Shown piece after piece: positions 1 through 64,000 of a stretch of 64,000 nt of DNA; positions within the stretch are counted from its first letter, which is position 1, and each line of letters opens with the position of its first letter. The position numbers and the translations under genes are program-made. A model generated the notes under the pieces. It saw only the letters and a list, made by a program, of their open reading frames with translations. It was not told where the DNA came from and searched no databases. Source of the stretch: an uncultured Eubacteriales bacterium (GTDB taxonomy: Bacteria > Bacillota > Clostridia > Peptostreptococcales > Anaerovoracaceae); NCBI GenBank assembly GCA_902798745.1, contig CADBXM010000010.1:34427-98426 (forward strand), read 5' to 3'.

Positions 1-1086
1 AAAGAGGAAGTGCATTACATCTCCGTCTTTAACTTCATATTCTTTTCCTTCTGACCTCAGCCAACCTTTTTCTTTTGCGGCCGAAAGTTTTCCATCCACT
101 TCCATTAATTTTTCATATGAAATGGTTTCAGCGCGGATAAACCCTTTTTCGAAATCTGTATGTATCCTGCCTGCAGCCTGAGGCGCAAGCGTTCCGCGTT
201 TTATAGTCCAAGCTCTCGTTTCATCCTCGCCCGTGGTAAGGAAACTGATAAGATCGAGCAGTGCATAAGATGATTTGATCAGCTTATCAAGGCCTGATTC
301 CGTGATACCGAGCTCAACAAGGAACATCTCTCTTTCCTCATCGTCAAGCTCTGCAAGCTCAGCCTCGACCTTTGCGCATATGACCACCACCTCTGATCCT
401 TCCTTCGCAGCATATTCCTTTACGGCTTTTACGTAATCGTTATCTCCCTGTGCCACGTCATCCTCTGACACATTTGCAGCATATATGACCGGCTTGTATG
501 TCAGAAGGTCGAGTGTCTTAACGAAGGCTTTTTCTTCATCGCTGAGGTCTTCCACTTCTCTTGCCGCTCTGCCTTCCGCGAGAAGGTCGTATATACGTTT
601 TAGAAGTTCCAGTTCTCCTCTTGCGGACTTGTCAGCTTTTGCTGCTTTCTCTGTTTTGGCTATCCTTCTTTCGAGGACCTCCATATCCGCGATTATAAGC
701 TCTGTATTAATGACTTCTATGTCACTTACCGGATCTATCCTGCCGTCCACGTGGACTACATTATCGTCATTGAAACATCTCACTACATGGACAATGGCCT
801 CCACTTCACGTATATGTCCGAGAAATTTATTTCCAAGGCCTTCGCCTTTAGACGCTCCTTTTACCAGACCCGCAATATCGCTGAACTCTATAGTCGTATA
901 AATCGTCTTCTTTGAGTTGTACACATTTGAAAGTGTAGTGACTCTCTCATCAGGAACAGTCACTACCCCGACATTCGGTTCTATGGTACAGAACGGGTAG
1001 TTGGCGGCTTCGGCGCCGGCTTTAGTGATCGCGTTGAAAAGAGTGCTCTTTCCTACATTTGGAAGTCCTACGATTCCGAGTTTCAT
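1..1086 (-). CDS. ychF: Redox/ribosome-associated ATPase YchF (OLA1 family), 3' end cut by window edge
   Basis: YchF is an Obg-family P-loop NTPase that binds ribosomes and prefers ATP. The reading frame opens with MKLGIVGLPNVGKST, which contains the Walker A/G1 loop. It continues with YPFCTIEPNVG (switch region), DIAGLVKGASKGEGLG (G3) and NVSEDD in place of the GTPase NKxD motif, the substitution that explains ATP preference in this family. The visible C-terminus, VKDGDVMHF, is the TGS-like domain end. The 362 visible codons match the family's roughly 365, so only the last few residues and the stop lie outside the window. The start is the ATG complementary to 1084-1086, preceded by an AAAGGAGA ribosome binding site. 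Confidence 0.96.
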   Translation of the reverse strand, partial: MKLGIVGLPNVGKSTLFNAITKAGAEAANYPFCTIEPNVGVVTVPDERVTTLSNVYNSKKTIYTTIEFSDIAGLVKGASKGEGLGNKFLGHIREVEAIVHVVRCFNDDNVVHVDGRIDPVSDIEVINTELIIADMEVLERRIAKTEKAAKADKSARGELELLKRIYDLLAEGRAAREVEDLSDEEKAFVKTLDLLTYKPVIYAANVSEDDVAQGDNDYVKAVKEYAAKEGSEVVVICAKVEAELAELDDEEREMFLVELGITESGLDKLIKSSYALLDLISFLTTGEDETRAWTIKRGTLAPQAAGRIHTDFEKGFIRAETISYEKLMEVDGKLSAAKEKGWLRSEGKEYEVKDGDVMHFLF

Positions 1087-1117
1087 GCTCTGATGATCTC
1101 CTTTATCTCATTAAATC

Positions 1118-1136
1118 GCCCTCCACTCAGGAGGGC
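1118..1136. terminator. GC-rich hairpin between the STAS fusion gene and ychF
   Basis: GCCCTCC and GGAGGGC form a 7-bp stem with a 5-nt loop. It sits just after the stop of the minus-strand STAS fusion gene and before ychF. The T-tract is weak on the minus strand (GATTTAAT), so it may be a leaky terminator or a processing/stability hairpin. Confidence 0.5.
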
Positions 1137-1143
1137 TTTGTCT

Positions 1144-2742
1144 TTACAGGTTTTTCTTAAGTGTCAGTATATTACTGCCGTTGATATATTCATATGTCAG
1201 ATCGTCCATAGTATTCTTGACAAGGAAAATACCAAGTCCTCCGATCTGCCTTTCCTCCGCTGATAGGTTAACATTAGGATCTTCTTTGGCGAGCGGATCG
1301 TATGGCACGCCGTGGTCGATGAACGTTATCGACACATGGAGAGGATCATCCCCGACCTCTACTCTGACCTTTGCCATGCCCTTGTCAGGCGAATATGCGT
1401 AGTTCGCTATATTGACAAATATCTCTTCTGCTGCAACATCTATCTGCATCTGGGTCTTGAGCGGACATCCGACAGCCTCCAGTTTACTGTCTATGAATTC
1501 GAGAACTTTAGGAAGGTTTTCTGTTATAGCTTCAATGTCCAATTCATTTGGATCGGATCCGTTTACGCTCTGATCAGGATCAAACGCGAGCGTTTCAGTT
1601 CTATCAAGCAGCTCCATCAGATTCTTCCTCCAGATTTCATATTCGGCCTTGCCTTGCCCCTCAAGATTAAGACCTCTCTTTACGGATCTAGCGATAAGTC
1701 GTGTATACCCTATGATTCGCGCCTTGTCCTCTACATCTCTGATAGCATCTTCATCCTTAGTCCCAAGATATAGTTCAAGAACCCTTCTCCAGAGTCTTCT
1801 TCCCGTCTCCGCGCTGAAGCCTTGGAATGACTCTATACCGTCAGTATCTACTTCAAAAAAGCCGATAAAAGCATTGAAAATTGAGCCTAATTCAAATACA
1901 GGATGTCCGACTGCCAGAGTATCCATATCGATCAGAAGAACCTCATCATCCTGAAGTTCAAGATTCTTAGTGTGATAGTCACCGTGTATCATGCGATTGA
2001 CTTCAGGAATATCGTTCATCAGCCTTATGAGCTTTTCTGAGTATTCGGCAGGAAGATGCTCTTTGAGCCTCCCGGCTCTCTCGACGAATTCAGATTTGAT
2101 GCTCGGGAGTTTTCCTTCCGGCACTTCGGTGCCATGTATCTTCTTGAGCATCTCTACGTATTCTTCTGCGCACCATTCGAATTTCTCAGGCTCATCCGCA
2201 AGAATCTTCGCAAACGACCGTGCGTTGAGGAACTCGAACACCGAGCCATAGCTATCGCCCACTTTGACTACATCGTAGGATATAGCAGTAGGTATGCCAA
2301 GAATAAGAGCTAGTCTGGCGACTTCTCTTTCATGTTCGATATCCTCGAGCGCATCAGCATTATTATATACTTTTACGACATTGTCCTTGTCTATTCTGTA
2401 TATAGTACCGTTGGCGCCCTTCCCGATCTCCTCGCAGCCTTCGACAGATACTACTTTGTAAGCTTTTTCGACCTTCATCATCTGATTGAATCCGGTCATA
2501 TCAAAAATCTCATAAACCTCGGAGTTCACATTGATAACTCTGAGATCAGGATACTTCTTGCGAAGGCGAAGTATAACTCTGAGTCCTGCGCTTGAAATGT
2601 ATTCGAGTTCTTCTGCATCAAGTATCAATGAGCCGGCGTCTACGGCATCGATCTGTGCCTGTATTTCCTTTTCTATATCCGCCGCGTTTCCTGAATCGAT
2701 CCTACCCTTTAGCGCAACAGTCAAAGTATCGTTAGTGGCCAT
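1144..2742 (-). CDS. Three-domain fusion: STAS, APH-like kinase, HATPase (anti-sigma-type) protein
   Basis: This 532-residue protein joins three modules. Residues 1-100 are an STAS (anti-sigma antagonist) domain with the phosphorylation-site signature EYISSAGLR (Ser50/Ser51). Residues about 105-375 are an aminoglycoside-phosphotransferase/choline-kinase-like fold with a glycine-rich loop (IGKGANGT, 106-113), a candidate ATP lysine (Lys124), the catalytic HGDYHTKN (253-260) and metal-binding IDMD (271-274). Residues about 400-532 are an RsbW/SpoIIAB-like HATPase with N-box EEIFVNIANYAY, G1 DHG (476-478) and G2 GGLG (501-504). The pieces of a partner-switching cascade are thus on one chain with a second kinase-like domain. 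It lies 34 bp downstream of a single-domain STAS gene, probably in one operon. Substrates are unknown; cytosolic, as no membrane segment is seen. Confidence 0.85.
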   Translation of the reverse strand: MATNDTLTVALKGRIDSGNAADIEKEIQAQIDAVDAGSLILDAEELEYISSAGLRVILRLRKKYPDLRVINVNSEVYEIFDMTGFNQMMKVEKAYKVVSVEGCEEIGKGANGTIYRIDKDNVVKVYNNADALEDIEHEREVARLALILGIPTAISYDVVKVGDSYGSVFEFLNARSFAKILADEPEKFEWCAEEYVEMLKKIHGTEVPEGKLPSIKSEFVERAGRLKEHLPAEYSEKLIRLMNDIPEVNRMIHGDYHTKNLELQDDEVLLIDMDTLAVGHPVFELGSIFNAFIGFFEVDTDGIESFQGFSAETGRRLWRRVLELYLGTKDEDAIRDVEDKARIIGYTRLIARSVKRGLNLEGQGKAEYEIWRKNLMELLDRTETLAFDPDQSVNGSDPNELDIEAITENLPKVLEFIDSKLEAVGCPLKTQMQIDVAAEEIFVNIANYAYSPDKGMAKVRVEVGDDPLHVSITFIDHGVPYDPLAKEDPNVNLSAEERQIGGLGIFLVKNTMDDLTYEYINGSNILTLKKNL

Positions 2743-2776
2743 AATGAACCTCCTGAATGATACTGGTCTTGATCAA

Positions 2777-3076
2777 TTACTCGATAGTAAGAATGTCAAC
2801 GAATCCTGTCACGTCAAAGATTTCCATTACAGTATCATTTACGTTGATCAGCTTCATGGTGCCTTTCTGATTCATGCTCTTCTGAGCAGTGAGAAGAACT
2901 CTTAGCCCTGCTGAAGAAATATACTCAAGATCCTTCATGTCCATAATGAGCTCTGTAACGGCATCCAAAGAATCCTTCAGCTCTGTTTCGAACTCAGGAG
3001 CAGTTACTGTGTCGAGTCTTCCTTCAAGAGCGACCATCAGCTTTTCGCCATCAAGATTTTTATTGATATTAAGCAT
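2777..3076 (-). CDS. Single-domain STAS anti-sigma factor antagonist-like protein
   Basis: This 99-residue protein is a complete STAS domain of the SpoIIAA/RsbV type. It has the core strand VALEGRLDT and the regulatory loop LEYISSAGLRVLL, with Ser54/Ser55 as the likely phosphorylation site. It closely resembles the N-terminal 100 residues of the downstream fusion protein (shared EYISSAGLRV, INVN and EIFD.TGF), so one probably arose by duplication. Known family members bind an anti-sigma kinase when unphosphorylated. The obvious candidate partner is the HATPase domain encoded next door. No sigma factor gene is adjacent, so the output is unknown. Confidence 0.88.
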   Translation of the reverse strand: MLNINKNLDGEKLMVALEGRLDTVTAPEFETELKDSLDAVTELIMDMKDLEYISSAGLRVLLTAQKSMNQKGTMKLINVNDTVMEIFDVTGFVDILTIE

Positions 3077-3171
3077 TTTTATTCCTCCGTTTAACAGAAT
3101 TTTATATACCCTATTATTTTAGCACAATCTGTGATAATTTTTGAGAACAACATTCGGAGATTACACAAAAA

Positions 3172-4191
3172 ATGAAAGTTTTTACAAGAGATTACAGGAT
3201 CACAGGTGAATACCACCCTTTGTGGAACGAATACTTCGGCGGAATGAATCCATGTGTACTCGATATAGAGGCAACCGGACTTGACCGCTCACGCTGCAAG
3301 GTAATACTTGTAGGACTTATGACGCGTACAGAAAGCGGTGTCAGGATCACTCAATTCCTCGCTGAAAACCACTACGAGGAATCGAAGGTGCTTGAAGCAT
3401 CGATGGACATGATCGAAGAAGAAGGCATAGACTATCTGATCACATTCAACGGATATGCCTACGATATTCCGTTTATCAACGCAAGGTTGGATGCGTGTAT
3501 GGACGGGCGCCATATTCATATGTATCATTTTGACCTTTACCGTTTCCTCAGAAAAGCCACCGATATCAGGACTCGAGTCGATTCTATGAGCCAAATGTCT
3601 CTGGAAGATCACTATGGCATTTTTTCGGATAGAGGAGATACCATTACCGGTAAAGAAAGCGTTACACTCTTTGATCAATACGCTATCAGCGGCAACAGCA
3701 CTCTCGAAAAAATCATACTAACACATAACCGTGAAGATGTTCTCCACCTCCACAGGCTCATGTATCTCGCACTCGCCGATATCCCGGGAGATTCTTCAAA
3801 TGCAAAGGAATCCAGCATAGCACCTGATATCCATACAGCGCTTTCGGCATACGGCTTTCCTGCAGCAGAAGGAAGATTCAGCGTGCGTCCTTATATACAA
3901 CAAAGGAACAATACTCTCCGTATCACCGGAGAACAGATCATCGATCCTTTCTCGGGCGCTTATTTCCCTGATACAGACAACCCTCTCACTGTCAGTTTCA
4001 GCGCGTCAACATCTTCCTTCGAAATCGACGCCCCTATCTCGCGCCACGGCGATGATTTCTATATGGATCTGCATCCTCTTCACCTTGAAAATCTAAATGA
4101 CGAGGATAATATAAACGGCTACCTGATATTAGGTAGCCGAAGCATCAATCTTATCTCACGTATTCTTATAACCGATTATGCATCGCGCTGA
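3172..4191 (+). CDS. YprB-like ribonuclease H-fold exonuclease domain protein
   Basis: This 339-residue protein carries a DnaQ-like 3'-5' exonuclease (RNase H fold) domain of the YprB type. Exo I is VLDIEATGLD (Asp31, Glu33), Exo II is ITFNGYAYDIPF (Asn93, Asp98), and a late HNREDVLHLHRL segment supplies the Exo III His/Asp. The C-terminal 140 residues have no motif I recognise. YprB relatives are conserved in Firmicutes but biochemically poorly characterised, so a nuclease role is an inference from intact acidic residues. It is divergent from the STAS operon and converges on the YitT gene with only 4 bp between stop codons. Confidence 0.82.
   Translation: MKVFTRDYRITGEYHPLWNEYFGGMNPCVLDIEATGLDRSRCKVILVGLMTRTESGVRITQFLAENHYEESKVLEASMDMIEEEGIDYLITFNGYAYDIPFINARLDACMDGRHIHMYHFDLYRFLRKATDIRTRVDSMSQMSLEDHYGIFSDRGDTITGKESVTLFDQYAISGNSTLEKIILTHNREDVLHLHRLMYLALADIPGDSSNAKESSIAPDIHTALSAYGFPAAEGRFSVRPYIQQRNNTLRITGEQIIDPFSGAYFPDTDNPLTVSFSASTSSFEIDAPISRHGDDFYMDLHPLHLENLNDEDNINGYLILGSRSINLISRILITDYASR
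4108..4139 (-). terminator. Terminator-like hairpin for the YitT gene, embedded in the convergent yprB-like coding end
   Basis: CGGCTACCT and AGGTAGCCG form a perfect 9-bp stem with a 6-nt loop. Read on the minus strand it is followed by TTTATATT. It lies about 57 bp past the YitT stop but inside the last codons of the opposite-strand gene, so one sequence serves both purposes. Confidence 0.6.
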
Positions 4192-4195
4192 TCGA

Positions 4196-5266
4196 TCAGC
4201 CGTCGATCTTTGTGATATCCGAGAAGCCCTTTCCCGAGCCCCAGACTGAAGCAACAGAAGTAATCGATACAAAAGCTCTAGGGTCATGCTTCGCCAGATA
4301 TCTTTTGATTATAAAGCTTTCGCGAGGTGTACAGATAATTTTTATCTGTTCCATTTTCTCCCCTGTATACCCTCCGGTTATCTCAAGACTTGTAGCACCT
4401 CTTCCAAGATCGGTGATCACGAACTTCTTAAGTTCTTCCGGTTTATGTGTTACCACATTGAGCTCAACTATACGCCCGCCTATGCCGTACATCACGCCTT
4501 CTCCCACCTTAGTGGATATGTATGTTATAACGACTGCGTACATCGCGATATTTACACCGAAAACAAAAGCGCTGGCGATGATGACCACTACATTTATAGC
4601 AAAGTTCAGATAGTTGAGACTTATATGTGGCATCATGCGGTACTTTATTATCTTTGCTATTGAATCAGACCCGCCTGAAGAAAAGCCGGCTTTGAACGTG
4701 AGTCCGTTTGATATACCAAATAAACAGCCGGTCACCAATGCCACGAGAAGCAGATCGTCACTCTTTATTATCACAAGTCCCGACAATTCGAATAGAAGCA
4801 TCACTAGCGGGTATGCAAATGACATGAATATGATCTTTCGAAGCTCTTTTACGCCAAGAGAGAACCATACCACTACCGCTACTATCATAGCTAATGCGTA
4901 ATAAATCAGTGAGTAGTTCCAGGCCGTATAGTGCTGTATGATCCTGCTTATACCACTGAGGCCTCCGCAAGTGAGATCATTTGGGATCATGACAGAGATC
5001 GTACCAAGAGACCCGATGATGACACCGAGCAACGCAAGAGCGTATTCTTCTGCCCTAACTCTCAGTTTTGAATGACCGTGGAACTCCGGATCATCCGCGT
5101 ATATATTGTTGGCTTCTTTTGTGACTTCAGTATCTTTTTCAAGCTTTTCATCCAAAGCCTCTATCGCGGAATTATCATCCGGAATAATGTCATGTATTAT
5201 GTTGTGATGCTCCTTCATGTGAGCATTTTTCAGTTTTTTGCTGTGTTTTTCTTTGTTATCTGCCAT
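4196..5266 (-). CDS. YitT family membrane protein (DUF161 + DUF2179)
   Basis: This 356-residue protein has a charged cytosolic N-terminus of about 75 residues. Five or six hydrophobic segments follow (for example ALALLGVIIGSLGTISVMI), including the family hallmark GLSGISRI and FKAGFSSGGSDSIAKI. The C-terminal soluble DUF2179 domain is about residues 270-350 and includes CTPRESFIIKRYLAKHDPRAF. YitT proteins are widespread inner-membrane proteins of unknown transport specificity. The N-terminal extension is longer than usual for the family. A second YitT gene lies at 32.4-33.3 kb. Confidence 0.9.
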   Translation of the reverse strand: MADNKEKHSKKLKNAHMKEHHNIIHDIIPDDNSAIEALDEKLEKDTEVTKEANNIYADDPEFHGHSKLRVRAEEYALALLGVIIGSLGTISVMIPNDLTCGGLSGISRIIQHYTAWNYSLIYYALAMIVAVVVWFSLGVKELRKIIFMSFAYPLVMLLFELSGLVIIKSDDLLLVALVTGCLFGISNGLTFKAGFSSGGSDSIAKIIKYRMMPHISLNYLNFAINVVVIIASAFVFGVNIAMYAVVITYISTKVGEGVMYGIGGRIVELNVVTHKPEELKKFVITDLGRGATSLEITGGYTGEKMEQIKIICTPRESFIIKRYLAKHDPRAFVSITSVASVWGSGKGFSDITKIDG

Positions 5267-5267
5267 T

Positions 5268-6551
5268 TCAGTTTACCTCTGCAGCATATTCTCTCCCGAA
5301 TATATCCACCACTGTAAGTGCAGGCCTACCATCCGAAATAAATGTTATCTCTTCCGACTTTATATCAAATATGTATTTGCATTCGAATTTTCCGTCGAAG
5401 TCAGGATCGACCATCACATGATCGGCAAACTGCAGTCTGTCCGATACTATGGCTTCGTCCACATATGCCCTGTCCTTCATTCGTATCGATCCTGTTTCTA
5501 TATCGGGTACAAAGTCCGTAAGACTGCATCTGTAGAGATATCTACCATCTGCAAGCTCGTCCCTGCTTATAACCGTTATATCTGCCCTACCGGTCCGTCC
5601 TGAAGCTTCTGTTTCTCTCAGAAATCTGAATTCAGCGCCAGCTTTTTTAAGGCGTTTACGGCTCATTGCCGCGGCGAGTTCCTCCGAATCGCAACCCGCG
5701 AACACCCTTCCGAGCTCATATGACGCCTCGAGAACGCTACCGCTGCCGCAGAAGAAATCCCCTACAAGATCGCCTTCCTCTGTAGAAGCTTCGATTATTC
5801 GCCTAGCCAGTTCCAGCGGCTTCTGAGTAGCATAGCCTGTCCTCTCTGCTGATGTCCTTCCGACCATGTCTATGTTCCAGACGTCTTTCATATTCACAAG
5901 TGTATACCAGCCTTTTTCATCCTGGTATTCCTTGACGCCTTTGAATCTGTATGCCTTGTAATCTCTGTTATACGATTTCTCGGTAGGTACGTTTATATGA
6001 TAAGCCTTTGTCTTTGAGTAAACCAGTATCGTATCATGCTTTCTGGCAAAGTGCTTCTTTCCCGAGCCTCCGGATTTATAGCACCAAACGATCTCGTTTA
6101 CGAAATTCCCGGCACCCATAAGTTCATCTAGAACAAGCTTGATATAGTGAGATGAATGCCAGTCGAGATGGACCCACATCAAACCGTCATCGGCAAGTAG
6201 ATCTTTCATCATCAGGAGCCTCGCAGTCATGTTTTCAATATAGTACTCGAGGTTTCTGTCAAACTTATCGTCGTATGCCAGATGGTGTATCCTATATGAC
6301 TTCCCTTCAGCCCCAGTGACTTTGACGGAGGCGTTGAAAGAAGATCTGGTAAAAAACGGTGGGTCGATATATATCAGCTTGAACGCGCCGGAGCACCCCC
6401 TCTCGAGGAGTTCCTTCATATACGTCAAATTGTCTCCGAGGAACAACTCGTTACCGGGCAATTCGGTGGAAAGCGAAACAGAACCCCGCACGGATTCGTA
6501 CAGGGCTCTTCCTTTTTTTATTCCTTCAAGTATCTGCTCGATGGTCGTCAT
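5268..6551 (-). CDS. Orphan DNA methyltransferase (amino-methyltransferase, DPPF class)
   Basis: This 427-residue S-adenosylmethionine-dependent DNA N6/N4 methyltransferase has catalytic motif IV IDPPFF near residues 62-67. Motif IV comes before the cofactor-binding motif I GDFFCGSGS near 264-272, the permuted (beta-class) order. The segment TGYATQKPLELARRI upstream of motif I is typical of this fold. About 130 residues after motif I form an unrecognised C-terminal domain, possibly for target recognition. No restriction endonuclease is adjacent, so it is more likely a solitary epigenetic or host-modifying enzyme than half of a restriction system. It is 3 bp downstream of the P-loop gene and 1 bp upstream of the YitT gene, giving a tight three-gene operon. 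Confidence 0.87.
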   Translation of the reverse strand: MTTIEQILEGIKKGRALYESVRGSVSLSTELPGNELFLGDNLTYMKELLERGCSGAFKLIYIDPPFFTRSSFNASVKVTGAEGKSYRIHHLAYDDKFDRNLEYYIENMTARLLMMKDLLADDGLMWVHLDWHSSHYIKLVLDELMGAGNFVNEIVWCYKSGGSGKKHFARKHDTILVYSKTKAYHINVPTEKSYNRDYKAYRFKGVKEYQDEKGWYTLVNMKDVWNIDMVGRTSAERTGYATQKPLELARRIIEASTEEGDLVGDFFCGSGSVLEASYELGRVFAGCDSEELAAAMSRKRLKKAGAEFRFLRETEASGRTGRADITVISRDELADGRYLYRCSLTDFVPDIETGSIRMKDRAYVDEAIVSDRLQFADHVMVDPDFDGKFECKYIFDIKSEEITFISDGRPALTVVDIFGREYAAEVN

Positions 6552-6554
6552 TCC

Positions 6555-6977
6555 TTAATTGAGTACTTCCATATCGTCAAAGTTGACACCTATCATTTCC
6601 TCAAGCTCTGCACTCACGCTGAGTATGAAGTCGATGCCGGATTCTTTGGATATGGTCTTGATCTTTTCAATAAAGCTTGGGAGAACCTCGAGCGCGAAGT
6701 CTCTGTGCCTCATGATACCGTCAAGGAAGATGGTCTCTATATCGTTGTCGCTGCTCATTATTCCAAACAGGAAACCGATATACTCATCTTCATTTGTAAT
6801 GTGCGGGAAATCTTCCATGCACACGACTCTGATCTTATAGTCTAGGTCGTAAATAAGTCTGGAATTCTTATTGATAAAGACGATGCTGCCTCTGGCGGAT
6901 CGGACCGCGTCGTTTGCGAGCTCGATCATCCTTTTGGTCTTACCGCTACCTTTATGTCCTATCAAAAGTTTTACCAT
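6555..6977 (-). CDS. Small P-loop ATP-binding protein, function unknown
   Basis: This 140-residue protein begins MVKLLIGHKGSGKTKRM, giving a Walker A loop GHKGSGKT at residues 7-14. A Walker-B-like TIFLDGIM follows in the middle of the chain. No further domain is present. Similar short ATP-binding proteins are common in Clostridia and are sometimes labelled as PilT-like, but nothing here supports a pilus role. It heads the methyltransferase/YitT operon and has an AGGAGGGT ribosome binding site. Confidence 0.8.
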   Translation of the reverse strand: MVKLLIGHKGSGKTKRMIELANDAVRSARGSIVFINKNSRLIYDLDYKIRVVCMEDFPHITNEDEYIGFLFGIMSSDNDIETIFLDGIMRHRDFALEVLPSFIEKIKTISKESGIDFILSVSAELEEMIGVNFDDMEVLN

Positions 6978-7021
6978 TGGACTTACCCTCCTTTGTTTTC
7001 CCCCCTGAAGTTATTTCAATT

Positions 7022-7050
7022 ATAATATAACACAAGTCAAAGTTGTTCAA
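7022..7050 (-). promoter_or_regulatory. Predicted sigma-A promoter of the P-loop/methyltransferase/yitT operon
   Basis: On the minus strand, TTGAAC (complement of 7045-7050) and TATTAT (complement of 7022-7027) are separated by 17 bp. The -35 box lies in a 17-bp near-perfect palindrome, AAGTTGTTCAACAACTT (7040-7056), which could be an operator and overlaps the folC stop codon. Confidence 0.55.
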
Positions 7051-7054
7051 CAAC

Positions 7055-8290
7055 TTAACAGGCTTTTTTGAAGATGCTTCTCATCTCTCCCGCGATATAT
7101 ATCGAACCTGCAACAAGAACACTGTCAGCACCGCTGTTCATTGCTGCCCAAAAAGCTTCTTCGAGTGATCTGCAGACTGTGCTTTTGCATCCAGCAGAAC
7201 TTATCATCTCTGAAATCTTTTCAGCGCTTTCAGCTCTTCCGTAGTCTATGGAGACGGCCAGATACTCGCAATCTTCAATGCCGGAAGTGAGTATATCGAC
7301 CATGTGTCCGGAATTCTTATCCTTCATGCATCCGAAGATCATAATAGTTCTGCCGATGCCTTTGACCTTTGAAAACTCATTGTACTCGTTCACGAGCGCC
7401 TGCATAGCGTCCGGATTATGAGCTCCGTCCACTATAAACAAAGGACCTGACTTCTCGTCACTCGCCCCAATGGTCTCATTCAGTATCTCAAAACGTCCCG
7501 GAAGGATAGCTTTTTTGATACCGCGTTCCAATACGTCGCGCGGGACATCTATGCCAACTGCTTTTACTGCAAGCGCGGCTGTCACAGCGTTTTTCTTCTG
7601 GTATTTGCCCTGCATAGCAGGCATAAGGTATCCGTAATCATCTAACGCTGAATTTACATCAATAAACTCTGAATCGTTATTTTCTGCCACTTTTTTTATA
7701 ACATTTCTTACGACTTCGTCATCTGACTGGGAAACCACCGGGACTCTGCGCTTTATGATGCCGGCTTTGTTTTTTGCCACCTCTTCTACGGTACTGCCAA
7801 GTTCTTCGGTGTGGTCCATTCCCACCTGTGTGATAACACATGCCACGGGATGATCGATAGTGTTAGTGGAATCAAGCATACCGCCCACTCCACATTCCAG
7901 CACAACAAAATCAGGCTTTTTCTCGGCAAAGTAAAGATACGCAATAGCTGTGTAAACCTCGAACACTTTCAGATTCTTCATCTCATCTGTGTGCAAAATG
8001 TTCTCTGCGACACTATTTACCTTTGCGCGGAGCGCATCCATATCTGCCTGCTCTATCATGCAGCGGTCAGAGCCGTTCCATATCTGTATCCTTTCACACT
8101 CTGTTTCAAGATGCGGAGAGGTATAGAGACCCACGCTATATCCTGCCTCCTCAAGTATGGAAGCTATCATTACGCATGTTGAACCCTTGCCGTTGGTTCC
8201 TGCGACATGTATCACTCGGAGATCTTTCTGCGGATCTCCGAGTTCACTCAGCAGTTGATTCATTCTTTTTAATCCGTCAGCATTTGCCAT
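7055..8290 (-). CDS. folC: Dihydrofolate synthase / folylpolyglutamate synthase
   Basis: FolC adds glutamate to dihydropteroate or folates using ATP. This 411-residue protein has the Mur-ligase-type P-loop HVAGTNGKGST (about 28-38), ECGVGGMLDSTN, CVITQVGMDHTEELG, and the C-terminal FIVDGAHNPDA that starts the second Rossmann domain. The usual N-terminal 20-25 residues before GLKRM are missing: the first ATG lies only a few codons after an in-frame TAA, so they cannot be recovered upstream. The enzyme may still be active, as the P-loop and metal ligands are intact. It follows the YjbR-MGMT fusion by 12 bp, with a GGAGAG ribosome binding site. Confidence 0.93.
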   Translation of the reverse strand: MANADGLKRMNQLLSELGDPQKDLRVIHVAGTNGKGSTCVMIASILEEAGYSVGLYTSPHLETECERIQIWNGSDRCMIEQADMDALRAKVNSVAENILHTDEMKNLKVFEVYTAIAYLYFAEKKPDFVVLECGVGGMLDSTNTIDHPVACVITQVGMDHTEELGSTVEEVAKNKAGIIKRRVPVVSQSDDEVVRNVIKKVAENNDSEFIDVNSALDDYGYLMPAMQGKYQKKNAVTAALAVKAVGIDVPRDVLERGIKKAILPGRFEILNETIGASDEKSGPLFIVDGAHNPDAMQALVNEYNEFSKVKGIGRTIMIFGCMKDKNSGHMVDILTSGIEDCEYLAVSIDYGRAESAEKISEMISSAGCKSTVCRSLEEAFWAAMNSGADSVLVAGSIYIAGEMRSIFKKAC

Positions 8291-8302
8291 CGACTCTCTC
8301 CG

Positions 8303-9289
8303 TTATTTCTCCCAGCGATACTTATCCATATCGACACATCCGTTTTTCTTAAACCCGACGCCTTCCGACTCCAGAAGTTCGCGTTGCTCAGGCCATCCCG
8401 GCACTGTCCTTCCGGCGCTGTTCACTACCCTGTGGCAAGGATACTCTCCATAGCGATCAGCCATACTCATGATCCTGCCAACCATGCGCGAATTCTTTTC
8501 TCTTCCGACTATCCTGGCTATCTGGCCATAACTCGCGACCTTTCCCGGAGGTATGCTAAGAGCGACATCAAGCACTTTTCTAACAAGTTCCTCGTCCATA
8601 ACCGATACTTTTCCGGCGGTCAGTTCAAAACTGCGTTTTATCAGTGCCTTCACTTTTTCATCAGGCAGAGCGTCGTCCAGTATCACCGATATCCAGGTCC
8701 TGTGATTCATGTGCCACGCCGGATAAATGTTTTTCATCCCTCTGAACGATGCGGCGCTTCCGTCTTCGATCTTGAGATTCATCACATCTACAAGTTCTGT
8801 GCTGTTAGTCTTCTCCACCTGCCCTCTGCGGATATTCATAAGAAGAGCGAACCAGCGGCGACTACCATGATGTCTGAATACTCCGGCATCTTTTGAATTC
8901 TTATCATCCCATGGAAAATCCGGATTCACTCCATACTCGCTGAGTATCCAGGCTGCAAGGCGATTGCTCTGGTCCGAGGCGAAAGTCACTTCACTGCAGC
9001 ATTCATGAGATATGCCCAGGAGTATCTTCTCATAAGCATCCCTGACTGTGTTTACGAATGAACCGGTATAATTCTGATTTCTCAGCTGATCGAATTCCTC
9101 ACCGCTTTCTTCATCTATCACTTTTCCGGTAACATCGCCATCAATGCCGACAGTTATCTCAGCCCTGAAATCTCCGTCTAAAAAGCTGCGGACGAGCGTC
9201 ATGCCGTCCGCGCTTTCAATGAATCCGCAAGGTCCCATCCTTTCGGGATCGAATCTCAGTCTTTTGAATATCTTTTCCTCAATAGTCAT
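8303..9289 (-). CDS. MmcQ/YjbR domain fused to O6-methylguanine-DNA methyltransferase-like domain
   Basis: This 328-residue fusion has residues 1-230 resembling the long MmcQ/YjbR (CyaY-fold, DNA-binding-like) family: FRAEITV, SDQSNRLAAWI, FRHHGSRRWFALLMNI and AWHMNHRTWISVILDD. Residues about 235-328 are a compact alkyltransferase DNA-binding domain with the helix-turn-helix KVASYGQIARIVG, the arginine-finger region MVGRIMS and the active-site motif YPCHRVV (Cys285). The cysteine is present, so true methyl transfer is possible, unlike Trp-bearing ATL proteins. The protein lacks the usual MGMT N-terminal domain, and YjbR takes its place. It sits between valS and folC in one run of minus-strand genes. 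Confidence 0.85.
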   Translation of the reverse strand: MTIEEKIFKRLRFDPERMGPCGFIESADGMTLVRSFLDGDFRAEITVGIDGDVTGKVIDEESGEEFDQLRNQNYTGSFVNTVRDAYEKILLGISHECCSEVTFASDQSNRLAAWILSEYGVNPDFPWDDKNSKDAGVFRHHGSRRWFALLMNIRRGQVEKTNSTELVDVMNLKIEDGSAASFRGMKNIYPAWHMNHRTWISVILDDALPDEKVKALIKRSFELTAGKVSVMDEELVRKVLDVALSIPPGKVASYGQIARIVGREKNSRMVGRIMSMADRYGEYPCHRVVNSAGRTVPGWPEQRELLESEGVGFKKNGCVDMDKYRWEK

Positions 9290-9297
9290 GAACTATT

Positions 9298-11961
9298 CTA
9301 TTTAAGTGATTCGAGACGGGCTATCACGGTCTCGAGCATACCTTTATACTTCACGCCCTTTTCGCGCTCAGCGTCGACCAAATGCGCAGGAGCCTTATCG
9401 GTAAAGCCCTTGTTAGCGAGCTTCTTCTCTACTCTTGCGACCTCGGATTCGAGTCTCGCCTTCTCTTTTGTAAGTCTCTCGATCTCAGCATCCCTGTCGA
9501 CAAGGTCGTCAAGTTTTACCGCTATCTCTGCTCCGTCTATGACTGCTGTCATAACATCATCAGGCATCACATAGTCGCTTCCCTCGATCTTGATCTCAAC
9601 GACATTGGCAAGCTTCTTGATTCGCTCCTCGACACTCTGTATCTCTCCGGCGAGTCTATCTGTCTTGATGATAAGATTGAGCTTCTTGCTCGGTACCGCT
9701 TCGGCCTCTGCCCTTATATTACGAACAGCTTTTGTGACAGCCATAGTGGCATTTATCCTCTTGACCGACTTCGCGTAGTCCATATCAGGATCATATACCG
9801 GCCAGTCTGCGCGGATCAGCATGGCATCGACACCGGTCTTTCCCTCTTCATGAGGCAGAACTCCCCAGATCTCTTCAGTGATGAACGGCATGAACGGGTG
9901 CAGGAACTTGAGCAGATCTTTGAGCACTTTTGTAAGTACGAATCTAGCGATCTTCTTGTCATCCTCATCGTCGCCGTAAAGCCTGCTCTTGACCATCTCG
10001 ATATACCAATCGCAGTATACGTCCCAAATGAGTTCATAGACCCTCTGGCCCGCGAGACCAAGTTCGAATTTGTCGAGCATATCAGTGATATACTTTGCGC
10101 CTTCATTTACCATCTGGAGTATCCACTTGTCCTCATGTCTGAGCCTTGACTCATCGAACTCCATAGGCAGCCAGTTGCCGTCTTCGTCCTGAAGGTTCAT
10201 TATAGTGAATCTGGAAGCATTCCAGAGTTTATTTGCGAAATTACGCGCAGCCTCAATTCTCTTTGGGATATAGCGAGTGTCATTTCCCGGGCTTATTCCC
10301 GTACAAAGCATGAATCTTAAAGCATCCGCACCGTACTGATCGATAGATTCAAGCGGATCTACTCCATTTCCGAGCGATTTAGACATCTTGCGTCCCTGTT
10401 CGTCTCTTACAAGACCGTGAACGAATACATAATCGTAAGGCGCGTCTCCCATACACTCGTATCCACTGAATACCATACGGACTACCCAGAAGAAGATTAT
10501 GTCATATCCCGTGACCAGAACATTGTTTGGATAGAAATAATCGAGGTCTTTTGTCTGTTCAGGCCATCCAAGTGTAGAGAACGGCCATAGTGCAGAGCTG
10601 AACCATGTATCGAGAACGTCTTCATCCTGATGGAAATGTTTACCTCCGCATTTTGGACATACTTCAGGCATCTCCGCTGCAACCACTACTTCGCCGCAGT
10701 CGTCACAGTAATATGCCGGTATCCTGTGTCCCCACCATAGCTGTCTTGAGATGCACCAGTCGCGGATGTCGTATAACCAGTTTAGATATACCTTGCTGAA
10801 TCTCTCAGGAACAAACTTCATTCGTCCTGACTCCACTGCCTTGATGGCAGGCTTAGCAAGCTCGTCCATTTTTACGAACCACTGGTCGCTCATCATAGGC
10901 TCTACAGCACTGTGACATCTGTAGCACTTGCCGACTGGAATAGTAAGCTCTTCTGTTTTTACGAGGTATCCGGCTTCGTCGAGATCCTTTACCCACTGTT
11001 TTCTGCACTCATAGCGGTCCATACCTTCGTATTTTCCGCAATGCTCGTTCATCGTGGCATCATCGTTCATGCAGGATATGATCTCAAGCCCGTGTCTCTG
11101 TCCGACCTCAAAGTCGTTAGGGTCGTGAGCAGGAGTGATCTTTACAGCTCCTGTTCCCTTTTCAGGATCAGGATAAATATCCGCAATAACAGGTATCTCT
11201 CGTCCGACTAATGGAAGGATCACGTTCTTTCCTACAAGGTCCTTATATCTCTCATCGGATGGATGCACTGCGATCGCGATATCTCCGAACATTGTCTCAG
11301 GCCTTGATGTAGCTACAGTGATGCCCTCGCCGCCGTCAGCCGCAGGATATCTGAAATACCAATACTTTCCGTTCTCATCCTCGTGCTCCACCTCTGCATC
11401 GCTGAGAGAAGTCTTGCAGTCAGGGCACCAGTTGATCAGACGGTTTCCTTTATAGATCCAGCCTTTCTCATATAAATTGATGAAGAATCTGACGACAGCC
11501 TTGTTGCATGTCTCATCCATGGTAAAGCGCTCACGGCTCCAATCGCAGGAGTCGCCAAGCTTGCGGCACTGCTTGGTTATGCGTCCGCCGTATTCTTCTT
11601 TCCATGCCCAAACGTGTTCGAGGAATTCTTCTCTCGTGAAGTCTCTCTTGTCCTTGCCGGTCTTTTCGTAAAGCTCGTTTGCGACCTTGACTTCTGTCGC
11701 GATCGAGGCATGGTCAGAGCCAGGAAGCCAGAGCGCACTGTAACCCTGCATTCTTTTCCAGCGTGTCAGTACATCCTGCAGAGTTTGGTCGAGAGCATGT
11801 CCCATATGCAGCTGTCCTGTAATATTCGGTGGCGGCATTACGATAGTGAACGGTTTCTTGTTTTCGTCCACCTCGGCTCTAAAAGCACCGCCCTTTTCCC
11901 ACTCTTCGTATATGCGGTCCTCGAATTGCTTTGGATCATACGTTTTCGCAAGATTCTTCAT
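9298..11961 (-). CDS. valS: Valyl-tRNA synthetase
   Basis: This 887-residue class I synthetase charges tRNA-Val. It has the HIGH motif as LHMGHALDQT (His52-His55), the KMSKSLGNG loop near residue 530, a CP1 editing domain (VATSRPETMFGD, TGAVKITPAHDPNDF), zinc-type cysteine pairs (CPDC; CDDCGEVV with CPKCGG) and an anticodon-binding domain. The C-terminal coiled coil (DAEIERLTKEKARLESEV) is characteristic of ValRS. The length is normal. It follows relQ by 11 bp with no T-box leader, so regulation would come from the upstream operon. Confidence 0.98.
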   Translation of the reverse strand: MKNLAKTYDPKQFEDRIYEEWEKGGAFRAEVDENKKPFTIVMPPPNITGQLHMGHALDQTLQDVLTRWKRMQGYSALWLPGSDHASIATEVKVANELYEKTGKDKRDFTREEFLEHVWAWKEEYGGRITKQCRKLGDSCDWSRERFTMDETCNKAVVRFFINLYEKGWIYKGNRLINWCPDCKTSLSDAEVEHEDENGKYWYFRYPAADGGEGITVATSRPETMFGDIAIAVHPSDERYKDLVGKNVILPLVGREIPVIADIYPDPEKGTGAVKITPAHDPNDFEVGQRHGLEIISCMNDDATMNEHCGKYEGMDRYECRKQWVKDLDEAGYLVKTEELTIPVGKCYRCHSAVEPMMSDQWFVKMDELAKPAIKAVESGRMKFVPERFSKVYLNWLYDIRDWCISRQLWWGHRIPAYYCDDCGEVVVAAEMPEVCPKCGGKHFHQDEDVLDTWFSSALWPFSTLGWPEQTKDLDYFYPNNVLVTGYDIIFFWVVRMVFSGYECMGDAPYDYVFVHGLVRDEQGRKMSKSLGNGVDPLESIDQYGADALRFMLCTGISPGNDTRYIPKRIEAARNFANKLWNASRFTIMNLQDEDGNWLPMEFDESRLRHEDKWILQMVNEGAKYITDMLDKFELGLAGQRVYELIWDVYCDWYIEMVKSRLYGDDEDDKKIARFVLTKVLKDLLKFLHPFMPFITEEIWGVLPHEEGKTGVDAMLIRADWPVYDPDMDYAKSVKRINATMAVTKAVRNIRAEAEAVPSKKLNLIIKTDRLAGEIQSVEERIKKLANVVEIKIEGSDYVMPDDVMTAVIDGAEIAVKLDDLVDRDAEIERLTKEKARLESEVARVEKKLANKGFTDKAPAHLVDAEREKGVKYKGMLETVIARLESLK

Positions 11962-11972
11962 TTACATTCTCC

Positions 11973-12674
11973 TTAATAATCACTGTATTTATTTTCATCT
12001 TTGAGTACTTCATGACGGACGCGTGACATCCTCTCGTCCACATTGTGGAGGATGTCGGCGCACTCCTTGAGTGTGTTTTCAATGTCCTGCGCCAGCTCGC
12101 CCTTGTTCTTATATCTCAGCTCGTGCTCCAGGCTCGCCCACGCGTCCATCGCAATGCTTCTGAACTGGACTTCCACCGGAACCATTTTCTTTTTGTTTAC
12201 CAGGTATACGGGCACTGCCACTACCACGTGGAGACTTCTGTATCCGCTCTCTTTAGGACTGTTTACATAGTCCTTCACTCGGATCATCTCGATATCCTCC
12301 TGCTTCAGCAACATGTTGGACATGGCAACGAGATCCTCTTCATAGTTGCACACGACTCTGAGTCCGGCAATATCCAGAACCTCGCGCTTTACGATATCGA
12401 GATTGTTGATCGGATCCTCGATACCATATCTTCCGGCTTTCTCGATTATAGCGTCAAATGCCTTGAGTCTGGAGTTGTAATGATGGATCGGCATATAAGA
12501 ATGCTGCTTGTCAAAATCATCGGATATTATCTTTATCCTTGTCTCAAGCACTTTTATAGCCGAGCCATACAGAAGCGATATTTCATCGATCGCCACCTGG
12601 AGCTCTTCGTCTGTCCCTTTGAACTGCGGCATCTTTTCACGGATGCGGTCTGCGTAGTAATACCTGAATGCCAT
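11973..12674 (-). CDS. relQ: Small alarmone synthetase, RelQ/YjbM type
   Basis: This 233-residue single-domain (p)ppGpp synthetase transfers pyrophosphate from ATP to GDP/GTP. The RelA/SpoT nucleotidyltransferase signatures are present: HHYNSRLKAFDAI, DIAGLRVVCNYEED (metal-binding Asp), YRSLHVVVAVPV and VEVQFRSIAMDAWASLEHELRYK. There is no HD hydrolase, TGS or ACT domain, as expected for the RelQ/RelP class. RelQ is preferred over RelP on length and the C-terminal helices. It lies between potC and valS; coupling with tRNA charging is an attractive but unproven idea. Confidence 0.9.
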   Translation of the reverse strand: MAFRYYYADRIREKMPQFKGTDEELQVAIDEISLLYGSAIKVLETRIKIISDDFDKQHSYMPIHHYNSRLKAFDAIIEKAGRYGIEDPINNLDIVKREVLDIAGLRVVCNYEEDLVAMSNMLLKQEDIEMIRVKDYVNSPKESGYRSLHVVVAVPVYLVNKKKMVPVEVQFRSIAMDAWASLEHELRYKNKGELAQDIENTLKECADILHNVDERMSRVRHEVLKDENKYSDY

Positions 12675-12720
12675 TTTGTTTTAACCTTCCATTAATCTAT
12701 ATATGTGAATCGTCCGCTGC

Positions 12721-13515
12721 TCAAGCAGTCTGCAGCGTATTATCCTCACGATCCGCCCTGCTCTGTCTGACGTTTACTGCCAGCAATACTGCCAGAGCTA
12801 CCACGAACACTATAGTGGAGAGAGCGAACAGGCTCGGTCTGATACCTATCTTGACCTCGCTGTATATTAGCGTGGAGATAGTATTGATGCCTGCGCCTCT
12901 TGTAAAATACGTGATTATGAAATCATCGACCGACATAGTAAAGCTCAAAAGAAAGCCCGATGTGATGCCCGGCCATAATTCCGGGAGCACTATCTTTCTG
13001 AATGCGTATCTCTCAGAGGCACCGAGATCGAGCGCCGCCTCATACAGCCTGTCAGTGCTTCTGTTCACCCTAGGCCTCACCGATAATATCACATACGGAA
13101 TGCAGAATGTAGCGTGACTGAAGAGGATCGTCATATATCCGCGCGGCGCTCCCACCATTAGGAAGAAGAGCATCAGCGCTATACCCGTAACTATATCCGC
13201 ATTGAGCATCGGGATGTTGTTTATACCGAGCAAAGTATTCTGTGTCCTTGGCTTCATAGCGGCCATTCCGAGCACCGCCATGGTACCAACTACGGTCGCT
13301 ATGAGCGCCGCTAATATAGCGATCGAGAATGTATTGACGATCGCGCCCATCATCAGACGGCTTTGGAAGAGTTCCTGATACCATTTAAGGCTGAATCCGC
13401 CCCACACCGACATCGACTTGACTTCGTTGAAACTGAGCACGATAAGAGTCAGTATCGGCAGATACAGGAACAACATCACTATCAACACATATATCCGTCC
13501 GAAAGATCTTTTCAT
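12721..13515 (-). CDS. potC: Polyamine-type ABC transporter permease PotC
   Basis: This 264-residue inner-membrane permease has about six hydrophobic segments and the EAA loop YEAALDLGASERYAFRKIVLPELWPG, split here only by reading order, which docks on the ATPase. It is the second permease of a spermidine/putrescine importer. The end of the protein (DREDNTLQTA) is normal for PotC, so no substrate-binding domain is fused. The next gene downstream is relQ, not potD. The start abuts the potB stop directly. Confidence 0.92.
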   Translation of the reverse strand: MKRSFGRIYVLIVMLFLYLPILTLIVLSFNEVKSMSVWGGFSLKWYQELFQSRLMMGAIVNTFSIAILAALIATVVGTMAVLGMAAMKPRTQNTLLGINNIPMLNADIVTGIALMLFFLMVGAPRGYMTILFSHATFCIPYVILSVRPRVNRSTDRLYEAALDLGASERYAFRKIVLPELWPGITSGFLLSFTMSVDDFIITYFTRGAGINTISTLIYSEVKIGIRPSLFALSTIVFVVALAVLLAVNVRQSRADREDNTLQTA

Positions 13516-14331
13516 TTAAATCAGACTGGCGCCTCCCGTCTTGTCGAAACGCTGCAATATAAGCATGCTCGCTATTATGAATAACATCATTACCAGAGAC
13601 AGTCCCGATCCGAGATACCAGTTAGAATTCACTGTGAATTCCTGTTCGATGATATTCCCTATCAGGTTGATCTTGCCTCCGCCGAGCATGTTGGAAATAA
13701 CGAATGTCGTCAGAGCCGGTATGAATACCATAGTGATCCCGCTCACGATGCCCGGCACCGAAAGCGGCAATATGATTTTTGTATATACTTTGGATCTTCC
13801 GGCTCCGAGGTCATAAGCAGCCTCTATCAGATGATCGTCGATCTTTGAGACCGTGTTGTATATCGGGAGTATCATGAACGGCAGGAAGTCATATACCATG
13901 CCGAGCACTATCGCTCCAGGGGTATTCATCATCTCCTGACGCGGAAGCCCTATGGCCGATATCACTGCGTTTATCACTCCCTGGCGTTCAAGAAGCACCT
14001 GCCATGCCATCGTGCGAAGCAGAAAGTTCATCCACATTGGCAGGATGATCACGAAAATGAGAAAGCCCTGCTTTCCATACTTGCTCTCACGCAATACCAT
14101 CGCCATAGGAAAAGCGATGACAAGACATATCGCAGTGCTTATCAGCGCAAGCAAAAGCGACAGGCCGAGAGCCTGCATATGATCGCTTCTGAACATCGCA
14201 AGAATGTTTTCGAGTGTGAAATCTCCGTCTCTGTTCGTAAAGCCATAAAAAGCAATCGAAGCGAGCGGCACCAATGTGCCGGCGAATATCCATATTATGA
14301 ATGGTATCGAATATGCTTTGCTTGCTTTCAA
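13516..14331 (-). CDS. potB: Polyamine-type ABC transporter permease PotB
   Basis: This 271-residue permease has about six membrane segments. Its EAA loop, EAAYDLGAGRSKVYTKIILP, marks the ATPase contact. It is homologous to PotB of spermidine/putrescine importers. It starts 2 bp after the potA stop and abuts potC, so translation of the three genes is probably coupled. Confidence 0.93.
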   Translation of the reverse strand: MKASKAYSIPFIIWIFAGTLVPLASIAFYGFTNRDGDFTLENILAMFRSDHMQALGLSLLLALISTAICLVIAFPMAMVLRESKYGKQGFLIFVIILPMWMNFLLRTMAWQVLLERQGVINAVISAIGLPRQEMMNTPGAIVLGMVYDFLPFMILPIYNTVSKIDDHLIEAAYDLGAGRSKVYTKIILPLSVPGIVSGITMVFIPALTTFVISNMLGGGKINLIGNIIEQEFTVNSNWYLGSGLSLVMMLFIIASMLILQRFDKTGGASLI

Positions 14332-14333
14332 CT

Positions 14334-15419
14334 TTATAAATCTATCTCTATCGCCGCTTCAGCTTCGCTCTTTGGCTTATGCATTATCTGGATGTTCTCG
14401 GGATCGACATACATGCCTATCTTCTCGCCTACTTCGTGCTGATCGTAATTCTGAAGCAGCCATTCTATTTTGCCTGTCTCACTCTGCACAAGCATCTCAT
14501 AATGCACGCCGATAAACAGCTTAGATGTGATGGTGCCATTCCAGAGGCCTTTGCCATATGGCACGATATCTATGTCCTCGGGACGTATAACAACATCGAC
14601 TTTGCGACGTGGAGGAAAGCCCTCCTCAGTACCATCTATACAAGGGTAATCTATGCCGTCTATCCTTACCACTTTCTCGTCTGACATGACCCCGGACAGT
14701 ATATTGCTGTCGCCTATAAAGTCTGCCACGAAAGCGTTGACCGGCTCATCGTAGATCTCCTGAGGCGTACCTTCCTGCTGAATGTAGCCCTCGTTCATGA
14801 CGACAACTTTATCCGACATTGTAAGAGCTTCTTCCTGGTCGTGCGTGATATATATGAAAGTAATGCCGAGCTCTTTCTTGAGACGCACAAGTTCATACTC
14901 CATCTCCTGGCGGAGCTTGAGATCGAGCGCGCCAAGCGGTTCGTCGAGAAGCAGAACTTTAGGCTCATTGACGATCGCCCTCGCCATAGCGATCCTCTGC
15001 TGCTGACCGCCTGAGAGCTGATCGATGCGTCTTTTCTCAAATCCTTTAAGGTTGACCAGTTCGAGAGCATCAGCTACCTTTTTCTTTATGGTTTTTTCGT
15101 CCTCTCCTTTTACGCGAAGACTGAACGCGATGTTCTCACCCACATCCATATGAGGAAAGAGCGCATAGTTCTGGAACACAGTATTAATAGGGCGCTTGTT
15201 GGCAGGCATATCGGTGATGTCTACACCATTGAAATACACCCGCCCCTGATCGGGCGTCTCAAAGCCGCCGATGATGCGAAGCGTGGTTGTCTTTCCGCAG
15301 CCCGACGGGCCGAGGAGAGTCACGAATTCGTTCTCATCGACGGAGAGGTCTATACCGTTAAGCACTATATTGTCATCAAAGCTCTTGACGATACCTTCGA
15401 GTCTTATGAGTTCTGCCAT
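14334..15419 (-). CDS. potA: Polyamine-type ABC transporter ATPase PotA
   Basis: This 361-residue ABC ATPase energises the PotBC permease. Walker A is GPSGCGKTT (about 38-46), the Q-loop lies in NTVFQNYALFPHM, the signature is LSGGQQQRIAMARA, Walker B is VLLLDEPLGALD, and the H-loop is in ITHDQEEAL. The last 120 residues are the TOBE-type regulatory domain (VVIRPEDIDI). Substrate naming rests on family resemblance only, since the binding protein that sets specificity is not in this window. It starts 4 bp after the mrp stop. Confidence 0.93.
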   Translation of the reverse strand: MAELIRLEGIVKSFDDNIVLNGIDLSVDENEFVTLLGPSGCGKTTTLRIIGGFETPDQGRVYFNGVDITDMPANKRPINTVFQNYALFPHMDVGENIAFSLRVKGEDEKTIKKKVADALELVNLKGFEKRRIDQLSGGQQQRIAMARAIVNEPKVLLLDEPLGALDLKLRQEMEYELVRLKKELGITFIYITHDQEEALTMSDKVVVMNEGYIQQEGTPQEIYDEPVNAFVADFIGDSNILSGVMSDEKVVRIDGIDYPCIDGTEEGFPPRRKVDVVIRPEDIDIVPYGKGLWNGTITSKLFIGVHYEMLVQSETGKIEWLLQNYDQHEVGEKIGMYVDPENIQIMHKPKSEAEAAIEIDL

Positions 15420-15423
15420 TCTA

Positions 15424-16311
15424 TTATTCTGCTTTCAAACCAAGTTGTTCAAGTACGCCAATGATCGTTTCCATCTGATCGCCGTCGTTGAGTTCGATAT
15501 CCCCCGCGTCTGCTTCTCTGGAAAGAACAGGATCGATAGGAAGCTGCTCAAGAAGCGGTATGCCGAATGCAGCGGCTACATGCTCTGCCTGGCTCTCGCC
15601 GAAAACTTCTATTTTCCTGCCGCAGTCAGGACATGTTACATAACTCATGTTTTCCACAAGTCCGAGCACAGGAATATTCATCAGTTCCGCCATATTTACT
15701 GCCTTGGCTACAATCATGGAAACGAGATCCTGAGGAGAAGTCACTACGATAATGCCATCGATCGGAAGCGACTGGAATACTGTCAGCGGCACGTCCCCTG
15801 TTCCCGGTGGCATGTCGATGAAGAGCACGTCGAGTCCTCCCCAGCATACATCTGTCCAGAACTGCTCTACCACTCCACCGATGACAGGACCTCTCCAAAC
15901 AACAGGGTCGGTCTCATTATCCACAAGGAGATTGATGGACATCAGTTTGATCCCTCTTTCTGTTTCTTCAGGCATGATGCCGTAGTCACTGCCATAAGCC
16001 TTTGTATGTACTCCGAACATCCTCGGGATCGATGGACCTGTTATATCTGCGTCCATGATACCGGTCCTGAATCCGCTGCGAGATGCCGCGATAGCTGAAA
16101 GTGCAGTTACCATTGACTTTCCGACGCCGCCCTTGCCTGATACTACAGCGATCACTTTCTTGATCGAACTGTGCGGATTGAGTTCTGCCTTCTGGATACC
16201 ACCGTTTCTCGATGGACAGTCTGTGCCGCAGGTGCTGCAGTCATGAGTACAGCTTTCAGGGTCCTGATTCTCCAGTTCTTCGTTTACTTCGTTTTTGATT
16301 TCCTCAGCCAT
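15424..16311 (-). CDS. mrp: Mrp/NBP35-type Fe-S cluster carrier ATPase
   Basis: This P-loop ATPase of the Mrp/ApbC/NBP35 family scaffolds or transfers [4Fe-4S] clusters. It has a cysteine-rich N-terminus (CTHDCSTCGTDCPS), the deviant Walker A VVSGKGGVGKS, the switch MDADITGPSIPRMFG, PGTGDVPLTV, and the C-terminal CPDCG pair that bridges a cluster between subunits. I place the start at the ATG at 16311, which has a good GGAGGG site. A frame extension to 16356 would overlap the upstream lipoprotein gene and lacks such a site. It probably serves Fe-S enzymes such as those encoded elsewhere in the window. Confidence 0.9.
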   Translation of the reverse strand: MAEEIKNEVNEELENQDPESCTHDCSTCGTDCPSRNGGIQKAELNPHSSIKKVIAVVSGKGGVGKSMVTALSAIAASRSGFRTGIMDADITGPSIPRMFGVHTKAYGSDYGIMPEETERGIKLMSINLLVDNETDPVVWRGPVIGGVVEQFWTDVCWGGLDVLFIDMPPGTGDVPLTVFQSLPIDGIIVVTSPQDLVSMIVAKAVNMAELMNIPVLGLVENMSYVTCPDCGRKIEVFGESQAEHVAAAFGIPLLEQLPIDPVLSREADAGDIELNDGDQMETIIGVLEQLGLKAE

Positions 16312-16342
16312 TAACTTACCCTCCGAAATAGATTTATGTTTA

Positions 16343-16954
16343 TTATTCGTCCGCAAGCTCTGTCATCTCAGAAAGCAGTCCTCCCGAGATCGCGTTTATC
16401 AGCTCCGGATTCGTTTTAAGATCAGTAGTCCATTTTCCTTTTTCGTCGCGCGTGCAGGTTATCGATGCCTGTCCTGTATAGTCTTTGACAGACAATGAAG
16501 CGATTCTCGTAAAAAGATCGTTGAAGAACTGACTTTCATAGCGCAGCCCCTCCTCCACCTTCATCCTGTCATTCCAGGTCTCAAGATAGACACTGCCGAA
16601 GTCATATGTTGTGATATCTACTGTGACAATCACAGATTTTCCATCTTCTGACTTCCCGCTACCCGTGATCATGTAGTCAAAATCTCTCAGTTTCTCGGCA
16701 TAAGCATTCAGCATCGTCTCCGATACATTTTCGGAGAAGTCTGCATTCACCGGGATCTCCCCACTCCCGCTTTTTATTGCGTCAAGTTCTCTGGCAACCT
16801 CAACTTCCGCTTCGGCGAAATCGTTGGTCACACTATTGCACGACACAAGCACTGCCGGCATCATGGCCAGCAGCATCATCAGAATCATTATTATCGACCT
16901 ATATTTCTTGCCGCGTTGATCGATTAAAGAAATGGATCCTTTATTTTTTCGCAT
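16343..16954 (-). CDS. Putative lipoprotein, unknown function
   Basis: This protein of about 203 residues has a basic N-terminus, a hydrophobic stretch (IIMILMMLLAMMPAV) and a lipobox-like LVSCN ending at a cysteine near residue 39. It is therefore probably exported and lipid-anchored. The mature part alternates acidic helices and strands and resembles generic clostridial lipoproteins with a cystatin- or DUF5105-like look; I cannot name it. The annotated ATG lacks a clear ribosome binding site, so the true start may be internal. It lies just upstream of mrp. Confidence 0.7.
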   Translation of the reverse strand: MRKNKGSISLIDQRGKKYRSIIMILMMLLAMMPAVLVSCNSVTNDFAEAEVEVARELDAIKSGSGEIPVNADFSENVSETMLNAYAEKLRDFDYMITGSGKSEDGKSVIVTVDITTYDFGSVYLETWNDRMKVEEGLRYESQFFNDLFTRIASLSVKDYTGQASITCTRDEKGKWTTDLKTNPELINAISGGLLSEMTELADE

Positions 16955-17018
16955 AGTCCATATATTACCACAAAGCAGAAATAAATAACCCGCTTTTCAG
17001 CATTTAGAATATCTTGTT

Positions 17019-17918
17019 TCAGATAAAGTCGCCGAAAAATTCTACCTCGTGCCTACCTCTGATCCTCTCCTGTCCGCACGGTTTAGACGTAATCGTTTCT
17101 CCGGCGTCCAGTGAATGAGTGAGCCATACGTTACCACCTACCACGCAATTATCACCTATTTTAGTGTCACCACCGAGTATGGTGGCTCCTGAATAGATGA
17201 CTACGTTGTTCCCGATATCCGGATGGCGTTTTATACCCTTTATCGGTGTGCCGTCCTCAGCAAGATCAAAACTCTTGGCTCCAAGTGTTACATGCTGGTA
17301 AAGCTTGACATGATCGCCAATAGTAGTGGTCTCGCCCACTACCACTCCTGTACCGTGGTCAATAAAGAAATAGCTGCCTATAGTAGCTCCCGGATGGATA
17401 TCTATACCTGTTGTCTGATGCGCCAATTCGGTCATTATCCTCGGGATCAGCGGAACGTTCATTTCATATAGTTTGTGAGCGATCCTGTATATCGCTATAG
17501 CAGTAAACGCCGGGTATGTGATTATCACTTCATCAGGGCTCTTGGCAGCAGGGTCTCCCTCGTAGCCTGCCTGAATATCCGTTTTGAGGATCTCAAGTAT
17601 GTCAGGAAGAGCGTTTACCAGTTCGTCGGTCTTCTCCTTTGCTTCCTCGTGGTCCTTGCAAACGAGTTCGAGCGTCTGATCAAGGGCGTCATACGCTTTC
17701 ATCAGTTCGTAAGTTCTCTTCTCAGTTTCGACAAATCTGGCTCTGGCCTTGCCGAAATGATAAGGAAACATCGCTCGCAAAAGATGCTCTATCGCCTCGG
17801 AAGCTTTATCCTGCATACCAAGAAGATGGCCGTCGTTTGGCCTTGTGTCGATTTCTGTCATCCTAAAAGCCAATTCTTCGAGGTGAGCCGCTCTGGCTCC
17901 GGTTTTTTCCATCGTCAT
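17019..17918 (-). CDS. cysE: Serine O-acetyltransferase
   Basis: CysE/EpsC makes O-acetylserine, the cysteine precursor, from serine and acetyl-CoA. This 299-residue protein has an N-terminal helical domain (residues 1-175) and a C-terminal left-handed beta-helix of hexapeptide repeats. The helix includes the catalytic-site segments DIHPGATIG, FIDHGTGVVVGETTTIGD and YQHVTLGA. The C-terminus is extended past the usual end. It lies 23 bp downstream of punA in an apparent operon and has a GGAGGATC ribosome binding site. No cysK is next to it. Confidence 0.93.
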   Translation of the reverse strand: MTMEKTGARAAHLEELAFRMTEIDTRPNDGHLLGMQDKASEAIEHLLRAMFPYHFGKARARFVETEKRTYELMKAYDALDQTLELVCKDHEEAKEKTDELVNALPDILEILKTDIQAGYEGDPAAKSPDEVIITYPAFTAIAIYRIAHKLYEMNVPLIPRIMTELAHQTTGIDIHPGATIGSYFFIDHGTGVVVGETTTIGDHVKLYQHVTLGAKSFDLAEDGTPIKGIKRHPDIGNNVVIYSGATILGGDTKIGDNCVVGGNVWLTHSLDAGETITSKPCGQERIRGRHEVEFFGDFI

Positions 17919-17941
17919 TTTGATTTGATCCTCCGTGTCTT

Positions 17942-18781
17942 CTAAATCTCGATTGCAAGGTCCAATACTTTCGAAAACGATTCTTGCACTGCCACTGCGG
18001 CTTCAGTGACTTCTTCACCGGAAAGAGGTTTGTCAAGGACTCCCGCAGCCATATTTGAAAGGAAAGATATCCCGATGATCTCGATTCCGGCGTGATTTGC
18101 TACTATTGCCTCCGGTACAGTCGACATTCCGACAGCATCGGCTCCGACAGTCCTAAGCATCCTTATTTCAGCCGGAGTTTCAAATGAAGGTCCGCTCATC
18201 ATGCAGTAAACGCCCTCGTCCAGTTCGATGCCTTCGGCTGCTGCTCTTTTCTTTAGTTCCTCTCTCAGCTTACGTGAATAAGTGTATGTCATATCAGGGA
18301 ACCTCGGACCAAACTCGTCTATATTTTTACCAATAAGAGGATTATCACCCGAGAGATTGATATGATCGCTTATCAGCATCAGATGTCCTGCACCAAAATC
18401 CTGATTTACACATCCGGCAGAATTGGTCAGTATCAGTCTTTTGATACCGAGTCCTATCATAACGCGTGTAGGATAAGCTGCCTTATCCATATTACGGCTT
18501 TCATAGTAATGAAAGCGCCCGGCCATTATCACGATCTTTTTCCCGTTATATTCACCGTAAACCAACTCTCCTCTGTGGTCTGATACCCAACCGGACTCCA
18601 TATGAGGAATGTCGTTATATGCCAGAACGACCGGATTATCTATCCTGTCGGCGAAATCATTGAGCCCGGAACCAAGAACGATCCCTATTTCAGGATCAAT
18701 GACTCCTTTTTCATGCAAATACGTCAAAGAATCTGCAACACGTTCTATAGGTGGTTTGCCTGAATACTTTCTAAGTGACAT
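17942..18781 (-). CDS. punA: Purine nucleoside phosphorylase (inosine/guanosine type)
   Basis: This 279-residue trimeric-type phosphorylase splits purine nucleosides to base and ribose-1-phosphate. Signatures are GIVLGSGLNDFAD (phosphate loop), RFHYYE, LTNSAGCVN, the base-binding segment MSGPSFETPAEIR, and VGMSTVPEAIVANHAG. Length is normal. It is first in a two-gene run with cysE, behind a predicted sigma-A promoter at 18834-18862. Confidence 0.94.
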   Translation of the reverse strand: MSLRKYSGKPPIERVADSLTYLHEKGVIDPEIGIVLGSGLNDFADRIDNPVVLAYNDIPHMESGWVSDHRGELVYGEYNGKKIVIMAGRFHYYESRNMDKAAYPTRVMIGLGIKRLILTNSAGCVNQDFGAGHLMLISDHINLSGDNPLIGKNIDEFGPRFPDMTYTYSRKLREELKKRAAAEGIELDEGVYCMMSGPSFETPAEIRMLRTVGADAVGMSTVPEAIVANHAGIEIIGISFLSNMAAGVLDKPLSGEEVTEAAVAVQESFSKVLDLAIEI

Positions 18782-18833
18782 TATATTTACCTCTTAGTTA
18801 TTAACCAATGGACACTGCGCCCATATAGAATCA

Positions 18834-18862
18834 ATTATACGTTTTAAAGATGCCTATTTCCA
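18834..18862 (-). promoter_or_regulatory. Predicted sigma-A promoter for punA-cysE
   Basis: On the minus strand, TGGAAA (complement of 18857-18862) and TATAAT (complement of 18834-18839) are 17 bp apart. Transcription would begin about 45 bp before the punA start codon. Confidence 0.6.
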
Positions 18863-18923
18863 CAAAACTGCAAAATTTCATCTGCCTTCAAGCCCTCTTT
18901 CCGATATCCGGGCACAAATCGAC

Positions 18924-18956
18924 AAAAACAATCAGGGGACGGGCTTTGCCCGTCCC
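18924..18956 (-). terminator. Intrinsic terminator of the long RNA candidate
   Basis: GGGACGGGC and GCCCGTCCC form a perfect 9-bp stem with a 3-nt loop. On the minus strand it is followed within a few bases by GTTTTTG. Confidence 0.85.
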
Positions 18957-19372
18957 ACATAACTTCCTATATTCAGTTTGTTTCCGCCACGCGCACCTCT
19001 GCGTGGCACCTATATATATGATCTGCCTATTCGGATTTGGTATCCTGCGTGGCACTCTGCGCTTCTTTCTTTCGTTTGGGCTGATCCCGGTTCATCTCTA
19101 CTGCTTATTCAAGACGTTGGTGTTCGGCTATCATTCACACCACCGGTGCCGCTAAGTCGGCCAGCCTTGCAGTGTTTCTATACCGAGACAGCCCCTCTTT
19201 CAAATGCTCCCATTGGTCTGTCCTCCTGTTTCTGCAGTCCGCACATCTCTGCGCCCTGCTGATATCTATATACCGGATACTTCCTTCGCTTCCCGTATAC
19301 TCTTAATACGATCCGCTGCATCTGCCTTCATCGCGATGCTTACCCGGTTGATCAACAGTTCTCTCTGTTGTT
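18924..19372 (-). ncRNA. Candidate long structured non-coding RNA (~450 nt), class not identified
   Basis: The segment has no convincing ORF but is bounded by a perfect-spacing promoter (19379-19407) and an intrinsic terminator with a 9-bp GC stem (18936-18956). Between them the minus-strand sequence folds locally into many short helices. Examples, in RNA order, are CAACAG/CTGTTG, CGGAT/ATCCG enclosing CGTAT/ATACG, GCGCA-GAGA-TGTGC (a GNRA tetraloop), GACAG/CTGTC, GGTGT/ACACC, GGAT/ATCC and GCCACGC/GCGTGGC. The GCCACGC segment occurs twice, allowing alternative pairing. Size and layout suggest an ornate large RNA (ROOL- or OLE-like scale), but I cannot assign a family. The hallmarks of RNase P RNA and tmRNA are absent. 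Confidence 0.72.
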
Positions 19373-19378
19373 GTCTGG

Positions 19379-19407
19379 ATTATATAACCTCAACGAAATG
19401 ATTTCAA
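19379..19407 (-). promoter_or_regulatory. Strong predicted sigma-A promoter for the long RNA candidate
   Basis: On the minus strand, TTGAAA (complement of 19402-19407) and a perfect TATAAT (complement of 19379-19384) are separated by exactly 17 bp. Its output runs away from asd and into the structured segment, and no start codon with a ribosome binding site follows. Confidence 0.75.
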
Positions 19408-19416
19408 GTGGTTTTT

Positions 19417-19494
19417 TGTATTTAATAAATACAAAATTTATGATTTCTTTGTGATTGTTAACAAATGTTTACGTTTTGAGTATATTTGTAAACA
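19417..19494. promoter_or_regulatory. Palindrome cluster upstream of the long RNA promoter
   Basis: Three AT-rich inverted repeats lie in 78 bp: TGTATTTAATAAATACA (19417-19433), TTGTTAACAA (19455-19464), and TGTTTAC/GTAAACA (19466-19472 with 19488-19494). They sit just upstream of the -35 box at 19402-19407 and could bind regulators. The identity is unknown; the middle one does not have the spacing of a canonical Rex site. Confidence 0.4.
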
Positions 19495-19525
19495 CATCCA
19501 TTTTCTTTTGTTGACATTTAGATGC

Positions 19526-19565
19526 AAAAAAACAGGACCGTTCCTGCCTTGGGATCCGGTCCTGT
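19526..19565 (-). terminator. Intrinsic terminator of the hom-lysC-asd operon
   Basis: ACAGGACCG and CGGTCCTGT form a 9-bp stem. On the minus strand it is followed by TTTTTTT. It lies 30 bp past the asd stop codon. Confidence 0.88.
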
Positions 19566-19595
19566 ATAAGCGTTTTATATGCTAGAAACAGAGCC

Positions 19596-20636
19596 TTATT
19601 CTGCGTTAACGAGAAGCTCGGCTATCTGCACTGCGTTTGTAGCAGCTCCCTTTCTTACCTGGTCTCCGCAGCACCAGAGGTTTATACCCTTTTCGTTAAC
19701 CAGGTCTTTTCTTACCCTGCCGACATATACGATGTCCTGATTGGATGTTACAAGAGGCATAGGATATACCGAGTTGTCAGGCTCGTCATACAGCTTTGCT
19801 CCCGGAGCCTCCGCGATTGCTTTCCTTACTTCCTCAAGATCAAGAACATCCTCTGTAATGACGCAGGCGCTGATCGCGTGTGATCTCTCAACAGGCACTC
19901 TTACGCATGTGCAGCTCACTTTGAGTTCAGGCAGATGCATGATTTTGCGGCCCTCGTTCTGCAGCTTCATCTCTTCACTCGAATACAGATTGTCACCGAA
20001 TCCGCCGATCTGCGGGATAAGGTTGTATGCTATCTGATGCTGGAATATCTGCGGATCGATGTCTGCCCCGTAGGAATTACCGCTTCCGCCTGCTTCCCTT
20101 GCTTTGATGATGGCTTCTGACTGGTCATACATTTCTTTAGGACCAGCAGCGCCCGCTCCGCTCGTTGCCTGATATGTCGACGCATAGAGACCTGTGATTT
20201 TCGAAAGCTTGTTGATCGCGTTGATAGCAACAAGAGTTATGATAGTCGAGCAGTTTGGATTACTGATGATACCTTTGTTCTTAAAAGCATCTTCCGGATT
20301 GATTTCAGGCACCACGAGTGGAACTTCAGGATCCAATCTGAATGCCGAAGAATTATCAACGAACACAGCGCCGGATTTCTTGATATACGGAGCCATAGCT
20401 TCAGCGATATCGTTCTCGGAAGCACCGAGCACTATATCAAGGCCCTCAAACGCGGTCTCGCAGGTCTTCTGAACGGTCACATCTCCGAACGGTGTTTTGA
20501 TCACCTTGCCCTCAGATCTCTCGCTCGCAAGGCATCTAAGCTCGCCTATAGGAAAGTTTCTCTCCCCGAGCACCTTCAACATTTCCTGACCGACTGCGCC
20601 TGTAGCACCCATAATACCTACGTTGTACTTTTTCAT
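19596..20636 (-). CDS. asd: Aspartate-semialdehyde dehydrogenase
   Basis: This enzyme reduces aspartyl phosphate to aspartate semialdehyde with NADPH, the second step towards threonine, methionine and lysine. The 346 residues start with the NADP-binding GIMGATGAVGQEML. The catalytic cysteine is in SNPNCSTI (Cys129), and VERSHAISACVI near 250 carries the substrate-binding Arg/His. Length and motifs are typical of the Gram-positive Asd group. It is the last gene of hom-lysC-asd, 41 bp after lysC. Confidence 0.96.
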   Translation of the reverse strand: MKKYNVGIMGATGAVGQEMLKVLGERNFPIGELRCLASERSEGKVIKTPFGDVTVQKTCETAFEGLDIVLGASENDIAEAMAPYIKKSGAVFVDNSSAFRLDPEVPLVVPEINPEDAFKNKGIISNPNCSTIITLVAINAINKLSKITGLYASTYQATSGAGAAGPKEMYDQSEAIIKAREAGGSGNSYGADIDPQIFQHQIAYNLIPQIGGFGDNLYSSEEMKLQNEGRKIMHLPELKVSCTCVRVPVERSHAISACVITEDVLDLEEVRKAIAEAPGAKLYDEPDNSVYPMPLVTSNQDIVYVGRVRKDLVNEKGINLWCCGDQVRKGAATNAVQIAELLVNAE

Positions 20637-20677
20637 TTGTTCTTCCTTCTTTCCTGTTCTTCCTTCTTTAATAAAAC

Positions 20678-22006
20678 TTACAGCGAGAACTTATCGTAAA
20701 GCACCCGGATAGCTTCCTCAAAGTCTTCATCGAATACGCCTACCATGATATTTATCTCGTCAGCTCCCTGCTGTATCGTTCTGATATTGATATTGTTGTC
20801 ACCGAGAGCTTTGAATATCCTTCCCGACATTCCCGTCTTGTACGCCATGGTACGTGACACGATAGCGATAAGACTTATACCCTCGGTGAGAGCACAGTTG
20901 TCGATGCCGTCGAAGTCCGCAAGTTCATGCATCAGTTCGTGCTTTCTCATTTTGAGACTGTCACTTGGGAAAACGACCGAGAAGCTGTCGACTCCGCTTG
21001 GGATCTGCTCCACAGGGATGTCATAGCGGTCGAACACCGCAAGCACATGCCTCAGCAGCCCTATCTTGGCCTCGCCAATTCTGCTTTTATAAATATTGAT
21101 TATCGAGAAATGTCTCTTTCCCGCGATACCGGTAATGAATCTCTCGCTTTTTTCTTCCTCGAGCACCTCATCAAAATTTTCTCTGATGATCGTTCCCGGA
21201 TTGTCAGGATCGTTCGTATTTCGGATATTTACCGGTATATCCTTACGCCTTACAGGGAACACCGTGTCCTCGTGGAGCACCGACGCTCCCATATAACTCA
21301 GTTCTCTCAGCTCGTCATATGTTACTCTGGCGATAGTTTTAGGATTGTCTACGATGCGTGGGTCTACCATGAGGATGCCCGAAACATCTGTCCAATTCTC
21401 GTATACATCTGCGTCAAGATATGCAGCAGCGAGGGCTCCTGTTATATCGGATCCACCTCTCGGGAAAGTATGCACGTCACCGTTTGGAAAGATGCCGTAA
21501 AAGCCAGGTGTCACTATCCTGCCGTATATACCCTTCAGTTCCTTCAGTTTTTCTTCCGACTTCGAGTTGTTCACTTTGCCGTCGTAGTCGAACATAAGCC
21601 ATTCGGAAGCATCTATAAATTTATAGCCAAGATATTCAGCCATCAGAATGGCATTGAAGTACTCTCCCCTTGAGACGATGAAGTCAACCGCTGTGTCCTT
21701 GTTTATGCCGGCGAACGTCTCATCTACCAGACTGCCTATGTCGGTGCTGAGCCCGCACTCTTCTTTGATCTCGACATATCTGCTTCTGATCATGTCGAGT
21801 ACACCTTCGTGAGAAACTCCGTATTTTAGATGAGCTCTTATCAAGTAGAGAAGATCTGTTATCTTGTTATCGTCAGAGTCTCTTTTCCCCGGTGCGGAAA
21901 CGACCACGACCTCTCTGGACGGGTCGCTGTCTACTATATGCTTTACCTTAGCGAAATGCGAAGCGTCCGCCAGGCTTGAACCACCAAATTTAAGTACCTT
22001 CAGCAT
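20678..22006 (-). CDS. lysC: Aspartokinase
   Basis: This 442-residue monofunctional aspartate kinase has N-terminal KFGGSSLAD (phosphate-binding), FIVSRGEYFNA, the FPRGGSDITGALAAA aspartate/ATP loop, and two C-terminal ACT domains (about 300-442, SFSVVFPSD and INIRTIQQGADEINIMVGV) for feedback control. The sequence does not show which end product inhibits it. It lies immediately after hom (adjacent bases) and before asd. No lysine riboswitch is visible upstream of the operon. Confidence 0.96.
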   Translation of the reverse strand: MLKVLKFGGSSLADASHFAKVKHIVDSDPSREVVVVSAPGKRDSDDNKITDLLYLIRAHLKYGVSHEGVLDMIRSRYVEIKEECGLSTDIGSLVDETFAGINKDTAVDFIVSRGEYFNAILMAEYLGYKFIDASEWLMFDYDGKVNNSKSEEKLKELKGIYGRIVTPGFYGIFPNGDVHTFPRGGSDITGALAAAYLDADVYENWTDVSGILMVDPRIVDNPKTIARVTYDELRELSYMGASVLHEDTVFPVRRKDIPVNIRNTNDPDNPGTIIRENFDEVLEEEKSERFITGIAGKRHFSIINIYKSRIGEAKIGLLRHVLAVFDRYDIPVEQIPSGVDSFSVVFPSDSLKMRKHELMHELADFDGIDNCALTEGISLIAIVSRTMAYKTGMSGRIFKALGDNNINIRTIQQGADEINIMVGVFDEDFEEAIRVLYDKFSL

Positions 22007-23173
22007 TTAATCTTCCAATGCCGCAAAGAACATCTCACGGCCCTTTTCCTTTCTGTGTTTTCCTATTTTGTGCATTTCCACTACGCTGATCGGCTTTGAT
22101 ACGCAGTAGAAAATGCCGTCTTTCTCTTCATAAGTATCTATCAAAGGCTCTATGTGCTCACACATCCTATCGTGTCTGATGTAGTATCTGTGGACCGCCG
22201 AGCTGTTGTCCACCTTAGCATCCGCGCATGCGCCGGCATTAGCATACATATCGACACCGTCTTTGATGTCTATTACATCCTGCACTACAGACTGTCCTGT
22301 AGGCATCATGCCCGCGCCCTGTCCGTAGAAACTTAGAGTTCCGACGTTCTCAGCTGTAAGTGTTATCAGATTATTGTTGGTCTTTACGTTGGCTTCAAGG
22401 CTCGTCTCACGGAAAGCTACAGGCTCAACATATACGCTCACAACACCATCATGAAGTTTTGAGTTCATCATTAGTCTCGGGACCAGGCCCTTTTCTTTAA
22501 GGTATGCTACATCGCACGCCTTGATCGTATCGATACCATAGCAAGGAACGTCCTCTTCCTTTATAACAGTGCCATACGCGAGATTCGATGAGATCACCGT
22601 CTTACACAGTGTGTCCGTACCCTCTATATCCGATGCCGGGTTAGCCTCGGCATATCCAAGCTCTTTTGCTGTAACCAGCATTTCGTCGAAGTCTGCTCCA
22701 TTATCATGCATAGCGTCAAGGATATAGTTACACGTGCCGTTTACGACGCCTCTTACTTCAGTCACTTCATCGCAGCGCTTTGTCCTAAGCAGATTGTAAA
22801 GCCATGGGATACCACCGCCGGCGGTTGAAGTGAATCTAAGCTGGACTCCATTTTTCTTTGCTGCCTCAGTCAGTTCCCCAAAGCACGAGCTGATTAGATT
22901 CTTATTCGGTGTAACGACATGCTTGCCGGCATTAAGGCATTCCAGAACATACTTCCTCGCAATGTCTACTCCGCCAATAGATTCTATGACCAAATCGATT
23001 TCAGGATCGCCGGTTATATCATTGAGATCTGTTGTGAACCTGTCATCTATATCCTCATATCCTTTTCTTACGCGCCTGCTGAGTATCCTCACTACTTCGA
23101 TGTCCGAAGCAAATCTGGCAACCTCATAAGCACCACTTCCCACTGTACCAAATCCCAAAATCGCGATCTTCAT
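22007..23173 (-). CDS. hom: Homoserine dehydrogenase
   Basis: This enzyme converts aspartate semialdehyde to homoserine. The 388 residues start with the Rossmann motif ILGFGTVGSGAYEV. They include TPNKNLIS with the invariant lysine, GVVNGTCNYIL, and the catalytic region ELGYAEANPASDIEGTD. The tail after the catalytic domain is only about 55 residues, too short for a full ACT domain, so feedback control may rest on the kinase. It is first in the hom-lysC-asd operon, divergent from thrC. Confidence 0.95.
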   Translation of the reverse strand: MKIAILGFGTVGSGAYEVARFASDIEVVRILSRRVRKGYEDIDDRFTTDLNDITGDPEIDLVIESIGGVDIARKYVLECLNAGKHVVTPNKNLISSCFGELTEAAKKNGVQLRFTSTAGGGIPWLYNLLRTKRCDEVTEVRGVVNGTCNYILDAMHDNGADFDEMLVTAKELGYAEANPASDIEGTDTLCKTVISSNLAYGTVIKEEDVPCYGIDTIKACDVAYLKEKGLVPRLMMNSKLHDGVVSVYVEPVAFRETSLEANVKTNNNLITLTAENVGTLSFYGQGAGMMPTGQSVVQDVIDIKDGVDMYANAGACADAKVDNSSAVHRYYIRHDRMCEHIEPLIDTYEEKDGIFYCVSKPISVVEMHKIGKHRKEKGREMFFAALED

Positions 23174-23388
23174 AATGTAACCTTCTCCATATTCTTACGG
23201 CAATCGTAGAATCATACCAAGAAACTTTGTGATTGCCGTCAGTTTCCGTATATTACAGACAAAAAGTTTTTTGTGTCCGTGTATCGAAAACACTTGTCTT
23301 TCGAACGGATATAATGTAACATGAACGAGGTGTTTTTTCAACCACCATTACACTAATTATCAATAAAGATACAACAGAGGAAGAATAC

Positions 23389-24864
23389 ATGATCGAATAT
23401 GTAAGTACAAGAAATATCAATATCAAAGTAAGTTCAAGCAAGGCGATACTCGATGGCCAGGCCGAAGGCGGCGGACTATACGTCCCTTCCGATCTTGACG
23501 CGATAAAGCTCGACTACCACGATGTCATAAAAGGCAATGATTTCCGCAGTATGGCGAAAGCTGTGTGGAACGCTTTCTTTGACGACTATGGCAGCGAAAA
23601 GATCGACGAGCTGGTAGAGCTAAGCTATAAAAATAAATTCACACCTCCGGAGATCACTCCTTTAGTCAAGGCTGCAAGTGAGAAATCCGAGGCTTTTGTT
23701 CTGGAGCTTTATCACGGGCCTACTTCAGCATTCAAAGACGTAGCTCTGTCAGCTCTTCCAAATCTCCTTACCGCCGCAAGATCCATGAATGATTTCAAAG
23801 ATGACATCATGATCCTCACCGCGACTTCGGGCGATACGGGAAGCGCGGCCATTGCGGGATTCAGCGATGTTCCGGGGACTTCCATCACTGTATTTTTCCC
23901 TCACGGCGGTGTTTCGGATACTCAGAGACTGCAGATGGTGACAGCCACAGGTTCTAATGTCACAGCATGCGCGATCCGAGGCAATTTCGATGATGCACAG
24001 ACGGGCGTGAAGAAAATCTTCAGAGAGATCCCTAAACCGGCTGAAGGCGTTTCCATTTCGAGCGCCAACTCCATCAATATAGGCAGACTCGTGCCTCAGG
24101 TCGTATACTACTTCTCCGCTTACGCCCAGCTTCTTGAAAAAGGCGCGATAAATGACGGCGACAAAGTGGATTTCGTGGTCCCTACCGGAAATTTCGGAGA
24201 TATCATGGCTGGATGGTTCGCTCTTAAAATGGGGCTTCCTGTCGGCAGACTCATTTGTGCTTCCAACAAAAACGATGTGCTCACCGAGTTCTTTGAGACG
24301 GGACACTATAATAGAAAACGTGAGTTTTACAAGACAACTTCCCCTTCCATGGACATTCTCGTTTCAAGCAATTTAGAACGCCTTCTCTTCTACATCTGTG
24401 GATCAGAGAACACTCTCAAATACATGAAGCAACTCGAGGAAACAGGTGAATACCAAATCACGGATGACGAACTCAAAGAGATCAATTCTGTATTCACTGG
24501 TCTTTGTGCAAACGACGATGAAGGTGCTGCAGCTATAAGAGGCGTTTTTGAACATGACCGCTACCTCATGGATACTCATACTTCCATCGCATGGTCTTGC
24601 ATGGAAAAGTATAACGGCAAGGCAAAAGCCACTGTCGTACTTTCAACAGCCTCCCCTTACAAGTTCTCAGCCGCTGTTTTAGAAGCTCTCGGTGAAGAAC
24701 TCACGGGTTCCGATGAAAGCAATATGAACAAAGTCAAAGAGATGACCGGCGCTCCTGTGCCTGCCGGGCTTGCAGGGCTTTTCTCAAGACCTATAAACCA
24801 TAATGATGTTATCGACGCCTCAGATATGAGGTCATATGTTATCGAAAAGAGTAAGCGGGGTTAA
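23389..24864 (+). CDS. thrC: Threonine synthase
   Basis: This PLP enzyme makes threonine from O-phosphohomoserine. The 491 residues include the cofactor lysine in GPTSAFKDVALS (Lys116), TATSGDTGSAA for substrate phosphate, and the glycine-rich VPTGNFGDIMAGW cofactor loop. The long form and N-terminal YVSTRN match the bacterial/yeast ThrC group. It is divergent from hom, so the pathway genes face apart across a 215-bp control region. Homoserine kinase (thrB) is not in the window. Confidence 0.96.
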   Translation: MIEYVSTRNINIKVSSSKAILDGQAEGGGLYVPSDLDAIKLDYHDVIKGNDFRSMAKAVWNAFFDDYGSEKIDELVELSYKNKFTPPEITPLVKAASEKSEAFVLELYHGPTSAFKDVALSALPNLLTAARSMNDFKDDIMILTATSGDTGSAAIAGFSDVPGTSITVFFPHGGVSDTQRLQMVTATGSNVTACAIRGNFDDAQTGVKKIFREIPKPAEGVSISSANSINIGRLVPQVVYYFSAYAQLLEKGAINDGDKVDFVVPTGNFGDIMAGWFALKMGLPVGRLICASNKNDVLTEFFETGHYNRKREFYKTTSPSMDILVSSNLERLLFYICGSENTLKYMKQLEETGEYQITDDELKEINSVFTGLCANDDEGAAAIRGVFEHDRYLMDTHTSIAWSCMEKYNGKAKATVVLSTASPYKFSAAVLEALGEELTGSDESNMNKVKEMTGAPVPAGLAGLFSRPINHNDVIDASDMRSYVIEKSKRG

Positions 24865-24869
24865 GTGAA

Positions 24870-25307
24870 ATGCAAGGAAAATACCTGATAGTGGACAAAG
24901 CTCTCCTGCCTTCGTATTATGAGAAAGTCTCCCTTGCAAAAGAACTGATCGATGAGGGCAAGGCAGCAGATGTGAGCGAGGCTGTGAAGATGGTCGGCAT
25001 CTCCCGTTCCACATTCTATAAGTACCGGGACATGGTAAGAGATATCAGCACAGTATCCATGGGACGCCACGCTATAATATCGATGATGATGCGACACAGT
25101 GTCGGCACCCTTTCATCGATGCTGAACATCATATCCCGTTATGGATACAGCGTGTGGACCATAACTCAAAATCCGCCTGTTGATTCAAAAGCCAACGTTG
25201 TAGTAACACTTGAGCTTGGGGACGATGCCGGTAAACTCGATGAGATGGTAAATGAGATCAGAGCCTTGCAGGGGCTTTCAAGGGTACAGCTTCTGGGAAT
25301 GGACTAA
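24870..25307 (+). CDS. ACT-domain regulatory protein (UPF0735/PheB type) with helix-turn-helix
   Basis: This 145-residue protein has an N-terminal HTH-like segment (VSEAVKMVGISRSTFYKYRDM, around residues 33-53). The C-terminal ACT domain is about 68-145 and includes GTLSSMLNIISRYGYSVWTITQN. ACT domains bind amino acids, so a threonine- or phenylalanine-sensing role is plausible given that it starts 5 bp after the thrC stop. UPF0735 members are often called PheB but have no proven chorismate mutase activity. Its stop codon lies in the loop of its own terminator. Confidence 0.86.
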   Translation: MQGKYLIVDKALLPSYYEKVSLAKELIDEGKAADVSEAVKMVGISRSTFYKYRDMVRDISTVSMGRHAIISMMMRHSVGTLSSMLNIISRYGYSVWTITQNPPVDSKANVVVTLELGDDAGKLDEMVNEIRALQGLSRVQLLGMD

Positions 25308-25323
25308 AGTCCATTCCTTTTTT
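25296..25323 (+). terminator. Intrinsic terminator of thrC-ACT operon
   Basis: GGAATGGACT and AGTCCATTCC form a perfect 10-bp stem followed by TTTTTT. The ACT gene's TAA stop codon falls at the hairpin apex, so coding sequence and terminator overlap. Confidence 0.9.
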
Positions 25324-25370
25324 ATATTTCTTTTATACAAAAATAAATACAATATATTGTGTCTTCGCTA

Positions 25371-25399
25371 TTGTTATGACGGCTCATGTAGTTTAAAAT
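25371..25399 (+). promoter_or_regulatory. Predicted sigma-A promoter for uracil permease gene
   Basis: TTGTTA (25371-25376) and TAAAAT (25394-25399) are spaced 17 bp apart, about 42 bp before the permease start codon. Confidence 0.55.
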
Positions 25400-25441
25400 A
25401 GGCGTGATAATTTTTTAGGTATATAAAGAAAGCAGGTTATT

Positions 25442-26779
25442 ATGGCTAAGCAGAGACAGATCATCCAGATCGACGAGAGAGTGCCTCTCGGTAAAGGCAT
25501 TCCTCTCTCTATCCAGCACACATTCGCTATGTTCAGCGCATCGGTGCTCGTACCTTACATCCTCGGGATAAGTCCTTCCATCGCCCTCCTTATGAACGGC
25601 ATCGGAACACTTATCTTTATTTTTGTTACCAAAGGCGGAGCTCCTGCCTACCTCGGATCGTCATTCGCATTCATCTCACCGGCTCTCTTGGTAATCAATA
25701 CCGAAGGGCTTGGCTACAGATACGCGCTCGGAGGATTCGTAGTTACCGGACTACTGATGTGCGCCATCGCCATCCTGATAAAATTCGTCGGGACCAAATG
25801 GATCGATGCTATACTGCCTCCTGCGGCCATGGGCCCTGTAGTTGCGCTTATAGGGCTTGAGCTTGCGGGCTCTGCAGCTCAGACCGCCGGGATCCTTGAC
25901 GGTGAGGGGCATATGGTAGCTGATCTTGACCCTAAGGTGCTGATCGTATTCCTGGTGACACTGCTTCTCGCGGTATTTGGCGGAGTGCTCTACAGAGGAT
26001 TCGCAAGTGCCATCGCGATCCTGATCGCCATTGTTTCAGGTTATGTACTTGCACTCGTGTTCGGTCTCGTGGACTTCTCCACTATTGGCGGAGCCGGCTG
26101 GCTTGAAAAACCTGACTTCCAGTTCCCGTTGTTCAGCGGACAGGCGATCGCGATCATAATCCCGGCCACTCTTGTAGTAGTGTCCGAACATATCGGTCAC
26201 CAGGTAGTTACTTCTGAGGTAGTCGGAAAAGATCTCCTCAGAGACCCTGGACTTCACAGATCGATGTTTGCTGACGGTTTCTCAACAGCTCTCTCGGGAT
26301 GCCTTGGATCCTGCCCTACCACTACTTACGGCGAGAACATCGGCGTTATGGCCATTACAAAGGTATACAGCGTATGGGTCATCGGTGGAGCTGCTGCATT
26401 CTCTATCGCGCTCTCTTTCATCGGTAAGGCCTCGGCTCTTATCCAGACCATTCCTGGCCCTGTAATGGGCGGCGTAAGCTTCCTGCTCTACGGCATGATC
26501 GGAGCTTCCGGTATCAGACTGATGGTAGATGCCAAGATAGATTATTCCAAGGCCAAGAACCTCGCTCTTACTTCAGTCGTATTCGTTGTAGGTCTCTCGG
26601 GTATCGCAGTCAACCTCGGTGATGTATCGCTCAAGGGAATGAGCCTTGCTGCTGTAGTAGGCATGCTTCTCGGACTGATCATGTACCTGCTCGATAAGTT
26701 CAAAATAACAAACGAGTATGAAGGCGCTGAAGAAGAGCCTGAAGAGGTAAAAGACGGAGCAAGGACTTTCACGAAATAG
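25442..26779 (+). CDS. Uracil/xanthine permease (NCS2 family, UraA/PyrP type)
   Basis: This 445-residue protein of the NCS2 nucleobase-cation symporter family has 12-14 hydrophobic segments and N-terminal GIPLSIQHTFAMFSASVLVPYILG. Transport-site motifs are VVVSEHIGHQV (conserved Glu/His) and GCLGSCPTTTYGENIGVMA. The pattern fits uracil permeases better than xanthine carriers, but specificity cannot be read with certainty. No pyrimidine gene neighbours or PyrR-type leader are seen. It is monocistronic between a promoter at 25371 and a terminator at 26802. Confidence 0.9.
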   Translation: MAKQRQIIQIDERVPLGKGIPLSIQHTFAMFSASVLVPYILGISPSIALLMNGIGTLIFIFVTKGGAPAYLGSSFAFISPALLVINTEGLGYRYALGGFVVTGLLMCAIAILIKFVGTKWIDAILPPAAMGPVVALIGLELAGSAAQTAGILDGEGHMVADLDPKVLIVFLVTLLLAVFGGVLYRGFASAIAILIAIVSGYVLALVFGLVDFSTIGGAGWLEKPDFQFPLFSGQAIAIIIPATLVVVSEHIGHQVVTSEVVGKDLLRDPGLHRSMFADGFSTALSGCLGSCPTTTYGENIGVMAITKVYSVWVIGGAAAFSIALSFIGKASALIQTIPGPVMGGVSFLLYGMIGASGIRLMVDAKIDYSKAKNLALTSVVFVVGLSGIAVNLGDVSLKGMSLAAVVGMLLGLIMYLLDKFKITNEYEGAEEEPEEVKDGARTFTK

Positions 26780-26801
26780 TTCAGTCTTACACGAACGATT
26801 T

Positions 26802-26835
26802 AGGTGGGATGTATTACAAACATCCCACCTTTTTT
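26802..26835 (+). terminator. Intrinsic terminator of the permease gene
   Basis: AGGTGGGATGT and ACATCCCACCT form a perfect 11-bp stem followed by TTTTT. Confidence 0.93.
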
Positions 26836-26913
26836 AATATTTACTCTTTCATATTTATGATAAAATCTCTACATAATTGATTAAGTCTTAAGACAGAAAT
26901 AAAGGGGGAAACA

Positions 26914-28059
26914 ATGGCTACTGAAAGGATACTGGTAATGAACCTCGGCTCTACATCCAGCAAGATAGCAGTCTACGAGGATGATAAAGAATTATTCAGT
27001 GATACTCTCCGTCACAGTGCAGAGGAACTGGCCGTCTTCGATGATGTTACCGAGCAGTTCGAATTCAGAAGAGATATGATATATGAGTCACTTGAGAAGA
27101 ACGGTGTTCCTGTCGATTCGCTTACAGCCGCTGTATCGAGAGGCGGAAACATCATTGCCTGCCCTCACGGCGCCATTGGCATCGATAAGGCTATGGTCGA
27201 CTATCTGACAAGACCTGAAGACATGGCCAAGCACCCTTCTCTTATCGGAAGCATGATCGCTTTCGAACTTCACGAAGACAAGGGGATCCCGGTATGCATC
27301 TATGATGCTATCGGAACCGATGAGAAGATTCCTCTCTGCAGAGTAAGCGGCGTGCCTGAACTGCCTCACTTCACTGTTGGACATACTCTCAACACCCGCG
27401 CTATGGCAATCAAATGCGCCGAAGAAAGACTGGGAAAGAAATTCGAGGAATGCACTTTCATCGTTGCACATCTTGGCGGAGGCAGCGCGATACGGCTTTA
27501 TAAAGATGGCGTCAACATCGACAGCGTAAATGATGATGAAGGCAACTTCACACCTGAAAGAGGCGGCGGCGTAGGAGCCAAGGGGCTGGTCGATCTCTGC
27601 TACAACGGAAAGTATTCATATAAAGAAGCTATGAAGTTGTTCCACGGCAAAGGCGGACTTATAGCTCACCTTGGCACAAATGATGCCCGTGAAGTCGAAA
27701 AGATGATAGCGGATGGCGACGGATATGCCAAGATCGTATACGAAGCGATGTGCCTCAATGTAGCCAAGGATATAGCAAAGCTCGCCGCGACTGTATGCGG
27801 TAAAGTGGATCGCGTAATCCTTACAGGCGGTATCTCCTATTCAAAATATGTGTCCGAGTATATTACGGAACATGTGGACTTTATCTGCCCTGTTGAGGTA
27901 ATGGCAGGCGAATACGAGATGGAAGCTTTGGCCGCAGGATGCCTGAGAGTGCTCAGAGGTGAAGAAAAACTTCAAGACTTCGGAGAAGTCATGGCAAGCG
28001 CGAAAGATCGCATAAGGATCTACCCGGGAGTGGAACCGGGCACAGCACCGAAACGCTGA
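26914..28059 (+). CDS. buk: Butyrate kinase (branched-chain/short-chain acyl kinase)
   Basis: This 381-residue acetokinase-family enzyme makes ATP from butyryl phosphate. Signatures are LVMNLGSTSSKIAVYEDD (phosphate 1), RGGNIIACPHGA, VAHLGGGSAIRLYKDG and RVILTGGISYSKYV (adenosine loop). Length and sequence fit Buk rather than acetate kinase. No phosphotransbutyrylase (ptb), its usual partner, lies on either side. It has an AAAGGGGGAAAC ribosome binding site and a convergent terminator at 28098. Confidence 0.93.
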   Translation: MATERILVMNLGSTSSKIAVYEDDKELFSDTLRHSAEELAVFDDVTEQFEFRRDMIYESLEKNGVPVDSLTAAVSRGGNIIACPHGAIGIDKAMVDYLTRPEDMAKHPSLIGSMIAFELHEDKGIPVCIYDAIGTDEKIPLCRVSGVPELPHFTVGHTLNTRAMAIKCAEERLGKKFEECTFIVAHLGGGSAIRLYKDGVNIDSVNDDEGNFTPERGGGVGAKGLVDLCYNGKYSYKEAMKLFHGKGGLIAHLGTNDAREVEKMIADGDGYAKIVYEAMCLNVAKDIAKLAATVCGKVDRVILTGGISYSKYVSEYITEHVDFICPVEVMAGEYEMEALAAGCLRVLRGEEKLQDFGEVMASAKDRIRIYPGVEPGTAPKR

Positions 28060-28097
28060 TAGTTCGCCACGGCAATTCAAATCGAAGCAACATAAAG

Positions 28098-28137
28098 ACA
28101 CGCTTTCAGAGAATCGTTCATCTGAAAGCGTGTTTTT
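28098..28137 (+). terminator. Intrinsic terminator after buk
   Basis: ACACGCTTTCAGA and TCTGAAAGCGTGT form a perfect 13-bp stem with a 10-nt loop and TTTT tail. The stem may also act on the convergent aminotransferase transcript. Confidence 0.92.
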
Positions 28138-28161
28138 CAGTAGTTTATCGGAGAACGGTAA

Positions 28162-29361
28162 TCAGTCGATTAGACCGAACTTCCTTCCCACATTGTACCA
28201 ATGCTCTTTGGAATTCTGTATGGTCTCATTCTTTCCGCAGAAAGCGGCCCTAGCCCAGCCCGGGCCTTCGAATCCACTTCCCGGAGTTATCAATATCCCC
28301 TCTTCTTTTGCCGCATTGACGAATTCGTACTCATCTGGTACAGGCGATTTGATCCACATATAGAACGCACCCTGAGGATAAATGCACTCAAGCCCCGCCC
28401 CCGTCACGATCTCGTACAGATCGTGGGCATTCTTTTTATAGTAATCAAGATCTGCTCTTTTCTTGAGACATTTCTCAACTATCAGTTCCTGGATAGACGG
28501 GCCGTTTGTCAGGCCGATAATTCTGCATGCGATGACCAGAGCGGCAAAGAGTTCCTCATGGCCTTCGGCACACTTAGGAACGGCCACATATCCTATGCGG
28601 TCTCCCGGAAGCGACAGCGATTTTGACCACGAATACGCGATGAGCGAATCTGCATAGTAGCTGCCCGGAAATGGCACTTCAGAACCATCATATACAAGCT
28701 CTCTGTACGGTTCATCACAGATAAGGTAAATCGTATGACCGAACTTCTCTTCTGCTTCTCGCAGAACATCAGCGACAGCATCGAGAGCCTTTCTGGTATA
28801 AATCTTCCCGGTAGGATTGTTTGGATTGTTGATCAGTACAGCCTTGACCTCAGGCACCAGTATCTCTCTGAGAGCCTCAGCATCAGGATCGAAGTTGAGT
28901 TCCTCATTGGCCGGTACCACAAGTGTCTCTACTCCCCAATTTCCGACCCAATTTCCGTACTCAACGAAATAAGGAGCGAACACTACCATCTTATCACCCG
29001 GATTGAAGATGCACCTGCAGATCATATTTATTCCGTAAGCGGCACCACAGGTCATGACTATGTGGTCAACGTCGAAATAGTCGCCTCCCGCCCTCTCATT
29101 GAGGTCGTCAGCGATCGCCTTTCTTGTCGATTCATATCCGGCATTTGAGGGATAACCGTGAACAAAGAGCGGATCAAGTTCGTGATTGATCTCATCAATG
29201 GCGTCAAATACTTCCTGAGGAGGTTCAAGGCCCGGATTCCCTATGCTGAAATCAAAGACATTTTCAGCTCCGCGTTCTTTTGCCATCCTTTTGCCTTCCT
29301 CGAACATAGCTCTTATAGCTGAGCCGCGCTCCATATAAGGCCTCATTGTTTCAGAAATCAT
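28162..29361 (-). CDS. PLP-dependent class I/II aminotransferase
   Basis: This 399-residue fold-type I aminotransferase has DFSIGNP near the N-terminus, NNPNNPTGKIYTR (Asn contacting PLP), CDEPYRELVYDG (Asp-Tyr pair) and the Schiff-base lysine in YSWSKSLSLPGDRIGY (Lys247). It resembles aspartate/alanine-type enzymes, but the substrate is not readable. It is divergent from the DUF1015 gene. DUF1015 genes often neighbour serine-pathway genes, so a role in serine/phosphoserine metabolism is possible. Confidence 0.88.
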   Translation of the reverse strand: MISETMRPYMERGSAIRAMFEEGKRMAKERGAENVFDFSIGNPGLEPPQEVFDAIDEINHELDPLFVHGYPSNAGYESTRKAIADDLNERAGGDYFDVDHIVMTCGAAYGINMICRCIFNPGDKMVVFAPYFVEYGNWVGNWGVETLVVPANEELNFDPDAEALREILVPEVKAVLINNPNNPTGKIYTRKALDAVADVLREAEEKFGHTIYLICDEPYRELVYDGSEVPFPGSYYADSLIAYSWSKSLSLPGDRIGYVAVPKCAEGHEELFAALVIACRIIGLTNGPSIQELIVEKCLKKRADLDYYKKNAHDLYEIVTGAGLECIYPQGAFYMWIKSPVPDEYEFVNAAKEEGILITPGSGFEGPGWARAAFCGKNETIQNSKEHWYNVGRKFGLID

Positions 29362-29455
29362 CTAACTACCTCCGAAAGTGTGATCAGGAATTCCACAGCA
29401 ACAATATGCACTCTTGCCGATCCTGTTCTCTATAATTATTGTAGCACAATCGCCC

Positions 29456-29484
29456 TTGCAATAAGGCGTCATTTATTCGATAAT
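29456..29484 (+). promoter_or_regulatory. Predicted sigma-A promoter for the DUF1015 gene
   Basis: TTGCAA (29456-29461) and GATAAT (29479-29484) are 17 bp apart. The gene begins 80 bp further on, behind a TTGGAGGAAAT ribosome binding site. Confidence 0.6.
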
Positions 29485-29564
29485 AGCAAGAGGGATTGTA
29501 TTTTGTTTATACATGACAAAATCACTGCAACAATCATTTTCACACTTATTTTGGAGGAAATAAA

Positions 29565-30815
29565 ATGTCAACATATGACTGGGGTAAATTCGGATTTCAT
29601 ATTCCAAAGATCATGCTTCCAAAGGAAGGCACTGACTACTACAAATGGGCTGTAGTCGCATGTGACCAGTTCACATCCGAGCCTGAATACTGGGATCAGG
29701 TAGAAGAGATCGTAGGCGATGCGCCATCAACTCTGAGGCTGATGCTGCCTGAGCTCTATCTCGATGGTCCTGATGAGGCTGAGAGGATCAAAAACGTACG
29801 TGCTACTATGGATAAATACCTTGAGGACGGCACTCTCAGTCTTGTGATCGCTACAGATCTCGAAGCTTACGATTTCAGCAAGGGTTCCACTTCACTCACA
29901 AGAGCGACTGAAGGCACAGTTGTTGAACGTATACCGCCTCGTCTCAGGATCAGAGGAGACGCTCCTATCGAGATGCCTCATATCCTCATCCTTATTGACG
30001 ACCCTGATAAGACAGTGATCGAACCGCTCGTGGATCAGCCAAAGGAAGTCATCTATGATACAGACCTTATGATGGACGGCGGACATATCACAGGATCCTT
30101 CATCAAGGAAAAGGATCTCGAGGGCGCTAAAGAAGCTCTTTCCGCACTCTTCGACAAAGCTGAAGAAAAGTATGGCGAAGGCCATGTGATCTTCCAGGCA
30201 ATGGGAGACGGAAACCACTCGCTGGCTACAGCAAAGACAGCTTGGGAAAACATCAAGAAGACTCTCACACCTGAAGAGATCGAGAACCATCCTGCAAGAT
30301 ATGCACTCTGCGAGATCGAGAATATCCACGATGAGGGTATCGTATTCGAGCCTATCCACAGAGTCGTATTCGCGAAGAATGGTCAGAGCGGTATGGATAT
30401 CGTAAATGACACAGTCGCCAAGCTCGATGCTGCTAATGGAAAGGCATATCTCGCTGACGCTGATGCTTCTGCTCCTGAAGGCGCATTTGAGATCCCTTAT
30501 ATCACAGCTGAAGGCAGAGGAAAGATCATCATCGAAGATCCTGCAAATAAGCTTGAGGTCGGCGCTCTTCAGAATGTCCTCGACGTCATGGTCAAAGAAG
30601 AGAAGACTTGTGACATCGACTACATCCACGGTACAGATGCTGTTGAAAAGCTCTCTGCAAAGGAAGGAAATGCCGGATTCATGCTTCCTTCGATGGACAA
30701 GTTCATGCTCTTCCCTGCAGTAGCTGCAGATGGAGCTCTTCCGAGAAAAACTTTCTCCATGGGAGAAGCAAACGAAAAGAGATACTACATCGAGGCAAGA
30801 TACATCGCCAAATAA
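29565..30815 (+). CDS. DUF1015 family protein (SerK/SbnI-like, possible serine kinase)
   Basis: This 416-residue DUF1015 protein has the typical YYKWAVVACDQFTSEPEYW start, the central HILILIDDPDK, and the MGDGNHSLATAK motif (about residue 210). The family is related to the archaeal ADP-dependent serine kinase SerK and to SbnI, which phosphorylate free serine; the conserved GDGNHS segment belongs to the presumed active site. A kinase role here is inference by homology. It is monocistronic, with strong codon preference suggesting high expression. A perfect stem terminator follows. Confidence 0.85.
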   Translation: MSTYDWGKFGFHIPKIMLPKEGTDYYKWAVVACDQFTSEPEYWDQVEEIVGDAPSTLRLMLPELYLDGPDEAERIKNVRATMDKYLEDGTLSLVIATDLEAYDFSKGSTSLTRATEGTVVERIPPRLRIRGDAPIEMPHILILIDDPDKTVIEPLVDQPKEVIYDTDLMMDGGHITGSFIKEKDLEGAKEALSALFDKAEEKYGEGHVIFQAMGDGNHSLATAKTAWENIKKTLTPEEIENHPARYALCEIENIHDEGIVFEPIHRVVFAKNGQSGMDIVNDTVAKLDAANGKAYLADADASAPEGAFEIPYITAEGRGKIIIEDPANKLEVGALQNVLDVMVKEEKTCDIDYIHGTDAVEKLSAKEGNAGFMLPSMDKFMLFPAVAADGALPRKTFSMGEANEKRYYIEARYIAK

Positions 30816-30833
30816 GACATTTGTCAAGTCAGG

Positions 30834-30863
30834 TACCGGAGGCTCGTCCTCCGGTATTTTTTT
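30834..30863 (+). terminator. Intrinsic terminator of the DUF1015 gene
   Basis: TACCGGAGG and CCTCCGGTA form a perfect 9-bp stem followed by TTTTTTT. Confidence 0.93.
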
Positions 30864-30870
30864 CTTACGC

Positions 30871-30908
30871 AAAAGCGGCCTTGGGAATCATTCCCTGCGG
30901 CCGCTTTT
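30871..30908 (-). terminator. Hairpin terminator of the secreted C39-like gene
   Basis: AAAAGCGGCC and GGCCGCTTTT form a 10-bp stem around a GGGAAT/ATTCCC inner stem. On the minus strand it ends in TTTTGCG, 43 bp past the gene's stop. Confidence 0.75.
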
Positions 30909-30950
30909 GCAGAATTGGATGCTTATCGCTTGCGAAGATAGATATCTGAA

Positions 30951-32228
30951 CTAATAAACTGTAAATTTCTTTTTCACAAGCGTTTTGGATTTTACTGTAT
31001 CCGATGCTTTTATTTTGTAGTAATATGTTCCCTTCCCAAGTTTTCCGAACCTGATCTTTCTATCAAGTTTTTTTACATTATAAGTTTTCTTGCCCGGTTT
31101 TGCGCTTGCCTTGCACTTCACCTTGCCTTTACTATTCACGACCATGACCGTGACTTTTGTCAGTTTATTATTCGAACTTATCTTGCCTTTAATGGAATAT
31201 GCTTTTCCCTTTTTGATCTTTTTCGGATAGTTATATGATTTTATCTTCAGAGTGGACTCTCCGGTGACGGTGAATGACGCATTTACCAAAACCGCAGAAG
31301 CCTTCTCATCCGTGGCAGTTATCTTATACTTGAATGTTCCGACCGGGACAGTACCGAATTTAATATCATAGTCGATCTTTGAGAGATCATATGACCATGC
31401 ATCAGGATTTACCGTCTTAGATATCATTGCCTTGCCGGAAGAATTATATACACCGACTACGACTTTTTTGATTCTGTAGTTAGAGCTGATGATCCCCCTT
31501 ACGCTGAAGCCATAGCCCTGCTTCAATGAATCAGGTATAGTCTGATCGCTTATAGATAGTTCTGAGGCATAGTTCACGTTACTTGCCGAGAGCGGTTTTA
31601 TAGGCTGACCTGCTTTAGGCTTTGGCGCATTCTTTGCAAGCCCCACTTCTTTTATGTACCAGTATTTAGTGACCTTTGAAGGCCCTTTCATAGATGTATC
31701 CGACCATGTCTGTATCCCTTTGGCAGCGTTACCTGTGTTATGGAGCGAGTCAGCAGCATATACTACGCCGTTCCTCAATCCGGTCACAAGGACTCCATGG
31801 GTCCCATTCTTGGATGCATCTTTCCCCCATACAACAAATCCTTCGGGATGCTGCTTAAGCAGCTTCTCGAATTCCTTTATCCTTGCCGCGTCTCCATTTC
31901 CACTGAATTTTCCGCAACCGATACTGAACGAAAGCCCGTCCGCCTCATAAGTGTATGAATTCCGGAGCTGCCCCAGTATTGTCGCGTGGCCCCTCAGCGT
32001 TTTGTTGGTCACTTCGGCCCATGCTTTTGAACCTCGCATGATCAGTGATCTTCTGATCATGTATTTGCTTGCAGTCAGTATGCAGTCGCCGCTTTGATAA
32101 TCACTCTTAGGTGTGTGATATACAGCAGGATCAGCTATATTAATGACCTCAGCAAATATACTCTGAGCAGGCGCCGCGCTTATAATCATCGTCAGCACCA
32201 GGAGTATGGCCGCAAGTCTTTTTTTCAT
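30951..32228 (-). CDS. Secreted C39-like papain-fold protein with two Ig-like repeats
   Basis: Starting from the ATG at 32228 (AAAGGTG site, 425 residues), it has a signal peptide (MKKRLAAILLVLTMI, cleaved near residue 25). A cysteine-peptidase-like domain follows with a plausible triad: Cys49 in SGDCILTASKYM, His144 in NGTHGVLVTG and Asp160 in YAADSLHN. Residues about 225-325 and 328-425 are two related beta repeats: GFSVRGIISSNYRIKKV parallels YSIKGKISSNNKLTKV. The C-terminus is lysine-rich and without an LPXTG or membrane anchor, so it may bind the cell wall by charge. A frame extension to 32255 lacks a better site. Substrate unknown. Confidence 0.8.
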   Translation of the reverse strand: MKKRLAAILLVLTMIISAAPAQSIFAEVINIADPAVYHTPKSDYQSGDCILTASKYMIRRSLIMRGSKAWAEVTNKTLRGHATILGQLRNSYTYEADGLSFSIGCGKFSGNGDAARIKEFEKLLKQHPEGFVVWGKDASKNGTHGVLVTGLRNGVVYAADSLHNTGNAAKGIQTWSDTSMKGPSKVTKYWYIKEVGLAKNAPKPKAGQPIKPLSASNVNYASELSISDQTIPDSLKQGYGFSVRGIISSNYRIKKVVVGVYNSSGKAMISKTVNPDAWSYDLSKIDYDIKFGTVPVGTFKYKITATDEKASAVLVNASFTVTGESTLKIKSYNYPKKIKKGKAYSIKGKISSNNKLTKVTVMVVNSKGKVKCKASAKPGKKTYNVKKLDRKIRFGKLGKGTYYYKIKASDTVKSKTLVKKKFTVY

Positions 32229-32375
32229 AAACACCTTTTGTATAACAAATCCCAATAATATGTGCTAAAGTCGCACATTACCTAGTATGTAAACACTACC
32301 CCACTTGGCGCCACAGATGTTCGATTCTAACTAACTGTTAAGCGCAGTCTTTACAAATATTTATAAAAAAGAGCA

Positions 32376-32400
32376 AAAAAAAACGGGCCTTACAGCCCGT
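32376..32400 (-). terminator. Intrinsic terminator of second YitT gene
   Basis: ACGGGC and GCCCGT form a 6-bp stem. On the minus strand it is followed by TTTTTTTT, 11 bp past the YitT stop. Confidence 0.88.
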
Positions 32401-32410
32401 GTCTCGAACA

Positions 32411-33316
32411 TTAGTTGTTGTATACATCCTTTATATTGGAAAAATGTTTGCCCCAGACCGTCAATACGGAGCTCATAGCAGAGAATGCATCCGGATCGTT
32501 CTCGGCGATGAACCTCTTGATCAGTAGGGCCTCCTGCGGAGTGCATACCACTGAAAGTGTCCGTTTTTCATTTTTTGTGTACTCTCCCCTTGATATGTGA
32601 GATGTCACATCACGCTCAAGATCGTCCAGTACATATCTTGTAATAGTTTCTCCTTTTTCTTCAGAACTCGGAACTATTTCAAATTTCACAGTCCTTCCAT
32701 TGTATCCTGTCAGTATCGCCGATATAACGCGGGCTGTTACTATAGATGTGATCACGGCATACATCGCGACATTAGTGTCGAACACAAACGCCGAGATGAT
32801 GATGATAGTGACATCTATAACCAGCTTGATATCCGCAACTCTTAGGAAATTGAACACTTTATACTTCAGCACTCTGGCAAGAGTATCGGTCCCGCCCGAG
32901 GAATATCCTCCCACATATCCTATGCCGGAAGCCAAGCCGTAAAACACACCCATGATCAAAGAAGCCAGCAGACGGTCTTCCGAATCGAGCAGCTGAAAGT
33001 CGATATGCTCGAAAATAAAAAGCAATACCGGATATGTGATAGCAAGTGCGATGATCCGTTCCAGTTCCTTTTTACCCATCGTTATCCAAGCTGTTATTAC
33101 GATCACCATGGATATCGAATAATAAACAAGTGAGTAATCCCAAGGGAACACATGAGTGATCATCCTTGTGATACCCGGCAGTCCGCCCGATGTCATACCA
33201 TTTGGGATCATGACGAACATCTGAACGAAAGTACTGCAAAATGCCGATAATAGTATTATGAGGAATTCTCTGAGTATCTTCCCCACTTTAGTTGTAGGTT
33301 TGCGAATATGGTCCAT
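32411..33316 (-). CDS. YitT family membrane protein, second copy
   Basis: This 301-residue paralogue of the 4.2-5.3 kb gene shares MIPNGMTSGGLPGITRMI near residue 35, GYSSGGTDTLARVLKYK in mid-chain and the DUF2179 segment VVCTPQEALLIKRFIAENDPDAF. It lacks the long N-terminal extension of the first copy. Five membrane segments are visible. Function in transport is unknown. It lies 15 bp downstream of the CARF-like gene, so the two may be co-transcribed. Confidence 0.9.
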   Translation of the reverse strand: MDHIRKPTTKVGKILREFLIILLSAFCSTFVQMFVMIPNGMTSGGLPGITRMITHVFPWDYSLVYYSISMVIVITAWITMGKKELERIIALAITYPVLLFIFEHIDFQLLDSEDRLLASLIMGVFYGLASGIGYVGGYSSGGTDTLARVLKYKVFNFLRVADIKLVIDVTIIIISAFVFDTNVAMYAVITSIVTARVISAILTGYNGRTVKFEIVPSSEEKGETITRYVLDDLERDVTSHISRGEYTKNEKRTLSVVCTPQEALLIKRFIAENDPDAFSAMSSVLTVWGKHFSNIKDVYNN

Positions 33317-33331
33317 TAGATATCTCTATTG

Positions 33332-35227
33332 TCAGTTATTCAAGTTGTCCTGTTTTTTATCTCCGGACGATTTGCTTCGAGCCGTCTTTAGTGTCTGCGC
33401 GTATGCCCTTATCTCAGAATTGTTTATTCTCATGATATGGGAATGTTCACCCGGCATACATTCCATAACTTTGTCGTAACAGCTTATGAATGTTTCAACC
33501 GCCTGTCGAATTAAATTCAGTCTCTCGCTTACATCGCCTTCTTTCCTTCCAAAACTTTCTACGGATTCTTCTGCATGATTAGTCACGTTTCTCACATAAC
33601 CTATCACATTGTAAGCGAAAAGAAGTCCATAGAGTGTCTCTTTGTCCGAACATAAGGTGTGCGCGCGAATTACCGCTTCATCATCTATATCGAGGTCTGA
33701 GATCCTTACTTCAGCATACGCCCGCTGGAAAGGAATGCCACTTCCCTTTATATCCATTTTGTCAGTGCGGTCTCTTCCGTAGAACTTGACGAAGTAATGA
33801 TCTATGTCATCGAGTTTGTATTTTTCAAAGTGCCTGAGATTGTAATATATCTCCCCGAAGATGCTTACTACTTTCTCTCTGTCTTCATCTGAATCAAGAT
33901 AGTAATAGATGCCATTGTGGACAAAATCACGAGGAGCTCTTGACTCGATCAAAGTCAGGGTCTGTTGCCAGAAACCTTTTCTGTATGCCCACTTAACGAG
34001 ATCGATAAAGTTGACTCTGTCTCCCGTCACTAAAACTCCATAATCATCTTTGATTCCGTTGATGATTATATCGAAATAACTCTCGATCAAATTGTCACTA
34101 GGTATAAAGTCTCCCTCGTCAAAGATTGCTCTCAGGGTGTTTATGCCACGCTCGATGTCGGTGATATCGCATAGTGATATGCCGACATCTATGGTCCTCA
34201 TGGCGTTGAGCAATCGCTCTATATATACATTCTCCATATTCTGCTTTTTCCAGTAATCCATAAGAAGGTCGGTCTTACCATATTGAAGAAAGGCTCTGGT
34301 ACCGGCGAGCAGATCGGATATCCCGTACAGTTCTGTGTCATCTGTGATGGCGTTGGTAAAATCATCCGACATATGCGTCGCGGTTGCGATCTTTCTGATC
34401 TTTACATGGCTGTTGGAGATAGCCTTAAGTATATCTATGAAGTTGATCAGAGCAAACGAGTCGGTGGCATCTTCGCTCAAAATACAAATATACAGATCGA
34501 TGTCTATTTCTGTACCTGACTTCCTGATGAGCCTGTTGAATCCGTTTGCCAACTTATCACCAAATGAAAGGCTCCCATTTGTATCCGTAGGAATGAACCT
34601 GATCTTAACTTCTTCGTTGCCATTCAGGAGCTCCAGCTTGGCAGTGTCTTTCATCTCGCCATATAGATAATTGAGTGTCCATGCTCTGTATCGCATGGGA
34701 TCATCCGAGACTTCAGGCAGAGCCTCCATTATTTCTTTCATAAAGAGCTTCCTAAGATATTCATCACTTCTCAGCAAATCAAACATTCGATTGAATCTGA
34801 TGTTCATGTCGGGCTTGATATGTTCACTGTAGAACATACGGCAAAAGTCTTTTATCTTGCTTTGTTCCTCTTCAGTGAGAAGATCCCTTATGTCCTGGTC
34901 CTCGATCCTTATCTCATCGATATACTGGGCCAGCCTGTATCTGAGCAAACTGTAAGTGGAAAGATTCCTGATATCCGATGAATAAAACGACGAGCCTTCG
35001 CGGAGAACGATCTGTTTCATCTCGTCGCCCGGATCGTATGTGGTCTTGCTTCCGAGAGTTATGATCTCATCGATGTGATGATTGGCAAGCATGTACTTCG
35101 AGCTTGCTTCAGCTGCGAGAATAGCGTCGCAGTACAATGTCCTCTCGGAGTCAGACGTGTAGTAGTAGTCAACATCCGGATTCGCTTTTCCTCCAAACAG
35201 AGACGTGATCATTATGCTGTATTTCAT
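33332..35227 (-). CDS. Orphan CARF-domain protein with HEPN-like C-terminus (Csx1/TM1812-like), putative RNase
   Basis: This 631-residue protein is counted from the ATG at 35227; a TTG start at 35266 lies in a leader hairpin. The N-terminus MKYSIMITSLFGG and then IDEIITLGSKTTYD resemble the first Rossmann strands of TM1812/Csx1-type CARF proteins. The middle segment (ICILSEDATDSFALINF... HVKIRKIATATHM... LYGISDLLAG) follows the order of the second CARF half. Near the C-terminus, GYVRNVTNHAEE gives the R-X4-H motif (Arg546, His551) of HEPN ribonucleases. No CRISPR array, cas10 or cyclase is in the window. It has its own promoter. Resemblance is by eye, so domain naming is tentative; a cyclic-oligonucleotide-sensing RNase is the inferred role. 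Confidence 0.65.
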   Translation of the reverse strand: MKYSIMITSLFGGKANPDVDYYYTSDSERTLYCDAILAAEASSKYMLANHHIDEIITLGSKTTYDPGDEMKQIVLREGSSFYSSDIRNLSTYSLLRYRLAQYIDEIRIEDQDIRDLLTEEEQSKIKDFCRMFYSEHIKPDMNIRFNRMFDLLRSDEYLRKLFMKEIMEALPEVSDDPMRYRAWTLNYLYGEMKDTAKLELLNGNEEVKIRFIPTDTNGSLSFGDKLANGFNRLIRKSGTEIDIDLYICILSEDATDSFALINFIDILKAISNSHVKIRKIATATHMSDDFTNAITDDTELYGISDLLAGTRAFLQYGKTDLLMDYWKKQNMENVYIERLLNAMRTIDVGISLCDITDIERGINTLRAIFDEGDFIPSDNLIESYFDIIINGIKDDYGVLVTGDRVNFIDLVKWAYRKGFWQQTLTLIESRAPRDFVHNGIYYYLDSDEDREKVVSIFGEIYYNLRHFEKYKLDDIDHYFVKFYGRDRTDKMDIKGSGIPFQRAYAEVRISDLDIDDEAVIRAHTLCSDKETLYGLLFAYNVIGYVRNVTNHAEESVESFGRKEGDVSERLNLIRQAVETFISCYDKVMECMPGEHSHIMRINNSEIRAYAQTLKTARSKSSGDKKQDNLNN

Positions 35228-35256
35228 ATTTTTACTTCCCTTCTTCAGGATCTTGC

Positions 35257-35293
35257 TGAGCAACAATGATCTTGCGGACTTTGCGCTTGCTCA
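35257..35293 (-). promoter_or_regulatory. Leader hairpin upstream of the CARF-like gene
   Basis: TGAGCAA and TTGCTCA form a 7-bp stem around an inner GCG/CGC region in the 5' leader, about 30 bp before the start codon. It could influence translation or merely buffer the leader. Confidence 0.35.
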
Positions 35294-35306
35294 AAAGATT
35301 GAAATA

Positions 35307-35335
35307 ATTTTATCACATAAGCTCTGTGCTTGTAA
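35307..35335 (-). promoter_or_regulatory. Predicted sigma-A promoter of the CARF-like gene
   Basis: On the minus strand, TTACAA (complement of 35330-35335) and TAAAAT (complement of 35307-35312) are 17 bp apart. It lies after the tRNA-Glu terminator, so the gene is not simply read through from the tRNA. Confidence 0.6.
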
Positions 35336-35346
35336 TTGCAGGGCAA

Positions 35347-35375
35347 AAGAAAAAAGTCCTCAGAATTGAGGACTT
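35347..35375 (-). terminator. Intrinsic terminator of tRNA-Glu
   Basis: AAGTCCTCA and TGAGGACTT form a perfect 9-bp stem with a GAAT loop. On the minus strand it is followed by TTTTTTC immediately after the tRNA. Confidence 0.9.
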
Positions 35376-35378
35376 TCG

Positions 35379-35453
35379 TGGTAGCGCATCAGGGAATCGA
35401 ACCCTGGATTCCGCCGTGAGAGGGCGACGTCTTGACCTCTTGACCAATGCGCC
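35379..35453 (-). tRNA. tRNA-Glu (anticodon CTC)
   Basis: The 75-nt minus-strand gene folds as a standard cloverleaf: acceptor GGCGCAT/ATGCGCT, D stem GTC/GAC, anticodon stem TCGCC/GGCGG with loop CTCTCAC (anticodon CTC), and T stem CAGGG/CCCTG with loop TTCGATT. An encoded CCA follows discriminator A. It reads GAG codons. It stands alone, with its own terminator downstream. Confidence 0.95.
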
Positions 35454-35543
35454 ACGTTTATCGCGCAGAAGGTATTATAACTTAATTATCAGTCATTGTC
35501 TATATGAAATTTGAAAAAACCTTCTGCCGATATACGCTATGTT

Positions 35544-36428
35544 TTATCTTACTTCAATAAGCTCGATTTTGAAGTTGAGTGCTTTACCTGCCATCGGGTG
35601 GTTGAGGTCGAATGAAATGCTGCTGTCGTCTACAGCGGAGACAACCGCTTCGAAAGGCCTTCCCATCTCATCCTGGAGCATCACCTGATCGCCTTCTTCC
35701 AATTCCTCTGTATCAGGAATATCATTCTTATCCATAGTGATCACCAGATAGTCCTCATGCATGCCGTAAGCTTCTTCAGGCTCAAGGTGGATATTGGTGA
35801 TCTCACCCGGCTCCAGATTTGCAACTGCATAGTCAAATCCACGAAGCATGGTCCCGATCCCGCAGGTGTACTCGAGAGGATCCCTGTTGTAGCTGGAATC
35901 GAATTGCTCGCCGTTATCGAGAGTGCCTTCATAATGCACTTTAACTACCCTGCCTACATTCCTGCCTTCAAAGATGTACTGAGGCTCACCGCATCCAGCG
36001 CAGCCTCCGCAACCTGACATATCGGTACCACATCCTCCGCATCCTGCTCCACATGCATTATCGTGGCTGTGTGTATGCTCATGTCCATGCTCGTGATCGT
36101 GATGGTCACAGTTGACGCCTGTATCTACAAGCTCACCATCGAGATAGGCTACTATTGCCTCATCAGCATCACCCGATGCGCCGGCATAAACCTCAATACC
36201 GGCAGCGTCAAGAGCATCTTTTGCGCCCTGTCCCATTCCTCCGCAGATAAGTACATCAACATCATTATCGGCAAGACAAGCTGCAAGGGCTTCATGCCCT
36301 GCCCCGTTTGAATTCAACTCACGGGTCGCCTTTACCGCTCCGTTTTCCACTTTATAGAGCATGAAAGTCTCGGTGTGTCCAAAGTGCTGAAATACTTTTC
36401 CATCTTCATAAGTAACTGCTATTATCAT
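35544..36428 (-). CDS. Fusion of NifX-like Fe/Mo-cluster-binding domain and SlyD-type FKBP prolyl isomerase
   Basis: Residues 1-105 of this 294-residue protein are a dinitrogenase-cofactor (NifX/NafY/NifB-C) domain: MIIAVTYEDGKVFQHFGHTE and the LICGGMGQGAKDAL loop. Residues 106-150 are an extreme His/Cys metal-binding linker (HEHGHEHTHSH, CGAGCGGCG, CGGCAGCG). Residues 151-294 are an FKBP/SlyD domain with VKVHYEGTLDNGEQFDSS, an inserted IF domain, and the C-terminal DLNHPMAGKALNF. SlyD delivers nickel and folds proteins; the N-terminal domain binds Fe-S or Mo-Fe cofactors. The combined protein looks like a metallochaperone. No nif genes are nearby, though the hydrogenase cluster is 6 kb away. 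Confidence 0.88.
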   Translation of the reverse strand: MIIAVTYEDGKVFQHFGHTETFMLYKVENGAVKATRELNSNGAGHEALAACLADNDVDVLICGGMGQGAKDALDAAGIEVYAGASGDADEAIVAYLDGELVDTGVNCDHHDHEHGHEHTHSHDNACGAGCGGCGTDMSGCGGCAGCGEPQYIFEGRNVGRVVKVHYEGTLDNGEQFDSSYNRDPLEYTCGIGTMLRGFDYAVANLEPGEITNIHLEPEEAYGMHEDYLVITMDKNDIPDTEELEEGDQVMLQDEMGRPFEAVVSAVDDSSISFDLNHPMAGKALNFKIELIEVR

Positions 36429-36455
36429 TATTTCTCCTTTTGATCTACGATCTAT

Positions 36456-37220
36456 TTATACATAGCGTTCGATTATGATCCACGTGCGGTTTTTCTTCGA
36501 CTCTCCGCCGACTTCTTTTAGGACAGCTTTGCCCTTGCCCTTGAGCACTAGCACAGCACCCTCTTCGAGCCTGGCATCAGGCTTCAGGCACTCGATATGA
36601 TCGATCGAAACTATCCCTGATCTTATCGCTTCCGCAGCCTTCGCGCGAGATATATTAAAAGCCGAAGCAATCACATTGTCAAGCCTTAGCGAATTGACCG
36701 TGTCTTTTATTACTTCAATCCTGGCATTCGGTATTATAAGTTCTTCGATAGGTACTGTAGAAGTCTTGATGTTTGTTCTTCCCACCTGCTTGTATTCCTG
36801 AATCAGAAAATCTGCGATCTCGGGCATTATGATTATGTCTGCCCCGTCATCCCTTACGAGTATATCTCCGGTCACGCTTCTGTCTATACCAAGGCCCAGC
36901 ATCGAGCCGAGATAATCGCGATGTGAAAGCTCACGGGATATTGCGGGTTTTTCTACTCTCAGCACTTCCAGAAGCTCGGAAACGGCTTCTTCATCTGTCA
37001 TGGGAATCTCTGCCGGTATGCATACAAGCATCCTGCGCTCAGCGCCTTCGTAACCTCCGTACATGAGAGTCCTTACACCGGCGGATCCCTGTCTTACCGC
37101 TGATAATGTTATGGCTTGCTCGTGTGAATCAAGCAAGCCTGTAGATGTCACATACCAACCGTCACGGCATTGCGATATGCGGTCTTCAACTTTTGCTTTT
37201 ACCAACTCGTCCGCGTTCAT
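36456..37220 (-). CDS. YlmH-like S4-domain RNA-binding protein
   Basis: This 254-residue protein of the YlmH family has an N-terminal domain with LMYGGYEGAERRMLVCIP and HRDYLGSMLGLGIDRSVTGDI, and a C-terminal S4 domain (LRLDNVIASAFNISRAKAAEAIRSG, about 180-235). YlmH relatives act at the ribosome on peptidyl-tRNA after ribosome splitting. Here it is not in the usual cell-division (ylm) cluster but follows an EamA transporter with a 4-bp stop/start overlap. Confidence 0.85.
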   Translation of the reverse strand: MNADELVKAKVEDRISQCRDGWYVTSTGLLDSHEQAITLSAVRQGSAGVRTLMYGGYEGAERRMLVCIPAEIPMTDEEAVSELLEVLRVEKPAISRELSHRDYLGSMLGLGIDRSVTGDILVRDDGADIIIMPEIADFLIQEYKQVGRTNIKTSTVPIEELIIPNARIEVIKDTVNSLRLDNVIASAFNISRAKAAEAIRSGIVSIDHIECLKPDARLEEGAVLVLKGKGKAVLKEVGGESKKNRTWIIIERYV

Positions 37221-38128
37221 TTACCGTGCCCTTCTGTATCAGTATTTTTAATATTCATCACGGCTATCGAGCAAAGAACAAGAGCGATGCCGGCTATCTT
37301 TCCAGGTCCGAGCGTCTGCCCGAAAGCAATGAAGCCTACCAAAGCAGCTATAACGGTTTCAATCGAAGCGAGCACCGGAACTATAGTGGTTTCTTTGATC
37401 CTTGTCAGTCCCGAGTAATACAAACTGTATGTCATAGCTGATGGAAACAGCCCAAGGCCTATAATAATCGGCAGCATCTGCCACGCGAACTCCGTTCCAA
37501 TACCGTTATACGGACGTATTATGAAAAGCAAAATGACCATTCCGATCACTTGTCCGTAGAATGCAGCGGTAAAGGGGTCTTCTTTGTCGGCGCCTGTCCT
37601 CGAAAGTACAGGAAGCAACGCGTATGTGAAGCCCGCGAGCACGCCCATAATGACTGCGAAGCCCGATATTTGCATTTGAGAAAAGTCCCCGCCCGTCGCG
37701 GCCAACGCACAGCCCACTATATTGATCAGAATGGCGATGATCTTATTTCGCGTTAAAGCTTCATGGAAAAACATCCTTGACATGATCGCTACAAACGCAG
37801 GCGATGTGTAGAGGAAGACCGCTGCTGTAGCCATCCCGCCGTGCTTTATGGCGTTCATATAGAAGATATTGAACAATGCCTGAGAAAACAGTCCAACCAA
37901 AGCACAGGAGAAAAGACCTCTTTTGCTTATGCGAAAGAGCCCGGGTCCTTTGCCTTTTACCAGCATGATCAACGACAGTAAAATAGACGACGTAAACAAT
38001 CTGAAAAAAGCAACACAACCGGTATCTACACCCATATTTGACAGCAGGGTCGAGAAGAGACCTATGGTCCCCCACAGAACACCTGCTGCCAGTATCATCA
38101 AATAGCCTTTATTTTGTTCAGACTTCAC
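37217..38128 (-). CDS. EamA/DMT superfamily transporter
   Basis: This 303-residue membrane protein has ten hydrophobic segments arranged as two EamA repeats. Each repeat holds the family-type GVLWGTIGLFSTLLSN- and ALVGFIAFGQTLGPGKIAG-like segments. Members export amino acids, purines or sugars, but the substrate cannot be told. Its stop overlaps the start of the ylmH-like gene by 4 bp. Confidence 0.87.
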   Translation of the reverse strand: MKSEQNKGYLMILAAGVLWGTIGLFSTLLSNMGVDTGCVAFFRLFTSSILLSLIMLVKGKGPGLFRISKRGLFSCALVGLFSQALFNIFYMNAIKHGGMATAAVFLYTSPAFVAIMSRMFFHEALTRNKIIAILINIVGCALAATGGDFSQMQISGFAVIMGVLAGFTYALLPVLSRTGADKEDPFTAAFYGQVIGMVILLFIIRPYNGIGTEFAWQMLPIIIGLGLFPSAMTYSLYYSGLTRIKETTIVPVLASIETVIAALVGFIAFGQTLGPGKIAGIALVLCSIAVMNIKNTDTEGHGK

Positions 38129-38147
38129 TTCTTTTTCCGTTTATGTG

Positions 38148-39632
38148 TCATCCTTTGAAAGCCATCGTTGCTTTAACAGCTCTGTGCCAGCCATCAAGCT
38201 TTTCTTTTCTCTCCTTCTCACCGAGAGCCGGAGTGAATGTCTTTGCGATCTCTTTGCTCGCGACTATATCCTCCAGACTGTCGTAATACCCGACAGCAAG
38301 GCCTGCAAAGTATGCCGCTCCGAGAGATGTGGACTCGATCGAAGCATATCTGGTGACTTCGACATCGGATATATCGGCCTGGAACTGCATCAGCAGATTG
38401 TTCATCGCAGCTCCTCCGTCCACCTTAAGTGTCTCTATATCCTTGCCTGTATCCGCTCTCATGGCTGACATCAGATCTTCATTCTGGAATACCAGAGACT
38501 GGAGAGTGGCTCTCACTATGTGTTCTCTTGATGTGCCTCTTGTGATACCGAACATAGCGCCTCTGGCTTCAGGGTCCCAATAAGGAGCGCCGAGTCCCGC
38601 GAAAGCCGGAACAACATATACCCCACCGGCATCAGGTACCTGCTTGGCGATTTCCTCTGTCTCAGCTGCGTTTCTGAAGAATCTCAGCTGATCTCTCATC
38701 CACTGCACCGCAGCTCCGCAAATGAATACCGATCCCTCGAGCGCGTAAGTAACTTTGCCGTTAAGGCCCCACGCGATCGTAGTAAGAAGTCCGTTCTTAG
38801 AAGCGACCGGCTTGTCGCCTGTGTTCAGAAGCAGGAAGTTACCTGTGCCATATGTACTCTTTATATCTCCTTCATTGAAGCATGCCTCTCCAAAGAGCGC
38901 GGCCTGCTGGTCGCCTGCCGATCCCGTGATAGGAATATGGCCGCCGAAGATCTCCTCCGCGGTGTCGCCATAATGTGCAGAACATTCTACAGGAGTTGGA
39001 AGCATGCACATAGGGATATTCAGAAGCTCGCAAAGCTCTTCATCCCACTGCAGCGTATTGATGTCGAAGAGCATCGTCCGGCATGCATTGGAATAATCGG
39101 AAACATGCACTTTTCCGCCTGTCAGTTTCCATATCAGCCAGCATTCGATAGTTCCGAAGAGAAGTTCTCCTCTCTCGGCTCTTGCTCTGACTCCTCTGAC
39201 GTTATCGAGTATCCACGCAAGCTTTGTCCCACTGAAGTAAGGATCTGCAAGAAGGCCTGTCTTCTGCTTTATCATCTCTTCATGTGGTTTGAGCTTCGCA
39301 GCATAATTCGCTGTCCTGCGACACTGCCATACGATGGCGTTATATACAGGCTCTCCTGTCTCCTTATCCCATACTACCGTGGTCTCACGCTGATTGGTGA
39401 TCCCGATGGCGGCGATATTTTTGTATGTAAGGCCTGCCTTCAGAAGTGCCTCCTGAGCCGTTCCCATCTGGGACGCCCATATCTCCATAGCGTCGTGTTC
39501 TACCCAGCCTTCGTGAGGGAATATCTGCGTGAATTCTCTCTGTACTACAGACTTGATATTGCCCGCCTTATCATAAATGATCGTTCTGGAGCTTGTCGTG
39601 CCCTGGTCGAGCGCCATAATGTATTGCTTCAT
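38148..39632 (-). CDS. glpK: Glycerol kinase
   Basis: This 494-residue FGGY kinase phosphorylates glycerol to glycerol-3-phosphate. It has [14 protein letters not shown] (phosphate 1), [38 protein letters not shown] and the C-terminal [19 protein letters not shown] and [13 protein letters not shown]. Length is normal. It lies 13 bp after hemW. No glycerol facilitator or dehydrogenase is adjacent. Confidence 0.97.
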
Positions 39633-39645
39633 AAGTCATTGCCTC

Positions 39646-40854
39646 CTATACAAAAAGTGACATTATTGAATTACTTATATCTATGCCTTGCTCTGTAAGC
39701 CTAAGGCCATTCCCATCGATCATAAGAAGTCCGCGTGAAGCGTAGTCTTCTGCCTCCTCCTTTGCTTCCTCGAATATCTCCCAGAAAGCTTCTTCAGGTT
39801 TTTTTGAGTCAAGGAACAAATCAGCGTCTTTGGCTCTCATATAGGCGTCCATCGCGTCTTCGTAAGTAATGCCCTCTACTCGTCTGAGTCCTGTGAAAAC
39901 CGCCTCGCTGATGTTGTCAAACGCTGTGTTGACGTGTTCTTCCTCTACAGGGAATCTTCCTTCATCTATCGCTTTGAAATACTCGTCAAAGTCTGAAGTG
40001 TTTTTATATCTTACACCGTTCACAAATCCGCTCGCGCCAAGACCTATGCCTATGTAATCGTCCATGTTCCAGTACAGGCTATTGTGCTGAGATCTGTAGC
40101 CGGCCTTCGCAAAATTGCTTATCTCATAATGCTCATATCCTGCTTCTCTGAGCCTTGCGCATATCTTATGATATGTGTCTCTATCTTCTTCATCCGGGAT
40201 CTCTGAGATCTCACCGCTCTCCATCATAGCCGCGAATGGAGTACCCTCCTCGATCTGCAGGCTGTAACATGAGATATGTTCCGGGTCAAACCTTAGTATC
40301 TTCTCAAGATCTTCCATCGCGTCTTCCTTGCTCTCGCTAGGCACCGAGAACATCATGTCGAGATTGACGTTGTAAAAACCTTTACGCCTTACAATATCCA
40401 TATCGCGCTCTATATTCTCGGGAGTGTGGATACGCCCGAGGAAATGCAACCTGTCATTGTCCATAGACTGAACGCCCATAGACAGCCTATTGAACCCCAT
40501 GTATTTATATGCCTGCATCTTGGCAAGCATCACTCCATCTTTGCGGCCTAGGGTCGCAGGGTTGGCTTCTATGGTGATCTCGGCCCCTTCTTTTATCCTG
40601 AAAGCTTTGCCCACCTCGTGCATTATGTCGCGCATCTGAGATACGTCGAGTACCGATGGTGTTCCTCCACCCACGTAAATGGTATCTATATCGGGATGAC
40701 CGAGTTCTTCACCTCTTCGCGCTATTTCTTTTACCACTGCTTCAGCATATTCAGTTCGCGGGGATGTTTCTGCCTCGAACGACAAAAAAGCGCAGTAATT
40801 GCACTTTCTTACACAAAACGGTATGTGGATATATATGCCCCGGCGGTTTCCCAT
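39646..40854 (-). CDS. hemW: HemW-type radical SAM protein (heme chaperone / coproporphyrinogen oxidase-like)
   Basis: This 402-residue radical SAM enzyme has IHIPFCVRKCNYCAF near the N-terminus (CxxxCxxC cluster site), the GGGTPSVL S-adenosylmethionine region, GFNRLSMGVQSMD and a C-terminal HemN-like helical domain. The lack of a fourth nearby cysteine and its length fit HemW rather than true HemN. HemW binds heme and inserts it into respiratory proteins; no respiratory genes lie around. The upstream lepA ends in a terminator at 40961, so it likely has its own promoter. Confidence 0.93.
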   Translation of the reverse strand: MGNRRGIYIHIPFCVRKCNYCAFLSFEAETSPRTEYAEAVVKEIARRGEELGHPDIDTIYVGGGTPSVLDVSQMRDIMHEVGKAFRIKEGAEITIEANPATLGRKDGVMLAKMQAYKYMGFNRLSMGVQSMDNDRLHFLGRIHTPENIERDMDIVRRKGFYNVNLDMMFSVPSESKEDAMEDLEKILRFDPEHISCYSLQIEEGTPFAAMMESGEISEIPDEEDRDTYHKICARLREAGYEHYEISNFAKAGYRSQHNSLYWNMDDYIGIGLGASGFVNGVRYKNTSDFDEYFKAIDEGRFPVEEEHVNTAFDNISEAVFTGLRRVEGITYEDAMDAYMRAKDADLFLDSKKPEEAFWEIFEEAKEEAEDYASRGLLMIDGNGLRLTEQGIDISNSIMSLFV

Positions 40855-40960
40855 CTATGCGTCTATGCTCTTTCGGATTATTTCTGTAGATTATTTTACA
40901 AATATCTTATGGCAATGTCACTATCCTTATTAGATACAATACTCATCTTTACTGTCAACA

Positions 40961-40985
40961 AAAAAATCCGCAGCCTCCTGCGGAT
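40961..40985 (-). terminator. Intrinsic terminator of lepA
   Basis: ATCCGCAG and CTGCGGAT form an 8-bp stem with a GAGG loop. On the minus strand it is followed by TTTTTT. Confidence 0.92.
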
Positions 40986-41010
40986 TATTGTACTGTATGA
41001 TTATATTCGT

Positions 41011-42819
41011 TTACTTTCCATCATCAAGTTTGAGGACTTCAGTGAATGCTTCTTGAGGCACTGTCACTGTTCCGAACTGGCGCATCCTCTTCTTCCCTGC
41101 TTTTTGCTTCTCGAGCAGCTTCTTCTTACGTGAAACGTCTCCGCCATAGCACTTTGCAAGCACATCTTTACGATAGGCTCTTACAGTCTCACGCGCGATT
41201 ATCTTCTGCCCTATCGCCGCCTGCACAGGCACCTCGAACTGATGTCTCGGTATGATCTCTTTCAGCTTTTCACATATGCCTCTACCCTTTGCCATCGCCT
41301 CTTCTTCAGGCACGATAGTCGAGAGAGCATCGATCAGTTCGTGATTGAGAAGGATATCCAGCTTGACCAGTTTGGCGGGCTGATATCTCAAGAATTCATA
41401 GTCGAGCGACGCGTATCCTCTGGTGCGGGACTTAAGCGCGTCGAAGAAATCATATATTACTTCGTTGAGCGGCATCTCGTAATGGAGCTGTACCCTCTTC
41501 TCCGTAAGATATTCCATATGCACCATATTGCCGCGACGGCCCTGACATAACGCCATTATGCTGCCCACATAATCGTTTGGAGTCATGATGTCACATTTGA
41601 CTATAGGCTCCTCGATGTGTGCTATAAGCGTAGGATCGGGCAGATTTGAAGGATTCTGTATATCGAGGATCTGCCCGTCCTTCATCACGACCTTATATAC
41701 CACGGATGGAAGGGTCGTGATGACATCGAGGTCGAATTCCCTCGCGAGCCTCTCCGTGATAACATCCATATGCAATAGACCCAGGAAACCGCATCTGTAT
41801 CCGTATCCGAGAGCCGCCGAATTCTCGGGCTCGAAGTTGAAGGCAGCATCATTCACCTGAAGTTTTTCGAGAGCGTCCTTTACGTTTTCGTACTTCTCGC
41901 CCTCAGCCGGGAATATGCCGCAGTACACCATCGATTGCGCCTTCTTATATCCCTTCAGAGGCTCGCTCGTAGGATCGGCCGCCAAAGTGATAGTATCGCC
42001 GACCCGTGCGTCAGCTACCTGCTTGATGCTGCCGCAAATGTAGCCGACCTCGCCGGCTTTAAGTTCACCCGACGGCAGCATGCCCGGAATGCAGTAGCCG
42101 ACTTCGGTCACCTCATAGTTCTTGCCCGTATTCATCATGCGTATCATATCCCCGCGCTTTACTTTGCCGTCGAAGACACGGGTATATATGACTACACCTT
42201 TATAACTGTCATAGTAGGAATCGAATATAAGAGCCTTGAGCTTCCCATCGGGGTCTCCTGACGGAGGAGGAATGACCTCGACAAGCTTTTCAAGCATCTC
42301 GGCGACTCCCTGCCCTGTCTTGGCAGATATCTCGGGAGCCTCCGAGGCGTCAAGGCCTATGATGTCCTCAATCTCGGCCCTGGCATCATCAGGCCTTGCC
42401 GAGTCGAGGTCCATCTTATTCAAAACAGGAAGTATCTCCAAATCCTCGTCAAGCGCCAGATAAACGTTGCCCAGTGTCTGTGCTTCTACGCCCTGAGTCG
42501 CATCCACCACAAGCACAGCCCCATCACAGGCCGCCAGGCTCCTTGATACTTCATAGTTGAAGTCCACATGTCCCGGAGTATCGATGAGATTGAGAATGTA
42601 TTCCTCACCGTTTTTAGCCTTGTACGAAAGTCTCGTCGTCTGCAGCTTGATCGTGATCCCTCTCTCACGCTCGATATCCATATTATCGAGATACTGCTCT
42701 TTCATATCGCGTGATTCGACCAGACCGGTCATCTCAATAAGCCTGTCGGCCAGAGTCGACTTGCCATGGTCGATATGCGCGATTATGCTGAAGTTTCGAA
42801 TATTATCCAAATAACTCAT
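41011..42819 (-). CDS. lepA: Elongation factor 4 (LepA) translational GTPase
   Basis: This 602-residue protein has the G domain start [15 protein letters not shown], switch I to G3 ([20 protein letters not shown]) and G4 NKMDL. EF-G-like domains II, III and V and the LepA-specific C-terminal domain (KADGKRMRQFG region near the end) follow. LepA back-translocates or stabilises stalled ribosomes. The length matches the family. It follows the hydG stop by 77 bp and ends before the terminator at 40961. Confidence 0.97.
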
Positions 42820-42896
42820 TAAAGATCAATTTCCTCTCATTAAGTTCATAGTTCTGCAAGGAATGAACAGGCAAATACATCAATCGATTAAAAGCC

Positions 42897-44351
42897 TCAG
42901 AACCTGAAATCCCTCCGATTCGATTCCCGGATCGCCTGTATGTTATCTTCAGCGATCTGACGCACCTTGTCCTTCGGGATCCGATCTAATTCTTTTCTGA
43001 TCAGTTCCCAACCGATCTCACGGGTATCCGGAGAGGCATAATCCACCAGATACTCGGCCAATGTCATCAGCGCATTAGGATGACAGCAATTCAGGATCTG
43101 CCCGTTTTTGCAAAGCGCCATGAACCGGTCGCCGGTGCGGCCTTCGCGATAGCACGCGGTGCAGAATGACGGTATGTGTCCGCTCTCCATGAGCCAGCGG
43201 ACCACCTCATCAAGCGTGCGCTGGTCGGACACGTCAAACTGCTCGGTGTCATGAGGGCGCTCCTCTTCTGTGTAACCTCCCACGGAGGTGCGGCTCGCGC
43301 CGCTGACCTGGGAGATGCCCACGCGCAGCATCTTTGAGCGCACATCTTCAGACTCGCGTGTAGAAATGATCATGCCTGTATAAGGCACAGCCAGACGGAT
43401 GCACGCGGCGATCTTGATGAATGTATCGTCGTCGATGCCGTTATCGAAGACGTCAGGATCGATGTCGTCGGCACGTTTCACGCGCGGCACACTGATGGTG
43501 TGCGGACCCACACCATGCACAGCCTCCAGATGCTCCGCATGCATGATCAATCCTGCAAACTCATATTTATATAGTTCCAGTCCGAACAACACGCCCAGTC
43601 CTACATCGTCGATACCGCCTTCCATGGCACGGTCCATGGCTTCGGTGTGGTAGTTGTAGTCGTGCTTTGGACCGGTAGGATGCAACTTCAGATAGCTATC
43701 CTTGTGATATGTCTCCTGGAACAGGATATATGTACCTATGCCCGCGTCCTTCAATTTACGGTAGTTATCAACGGTAGTCGCGGCGATGTTCACATTCACA
43801 CGGCGGATGTCTCCGTTCTTGTGATTCACCGAGTAGATCGTGTTGATGCAGTCCAGTATATATTCGATCGGATTGTTGACCGGGTCCTCGCCGGCCTCGA
43901 TGGCCAGCCTCTTATGTCCCATATCTTGAAGCGCTATTACCTCTGCGCGCACCTCGTCCTGAGTCAGTTTCTTGCGGGCAATATGTTTATTCTTCAGATG
44001 ATATGGACAGTACAGACAGCCGTTCACACAATAGTTCGACAAATAAAGCGGCGCAAACAGCACGATACGATTGCCGTAGAAAGCCAGCTTGATCTCCTCT
44101 GCGATCTCATATATACGCTCGATCTTATCCGGAAGATCACAGGCCAAAAGCACCGAAGCCTCCCTATGGGTCAAGCCCCGGCATGTGCAGCCCGTGCCGT
44201 TCTCGTTCTTGACAGGACGCGCCTTCTCCAGTATCTCGTCAATCAGTTCGGCGTTGCTTTTGTTCGCCTCGGCGTATTCCAATGTTGCGCGGATCTCCGC
44301 GTCATTTATGAATTCATCAGCGATCAGCGATTTTGGGTCATACTTATACAT
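42897..44351 (-). CDS. hydG: [FeFe]-hydrogenase maturase HydG
   Basis: This 484-residue radical SAM tyrosine lyase makes the CO and CN ligands of the H-cluster. It has the cluster motif NYCVNGCLYCPYHLKN and a ThiH-like core. The C-terminal CTACYREGRTGDRFM and NCCHPNA hold the auxiliary cluster cysteines. Its start overlaps the hydE stop by 8 bp, showing tight coupling. Confidence 0.97.
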   Translation of the reverse strand: MYKYDPKSLIADEFINDAEIRATLEYAEANKSNAELIDEILEKARPVKNENGTGCTCRGLTHREASVLLACDLPDKIERIYEIAEEIKLAFYGNRIVLFAPLYLSNYCVNGCLYCPYHLKNKHIARKKLTQDEVRAEVIALQDMGHKRLAIEAGEDPVNNPIEYILDCINTIYSVNHKNGDIRRVNVNIAATTVDNYRKLKDAGIGTYILFQETYHKDSYLKLHPTGPKHDYNYHTEAMDRAMEGGIDDVGLGVLFGLELYKYEFAGLIMHAEHLEAVHGVGPHTISVPRVKRADDIDPDVFDNGIDDDTFIKIAACIRLAVPYTGMIISTRESEDVRSKMLRVGISQVSGASRTSVGGYTEEERPHDTEQFDVSDQRTLDEVVRWLMESGHIPSFCTACYREGRTGDRFMALCKNGQILNCCHPNALMTLAEYLVDYASPDTREIGWELIRKELDRIPKDKVRQIAEDNIQAIRESNRRDFRF

Positions 44352-45405
44352 TTGAATTTACCTCTGTTTGTCTTTTTATATCGCCCCGATCCACAACGAG
44401 CCTATATCCAATGGCACGCATACGCGTATCGAGACACTGTCTGCACTGTGCGGATTCCTCACCGGTGCAGATCTTGTTATCGTAAAGTTCGTATTTTCCC
44501 CTAACCTCTACAGGGGAAAGGTTTGGCATCACTACATTTGCTCCGGCCTGTATACCCTTTTCCCGGCCATTAGGATCAATGGTGCCCAGCGCTGTAGTAG
44601 CAGGAAGCAGCACTGGTGGATGTATGAGACGGATGATGGAAAGAAGGTATAGCGTTTCTTCCACCGTCCCCGCAGGCATGTCTCGGAATGCCGTATCGTG
44701 ATGCGGGATGAACGGCCCTATGCCACACATATCGGGTTTGAATTCTTCGATGAACTTCAGGTCCTTTGCCAGTGTCTCCGGAGTCTGGAATGGCGAGCCG
44801 ACCATGAACCCGCAACCCACCTGATAACCAATGTCACGAAGGTCGTAGAGGCATTGCATGCGGTTTGCGAATGACATCTCCTTTGGGTGAAGTCTCGCGT
44901 AGTGCTCAGGATCAGCCGTCTCGTGCCTTAGCAGATAGCGATCCGCTCCGGCATCGAACAGCTGCTTGTAGCTCTCCCTGCTGCGCTCACCCATCGAGAG
45001 CGTAACGGCACAGTCGGAATGGTTTTCTTTCAGTTTATATACTATGCCGCACAAAACAGGATCGGTGAAAAACGGATCATCACCGCCCTGCAGCACGAAT
45101 GTGCGAAACCCAAGCCGGTATCCCTCTGCGGCGCAGCTCAGAATGTCATCTTCCGTCAGCCGGTAACGGTTGGCATTATGGTTGTCCTTGCGTATGCCGC
45201 AGTACAGGCAGTTGTTTTTGCAAATACTGCTGATCTCAATGAGGCCCCGCGTGAACACATCGTTGCCGTATATGGCACGGCGCGTTTGCACAGCCAAGCC
45301 GGCGAGCTCGGCAGTTATATCCAGGGCACGACCCCGTATCAGCGCTGCATATTCCGATTCGGACAGGCTGTGTTTTTCCGAAAGCTTGTCAACAAGCTCC
45401 TTCAT
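44344..45405 (-). CDS. hydE: [FeFe]-hydrogenase maturase HydE
   Basis: This 353-residue radical SAM enzyme builds the dithiomethylamine bridge precursor. The SICKNNCLYCGIRKDN motif binds the SAM cluster, and the BATS-type C-terminus ends at the CRQCLDTRMRAIGY segment. It lies between hydF and hydG, overlapping hydG by 8 bp. Confidence 0.96.
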   Translation of the reverse strand: MKELVDKLSEKHSLSESEYAALIRGRALDITAELAGLAVQTRRAIYGNDVFTRGLIEISSICKNNCLYCGIRKDNHNANRYRLTEDDILSCAAEGYRLGFRTFVLQGGDDPFFTDPVLCGIVYKLKENHSDCAVTLSMGERSRESYKQLFDAGADRYLLRHETADPEHYARLHPKEMSFANRMQCLYDLRDIGYQVGCGFMVGSPFQTPETLAKDLKFIEEFKPDMCGIGPFIPHHDTAFRDMPAGTVEETLYLLSIIRLIHPPVLLPATTALGTIDPNGREKGIQAGANVVMPNLSPVEVRGKYELYDNKICTGEESAQCRQCLDTRMRAIGYRLVVDRGDIKRQTEVNSNV

Positions 45406-45421
45406 TCCATGCCCTCCTATA

Positions 45422-46621
45422 TCACTCCTCTATCAGCGCGTGCAGTTCGGGAAACAAGCGTAGACTTCGCTCCAATGTCCCGGTCATACGCGCGATGGCA
45501 ATACCGTAGTTGGTAAAAGCCACGCCCTGTGAAAGCGCCGTTTGCATGCGGTACTTCAGCACCGTATCTGTGAGCATGCAACCACCGCAGTGAATAACCA
45601 AACTGAATGGTGAAAGGTCTACCGGAAAGTCCCGTCCGGAGCATGTCTCTATCAGTATATCCGCGCCGGTATACTGCCGAAGCCAGCGTGGGATCTTAAC
45701 AGTTCCTATGTCGCCGCACTGCCGGTGATGTGTGCACCCCTCTGCCAGCAACACCTTATCGCCGTCTTTAAGTTCATCCACTGCTGCGATGCCTTCGACC
45801 GCAGCTCGCAGAAAGCCCTTATACCTCGCCATCAATATGGAAAATGAGGTCAGCGGCACTTCATCCGCAACTACATCGTTCACCATGCTGAAAACCTGAC
45901 TGTCGGTGATCACCAGCTTCGGAGGTTCCGAGAGTCGTTCGAATGTCTGCATAAGTTCTGTTTCGCGGCACACCAGCGGCAGCGCTCCTGCGTCCAACAG
46001 GTCACGGATGGTCTGCTGCTGGGGCAGTATCAGACGGCCTTTTGGCGCGGATTCGTCCATCGGGCACACCAGTATGACCACATCGCCGGTCTCCACCAGG
46101 TCGCCCGCAAGTCTTCTGCCGGCACCTTCCGGGATCGCACGTGCAAGTGCCTCTTTGAAGTCATACACGCCGGCTCCTGTCAGCGCGCTCACCGGAAAAG
46201 CGTTCTCCACCGGTGATTGCGCACCCGGGAGATCAGATTTATTCCATGCTATCAGATATGGAAGACCTCTCTCTCTGATTCGTGAAAGCAGTGATTCGTC
46301 AAATACAGACATGCCACGCTTGGCGTCCACTACAAGAACCACCACGTCAGCGCGGTTCAGCGTGTCTTCAGCGCGTTTGACGCGAAGATCGCCCAGTGAA
46401 CCTTCGTCATCCAGGCCCGGGGTATCTATGATGACCACCGGTCCCAGTGGCTTTAACTCCATAGCCTTCTGCACGGGATCCGTAGTAGTCCCCTCGATTT
46501 CCGAGACGATGGAAAGCGCCTGATTGGTGATGGCATTGACCAAACTGGACTTCCCTGCATTACGACAACCAAAGAATCCGATGTGTGTCCGCTCGGCAGA
46601 TGGGCTTACATTCATACTCAT
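45422..46621 (-). CDS. hydF: [FeFe]-hydrogenase maturation GTPase HydF
   Basis: This 399-residue scaffold GTPase carries the nascent H-cluster. Its N-terminal G domain has FFGCRNAGKSSLVNA, the middle is a dimerisation domain, and the C-terminal cluster site is EGCTHHRQCGD (CxH) with VIHCGGCML (HCxxC). It sits 119 bp downstream of hydA across a large inverted repeat and 17 bp upstream of hydE. Confidence 0.95.
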   Translation of the reverse strand: MSMNVSPSAERTHIGFFGCRNAGKSSLVNAITNQALSIVSEIEGTTTDPVQKAMELKPLGPVVIIDTPGLDDEGSLGDLRVKRAEDTLNRADVVVLVVDAKRGMSVFDESLLSRIRERGLPYLIAWNKSDLPGAQSPVENAFPVSALTGAGVYDFKEALARAIPEGAGRRLAGDLVETGDVVILVCPMDESAPKGRLILPQQQTIRDLLDAGALPLVCRETELMQTFERLSEPPKLVITDSQVFSMVNDVVADEVPLTSFSILMARYKGFLRAAVEGIAAVDELKDGDKVLLAEGCTHHRQCGDIGTVKIPRWLRQYTGADILIETCSGRDFPVDLSPFSLVIHCGGCMLTDTVLKYRMQTALSQGVAFTNYGIAIARMTGTLERSLRLFPELHALIEE

Positions 46622-46679
46622 GCTTTATGCTCCCATATCAGGTATCACAAAAATGCCGTATCCTCAAAAAAGACGGCAG

Positions 46680-46715
46680 TTCGCCCGCTCGGATCAAAAT
46701 ATCCGAACGAGCGAA
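46680..46715. terminator. Large hairpin between hydA and hydF (partial terminator or processing site)
   Basis: TTCGCCCGCTCGGAT and ATCCGAACGAGCGAA form a 15-bp stem with two G-U pairs. On the plus strand it is followed by TTTTT. On the minus strand T-rich sequence (TCTTTTTT) comes about 7 nt later. It may reduce read-through from the structural to the maturation genes. Confidence 0.6.
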
Positions 46716-46739
46716 TTTTTCGTGTGTTTTAATTAGTAT

Positions 46740-48509
46740 TTACAGAGTCCACACGCTCTGGTCAGTGTGCAGCAACTCGTGAGACTTATGTGAAAGTGGC
46801 TCTCCGAAGTATTCATCGTAAAGCGCTATCACATCAGGGTTCTCATGTGAGTAGCGGATCGCATTGGCTTCATCGAGCCTGTCGAGCATGGAGCCTCTGC
46901 AAGCTGCGTACTCTTCGCCATCATGTATAGGCTGTCCACCGCCGCCTGCGCAGCCGCCCGGGCACGCCATTATCTCAACGAAGTCATAGCTCACTTCGCC
47001 TGCTTTGATGGCTTCGATCAGCTTGCCTGTGTTGGCAAGGCCACTCGTTACAGCAGTTCTCACTACAGCATCGCCTACATTATATTCAGCTTCTCTCCAT
47101 GGTCTGCCTTCTCCGGCCGATCTTCCTTCAGGCCCCATGTCGCAGAACACTTCAGGCGCAGGCTTTTCACCTGTTACCAGGAAATAAGCGCTTCTGAGCG
47201 CAGCTTCCATAACACCGCCTGTACGTCCGAAGATGACAGCAGCGCCTGTGCCTGTACCGAGAGGTGAATCGAATTCGATCTCATCGAGCTGATCGACATG
47301 TACCGTGCGCAGCAATCTTGAAAATTCGCGCGTTGTAAGCACCATATCGACATCCTTTGCCGCCGCATCCTGAAGTTCCGGCACATCGCACTCATACTTC
47401 TTGGCTGTACATGGCATTATAGAGATGCAGAATATCTTCTCCGGATCTACTCCTATCCTTTCGGCGAAATATGACTTTGTGACCGAGCCGAACATCTGCT
47501 GCGGAGACTTGGCGCTCGAAAGCTGAGGCACCATCTCAGGATACTTCATCTTTATGTACCGTACCCAGCCCGGACAGCAGGACGTGAACATCGGAAAATC
47601 TCCGCGGCGCTTTCCGGCTGCGAATTCTCCCTTCGGCAGGCCGTCCCTCTCACCGAGGAACTGAAGCAGCTCACTTCCCTCTTCCATAATGGTGAGGTCG
47701 GCGGTGAAGTTAGTGTCGAATACATAGTCGACTCCCAGCGCTTTGATAGCAGCCGCCATTCTCTTTTCTGTTGCGACCTCTTTAGGGAGACCAAGCATCT
47801 CGCCATAGGCAGACCTTACAGCCGGCGCTACCTGTACCACAGTGATCACATCAGGGTCATCGACTGCATTATAGAATTTGCTCGTATCGTCTCTTGCCGT
47901 AAGCGCGCCGGTCGGGCAGTGAGTGATGCACTGTCCGCAAAGAGCGCACATCGTATGCAGCTCGCCTCTTCTCGGATCCAGTCCGATATACGAGCGCCTG
48001 CCTGTTCCGAGTATGTCCCATACAGACAGTTCCTGTATCTTATGACATTCGTTGTAGCATCTGAAACACGTGACGCACTTCGAGTCATCGCGGATCAGCG
48101 GTTCCGTTAAGTCCCACTTGAGTGTCGCATGAGGATTCTCAACGATCTGACTCGTTATATTGAATTCCTTCGCGATATCCTGGAGCGCGCACGAGCCGTC
48201 TCTTATGCATGATGTACACGAAGTATTATGCCTCGTGAGTATGAGTTTGACGTTGTTTTTCCTGGCGTTTCTTACTCTACGGGAATTGGTTTTGATTACC
48301 ATCCCGTCAGAACAGACTGTATTGCAAGCCGCAAGCAGTCTGTCTGCGCCTTCTACTTCTACTACGCAGACCCTGCAGGCAGCCACTTCGTTGATTTCTT
48401 TGAAGTAGCAGAGCCTTGGGATCCTTATCCCCACAGATTCGGCCGCTTCGAGTATTTTAGTGCCCTCAGGCACTTCGGTCTTGATTCCGTCTATTGTGAT
48501 CTTTACCAT
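46740..48509 (-). CDS. hydA: [FeFe]-hydrogenase catalytic subunit with NuoG-like N-terminus
   Basis: This 589-residue group A hydrogenase has a [2Fe-2S] domain (LCYFKE to ACRVCVVEVEG), a His/Cys-ligated cluster (HNTSCTSCIRDGSCAL), and two [4Fe-4S] clusters (CVTCFRCYNEC, CALCGQCITHCPTG). The H-cluster motifs are TSCCPGW (L1), MPCTAKKYE (L2) and MACPGGCAGGGGQP (L3). It evolves or oxidises H2. It overlaps the upstream flavoprotein gene by 7 bp, so the two are expected to form one complex. No HydB/HydC (NuoF/NuoE-type) partners are present. Confidence 0.96.
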   Translation of the reverse strand: MVKITIDGIKTEVPEGTKILEAAESVGIRIPRLCYFKEINEVAACRVCVVEVEGADRLLAACNTVCSDGMVIKTNSRRVRNARKNNVKLILTRHNTSCTSCIRDGSCALQDIAKEFNITSQIVENPHATLKWDLTEPLIRDDSKCVTCFRCYNECHKIQELSVWDILGTGRRSYIGLDPRRGELHTMCALCGQCITHCPTGALTARDDTSKFYNAVDDPDVITVVQVAPAVRSAYGEMLGLPKEVATEKRMAAAIKALGVDYVFDTNFTADLTIMEEGSELLQFLGERDGLPKGEFAAGKRRGDFPMFTSCCPGWVRYIKMKYPEMVPQLSSAKSPQQMFGSVTKSYFAERIGVDPEKIFCISIMPCTAKKYECDVPELQDAAAKDVDMVLTTREFSRLLRTVHVDQLDEIEFDSPLGTGTGAAVIFGRTGGVMEAALRSAYFLVTGEKPAPEVFCDMGPEGRSAGEGRPWREAEYNVGDAVVRTAVTSGLANTGKLIEAIKAGEVSYDFVEIMACPGGCAGGGGQPIHDGEEYAACRGSMLDRLDEANAIRYSHENPDVIALYDEYFGEPLSHKSHELLHTDQSVWTL

Positions 48510-50323
48510 GATTCACGACCTCCTCTCACGCTGCCCATGCCGTAGTGATCGCACCTGAGGCATCTGGAACACTCCTGTTGTAATTCCTGATCCGTCATTC
48601 TTCCTTCGATAATGCTGAAGTCGCCTGCTCTGTCAAGAGCTTCTCTTTCAGGCAGATTGACCCTTCCTGTCTTGTACGGGATCTTCGCATTAGCATAAGG
48701 TATCTCAATATCTCTCGGCAGTCTATGGTTGTAACCAAGCGCCTGGTCGATATTAGCAGCGGCAGTCTTGCCGGCCTCGACCGCCCTTATTACTGTAGAT
48801 GGGCCGCTCGTTACGTCTCCGCCCGAGAAAACCAGACCTTCAGTGTCTACCAAAGTATCATCTCCAGCGCTTATCCTGTTTCTGCTTGTAGGCACACCTG
48901 CAGCTTCAAACGCTTCACTGTCTATCTTCTGGCCTATCGCGGCAACTACTATGTCACATTCGATCCTGACTTCGTCCTTTTCGGCACTCATCGGCATCGG
49001 TCTTCCGCGATCGTATTCGCCCGGGATCTGAGGCTGGACTATAAGGGCGGACACCTTGTCGTCCGCATCCGTTTCGATCCTCACAGGAACTGCCATTGTC
49101 ATGAACCTGCATGTTTCAGCGATCGCGCCGAGCACTTCCTCAGGCTGAGCTGTCATGTCCTCCTGCCTTCTCCTGTATACGCAGGTGACATCGGCGCCGA
49201 GCCTCTTCGCTGTCCTGGTGCAGTCCATCGCGACATTGCCGCCACCTACTATGGCAACTCTCTTTCCCTTTAAGTCAGGGGCTTCGTCATCGCCCATCGC
49301 TCTCAACAGTTCTACGGCCGAAAGCACACCTTCGGCATCCTCTCCCTCGATTCCGAGCTTGTTGGCCGCGTGCGCTCCGATCGAAATATATACCGCATCG
49401 TACTCCTGCTTTATCGAGTTAAATTCGGTATCAGTGATGTCACATTCAAGCTTTACCTCAACACCTGTTGAAAGGATAGTGTCTATGTCGTATGCAAGAT
49501 ATTCATCCGGGAGGCGGTATCTTGGAATGCCGTAGCGCATCATGCCTCCGAGTTTTTTGCGTCTTTCAAACAGCGTGGTCTGATGGCCCATAAGCTGCAG
49601 GTAGTATGCGACAGTGAGTCCCGAAGGACCTCCACCTATGATGGCGATCTTCTTGCCCGTCGATGGCATGCATTCAGGGGGATCTACTTTGCCCGCTCCG
49701 TCAACAGCCGAACGTTTGATGCCGCGTATATTTACCGAATCATCTATCATGTTCCTTCTGCAGTAGCGTTCACACGGATGCTCGCATACGAGGGCACACG
49801 AAGCCGGGAACGGGTTATCGTAACGGATCACTCTTACAGCATCCGCATATCTGCCTGCTTTGGTAAGTGCGATATAGCCCGGCACATCTACATTCGCAGG
49901 GCAACCCTTCATACATGGGACAGATTCCACTACCGAACTGCACACGCCATTGTTGACATGGGATTCGAGATCGGTCCAGGCTTCCTGTATCGCTTTGGAC
50001 AGATCATCTGCCGCGGAAAAGCCTATCGCACAGTCGGCGCTGTCTCTGATCGTATCAAGCAGTTCCTTGATGTCTGTGAGATGCTTAGGCGATCCTTTTC
50101 CGTCTTCGACTTCCTCAAGCAGCTCAGCCACTCTTTCGAGCCCGACCTTGCATGGAATGCATTTGCCGCAGCTCTCGGAGAGGCACTGTCTTGCGTAGGA
50201 CGCGCACATGTTGACCGGACAGTTGCCTGCAGGAGCAACGTGGCTTCTGCGGATACGGTCATTCAGGAGTCCTTTCATCGCAATGACAGTTCTTGAGTCA
50301 TTGTTGATGCTCAATCTATTCAT
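48503..50323 (-). CDS. NAD(P)H-linked flavoprotein: NuoF Fe-S domain fused to GltD-like oxidoreductase, hydrogenase partner
   Basis: This 606-residue protein has at residues 45-65 the NuoF C-terminal cluster motif SESCGKCIPCKVG. A Fer4_20-type domain (CMKGCPANVDVPGY, CALVCEHPCERYC) is followed by a GltD-like two-nucleotide fold: FAD loop IIGGGPSGLTVAYYL and NAD(P)H loop VAIVGGGNVAMDC with downstream VYRRRQEDM, an arginine set that in GltD relatives favours NADPH. The C-terminus CSRCLRC may hold another cluster. There is no NuoF FMN domain. It overlaps hydA by 7 bp, so it probably couples NAD(P)H to H2. An AAGGAGAAATC site precedes the start. Confidence 0.88.
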   Translation of the reverse strand: MNRLSINNDSRTVIAMKGLLNDRIRRSHVAPAGNCPVNMCASYARQCLSESCGKCIPCKVGLERVAELLEEVEDGKGSPKHLTDIKELLDTIRDSADCAIGFSAADDLSKAIQEAWTDLESHVNNGVCSSVVESVPCMKGCPANVDVPGYIALTKAGRYADAVRVIRYDNPFPASCALVCEHPCERYCRRNMIDDSVNIRGIKRSAVDGAGKVDPPECMPSTGKKIAIIGGGPSGLTVAYYLQLMGHQTTLFERRKKLGGMMRYGIPRYRLPDEYLAYDIDTILSTGVEVKLECDITDTEFNSIKQEYDAVYISIGAHAANKLGIEGEDAEGVLSAVELLRAMGDDEAPDLKGKRVAIVGGGNVAMDCTRTAKRLGADVTCVYRRRQEDMTAQPEEVLGAIAETCRFMTMAVPVRIETDADDKVSALIVQPQIPGEYDRGRPMPMSAEKDEVRIECDIVVAAIGQKIDSEAFEAAGVPTSRNRISAGDDTLVDTEGLVFSGGDVTSGPSTVIRAVEAGKTAAANIDQALGYNHRLPRDIEIPYANAKIPYKTGRVNLPEREALDRAGDFSIIEGRMTDQELQQECSRCLRCDHYGMGSVRGGRESW

Positions 50324-50364
50324 TTGATTTCTCCTTACAATATCTATATATCTACTGTTCTTTA

Positions 50365-50370
50365 ATTATA
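50365..50370 (-). promoter_or_regulatory. Likely -10 box of the hydrogenase operon
   Basis: A perfect TATAAT lies on the minus strand 42 bp before the flavoprotein start. The -35 sequence 17 bp upstream is weak (GTGCTA-like), suggesting activator-dependent or weak use. Confidence 0.4.
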
Positions 50371-50415
50371 ACCCATTTTTAATGTAATAGCACGAGCAAA
50401 GATGCCTGCATTTAT

Positions 50416-50453
50416 CAACAAAAAGGCGATGAGCTGACAGCTGTCAGTTCGCC
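50416..50453 (-). terminator. Second terminator-like hairpin with a 14-bp palindrome, upstream of the hydrogenase promoter
   Basis: CTGACAGCTGTCAG (50434-50447) is a perfect palindrome, extended by GGCGA/TCGCC and followed on the minus strand by TTTTTG. It is the second hairpin after the leucine-rich-repeat gene. It could alternatively be a regulator site or a leader attenuator. Confidence 0.6.
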
Positions 50454-50502
50454 CCTCTTGCAAGCTCCCATCTGCATATTTATGTCTGCTCTACTGTAGT
50501 AC

Positions 50503-50533
50503 AAAAGCAAAAGACCGGAAGACCCGGTCTTTT
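50503..50533 (-). terminator. Intrinsic terminator of the leucine-rich-repeat gene
   Basis: AAAAGACCGG and CCGGTCTTTT form a perfect 10-bp stem, followed on the minus strand by GCTTTTG. It lies 29 bp past the stop. Confidence 0.85.
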
Positions 50534-50561
50534 GATATGTTTGATTCAAATGCCTGCCAAT

Positions 50562-51542
50562 TTACTTAATTTTAACTTTTGCACCAACGATCTTCTTGGT
50601 GAAGATCTTTTTGTAGGTTTTGACGTACTTTTTGTTGGTTTTCTTATTTCCGACTTTGATTTGTACAGTTTTGACTTTAGATCCCTTAAGGCACATCTTT
50701 ATCTTTGTCTTCCTAAGAAGCTTTGTTTTTATTATGACCTTTGTAACATTTGATCCTTTGAAAGCTTTTGCCTTGATTGTAAGTATATTAGAGCCAAGGG
50801 TAACCTTCTTGATCTTCTTACCTTTGAATGCCTTTGTCCCTACCTGTGTAACCTTAAAATCTGTTCCATTGATCGTTACTTCAGCAGGTACGGTCACCGA
50901 GCTCTTGTTTGGAGCTGCTGTATAAATGACACATCCAGGAGCAGAGCTGCTGACATTTTTCACCACCTTGACAGTAGCTCCGTTGACTTTTGCTGTAGTG
51001 CCGGGTTTGGCTCCGGTATTCTGAGTCTTTTTTTCAATTTTGGACGCTAAAATTGGATCTACCCGAAATCTTAATGTGACGGGAGACTCTGATTCATTGA
51101 CAAACACGAATAGGTCATCCATATTATCGTAGCACCCAAGCAAATCAGTTGCAGTGTCTACGCTTGGATTGCTTTTGCAGATCCCGCTGAGTATATTGTT
51201 AGATTCTACTCCGCCATCAGTAAACCAATGCTCAATATCCGCCTTTCCGTCGCCCGATACATAAAAAGCAGTAACCATGTAATCATATATACAGAAGTAA
51301 GTACTGGTCTCCTTTTCGCGTTTGTCCTTGAATCTGTAATATATTTTACCGCTCTCTGTCTTGGCCGGGACAGTTACGGTATAGTCCTTACCGCATTCAA
51401 TAACTTTTGCATCTTCATAATCAGCAAATACTTTCTCTGAATTCAATGAAAACGTCACTGCAAATGATAGTATGAATGTTATTATTGCTGCAATTAAAAG
51501 ATATGCCTTGTTGTGGCAAATCACTGATTGCCAGAGTTTCAT
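50562..51542 (-). CDS. Membrane-anchored or secreted protein with BspA-like leucine-rich repeats
   Basis: Starting at the ATG at 51542, with a perfect AAGGAGG site, it has about 326 residues. An N-terminal hydrophobic segment (AYLLIAAIITFILSFAVTF) could be an uncleaved anchor or signal peptide. The C-terminal third holds LRR_5/BspA-type repeats (VGTKAFKGKKIKKVTLGSN, AKAFKGSNVTKVII) and a strongly basic tail. The middle region is unrecognised and contains a sequence resembling bacterial pre-peptidase-like domains (YYRFKDKREKETST). A surface adhesin role is suggested by analogy only. Confidence 0.72.
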   Translation of the reverse strand: MKLWQSVICHNKAYLLIAAIITFILSFAVTFSLNSEKVFADYEDAKVIECGKDYTVTVPAKTESGKIYYRFKDKREKETSTYFCIYDYMVTAFYVSGDGKADIEHWFTDGGVESNNILSGICKSNPSVDTATDLLGCYDNMDDLFVFVNESESPVTLRFRVDPILASKIEKKTQNTGAKPGTTAKVNGATVKVVKNVSSSAPGCVIYTAAPNKSSVTVPAEVTINGTDFKVTQVGTKAFKGKKIKKVTLGSNILTIKAKAFKGSNVTKVIIKTKLLRKTKIKMCLKGSKVKTVQIKVGNKKTNKKYVKTYKKIFTKKIVGAKVKIK

Positions 51543-51675
51543 CTTATCCTCCTTATATCTCCATTTTGAAAGCCTTTCCGGCTGGTATTTATTTGTCAAC
51601 TCAGTAAGTTGATATTAAAATAATGATATAAAATGATTTCTGTAGAATCAAGTGGATGCTACCTTTTCACAGAAA

Positions 51676-51933
51676 TCAGGCGCTCTTATCTATCTCCCAT
51701 CTGCATTCTTTATAGAAAAAGAGCAGCTGATATTCTATCCTACGGCCTTCACATACTGTGAGGCAATCATAAACTATGCGAGTCATTCCACCCGCGCCAT
51801 ACCACTCTATATTCTTTATATCCGTAACTCTGACCGTCTTTTTTATGCCCCGCTCCACCACCTTAAATCTTATAGGTCTCGGTGAAAGAGCCCCTACATC
51901 GAACACGGCCAGCACATCTACCGCCTGTCTCAT
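51676..51933 (-). CDS. Small conserved clostridial protein, unknown function
   Basis: This protein of about 85 residues begins MRQAVDVLAVFDV and contains PIRFKVVERGIKKTVRVTDI and YDCLTVCEGRRIEYQLLFFYKECRWEI. The pattern looks like a small beta-sheet protein that I recall as common in Clostridia, but no function is known. The frame is open further upstream to 52029 (117 residues), but the first 32 codons lack protein-like composition and overlap the rpsT terminator, so an internal start at 51933 or 51942 is preferred. Confidence 0.6.
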   Translation of the reverse strand: MRQAVDVLAVFDVGALSPRPIRFKVVERGIKKTVRVTDIKNIEWYGAGGMTRIVYDCLTVCEGRRIEYQLLFFYKECRWEIDKSA

Positions 51934-52019
51934 AATCCTCATTATGCGTCCCGGTAATATAATAATATAGAACATGCGTTCGGATATCAACAGCCACCAT
52001 GCGTGTTTTTTATAAATAC

Positions 52020-52048
52020 AAAAAAACAAGCGGGAGACACTCCGCTTG
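52020..52048 (-). terminator. Intrinsic terminator of rpsT
   Basis: ACAAGCGG and CCGCTTGT form an 8-bp stem. On the minus strand it is followed by TTTTT, 42 bp past the rpsT stop. Confidence 0.9.
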
Positions 52049-52089
52049 TATGCGCATTTAACTTATACGCTGTGTGGGGACGGGTGAGT

Positions 52090-52359
52090 TTACTTTGCGC
52101 TGAGCGCGTTCAGTTTACTCTCGAATCTGCTGATCTTACGGGAGACAGTGTTCTTGTGGAATGTGCCCTTTGCAGCTGCCTGCATGAGCTTCTTCTCAAC
52201 ATGCTGGAAAGCCTTCTTTGCCTCATCGGCGTTGCCGGCTTCGATCGCAGCGAGGAATGCCTTTTCAGCTTCCTTGATGTGATTCTTAACTCTGATGTTT
52301 CTTGCTGTCTTCTTGTCGATTACACGGATTCTTTTCTTTGCGGATTTAATGTTTGCCAT
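52090..52359 (-). CDS. rpsT: 30S ribosomal protein S20
   Basis: This 89-residue basic protein has the S20 start MANIKSAKKRIRV, the helix KTARNIRVKNHIKEAEKAFLAAIE and the end KNTVSRKISRFESKLNAL. It binds 16S rRNA helices 9 and 44. It is monocistronic, and the terminator at 52020 lies in the start region of a downstream small gene. Confidence 0.97.
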   Translation of the reverse strand: MANIKSAKKRIRVIDKKTARNIRVKNHIKEAEKAFLAAIEAGNADEAKKAFQHVEKKLMQAAAKGTFHKNTVSRKISRFESKLNALSAK

Positions 52360-52457
52360 TTTTTACCCCACTTTCTTAATAAAATGCATTAATTCGCAAC
52401 GCTTATTGTATAGAAAAGCCCCTGCCAATGCAAGGACTTTCTGAACATAATATTTGA

Positions 52458-54248
52458 TCATGTAAATGAATGCATAGAAGCGTATATTCCGCCCTTTTCC
52501 ATCAGCTCGTTGTGAGTGCCTTCCTCGGCTATACCATCGTCTGTGAGAACTATGATCCTGTCTGCGCCCTTTACCGTGGATAGCCTGTGGGCGATGGTGA
52601 TCGTGGTGCGCCCCTTAGCAAGCTCGGAGAGCGATTTCTGCACATAGTGCTCGCTCTCATTGTCGAGAGCTGACGTCGCCTCGTCGAGTATCAGTATCGG
52701 AGGATTCTTCAGAAATACTCTTGCTATACTGATGCGTTGTTTCTGACCACCGGAGAGCTTTGCGCCTCGCTCACCCACATACGTGTAGTAACCTTCAGGG
52801 AGATCTCGTATAAATTCATCCGCGCCTGCCAGCTTCGCTGCCTCGATTATCTCGTCCATCGAAGCGCCCGGTCTGCCATATCCTATGTTTCCTGCCACGG
52901 TGTCTGAGAACAGATACACATCCTGCTGCATCATTCCTATCCTGCCGCGAAGAGACCGAACTTTGTATTCTCTAATGTCACGCCCGTCTATGAGCACAGC
53001 ACCGCCGCTCACATCGTAAAAGCGCGGTATAAGATTGCAGAACGTGGTCTTGCCCGAGCCACTTGGACCTACTATCGCGACGTTCTCGCCACTTGCTATC
53101 TTCAGGTTTATGTGACTCAGTACGTTTTCATTGCCGCTGCTTTCGCTTTCTTCACCGGGCTCTTCATAGGTCTTTTCAATATATGAAAACGAAACGTCCC
53201 TGAATTCGATCTCGCCTTCTACACTTTCAGGCATATCGACGGCTTCCGGTGAATCTTCGATTTCTATCTCGGTGTCCATTACCTCGATGAATCTCTCGAT
53301 GCCGGTGATCCCCTTCTGGAACTGTTCTGTGAATTCAACGACTCTTCGAACTGATTCGAGCAGCACGCCCGTATACATAAGATATGCGACAAAGTCACCG
53401 GCGTTGATATGTCCCCGTATGAGAGCAAGCGAACCGAAGAACACTATCGAAATATACATCAGTCCGTCAAACAGACGTGTGACGCTGCGGAAGCCCGCCA
53501 TGTTTTTGTAACTCACTTTCTTGGTGGTGAGAAATCTCGAATTGCCTTTTTCGAAACGCTCCTCTTCTATATCTTCGTTTGCAAATGACTTGGAAACACG
53601 TATTCCGAGAAGGCTGTCTTCAACATTGGAATTGATCTCCCCGAGTTCGCTCCTCTGCCATTTGAAAGCGCTCCTCATTTTCACCCTGAATTTCATGGCG
53701 AAATATATCATCATCGGTATGAGGGCAAATAGAAGTAAGGTCAAAAGCACGTTCACCCTTATAAGCACGCAAAACGCTACGACTATCTTTACCGCCGCGA
53801 TGAAGTATTCTTCCGGGCAGTGATGCGCGAATTCTGCTATGTCAAAGAGGTCTGTCGTGATGCGGGATATCAGCTGGCCTGTTTTGTTGTCGCTGTAGTA
53901 TCTATATGAGAGTTCCTGGAATTTCTCAAAAAGATCGCTCCGCATATCTGTCTCTATGCGGGCTCCCATGACATGACCGGTGTTCTGCATGTAGTAATTG
54001 GCTGCCACATCCACGATCCTGAGTGCTATATAGAGCACCGTGATCTTAACCACCATCTCGATGGTTAGATCTGCCGGCGAGCTCGTCACAGTGTTGGTGA
54101 TATGCCTCACCATCAGAGGAAGCACAAGATCGCAGGCGCTCGTCAAAGAGGCACATAGCAGGTCGAAGACCAGTATGTGCCAATATGGTTTGAAATAAGG
54201 ATAAAACCTTTTCAACAGATATTTAGTTGATATAGATCTTTGTTCCAT
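52458..54248 (-). CDS. ABC transporter, fused permease and ATPase (exporter type)
   Basis: This 596-residue type IV exporter half-transporter has six membrane segments in the N-terminal ABC_membrane domain. The ATPase follows with Walker A VGPSGSGKTTFCN, Q-loop IGMMQQDVYLFSD, signature KLSGGQKQRISIARV and Walker B ILILDEATSALD. It may work as a homodimer. The substrate (lipid, peptide or drug) cannot be told. It starts 6 bp after the exoA stop. Confidence 0.93.
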   Translation of the reverse strand: MEQRSISTKYLLKRFYPYFKPYWHILVFDLLCASLTSACDLVLPLMVRHITNTVTSSPADLTIEMVVKITVLYIALRIVDVAANYYMQNTGHVMGARIETDMRSDLFEKFQELSYRYYSDNKTGQLISRITTDLFDIAEFAHHCPEEYFIAAVKIVVAFCVLIRVNVLLTLLLFALIPMMIYFAMKFRVKMRSAFKWQRSELGEINSNVEDSLLGIRVSKSFANEDIEEERFEKGNSRFLTTKKVSYKNMAGFRSVTRLFDGLMYISIVFFGSLALIRGHINAGDFVAYLMYTGVLLESVRRVVEFTEQFQKGITGIERFIEVMDTEIEIEDSPEAVDMPESVEGEIEFRDVSFSYIEKTYEEPGEESESSGNENVLSHINLKIASGENVAIVGPSGSGKTTFCNLIPRFYDVSGGAVLIDGRDIREYKVRSLRGRIGMMQQDVYLFSDTVAGNIGYGRPGASMDEIIEAAKLAGADEFIRDLPEGYYTYVGERGAKLSGGQKQRISIARVFLKNPPILILDEATSALDNESEHYVQKSLSELAKGRTTITIAHRLSTVKGADRIIVLTDDGIAEEGTHNELMEKGGIYASMHSFT

Positions 54249-54254
54249 CTCTTA

Positions 54255-55013
54255 TCAGATGTCCAGTGTGACGCTTACCGGGCAGTGATCGCTTCCGTAG
54301 ATCTCTGTTAGTATTTCCGCGTCTTTGAGTTTGTCTTTCAGTCGGTCGGATATGATGAAATAGTCGATACGCCACCCCGCGTTCCTCTCCCTGGCTTTCA
54401 TACGGTATGACCACCAGGAGTACGTAACGGTGTCGGGATAAAGGTGTCTGAACGTATCCGTGAATCCCGCGCCGAGAAGTTCTGTCATCTTGCCTCTTTC
54501 CTCATCAGAGAATCCGGCATTCCCTCTGTTTGGTCCCGGGTTTTTGAGGTCGATCTCGTTGTGAGCCACATTCAGATCGCCGCAATAAATGACCGGTTTC
54601 TTCTTATCCAAGGCAGACATATATTCTCTCATCGCGTCCTCGAATTCGCATCTGTAGTCTATGCGCTTGAGGCCATCCTGAGCGTTTGGCACGTAGCAGC
54701 ATATGAGGTAGAAATCAGGATACTCAAGAGTTATGACCCTGCCTTCATCATCGTGCTCTCCGTCGATGCCATAAGCTACCGAGAGAGGCTCTCCCATGCT
54801 CTCCTTTGCGAAGACCGCGGTGCCTGAATAGCCCTTCTTCTCCGCGTAGTTGTAGAACTCAAGATATCCCTCGGGATGAAAGTCCGCCTGCCCTTCCTGC
54901 ATCTTTGTTTCCTGCAGGCAGAAAAAGTCGGCGTCCAGTTCCGCAAAAATATCCTCAAAGCCCTTCTTTAGCACTGCTCTGAATCCGTTTACGTTCCAGC
55001 TTACAAATTTCAT
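54255..55013 (-). CDS. exoA: Exodeoxyribonuclease III / AP endonuclease
   Basis: This 252-residue base-excision-repair nuclease of the ExoA/Xth family has MKFVSWNVNGFRA, the metal Glu in CLQETKMQ, the catalytic YCGDLNVAHNEIDLKNP and AGWRIDYF, and the C-terminal SDHCPVSV. All catalytic residues appear intact. It lies 8 bp after the lysozyme gene. Confidence 0.96.
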   Translation of the reverse strand: MKFVSWNVNGFRAVLKKGFEDIFAELDADFFCLQETKMQEGQADFHPEGYLEFYNYAEKKGYSGTAVFAKESMGEPLSVAYGIDGEHDDEGRVITLEYPDFYLICCYVPNAQDGLKRIDYRCEFEDAMREYMSALDKKKPVIYCGDLNVAHNEIDLKNPGPNRGNAGFSDEERGKMTELLGAGFTDTFRHLYPDTVTYSWWSYRMKARERNAGWRIDYFIISDRLKDKLKDAEILTEIYGSDHCPVSVTLDI

Positions 55014-55021
55014 AATGACCT

Positions 55022-56215
55022 CTATTCGATAGTGAATGGGACTGTTGTCCAGTCCTTGTATTTGCCGATACCGCGTATGACCGCGTAGCCTGTGCCCTTC
55101 GTCGTATTTTTGATGAAGGATATCTCGTAGTGTTTGCCGTTTTTAAGCTTCTTTCCGTCCTTCGATGTAACAGTCACCTTAGGTACCGCTCTGTGATTCT
55201 TCAGTTTATAGCTCTTTTTGTTGAACTCCACTTTGAGATCGCCTACAGATGTCTGGCTCTTTGAGCCTCTTGCCTGTGTCGGATACACTCTTCCCGGCTC
55301 AATGTACCAGATATCGTGATCAACAGGTCCTTTTATGCCGCTTATTTCCGCGTCTTCAGCGCACTGCCAATACATATAATTTCCTTCAACGTCACAGTGC
55401 CCGCCGTACTGCGCTGCCCAAACCGTCGCTTCGTCTCCTATCATATTGGAGTCCATATAGTTGGTCAGCATGCTGTAGTTTGCGTATACGCAGGATTCAT
55501 AACCGGCCTTTTCCACTTTGTCGCAGAAAGCAAGCACTATGTCGTGATACGCCGAAGCATATGCCATGTCGCCGGTCTGTATGGCCTTATCGAGTCTGCC
55601 ACCCTCGTATATCTCAAAATCTATAACAAGAGGTAACTCTATATTGTAGGGCTTTACAAGTTCCAACAGGTATTCCGCTTCCTCCTCGGCCTCTTTAGCG
55701 TTCAATGCCTGCGAATAGAAATAGACGCCTTTCATGACTCCGGCTTTGTCCGCAGCTTTCATGTTCTTTTCAAACGTCTTGTCTTCATTAAGCTCGCCTG
55801 TTTTAGCGCTCCTGTATCCAGCACGTATAAAGGCGAAATCGGCTTCAGATGACTTTGCTTTCTTCCAGTTTATTTCGTCCTGGTAAGATGATACATCGAT
55901 CCCATGCACTTTGAGAGAATTCGAAAAGCGCTCCGCATGCTTCAGACCTTCATCGTTTAAGTGATGCATGGATGTGCTCCCTATAAACACGATCAGGCGG
56001 ATAATCAGTACCAGAACTACGAGAGCTATGACTCCGAACAGTATAAGCTTCGTCTTTTTCACGCTTTTTTTCGGAGCCTGCTTTTTTGTTCCCGCGCCGG
56101 TCTTACCTGCATTCGCTCCTGTCCTTGCAGCCCTTCTCTCGGCGTTCCTGCGTCGCTTTTCCTCTATTCTGGCATCCGCCTTGCTGTCATTTTTATAATT
56201 GTCTATACTCGCCAT
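55022..56215 (-). CDS. GH25 (Lyc-type) lysozyme with membrane anchor and C-terminal Ig-like domain
   Basis: This 397-residue protein begins with a basic, repeat-like cytosolic region (EKRRRNAERRAARTG), then one membrane segment (LILFGVIALVVLVLIIRLIVF). The GH25 domain has catalytic Asp in GIDVSSYQDEINW, FAFIRAGYRS and LVIDFEIYEGG (Asp/Glu pair). The last 70 residues are a bacterial Ig-like/MBG-type repeat (KNGKHYEISF). The topology places the enzyme outside, where it could cut peptidoglycan during growth or division. Confidence 0.88.
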   Translation of the reverse strand: MASIDNYKNDSKADARIEEKRRRNAERRAARTGANAGKTGAGTKKQAPKKSVKKTKLILFGVIALVVLVLIIRLIVFIGSTSMHHLNDEGLKHAERFSNSLKVHGIDVSSYQDEINWKKAKSSEADFAFIRAGYRSAKTGELNEDKTFEKNMKAADKAGVMKGVYFYSQALNAKEAEEEAEYLLELVKPYNIELPLVIDFEIYEGGRLDKAIQTGDMAYASAYHDIVLAFCDKVEKAGYESCVYANYSMLTNYMDSNMIGDEATVWAAQYGGHCDVEGNYMYWQCAEDAEISGIKGPVDHDIWYIEPGRVYPTQARGSKSQTSVGDLKVEFNKKSYKLKNHRAVPKVTVTSKDGKKLKNGKHYEISFIKNTTKGTGYAVIRGIGKYKDWTTVPFTIE

Positions 56216-56231
56216 TTCTTCTCACGTGACT

Positions 56232-58529
56232 TTACGCGGCGGTCCCTGCCGCATCGATGATGCCCGTCGCCTTGAGAACTTCTCCTACATTAGACACCAG
56301 AGAGATGTCTATCTTGTCCTTCACCTCTTCAGCGACATCCTTGAGATCAAAGTCGTTTTCAGCAGGTATGAATACCTTTGTGATCCCTGCTCTCTCAGCC
56401 GCCATGAGTTTTTCCGGAAGTCCGCCTATAGGCGTCACGGCTCCGCGAAGCGCAACCTCTCCGGTCATCGCTATGTGAGGATCTACCGCATGTTCTGTGA
56501 CAAGAGAAGATATCGCTGTCGTAAGAGCTATTCCGGCTGAAGGGCCATCCTTAGGAACAGCACCTTCAGGCACATGGATGTGAAGGTCATTATCGCTGAA
56601 TTTGTCAGCCTTGCCCGGGAATATCGTCTTGACCAGACTGACGGCTATCCTTGCCGACTCTTTCATTACATCGCCGAGCTGACCTGTGATTATTATATCA
56701 CCCTTGCCCTTTGTGAACATGGTCTCTATATAAAGTATCTCCCCTCCTACCGGGGTCCACGCAAGGCCTGTCACTACTCCCGGTCTCGGATCCTTGAGCA
56801 CCATATCATGTTTGACCGGTCTGTCCTCCAGCTCTTCTCTTAGGCTTTCAGCTGTGACGACGAACTTCTCATCCGGCTTGCTCGCTACTTTTACGGCAAA
56901 TATCCTGCAAAGATTGTCTATCCTTTTCCTGAGTCCTCTTACTCCGGCCTCCATAGTGTACTCGGAGATCAGAGTTTTGAGAGCATCATCGGTCACTTCC
57001 ATTTGATCAGGGCTTATCCCCATGGATTCCATAGACTTAGGCACCAGATGTCTCTTTGCGATCTGAAGCTTTTCGATAGGAGTATATCCGCTGAACTGTA
57101 TGACCTCCATACGGTTAAGGAGCGGCTCCGGTATCGTGTCGGCGGTGTTGGCCGTACAAATGAAAAGCACATCCGAAAGGTCGTACGGAACATTCATATA
57201 GTGGTCGGTAAAGGTATTATTCTGCTCAGGGTCGAGCACTTCAAGAAGAGCGCTCGCCGGGCTTCCGTGGAAGGAATCCGAGAGCTTGTCCACCTCATCG
57301 AGCACCATAACAGGATTGGACACACCGCTCTTCTGGATTCCGTCCATGATCCTGCCCGGCATCGCCCCTATATATGTGCGGCGATGTCCGCGAATATCCG
57401 ATTCATCATGCACACCGCCGAGGCTCACCCTTACATATTCGCGGCCGAGCGCTCTCGCGATGCTCTTTCCTATACTTGTTTTTCCTGTGCCCGGAGCTCC
57501 CACAAAGAGGAGGATCGAGCCGGATTGCTGCTTTCTGAGGTTCATCACGGCGATCTGCTGGACTATGCGATCTTTGACCCTCGAAAGCCCGTAATGGTCT
57601 TCATCGAGTATACGTCTCGCGTCCTCAAGATCGATATTTACGGATTCCTCCTTCTTCCAGGACAAACCTGTGATGAAGTCGAGATAGTCATAGAGCATGC
57701 CGGATTCAGCGCTCTGCTGACCTTCCTGTTTGAGACGGTTGAGGACTTTGTCCGCTTCCTTTCTGGCGGTCTCATTCATGCCCGACTCTTCTATCTTCTG
57801 CTCGAACTTACGGATATCCGTTATGTTCTCAGGATGCATCTCATCGAGTTCTTTTTGGAGATGTTCCATCTGGCGCTTTATGGCCTGCTCACGGTACATC
57901 CGCTGATGGTCCTCTTGCTGTGAAGTCATCGCCTCATTCGTGATCCTGCCTACCTCGAGGAATCCGTAGATCATCTCTTCGATCAGATCGGCCCTCTTCG
58001 CCCTGCTGTCCTCAGCGAGTATGGCATAGCGCTTGTCATTAGGCTCGTCGAGCCAAGGGGACATAGCGCTTGCTGCCATACCAAGGGTGCTTATCTGCTT
58101 CAGCCAGTAATCGACTGAATCACCCCATTCAAAATTGGAAGCAAATTCTCTGATTTCCTTCATGAGATCTTCGAGCTTGCGTTCCTCTTCAGAGAGAGGA
58201 AGATCCTCTATATCATGGCGCCTCGACATGCTGAGGCTGATCGTGTGATCGGGTCTAATTTCGATGTTCTCTACATTCACTCTGTAGCCCAGGTGGAGCA
58301 ACACATAGCCCTGCCTGTTCACCTCGGTAATAGTGCCCGACATTCCTATCGGATAGAAACTGTCCTCATTAAGATCGTTGATGTTTATGTTTTCCTTCGC
58401 AACGATCAGGACCACACGCTCGCCCTGAGTGATATTCTTGTCGACAGCGCTTCTTTTTACCTGATCTATGTTCATATAAATAGAAGCGCCCGGTGCCAGT
58501 ATTATGTTGTATACAGGTACTACTATCAT
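56232..58529 (-). CDS. lon: ATP-dependent protease Lon
   Basis: The true start is probably the ATG at 58529 (765 residues, AAAGGAAAAAA site). A frame extension to 58607 runs through the dnaJ terminator. It has a divergent N-domain (MIVVPVYNIILAPG), Walker A GAPGTGKTSIGKS, Walker B VMVLDEVDKL, sensor 1 FICTANT, and the protease domain with catalytic Ser in DGPSAGIALTTA and its Lys in TPIGGLPEKLMA. It lies after the heat-shock genes but beyond a strong terminator, so it may have its own promoter. Confidence 0.95.
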   Translation of the reverse strand: MIVVPVYNIILAPGASIYMNIDQVKRSAVDKNITQGERVVLIVAKENININDLNEDSFYPIGMSGTITEVNRQGYVLLHLGYRVNVENIEIRPDHTISLSMSRRHDIEDLPLSEEERKLEDLMKEIREFASNFEWGDSVDYWLKQISTLGMAASAMSPWLDEPNDKRYAILAEDSRAKRADLIEEMIYGFLEVGRITNEAMTSQQEDHQRMYREQAIKRQMEHLQKELDEMHPENITDIRKFEQKIEESGMNETARKEADKVLNRLKQEGQQSAESGMLYDYLDFITGLSWKKEESVNIDLEDARRILDEDHYGLSRVKDRIVQQIAVMNLRKQQSGSILLFVGAPGTGKTSIGKSIARALGREYVRVSLGGVHDESDIRGHRRTYIGAMPGRIMDGIQKSGVSNPVMVLDEVDKLSDSFHGSPASALLEVLDPEQNNTFTDHYMNVPYDLSDVLFICTANTADTIPEPLLNRMEVIQFSGYTPIEKLQIAKRHLVPKSMESMGISPDQMEVTDDALKTLISEYTMEAGVRGLRKRIDNLCRIFAVKVASKPDEKFVVTAESLREELEDRPVKHDMVLKDPRPGVVTGLAWTPVGGEILYIETMFTKGKGDIIITGQLGDVMKESARIAVSLVKTIFPGKADKFSDNDLHIHVPEGAVPKDGPSAGIALTTAISSLVTEHAVDPHIAMTGEVALRGAVTPIGGLPEKLMAAERAGITKVFIPAENDFDLKDVAEEVKDKIDISLVSNVGEVLKATGIIDAAGTAA

Positions 58530-58583
58530 ATTTTTTCCTTTTTTACACGTACAGACGGGTAGTCCGCCTGCACCATTTGGGTA

Positions 58584-58633
58584 TAAAAATGGCGCATCAC
58601 AGAGCAATTGCTTTTTCGCTCCTGCGATGCGCC
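58584..58633 (-). terminator. Strong intrinsic terminator after dnaJ
   Basis: GGCGCATCGCAGGAGC pairs with GCTCTGTGATGCGCC as an imperfect stem of about 14 bp. On the minus strand it is followed by ATTTTTATA. It overlaps the artificially extended lon reading frame. Confidence 0.92.
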
Positions 58634-58646
58634 TTGTCTGTTACTG

Positions 58647-59804
58647 TTAAAATCTCAGCTTATCAAATTTTGTTTTCTTAGGATGCGCGTCAGCTCCGAG
58701 ACTGGCAGCCATTTCCTCGACCGCCTTCTTTTCCTTGCGGGACAGTTTTGTAGGTACCTCGACCACCACCTTTACGTAGAGATCGCCCTTCCTTCCTGTC
58801 CTTACGTCAGGCACACCTTTGCCTTTGAGTCTGAATGAAGAACCTGTCTGCGTGCCCGGTGTTATCGTGTAGCTGTAGCTTTCACCGAAGCCCGGCACCT
58901 GCACCTTCGCTCCGAGAGCAGCCTGCGCAAAAGTTATAGGCATCTCGAGGTAAAGGTCGTTTCCTCTTCTCCGGTATGTGCTGTGAGGTCTTACATTGAC
59001 CACGATATAGAGATCGCCGTCCGGGCCGCCGTTTGCTCCCGGCTCGCCCTGTCCTCTCAGTGTTACGATGCTGTCGGTATCCACTCCCGCAGGGATGTCC
59101 ACCTTGAGCTTGACTGTTTTTCTCTGTCTGCCTGTGCCGCCGCAGTCCGAGCAAGGAGTCTCGACTACCTGGCCTGTGCCGCCGCACTTAGGGCATGTGC
59201 TGACATTCTGGAATCTTCCGAACGGAGTGTTGCTTACCTGTGTTACCTGGCCGCTTCCTCCGCACTGATCGCAGGTCTTCTTTGAGGTGCCCGGCTTGGC
59301 GCCTGTGCCGCTGCAGGTCTTACATTTCACATCCTTTGTCAGTTCTATCTGTTTGCTGCAGCCAAAGAGAGCATCCGTGAAATCTATAGTCACGGTCTTC
59401 TGAAGATCACGTCCCTTCTGAGGGCCGCCACGTCTTCTCCTGGAACCGCCTGCCATGCCTCCGAACATATCGAATATGTCATCGAAGCCCATGCCACCTG
59501 CGCCACCGAAGCCGCCGCCGAAATTACCGAAACCGCCGAAGCCGCCAAATCCTCCCTGGCCTGCTCCGTAGCTCGGATCCACTCCTGCGTGACCGAATCT
59601 GTCATATCTGCTCTTTTTATCAGGGTCCGACAGTATCTCATAAGCCTCGTTGGCTTCTTTGAATTTCTCTTCCGCGGCCTTATCTCCCGGATTTTTATCC
59701 GGATGATACTTCATCGCAAGCTTGTGATAAGCCTTTTTTATATCCGCGTCCGAAGCGTTTTTGTCGACCCCAAGGACCTCATAATAATCCCTTTTGTCTG
59801 CCAT
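58647..59804 (-). CDS. dnaJ: Chaperone DnaJ (Hsp40)
   Basis: This 385-residue type I J-protein stimulates DnaK ATPase. It has the J-domain with HPD in KYHPDKNPG, a glycine/phenylalanine-rich linker ([11 protein letters not shown]), four CxxCxGxG zinc repeats ([32 protein letters not shown]), and the substrate-binding C-domain. It follows dnaK across a perfect hairpin at 59833. Confidence 0.97.
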
Positions 59805-59832
59805 CTTATATGGTTTCCTTCCGATTTTCGCT

Positions 59833-59855
59833 GAGCCGCGGCGATGCCGCGGCTC
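59833..59855. repeat. 10-bp perfect hairpin between dnaK and dnaJ
   Basis: GAGCCGCGGC and GCCGCGGCTC are a perfect 10-bp inverted repeat with a 3-nt loop. No T-tract follows on the minus strand, so it more likely stabilises or processes the dnaK mRNA than terminates it. Confidence 0.6.
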
Positions 59856-59902
59856 GATGTTTTATATTCTTTGACGTCTATAACCCGTCACTGCATTTCA
59901 GC

Positions 59903-61813
59903 TTACTTATCGTCGTCTACTACTTCGTAGTCAGCGTCGACTGTGCCGTCATTAGGCTGCTGTCCACCCATGTTTCCAGGATTGAATCCGCCCATGTTGT
60001 TAGGATCGAATCCCATGCCTCCCATGTTGTTAGGATCGAAACCCTGAGCGCCTGCGCCGGCCTGTCCTGCCGCAGCCTGAGCTTCCTGATAGATCCTTGT
60101 GGAGATCGGATAGAAAGCGTTTGTCAGAGCTTCCATCTTTGTCTTCATGGCTTCAACATCGCCTGCGTCAACGGCAGCCTGAAGTTCATCCTTAGCAGCG
60201 TTTACTGCAGCTTTCTCGTCTTCAGTCACCTTGTCGCCGAGCTCACCGAGCTGCTTGTCGATCTCAAAGATCATGCCCTCGGACTGGTTCTTTGTCTCGA
60301 CTGCTTCCTTCTGCTTCTTATCTTCCTCTGCGAACTGCTCAGCCTCTTTGATCTTAGCGTTGATCTCGTCCTCGGAGAGCTTTGTCGAAGAAGTGATAGT
60401 GATCTTCTGCTCTTTGCCTGTAGCCATATCCTTGGCGCTTACATTTACGATACCGTTTGCGTCGATGTCGAATGTTACCTCGATCTGAGGGATCCCGCGT
60501 GGAGCCGGTGCGATGCCGCTGAGCTGGAATCTGCCGAGTGTGATGTTTCCGGCAGCCATCTCACGCTCACCCTGCATTACGTGGATATCTACTGCTGTCT
60601 GGTTGTCTGCAGCTGTTGAGAAGATCTGGCTCTTCTTTGTAGGAATAGTAGTGTTTCTCTCGATCAGCTTTGTAGCTACTCCGCCGAGTGTCTCGATGGA
60701 GAGTGAAAGCGGTGTTACGTCGAGGAGCAGGATATCGTTGACCTCTCCTGTGAGTACGCCTGCCTGGATAGCAGCTCCGATAGCTACGCACTCATCAGGG
60801 TTGATGCCCTTGAACGGCTCTTTACCTGTTACGTTCTTTACTGCTTCCTGAACAGCCGGGATACGTGTGGATCCGCCAACGAGGATGACCTTAGCGAGGT
60901 CTGCCGAAGTAACGCCTGCGTCCTTCATGGCTTTATGCATTGGCTCGATGGTCCTGTCTACGAGACCCTTTGTGAGCTGTTCGAATCTGGCTCTCGTCAC
61001 GTCCATATCCATATGGAGCGGACCTGCTTCGCTTGCAGCGATGAACGGCAGATTTACCTTTGTGGTCTGAGCCGTAGAAAGCTCCTTCTTAGCCTTCTCT
61101 GCAGCTTCTTTCAGTCTCTGGAGAGCCATCTTGTCCTGACGGAGGTCGATGCCGTTCTCCTTCTGGAAGCTGTCAGCAAGGAAGTTCATCAGAGCGTTGT
61201 CGAAGTCATCTCCACCGAGATGTGTGTCGCCGTTTGTAGCGAGAACTTCGAATACTCCGTCACCAAGCTCGAGTACGGATACATCGAATGTGCCGCCGCC
61301 GAGGTCATAAACCAAGATCTTGTGGCTTCCGGTGTCCTTATCGAGTCCATATGCGAGTGATGCAGCTGTTGGCTCGTTGATGATTCTCTTTACGTCGAGT
61401 CCGGCGATCTTGCCGGCGTCCTTTGTAGCCTGCTTCTGTGCGTCACTGAAGTATGCAGGGACTGTGATAACTGCCTCTGTTACCTTCTCGCCGAGATATG
61501 CTTCTGCGTCAGCTTTGAGCTTCTGCAGGATCATAGCCGAGATGTCCTGAGGTGTGTAGTCCTTGCCTCTGAGATTTACTGTGTAGTTTTCACCCATATG
61601 TCTCTTGATGGATGCTACTGTGCCCTCAGGCTCAGTGATAGCGATCCTCTTCGCTGTCTCACCAACGAGTCTCTCACCGCTCTTTGTGAACGAAACTACC
61701 GATGGAGTAGTTCTCATTCCTTCAGAGTTTGTGATAACTGTAGGCTCGCCGCCTTCGAGTACTGCTACGCAGCTGTTTGTTGTTCCTAAATCGATTCCGA
61801 TAACTTTGCTCAT
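59903..61813 (-). CDS. dnaK: Chaperone DnaK (Hsp70)
   Basis: This 636-residue Hsp70 has [16 protein letters not shown] (phosphate 1), [10 protein letters not shown]-like [13 protein letters not shown] (phosphate 2), [14 protein letters not shown], and a substrate domain with [14 protein letters not shown]. The Gly/Asn/Met-rich C-tail contains FDPNNMGGM repeats. It is 213 bp after grpE, across the palindromic element at 61868, and has an AGGAGG site. Confidence 0.98.
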
Positions 61814-61865
61814 TATTTATGTCCTCCTGTATATAAATGGGATTTATTAACTAATTTGTGATTAT

Positions 61866-62012
61866 GTGCTTGCTTATATGTAGCGGCAGGGGCTCTGCGG
61901 TAGCCGGCACTTAGCGACTGGCAAGCCGTAGGCGCCGACAGAGCTTAGTACCGCTGCGTATAGCCGCAGCGAGGCGAGAGCCGTACCCTGCAGATGCATA
62001 TAAGCAAGCGCC
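61866..62012. repeat. ~147-nt palindromic element between grpE and dnaK
   Basis: The termini GCTTGCTTATATG (61868-61880) and CATATAAGCAAGC (61998-62010) are perfect 13-bp inverted repeats. Inside, CAGGG/CCCTG adds a second stem. Two hairpin-rich arms follow: GCTCTG/CAGAGC closing GCCGGCACTTAGCGACTGGC-like sequence, and GCTGCG/CGCAGC with a TATAGC loop. GC content is far above the flanks. It is transcribed inside the heat-shock mRNA and may be a MITE-like or repetitive palindromic sequence, or a processing RNA. Confidence 0.7.
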
Positions 62013-62026
62013 ATGCATGCTATTGA

Positions 62027-62662
62027 TTACTTTTTATTTACAGCTACCATCGACGGTCTCACCACTTTGTCGTTCAGCTTGTAGCCCTTCTGGAGCACCT
62101 TGCTGATCTTGTCATTTTCGTATTCATCGGTGTTGTCCGTCATAACGGCATTGTGTACGTTTGGATCGAAGTCGCATCCGAGGGCTTCTATCTCTTTGAC
62201 ACCGGCTTTATCAAGCGCTGCCTTCAGCTGTTCGAATATCAGCTCCATGCCCTTGGCGTATGCTTCAATATCATCTGTTTCTGTATCAAGCGCTCTTTCG
62301 AAATTATCGAGCACCGGCAATATATCGTTTACTATGCGCTCGTTAGCGTAAGCGTGTATATCTGATTTTTCTCTGGCGGCCCTTCTCTTGAAGTTCTGGA
62401 ATTCCGCCATCAGTCTCATGTAACGCTCAGACTCTTCGGCCTCAGCGTCCTTTTCGTCTTCAGCAGACGTCTCCTCTGTCTCAGCGCCGCTTTCCTCTTC
62501 GCTTTCCTCAGCCTTTTCTTCTTCCTTTTCAGGCTCTTCAGTGGTCTTTGCCTCTTCTTCAGCCTCTTCCTTTACTTCCTTTGACTCTGCCGCAGCCTTC
62601 TTTTCTTCAGCTTCGACATTGCCATCTTCAATGTGGATCTTTTTCTTATGGTCTTCTGCCAT
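62027..62662 (-). CDS. grpE: Nucleotide exchange factor GrpE
   Basis: This 211-residue DnaK co-chaperone has a very acidic, lysine-glutamate-rich N-terminus (about 80 residues). A long coiled coil follows, then the beta-domain with VLDNFERALD and LQKGYKLNDKVVRPSMVAV. Its ATG overlaps the hrcA stop (TAATG), indicating translational coupling. Confidence 0.96.
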   Translation of the reverse strand: MAEDHKKKIHIEDGNVEAEEKKAAAESKEVKEEAEEEAKTTEEPEKEEEKAEESEEESGAETEETSAEDEKDAEAEESERYMRLMAEFQNFKRRAAREKSDIHAYANERIVNDILPVLDNFERALDTETDDIEAYAKGMELIFEQLKAALDKAGVKEIEALGCDFDPNVHNAVMTDNTDEYENDKISKVLQKGYKLNDKVVRPSMVAVNKK

Positions 62663-63711
62663 TATCCTTCGTCCTCCGTGTTATTAGTATTATCTACGAG
62701 CCTGAAAGTCTCGCTGAGATTGTTTGTAAGATATTCCATGATGGATGTTACTTCATCGTATTTCATCCTTGTAGGTCCTATGACTCCGATCTTGCCTACA
62801 AGCTTGCCATCGACATGGTAGCTTGCTGTGATCAGAGTGCAGTCCTTCATAGTATCGTTTTCATCACCTATCGTGACTACGACGCCTTCTCCTCTTGCGA
62901 GCATCTTCTGGGTGAACCAGTCCTTTTGCGCGAAGAGTTCCATGAAGTCTCTCGCCCTGTCTATGCTCGAGTACTCAGGCAGATCGAAAATGTTCGTCAT
63001 TCCCTCCATGTAGAGGTTTACGTTGAGCATGTCTTCGAGCGTCCTGATGAAGCTAGGCATTACATTGCCCTTGAGCTGGCTCATTGCCTCGATATCCGAC
63101 CCGACATCTTCTATGATCTCGCTCTTGAGCACATCGTCGAGCGTCCTGCCTTTGTAGTTCACCGTCATGTTCTTGCTGAGAAGGTCGAGCGCTTCCTGTG
63201 TGTACGGAACGTTCAGTCTCAGCGTGGTGTTTGTGACATTGCCGCTTTCTCCTACTATCATGAGGATTATCGTGCCTCTGTCTACCGGCAGCAGCCTTAT
63301 GAAGCTGATCTGCTCCTCGTTGGTCGCCGGTGTCATCGCGAACGACGCCAGATTGGTGATCTCGGAGAGAAGCTCGGCAGCATGTCTTATAGTCCTGTCG
63401 AACTCATCACGGCTCGCGGCAAGACGGTCGTTTATCATGCGCTTGTCTTTGGCGCTCAGGTTCTTCTTTTGCATAAGGGTATTTACGTATAGTCTGTATG
63501 CCTTATCTGAAGGAACTCTGCCCGCCGATGTATGAGGATGTGTCAGATACCCCATCTCTTCGAGGTCTGACATCTCGTTTCTTATGGTCGCAGGGCTGAC
63601 ACCGAGATCGTACTTCTTTGCGATCGACCTGGAACCGACCGGCTCGGCGTTTTCTACATAGTCTGTTATTATCGCCTGCAGTATCTGTAATTGTCTTTCG
63701 CTCAGATCCAT
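62662..63711 (-). CDS. hrcA: Heat-inducible transcription repressor HrcA
   Basis: This 349-residue repressor binds CIRCE elements and is stabilised by GroEL. It has an N-terminal winged helix (LQAIITDYVENAEPVGSRSIAKKY, and SPATIRNEMSDLEEMGYL), a central GAF-like inserted domain, and the C-terminal IGPTRMKYDEVTSIMEYL. It is first in the hrcA-grpE-dnaK-dnaJ run and represses itself through the CIRCE at 63739. Confidence 0.97.
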   Translation of the reverse strand: MDLSERQLQILQAIITDYVENAEPVGSRSIAKKYDLGVSPATIRNEMSDLEEMGYLTHPHTSAGRVPSDKAYRLYVNTLMQKKNLSAKDKRMINDRLAASRDEFDRTIRHAAELLSEITNLASFAMTPATNEEQISFIRLLPVDRGTIILMIVGESGNVTNTTLRLNVPYTQEALDLLSKNMTVNYKGRTLDDVLKSEIIEDVGSDIEAMSQLKGNVMPSFIRTLEDMLNVNLYMEGMTNIFDLPEYSSIDRARDFMELFAQKDWFTQKMLARGEGVVVTIGDENDTMKDCTLITASYHVDGKLVGKIGVIGPTRMKYDEVTSIMEYLTNNLSETFRLVDNTNNTEDEG

Positions 63712-63738
63712 TGTCCGCCTCCTTGTTTTTATTATTTG

Positions 63739-63765
63739 TTAGCACTCGTCACATCAGAGTGCTAA
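63739..63765. promoter_or_regulatory. CIRCE operator
   Basis: TTAGCACTC-N9-GAGTGCTAA matches the CIRCE consensus exactly, with 9-nt spacing. It lies 28 bp before the hrcA start and just downstream of the predicted promoter, the normal place for HrcA repression. Confidence 0.98.
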
Positions 63766-63776
63766 TCGCTACGCAT

Positions 63777-63805
63777 AGTGTACTCGTTCCTCACGCCTCT
63801 GTCAA
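63777..63805 (-). promoter_or_regulatory. Predicted sigma-A promoter of the hrcA operon
   Basis: On the minus strand, a perfect TTGACA (complement of 63800-63805) and TACACT (complement of 63777-63782) are separated by 17 bp. CIRCE begins 11 bp after the -10 box. Confidence 0.8.
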
Positions 63806-63835
63806 CACTTATTTTTCAGTTATCCAGCCTTTTTT

Positions 63836-63867
63836 TACAAACAAAAGAAGCCTCTTTTCCGAGGCTT
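63836..63867 (-). terminator. Minus-strand terminator between the mobile element and hrcA
   Basis: GAAGCCTC and GAGGCTTC form an 8-bp stem. On the minus strand it is followed by TTTTGTTTG. It insulates the hrcA promoter from transcription entering from the right. Confidence 0.8.
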
Positions 63868-63895
63868 CAAATTTGTTCCTTTATGATTTGCTTAG

Positions 63896-64000
63896 TGCTC
63901 AGTGACATGCTCCCACCACTTATAGAAGTGGGGGCTTCTCGCTCAACAAGCCTAACGACTTGAGTATCAACGAGCTATCCCCGTGTGCCCCACGGTTCCT
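63896..64000 (-). mobile_element. Right end of an IS200/IS605-like (TnpB) element, cut by window edge
   Basis: On the minus strand the region holds the last codons of a TnpB-like frame, then a terminal hairpin (CCACTT/AAGTGG with flanking CCC/GGG, 63912-63932) and GCATGTCAC. This layout, with the stop codon inside the hairpin, is typical of right ends of IS605-group elements, where the same sequence makes the guide RNA scaffold. An IscB/HEARO-type RNA on the plus strand is the alternative. The full element lies outside the window. Confidence 0.5.
63920..64000 (-). CDS. C-terminal 26 codons of a putative TnpB-like protein
   Basis: The minus strand reads RNRGAHGDSSLILKSLG, then a short tail SEKPPLL and a TAA stop (complement of 63920-63922). 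The composition fits the low-complexity tail of TnpB proteins, whose catalytic part would be beyond the window. No domain is visible, so this rests on the terminal hairpin and stop position. Confidence 0.4.
   Translation of the reverse strand, partial: RNRGAHGDSSLILKSLGLLSEKPPLL

Follow-up and report, generated by a model that had tools for sequence, protein, structure and literature searches.

The DNA analysed here, called the window throughout, is a stretch of 64,000 nucleotides. On its minus strand lies a gene for a protein with a CARF-like N-terminal region and a C-terminal HEPN motif, followed closely by a gene for a YitT-family membrane protein (Table 1). A tRNA-Glu gene and a terminator-like hairpin stand upstream of the two genes, and the hairpin after the YitT gene is the probable end of the transcription unit. 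An earlier note on this DNA had described the protein as an orphan CARF/HEPN ribonuclease, perhaps with a membrane partner. The upper bound that it gave, 35335, takes in upstream sequence, and the gene itself stops at 35227. The YitT gene begins 15 bp after the CARF–HEPN stop codon, as stated there, and the two genes are probably co-transcribed. The note had also given the CARF–HEPN gene its own promoter, which is plausible: a promoter-like site is present, although such matches are no commoner in positions 32200-35700 than in shuffled sequence (5 against a mean of 7.8).

Table 1. Features of the CARF–HEPN locus in the window.
Feature	Position	Strand	Basis or remark
CARF–HEPN gene	33332..35227	-	631-aa ORF, ATG start; PADLOC models; relative about 71% identical
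CARF-like region, first part (residues 1-110)	34898..35227	-	Profile-profile alignment, column counts
Residues 38-40, aligned to T-N-E of eight relatives	35116-35108	-	Window protein reads A-A-E
Insertion (about residues 111-204), unmatched in eight relatives	34616..34897	-	hhalign gap
CARF-like region, second part (residues 205-300)	34328..34615	-	Profile alignments, column counts
Residues 248-254, site of D-x-T-x-x-x-R	34486-34466	-	Window protein reads C-I-L-S-E-D-A
HEPN active-site motif R546-N-V-T-N-H551	33575..33592	-	R, N and H kept in 20/20; aligned with three CRISPR-linked relatives
YitT/DUF2179 membrane protein gene, 15 bp downstream	32411..33316	-	Pfam, distribution, distance
Terminator-like hairpin after YitT	32383..32400	-	
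Promoter-like site ATTACA-18-TAAAAT, TG before second hexamer	35307..35336	-	Between the tRNA-Glu hairpin and the gene
Terminator-like hairpin downstream of tRNA-Glu, ahead of the gene	35352..35377	-	
tRNA-Glu (ctc)	35379..35453	-	

Domain identity of the protein

The motifs quoted in the earlier note (MITSLFGG, IDEIITLGSK, ICILSEDATDSFA, LYGISDLLAG and GYVRNVTNHAEE) are all found in the 631-residue protein, and R546 and H551 stand where it had placed them. Its assignment of a CARF plus a HEPN domain is backed by PADLOC models and by profile comparisons, and on this basis the gene product is confirmed as a CARF–HEPN protein. The CARF_HEPN, CARF and Csx1/Csm6 models of PADLOC match the window protein (best 8e-22); their best stretches begin at residue 258 or later and leave the first CARF half uncovered. 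CARF_HEPN, CARF and Csx1 models also match 15 of the 15 members scanned from the first family alignment.

Profile-profile comparison by hhalign related the 20-member family to eight CRISPR-linked CARF–HEPN relatives with 99.8% probability (E 3e-28) over residues 1-446, an alignment that ends before the HEPN motif. Three TM1812-type relatives were matched with 96.3% probability over residues 205-589, HEPN motif included, and one of these three (L090) matches a solved chain, 8y75, named 'CRISPR-associated protein' (3.6e-8). No significant family was returned for the window protein by Pfam or NCBIfam. The PDB was searched with the window protein, with the profile of its family and with a profile of eight relatives, and yielded no related chain. 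Two AlphaFold models built from 2-row alignments, one of the full length and one of residues 330-631, had mean pLDDT values of 36.2 and 39.9. Since the confidence of both models is very low, the assignment of the CARF–HEPN fold rests on the sequence profiles.

Family and distribution

A relative on contig CADAUB010000043.1 is about 71% identical to the window protein, and the window's own genome holds a second copy on another contig, 47% identical and accompanied by a gene for a MATE exporter. A match was carried by 17 of 148 related genomes, all in the same genus (47 genomes). In three of these carriers (G006, G035 and G042) only remnants of the gene are left, and short N-terminal pieces of it lie in G001 and G039. 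A profile search of the order matched 14 of 393 genomes, all in one family. In the phylum, eight of 398 genomes matched: the window's own, and seven in which the matching proteins are more distantly related. Relatives of the window protein were found neither in viral contigs (two scans) nor in plasmids or phages.

In a maximum-likelihood tree of 30 rows, from which one row cut by a contig end was left out (L036, 375 aa), a branch with 100/100 support separates the family from 11 CRISPR-linked relatives. The root is unsure because long branches meet at this split.

As a separate observation, an N-terminal CARF piece lies between the same two neighbour gene families in two genomes (L041:589-1053 and L042 near 3953-4225), and this is apparently a shared decayed locus.

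HEPN active site

The signature of HEPN ribonucleases is given in PMC3710099 as Rx4-6H with a polar residue following the R. All 20 family members carry it in the form R-N-x3-H, and R546, N547 and H551 are invariant among them. The earlier note had named the conservation of R-X4-H in homologues as a point on which its proposal could fail. With R546 and H551 kept in 20 of 20 members, together with N547, the motif is not a product of chance. The stretch GYVRNVTNHAEE aligns with the RNDINHAG motif of the three TM1812-type relatives, and W413, Q421, Q422, T425 and P432 are common to the family and the eight other CRISPR-linked relatives. Two divergent members (L072 and L073) have in common a longer C-terminal tail (FDGKNVLINIR and FNGKEVHITLS), which is absent from the other rows of the alignment.

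The window family resembles the Csx1/CARF–HEPN RNases of type III CRISPR systems (PADLOC PDLC01829-31, PDLC01032 and PDLC01181) in its order of CARF, helical region and HEPN domain. It also has their R-N-x3-H motif and the same W, QQ, T and P residues. Csm6 of type III-A has the same CARF–HEPN order and a HEPN Rx4-6H motif in common with the window protein. The PADLOC hits are CARF_HEPN, Csx1 and one mixed Csx1/Csm6 model; there is no Csm6-only model among them.

The remnants and N-terminal pieces described above would suit a former CRISPR effector, now functionless and in the course of decay. However, full-length frames and invariant catalytic residues are hard to reconcile with this explanation. 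The comparison of the window gene with its relative of about 70-71% identity also speaks against it: a dN of 0.19 beside near-saturated synonymous change (pS 0.74) indicates strong purifying selection and a gene that is being maintained. We consider simple decay very improbable.

Altered CARF motifs

The CARF motifs of the CRISPR-linked relatives are expected to line the messenger pocket and to serve messenger binding. D-x-T-x-x-x-R is present in 11 of 11 of these relatives, as D-x-T-G-G-x-R in eight and as D-I-T-H-S-x-R in the three of TM1812 type; T-N-E and G-G occur in the eight and not in the three TM1812-type rows. At the columns of D-x-T-G-G-x-R, the 19 family rows with letters hold D in four, T in none, the first G in four, the second G in none and R in one. 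D and the first G occur together in four divergent members, all from outside the genus. At the T-N-E columns, T is found in two of 19 rows and N in none, while the E (E40) is kept in 18.

As aligned, the D-x-T-x-x-x-R motif of the CRISPR-linked relatives is lost in the window-gene family, in an alignment so remote that single columns may be misplaced, and the CRISPR-linked relatives themselves vary. The change does not prove that binding of cyclic oligoadenylate is lost. Nevertheless, the remodelling of the CARF motif makes the Cas10-made cyclic oligoadenylate that serves the CRISPR-linked cousins an improbable trigger here. The family also differs from the type III Csx1/CARF–HEPN enzymes in its CARF insertion of about 95 residues, its frequent MATE neighbour, its separate branch and the lack of a Cas10-palm, Cas1 or mCpol match in the window's own genome.

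Search for CRISPR and messenger enzymes

The earlier note had reported no CRISPR locus around the gene. This holds for the window, which has no array-like repeat, and it extends to the genome and to the carriers of the genus. Profiles for the Cas10 palm (PF22335), mCpol and Cas1 found no match in the window's own genome (1.97 Mb, 93% complete). Cas1 was found in none of the 17 genus carriers, to which the Cas1 and Cas10 searches among carriers were confined; five further carriers lie outside the genus. In the genus as a whole, Cas1 is present in four of 47 genomes (G005, G028, G036 and G045), none of which is a carrier. The palm profile, which also catches diguanylate cyclases, matched 42 of 148 relatives. 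G043 is the sole carrier among them, with one hit under the cut-off; this weak hit is a GGDEF diguanylate cyclase and was rejected. No Cas10 or other cas genes, the companions expected of a type III effector, were thus detected in the locus, the window's own genome or the genus carriers; these genomes are incomplete (the window's own at 93%), so that missing genes could be missing sequence.

A CD-NTase was also rejected as a source of the messenger. With the SMODS profile, no intact enzyme was found in the locus or in the genome, where the single hit, on another contig, covers about 60 residues of a cyclase N-terminus. In that gene, at L083:9474-10919, roughly the first 60 residues of a CD-NTase run in one reading frame into a type III DNA methyltransferase, and the fusion is perhaps the scar of a lost CBASS-like gene.

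By comparison, the 11 CRISPR-linked relatives lie on seven contigs, and Cas10, Cas1/Cas2 or type III RAMP genes occur within the fetched stretch of each. Cas10 stands beside L090 and L091, Cas10 with Cas6 beside L096, and Cas1 with Cas2 beside L097. Type III-D genes lie near L086/L095 and near L088, and Cas10 with Cmr1 near L092; L087, L089 and L094 share contigs with L096, L097 and L088. One of these type III-D loci (L110, G494:C52) holds three CARF–HEPN genes in about 13 kb, namely L088, L094 and a 591-aa gene at 12373-14145.

The family could still be an effector of cyclic oligoadenylate in trans, one that answers cA4- or cA6-type messengers whose source, a Cas10 or a cyclase, is gained and lost by horizontal transfer or is missing from the incomplete genomes. 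The CARF–HEPN architecture in common with CRISPR-linked relatives is in keeping with this explanation, as are the matches of some genomes of the order to SMODS or to the Cas10-palm profile, with its liking for diguanylate cyclases. However, the 17 genus carriers without Cas1, the identity of their only palm hit, the loss of D-x-T-x-x-x-R and the truncated cyclase of the window's own genome all weigh against it, and we regard an effector of this kind as doubtful.

The MATE exporter neighbour

A gene for a MATE exporter adjoins the CARF–HEPN gene in ten of 20 loci, the exporter being identified by Pfam in L023, L032, L070 and L071 and by BLAST to the L023 MATE (57-86% identity) in the other six. 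Of the 19 loci where an upstream gene could be seen, nine have the exporter gene directly before the CARF–HEPN gene and on its strand; in L071 the exporter gene follows directly downstream. For scale, the window's own genome carries 18 MATE domain hits spread over nine frames. These nine MATE genes make up about half a percent of its genes, on a gene count derived from the size of the genome. The MATE and CARF–HEPN frames overlap by 4 bp (stop/start) in L023 and L027. The larger overlaps in L012, L028, L029 and L031 are overestimated, because the ORF calls start at the first ATG, GTG or TTG.

The exporters belong to two distant MATE subfamilies, 14-21% identical to each other. Where the exporter is of the first kind (seven loci), its identities follow the CARF–HEPN identities closely (Spearman 0.98 over 21 non-independent pairs). 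The MATE of L032 is of the second kind and 15-18% identical to the first, whereas the two closest relatives of its CARF–HEPN protein in the tree carry the first kind; the exporter was seemingly replaced while the pairing was retained. The rows with the second kind show no clustering in the tree, all of 500 shuffles being as low.

Two genomes, one with an apparent insertion and the other with an apparent deletion, suggest that the pair is gained and lost as a unit. In G003, the MATE–CARF–HEPN pair sits between a gene of about 337 aa and YitT, which directly adjoin each other in eight of eight fetched genomes without a CARF–HEPN gene. In G006, the residual frame opens as a MATE gene does and closes with sequence resembling the CARF–HEPN tail; a single deletion spanning both genes would account for it. 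The combination of exporter and RNase is therefore probably of long standing. In the literature searched, short of the 2020 CARF classification (10.1093/nar/gkaa635), we came across no account of CARF–HEPN proteins coupled to MATE.

These observations allow a CRISPR-free two-gene system, in which the MATE exporter and the RNase would move and decay together. The exporter would set the level of a new ligand or remove a stressor, and blocked or overwhelmed export would fire the RNase. The ligand might perhaps be RNA fragments with 2',3'-cyclic phosphate ends, as for RtcR, or an exported nucleotide-like compound. We put this arrangement forward tentatively.

A mainly physiological role is also conceivable, in which the RNase is no anti-phage factor: it would adjust the transcript or the output of the exporter coupled to it, or respond to what that exporter clears, for example a translation inhibitor or RNA damage. 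The tight coupling and the apparent replacement of the partner fit such a regulator, and CARF domains can serve outside CRISPR, as with RtcR (PMC7790460). However, half of the loci (ten of 20), among them the window copy and its relative in G037, have no adjacent MATE, and the patchy occurrence with decayed copies would fit a defence or mobile gene as well. We therefore think this role rather unlikely.

As a side observation, a GAF–ABC-ATPase fusion lies directly downstream of the MATE–CARF–HEPN pair in one locus (L070:4585-5805), and it is possibly a third component in that lineage.

YitT as a candidate partner

The earlier note had proposed YitT as a possible membrane partner of the RNase and a survey of homologue neighbourhoods for this linkage. 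A downstream gene could be seen in 18 loci, and YitT was next to the CARF–HEPN gene in three of them (the window, G037 and G003); the recurrent neighbour was MATE. The 15-bp spacing and the terminator-like hairpin after YitT are compatible with a partnership in the window. However, every one of the 47 genomes of the genus has YitT-family genes; in the eight fetched non-carriers YitT directly follows the gene of about 337 aa with no RNase present; and EamA, ThrE, class I tRNA synthetase, reverse transcriptase and other genes follow other copies. In G008 and G022, carriers with the CARF–HEPN gene elsewhere, YitT has other neighbours. Since YitT is found throughout the genus, its link to the RNase is most simply explained by the site of insertion. 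On distribution and synteny, we rejected YitT as a specific partner, and the RNase–YitT pairing is highly unlikely to be functional. At 4196-5266 on the minus strand the window holds a second YitT-family gene, which shares 37% identity with the YitT gene of the CARF–HEPN locus.

Proposed mechanism and significance

The explanation that we prefer, with a probability of about 0.55, is a CRISPR-independent, ligand-gated CARF–HEPN RNase with a changed sensor that is often coupled to an exporter. It draws on domain homology, the invariant active-site residues, the motif loss, the MATE adjacency, the purifying selection and the finding of no Cas10 palm or Cas1. By homology, we infer a dimer in which the N-terminal Rossmann-like CARF module would gate the C-terminal HEPN centre formed by R546, N547 and H551. 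This centre would cut RNA without metal. It would leave 2',3'-cyclic phosphate ends, as characterised HEPN enzymes do (PMC3710099). The trigger would be another nucleotide-like or RNA-end ligand, not a cyclic oligoadenylate made by Cas10, and the predicted outcome is RNA cleavage and growth arrest under phage attack or other stress. In the window copy the RNase was retained with no exporter next to it, and it stands ahead of YitT. A defence role and the part played by the MATE exporter are likewise putative.

RtcR, a CARF–AAA+–HTH regulator of RNA repair, offers a parallel by description only: it is independent of CRISPR and has a divergent CARF domain, whose ligands are tRNA fragments that carry a terminal 2',3'-cyclic phosphate (PMC7790460). 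The RtcR effector is a transcription activator, whereas that of the window protein is a predicted RNase. Because the divergent CARF of RtcR senses RNA ends without CRISPR, an RNA-end ligand is a fair first guess only.

Orphan CARF genes are not new as such: Makarova et al. 2014 (PMC4012209) already put on record that every CARF family has genes unlinked to CRISPR. What the present family adds is a compact clade, found in one bacterial family as sampled, that has kept the RNase centre and changed the sensor motif, with no Cas10 or Cas1 where these were tested. Those CARF–HEPN RNases that have been studied best are regarded as subordinate to Cas10. In a CRISPR-free branch that lacks the usual sensor motif and often stands beside an exporter, the trigger may be something new. 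The clade makes the open question of what CARF domains sense outside CRISPR directly testable, and the recurrent MATE exporter, with one subfamily apparently swapped for another, offers an unexpected lead to the signal.

Other genes near the locus

Two further genes on the minus strand of the window were noted. The gene at 30951-32255 encodes 434 aa, and its C-terminus matches a type IX secretion sorting domain above the cut-off (NCBIfam, 7.7e-7); in an apparently clostridial genome this match is probably a look-alike. The gene at 35544-36428 encodes a 294-aa protein in which a dinitrogenase iron-molybdenum cofactor domain is fused to an FKBP-type prolyl isomerase domain, and the linker between them is rich in His and Cys and possibly binds metal.
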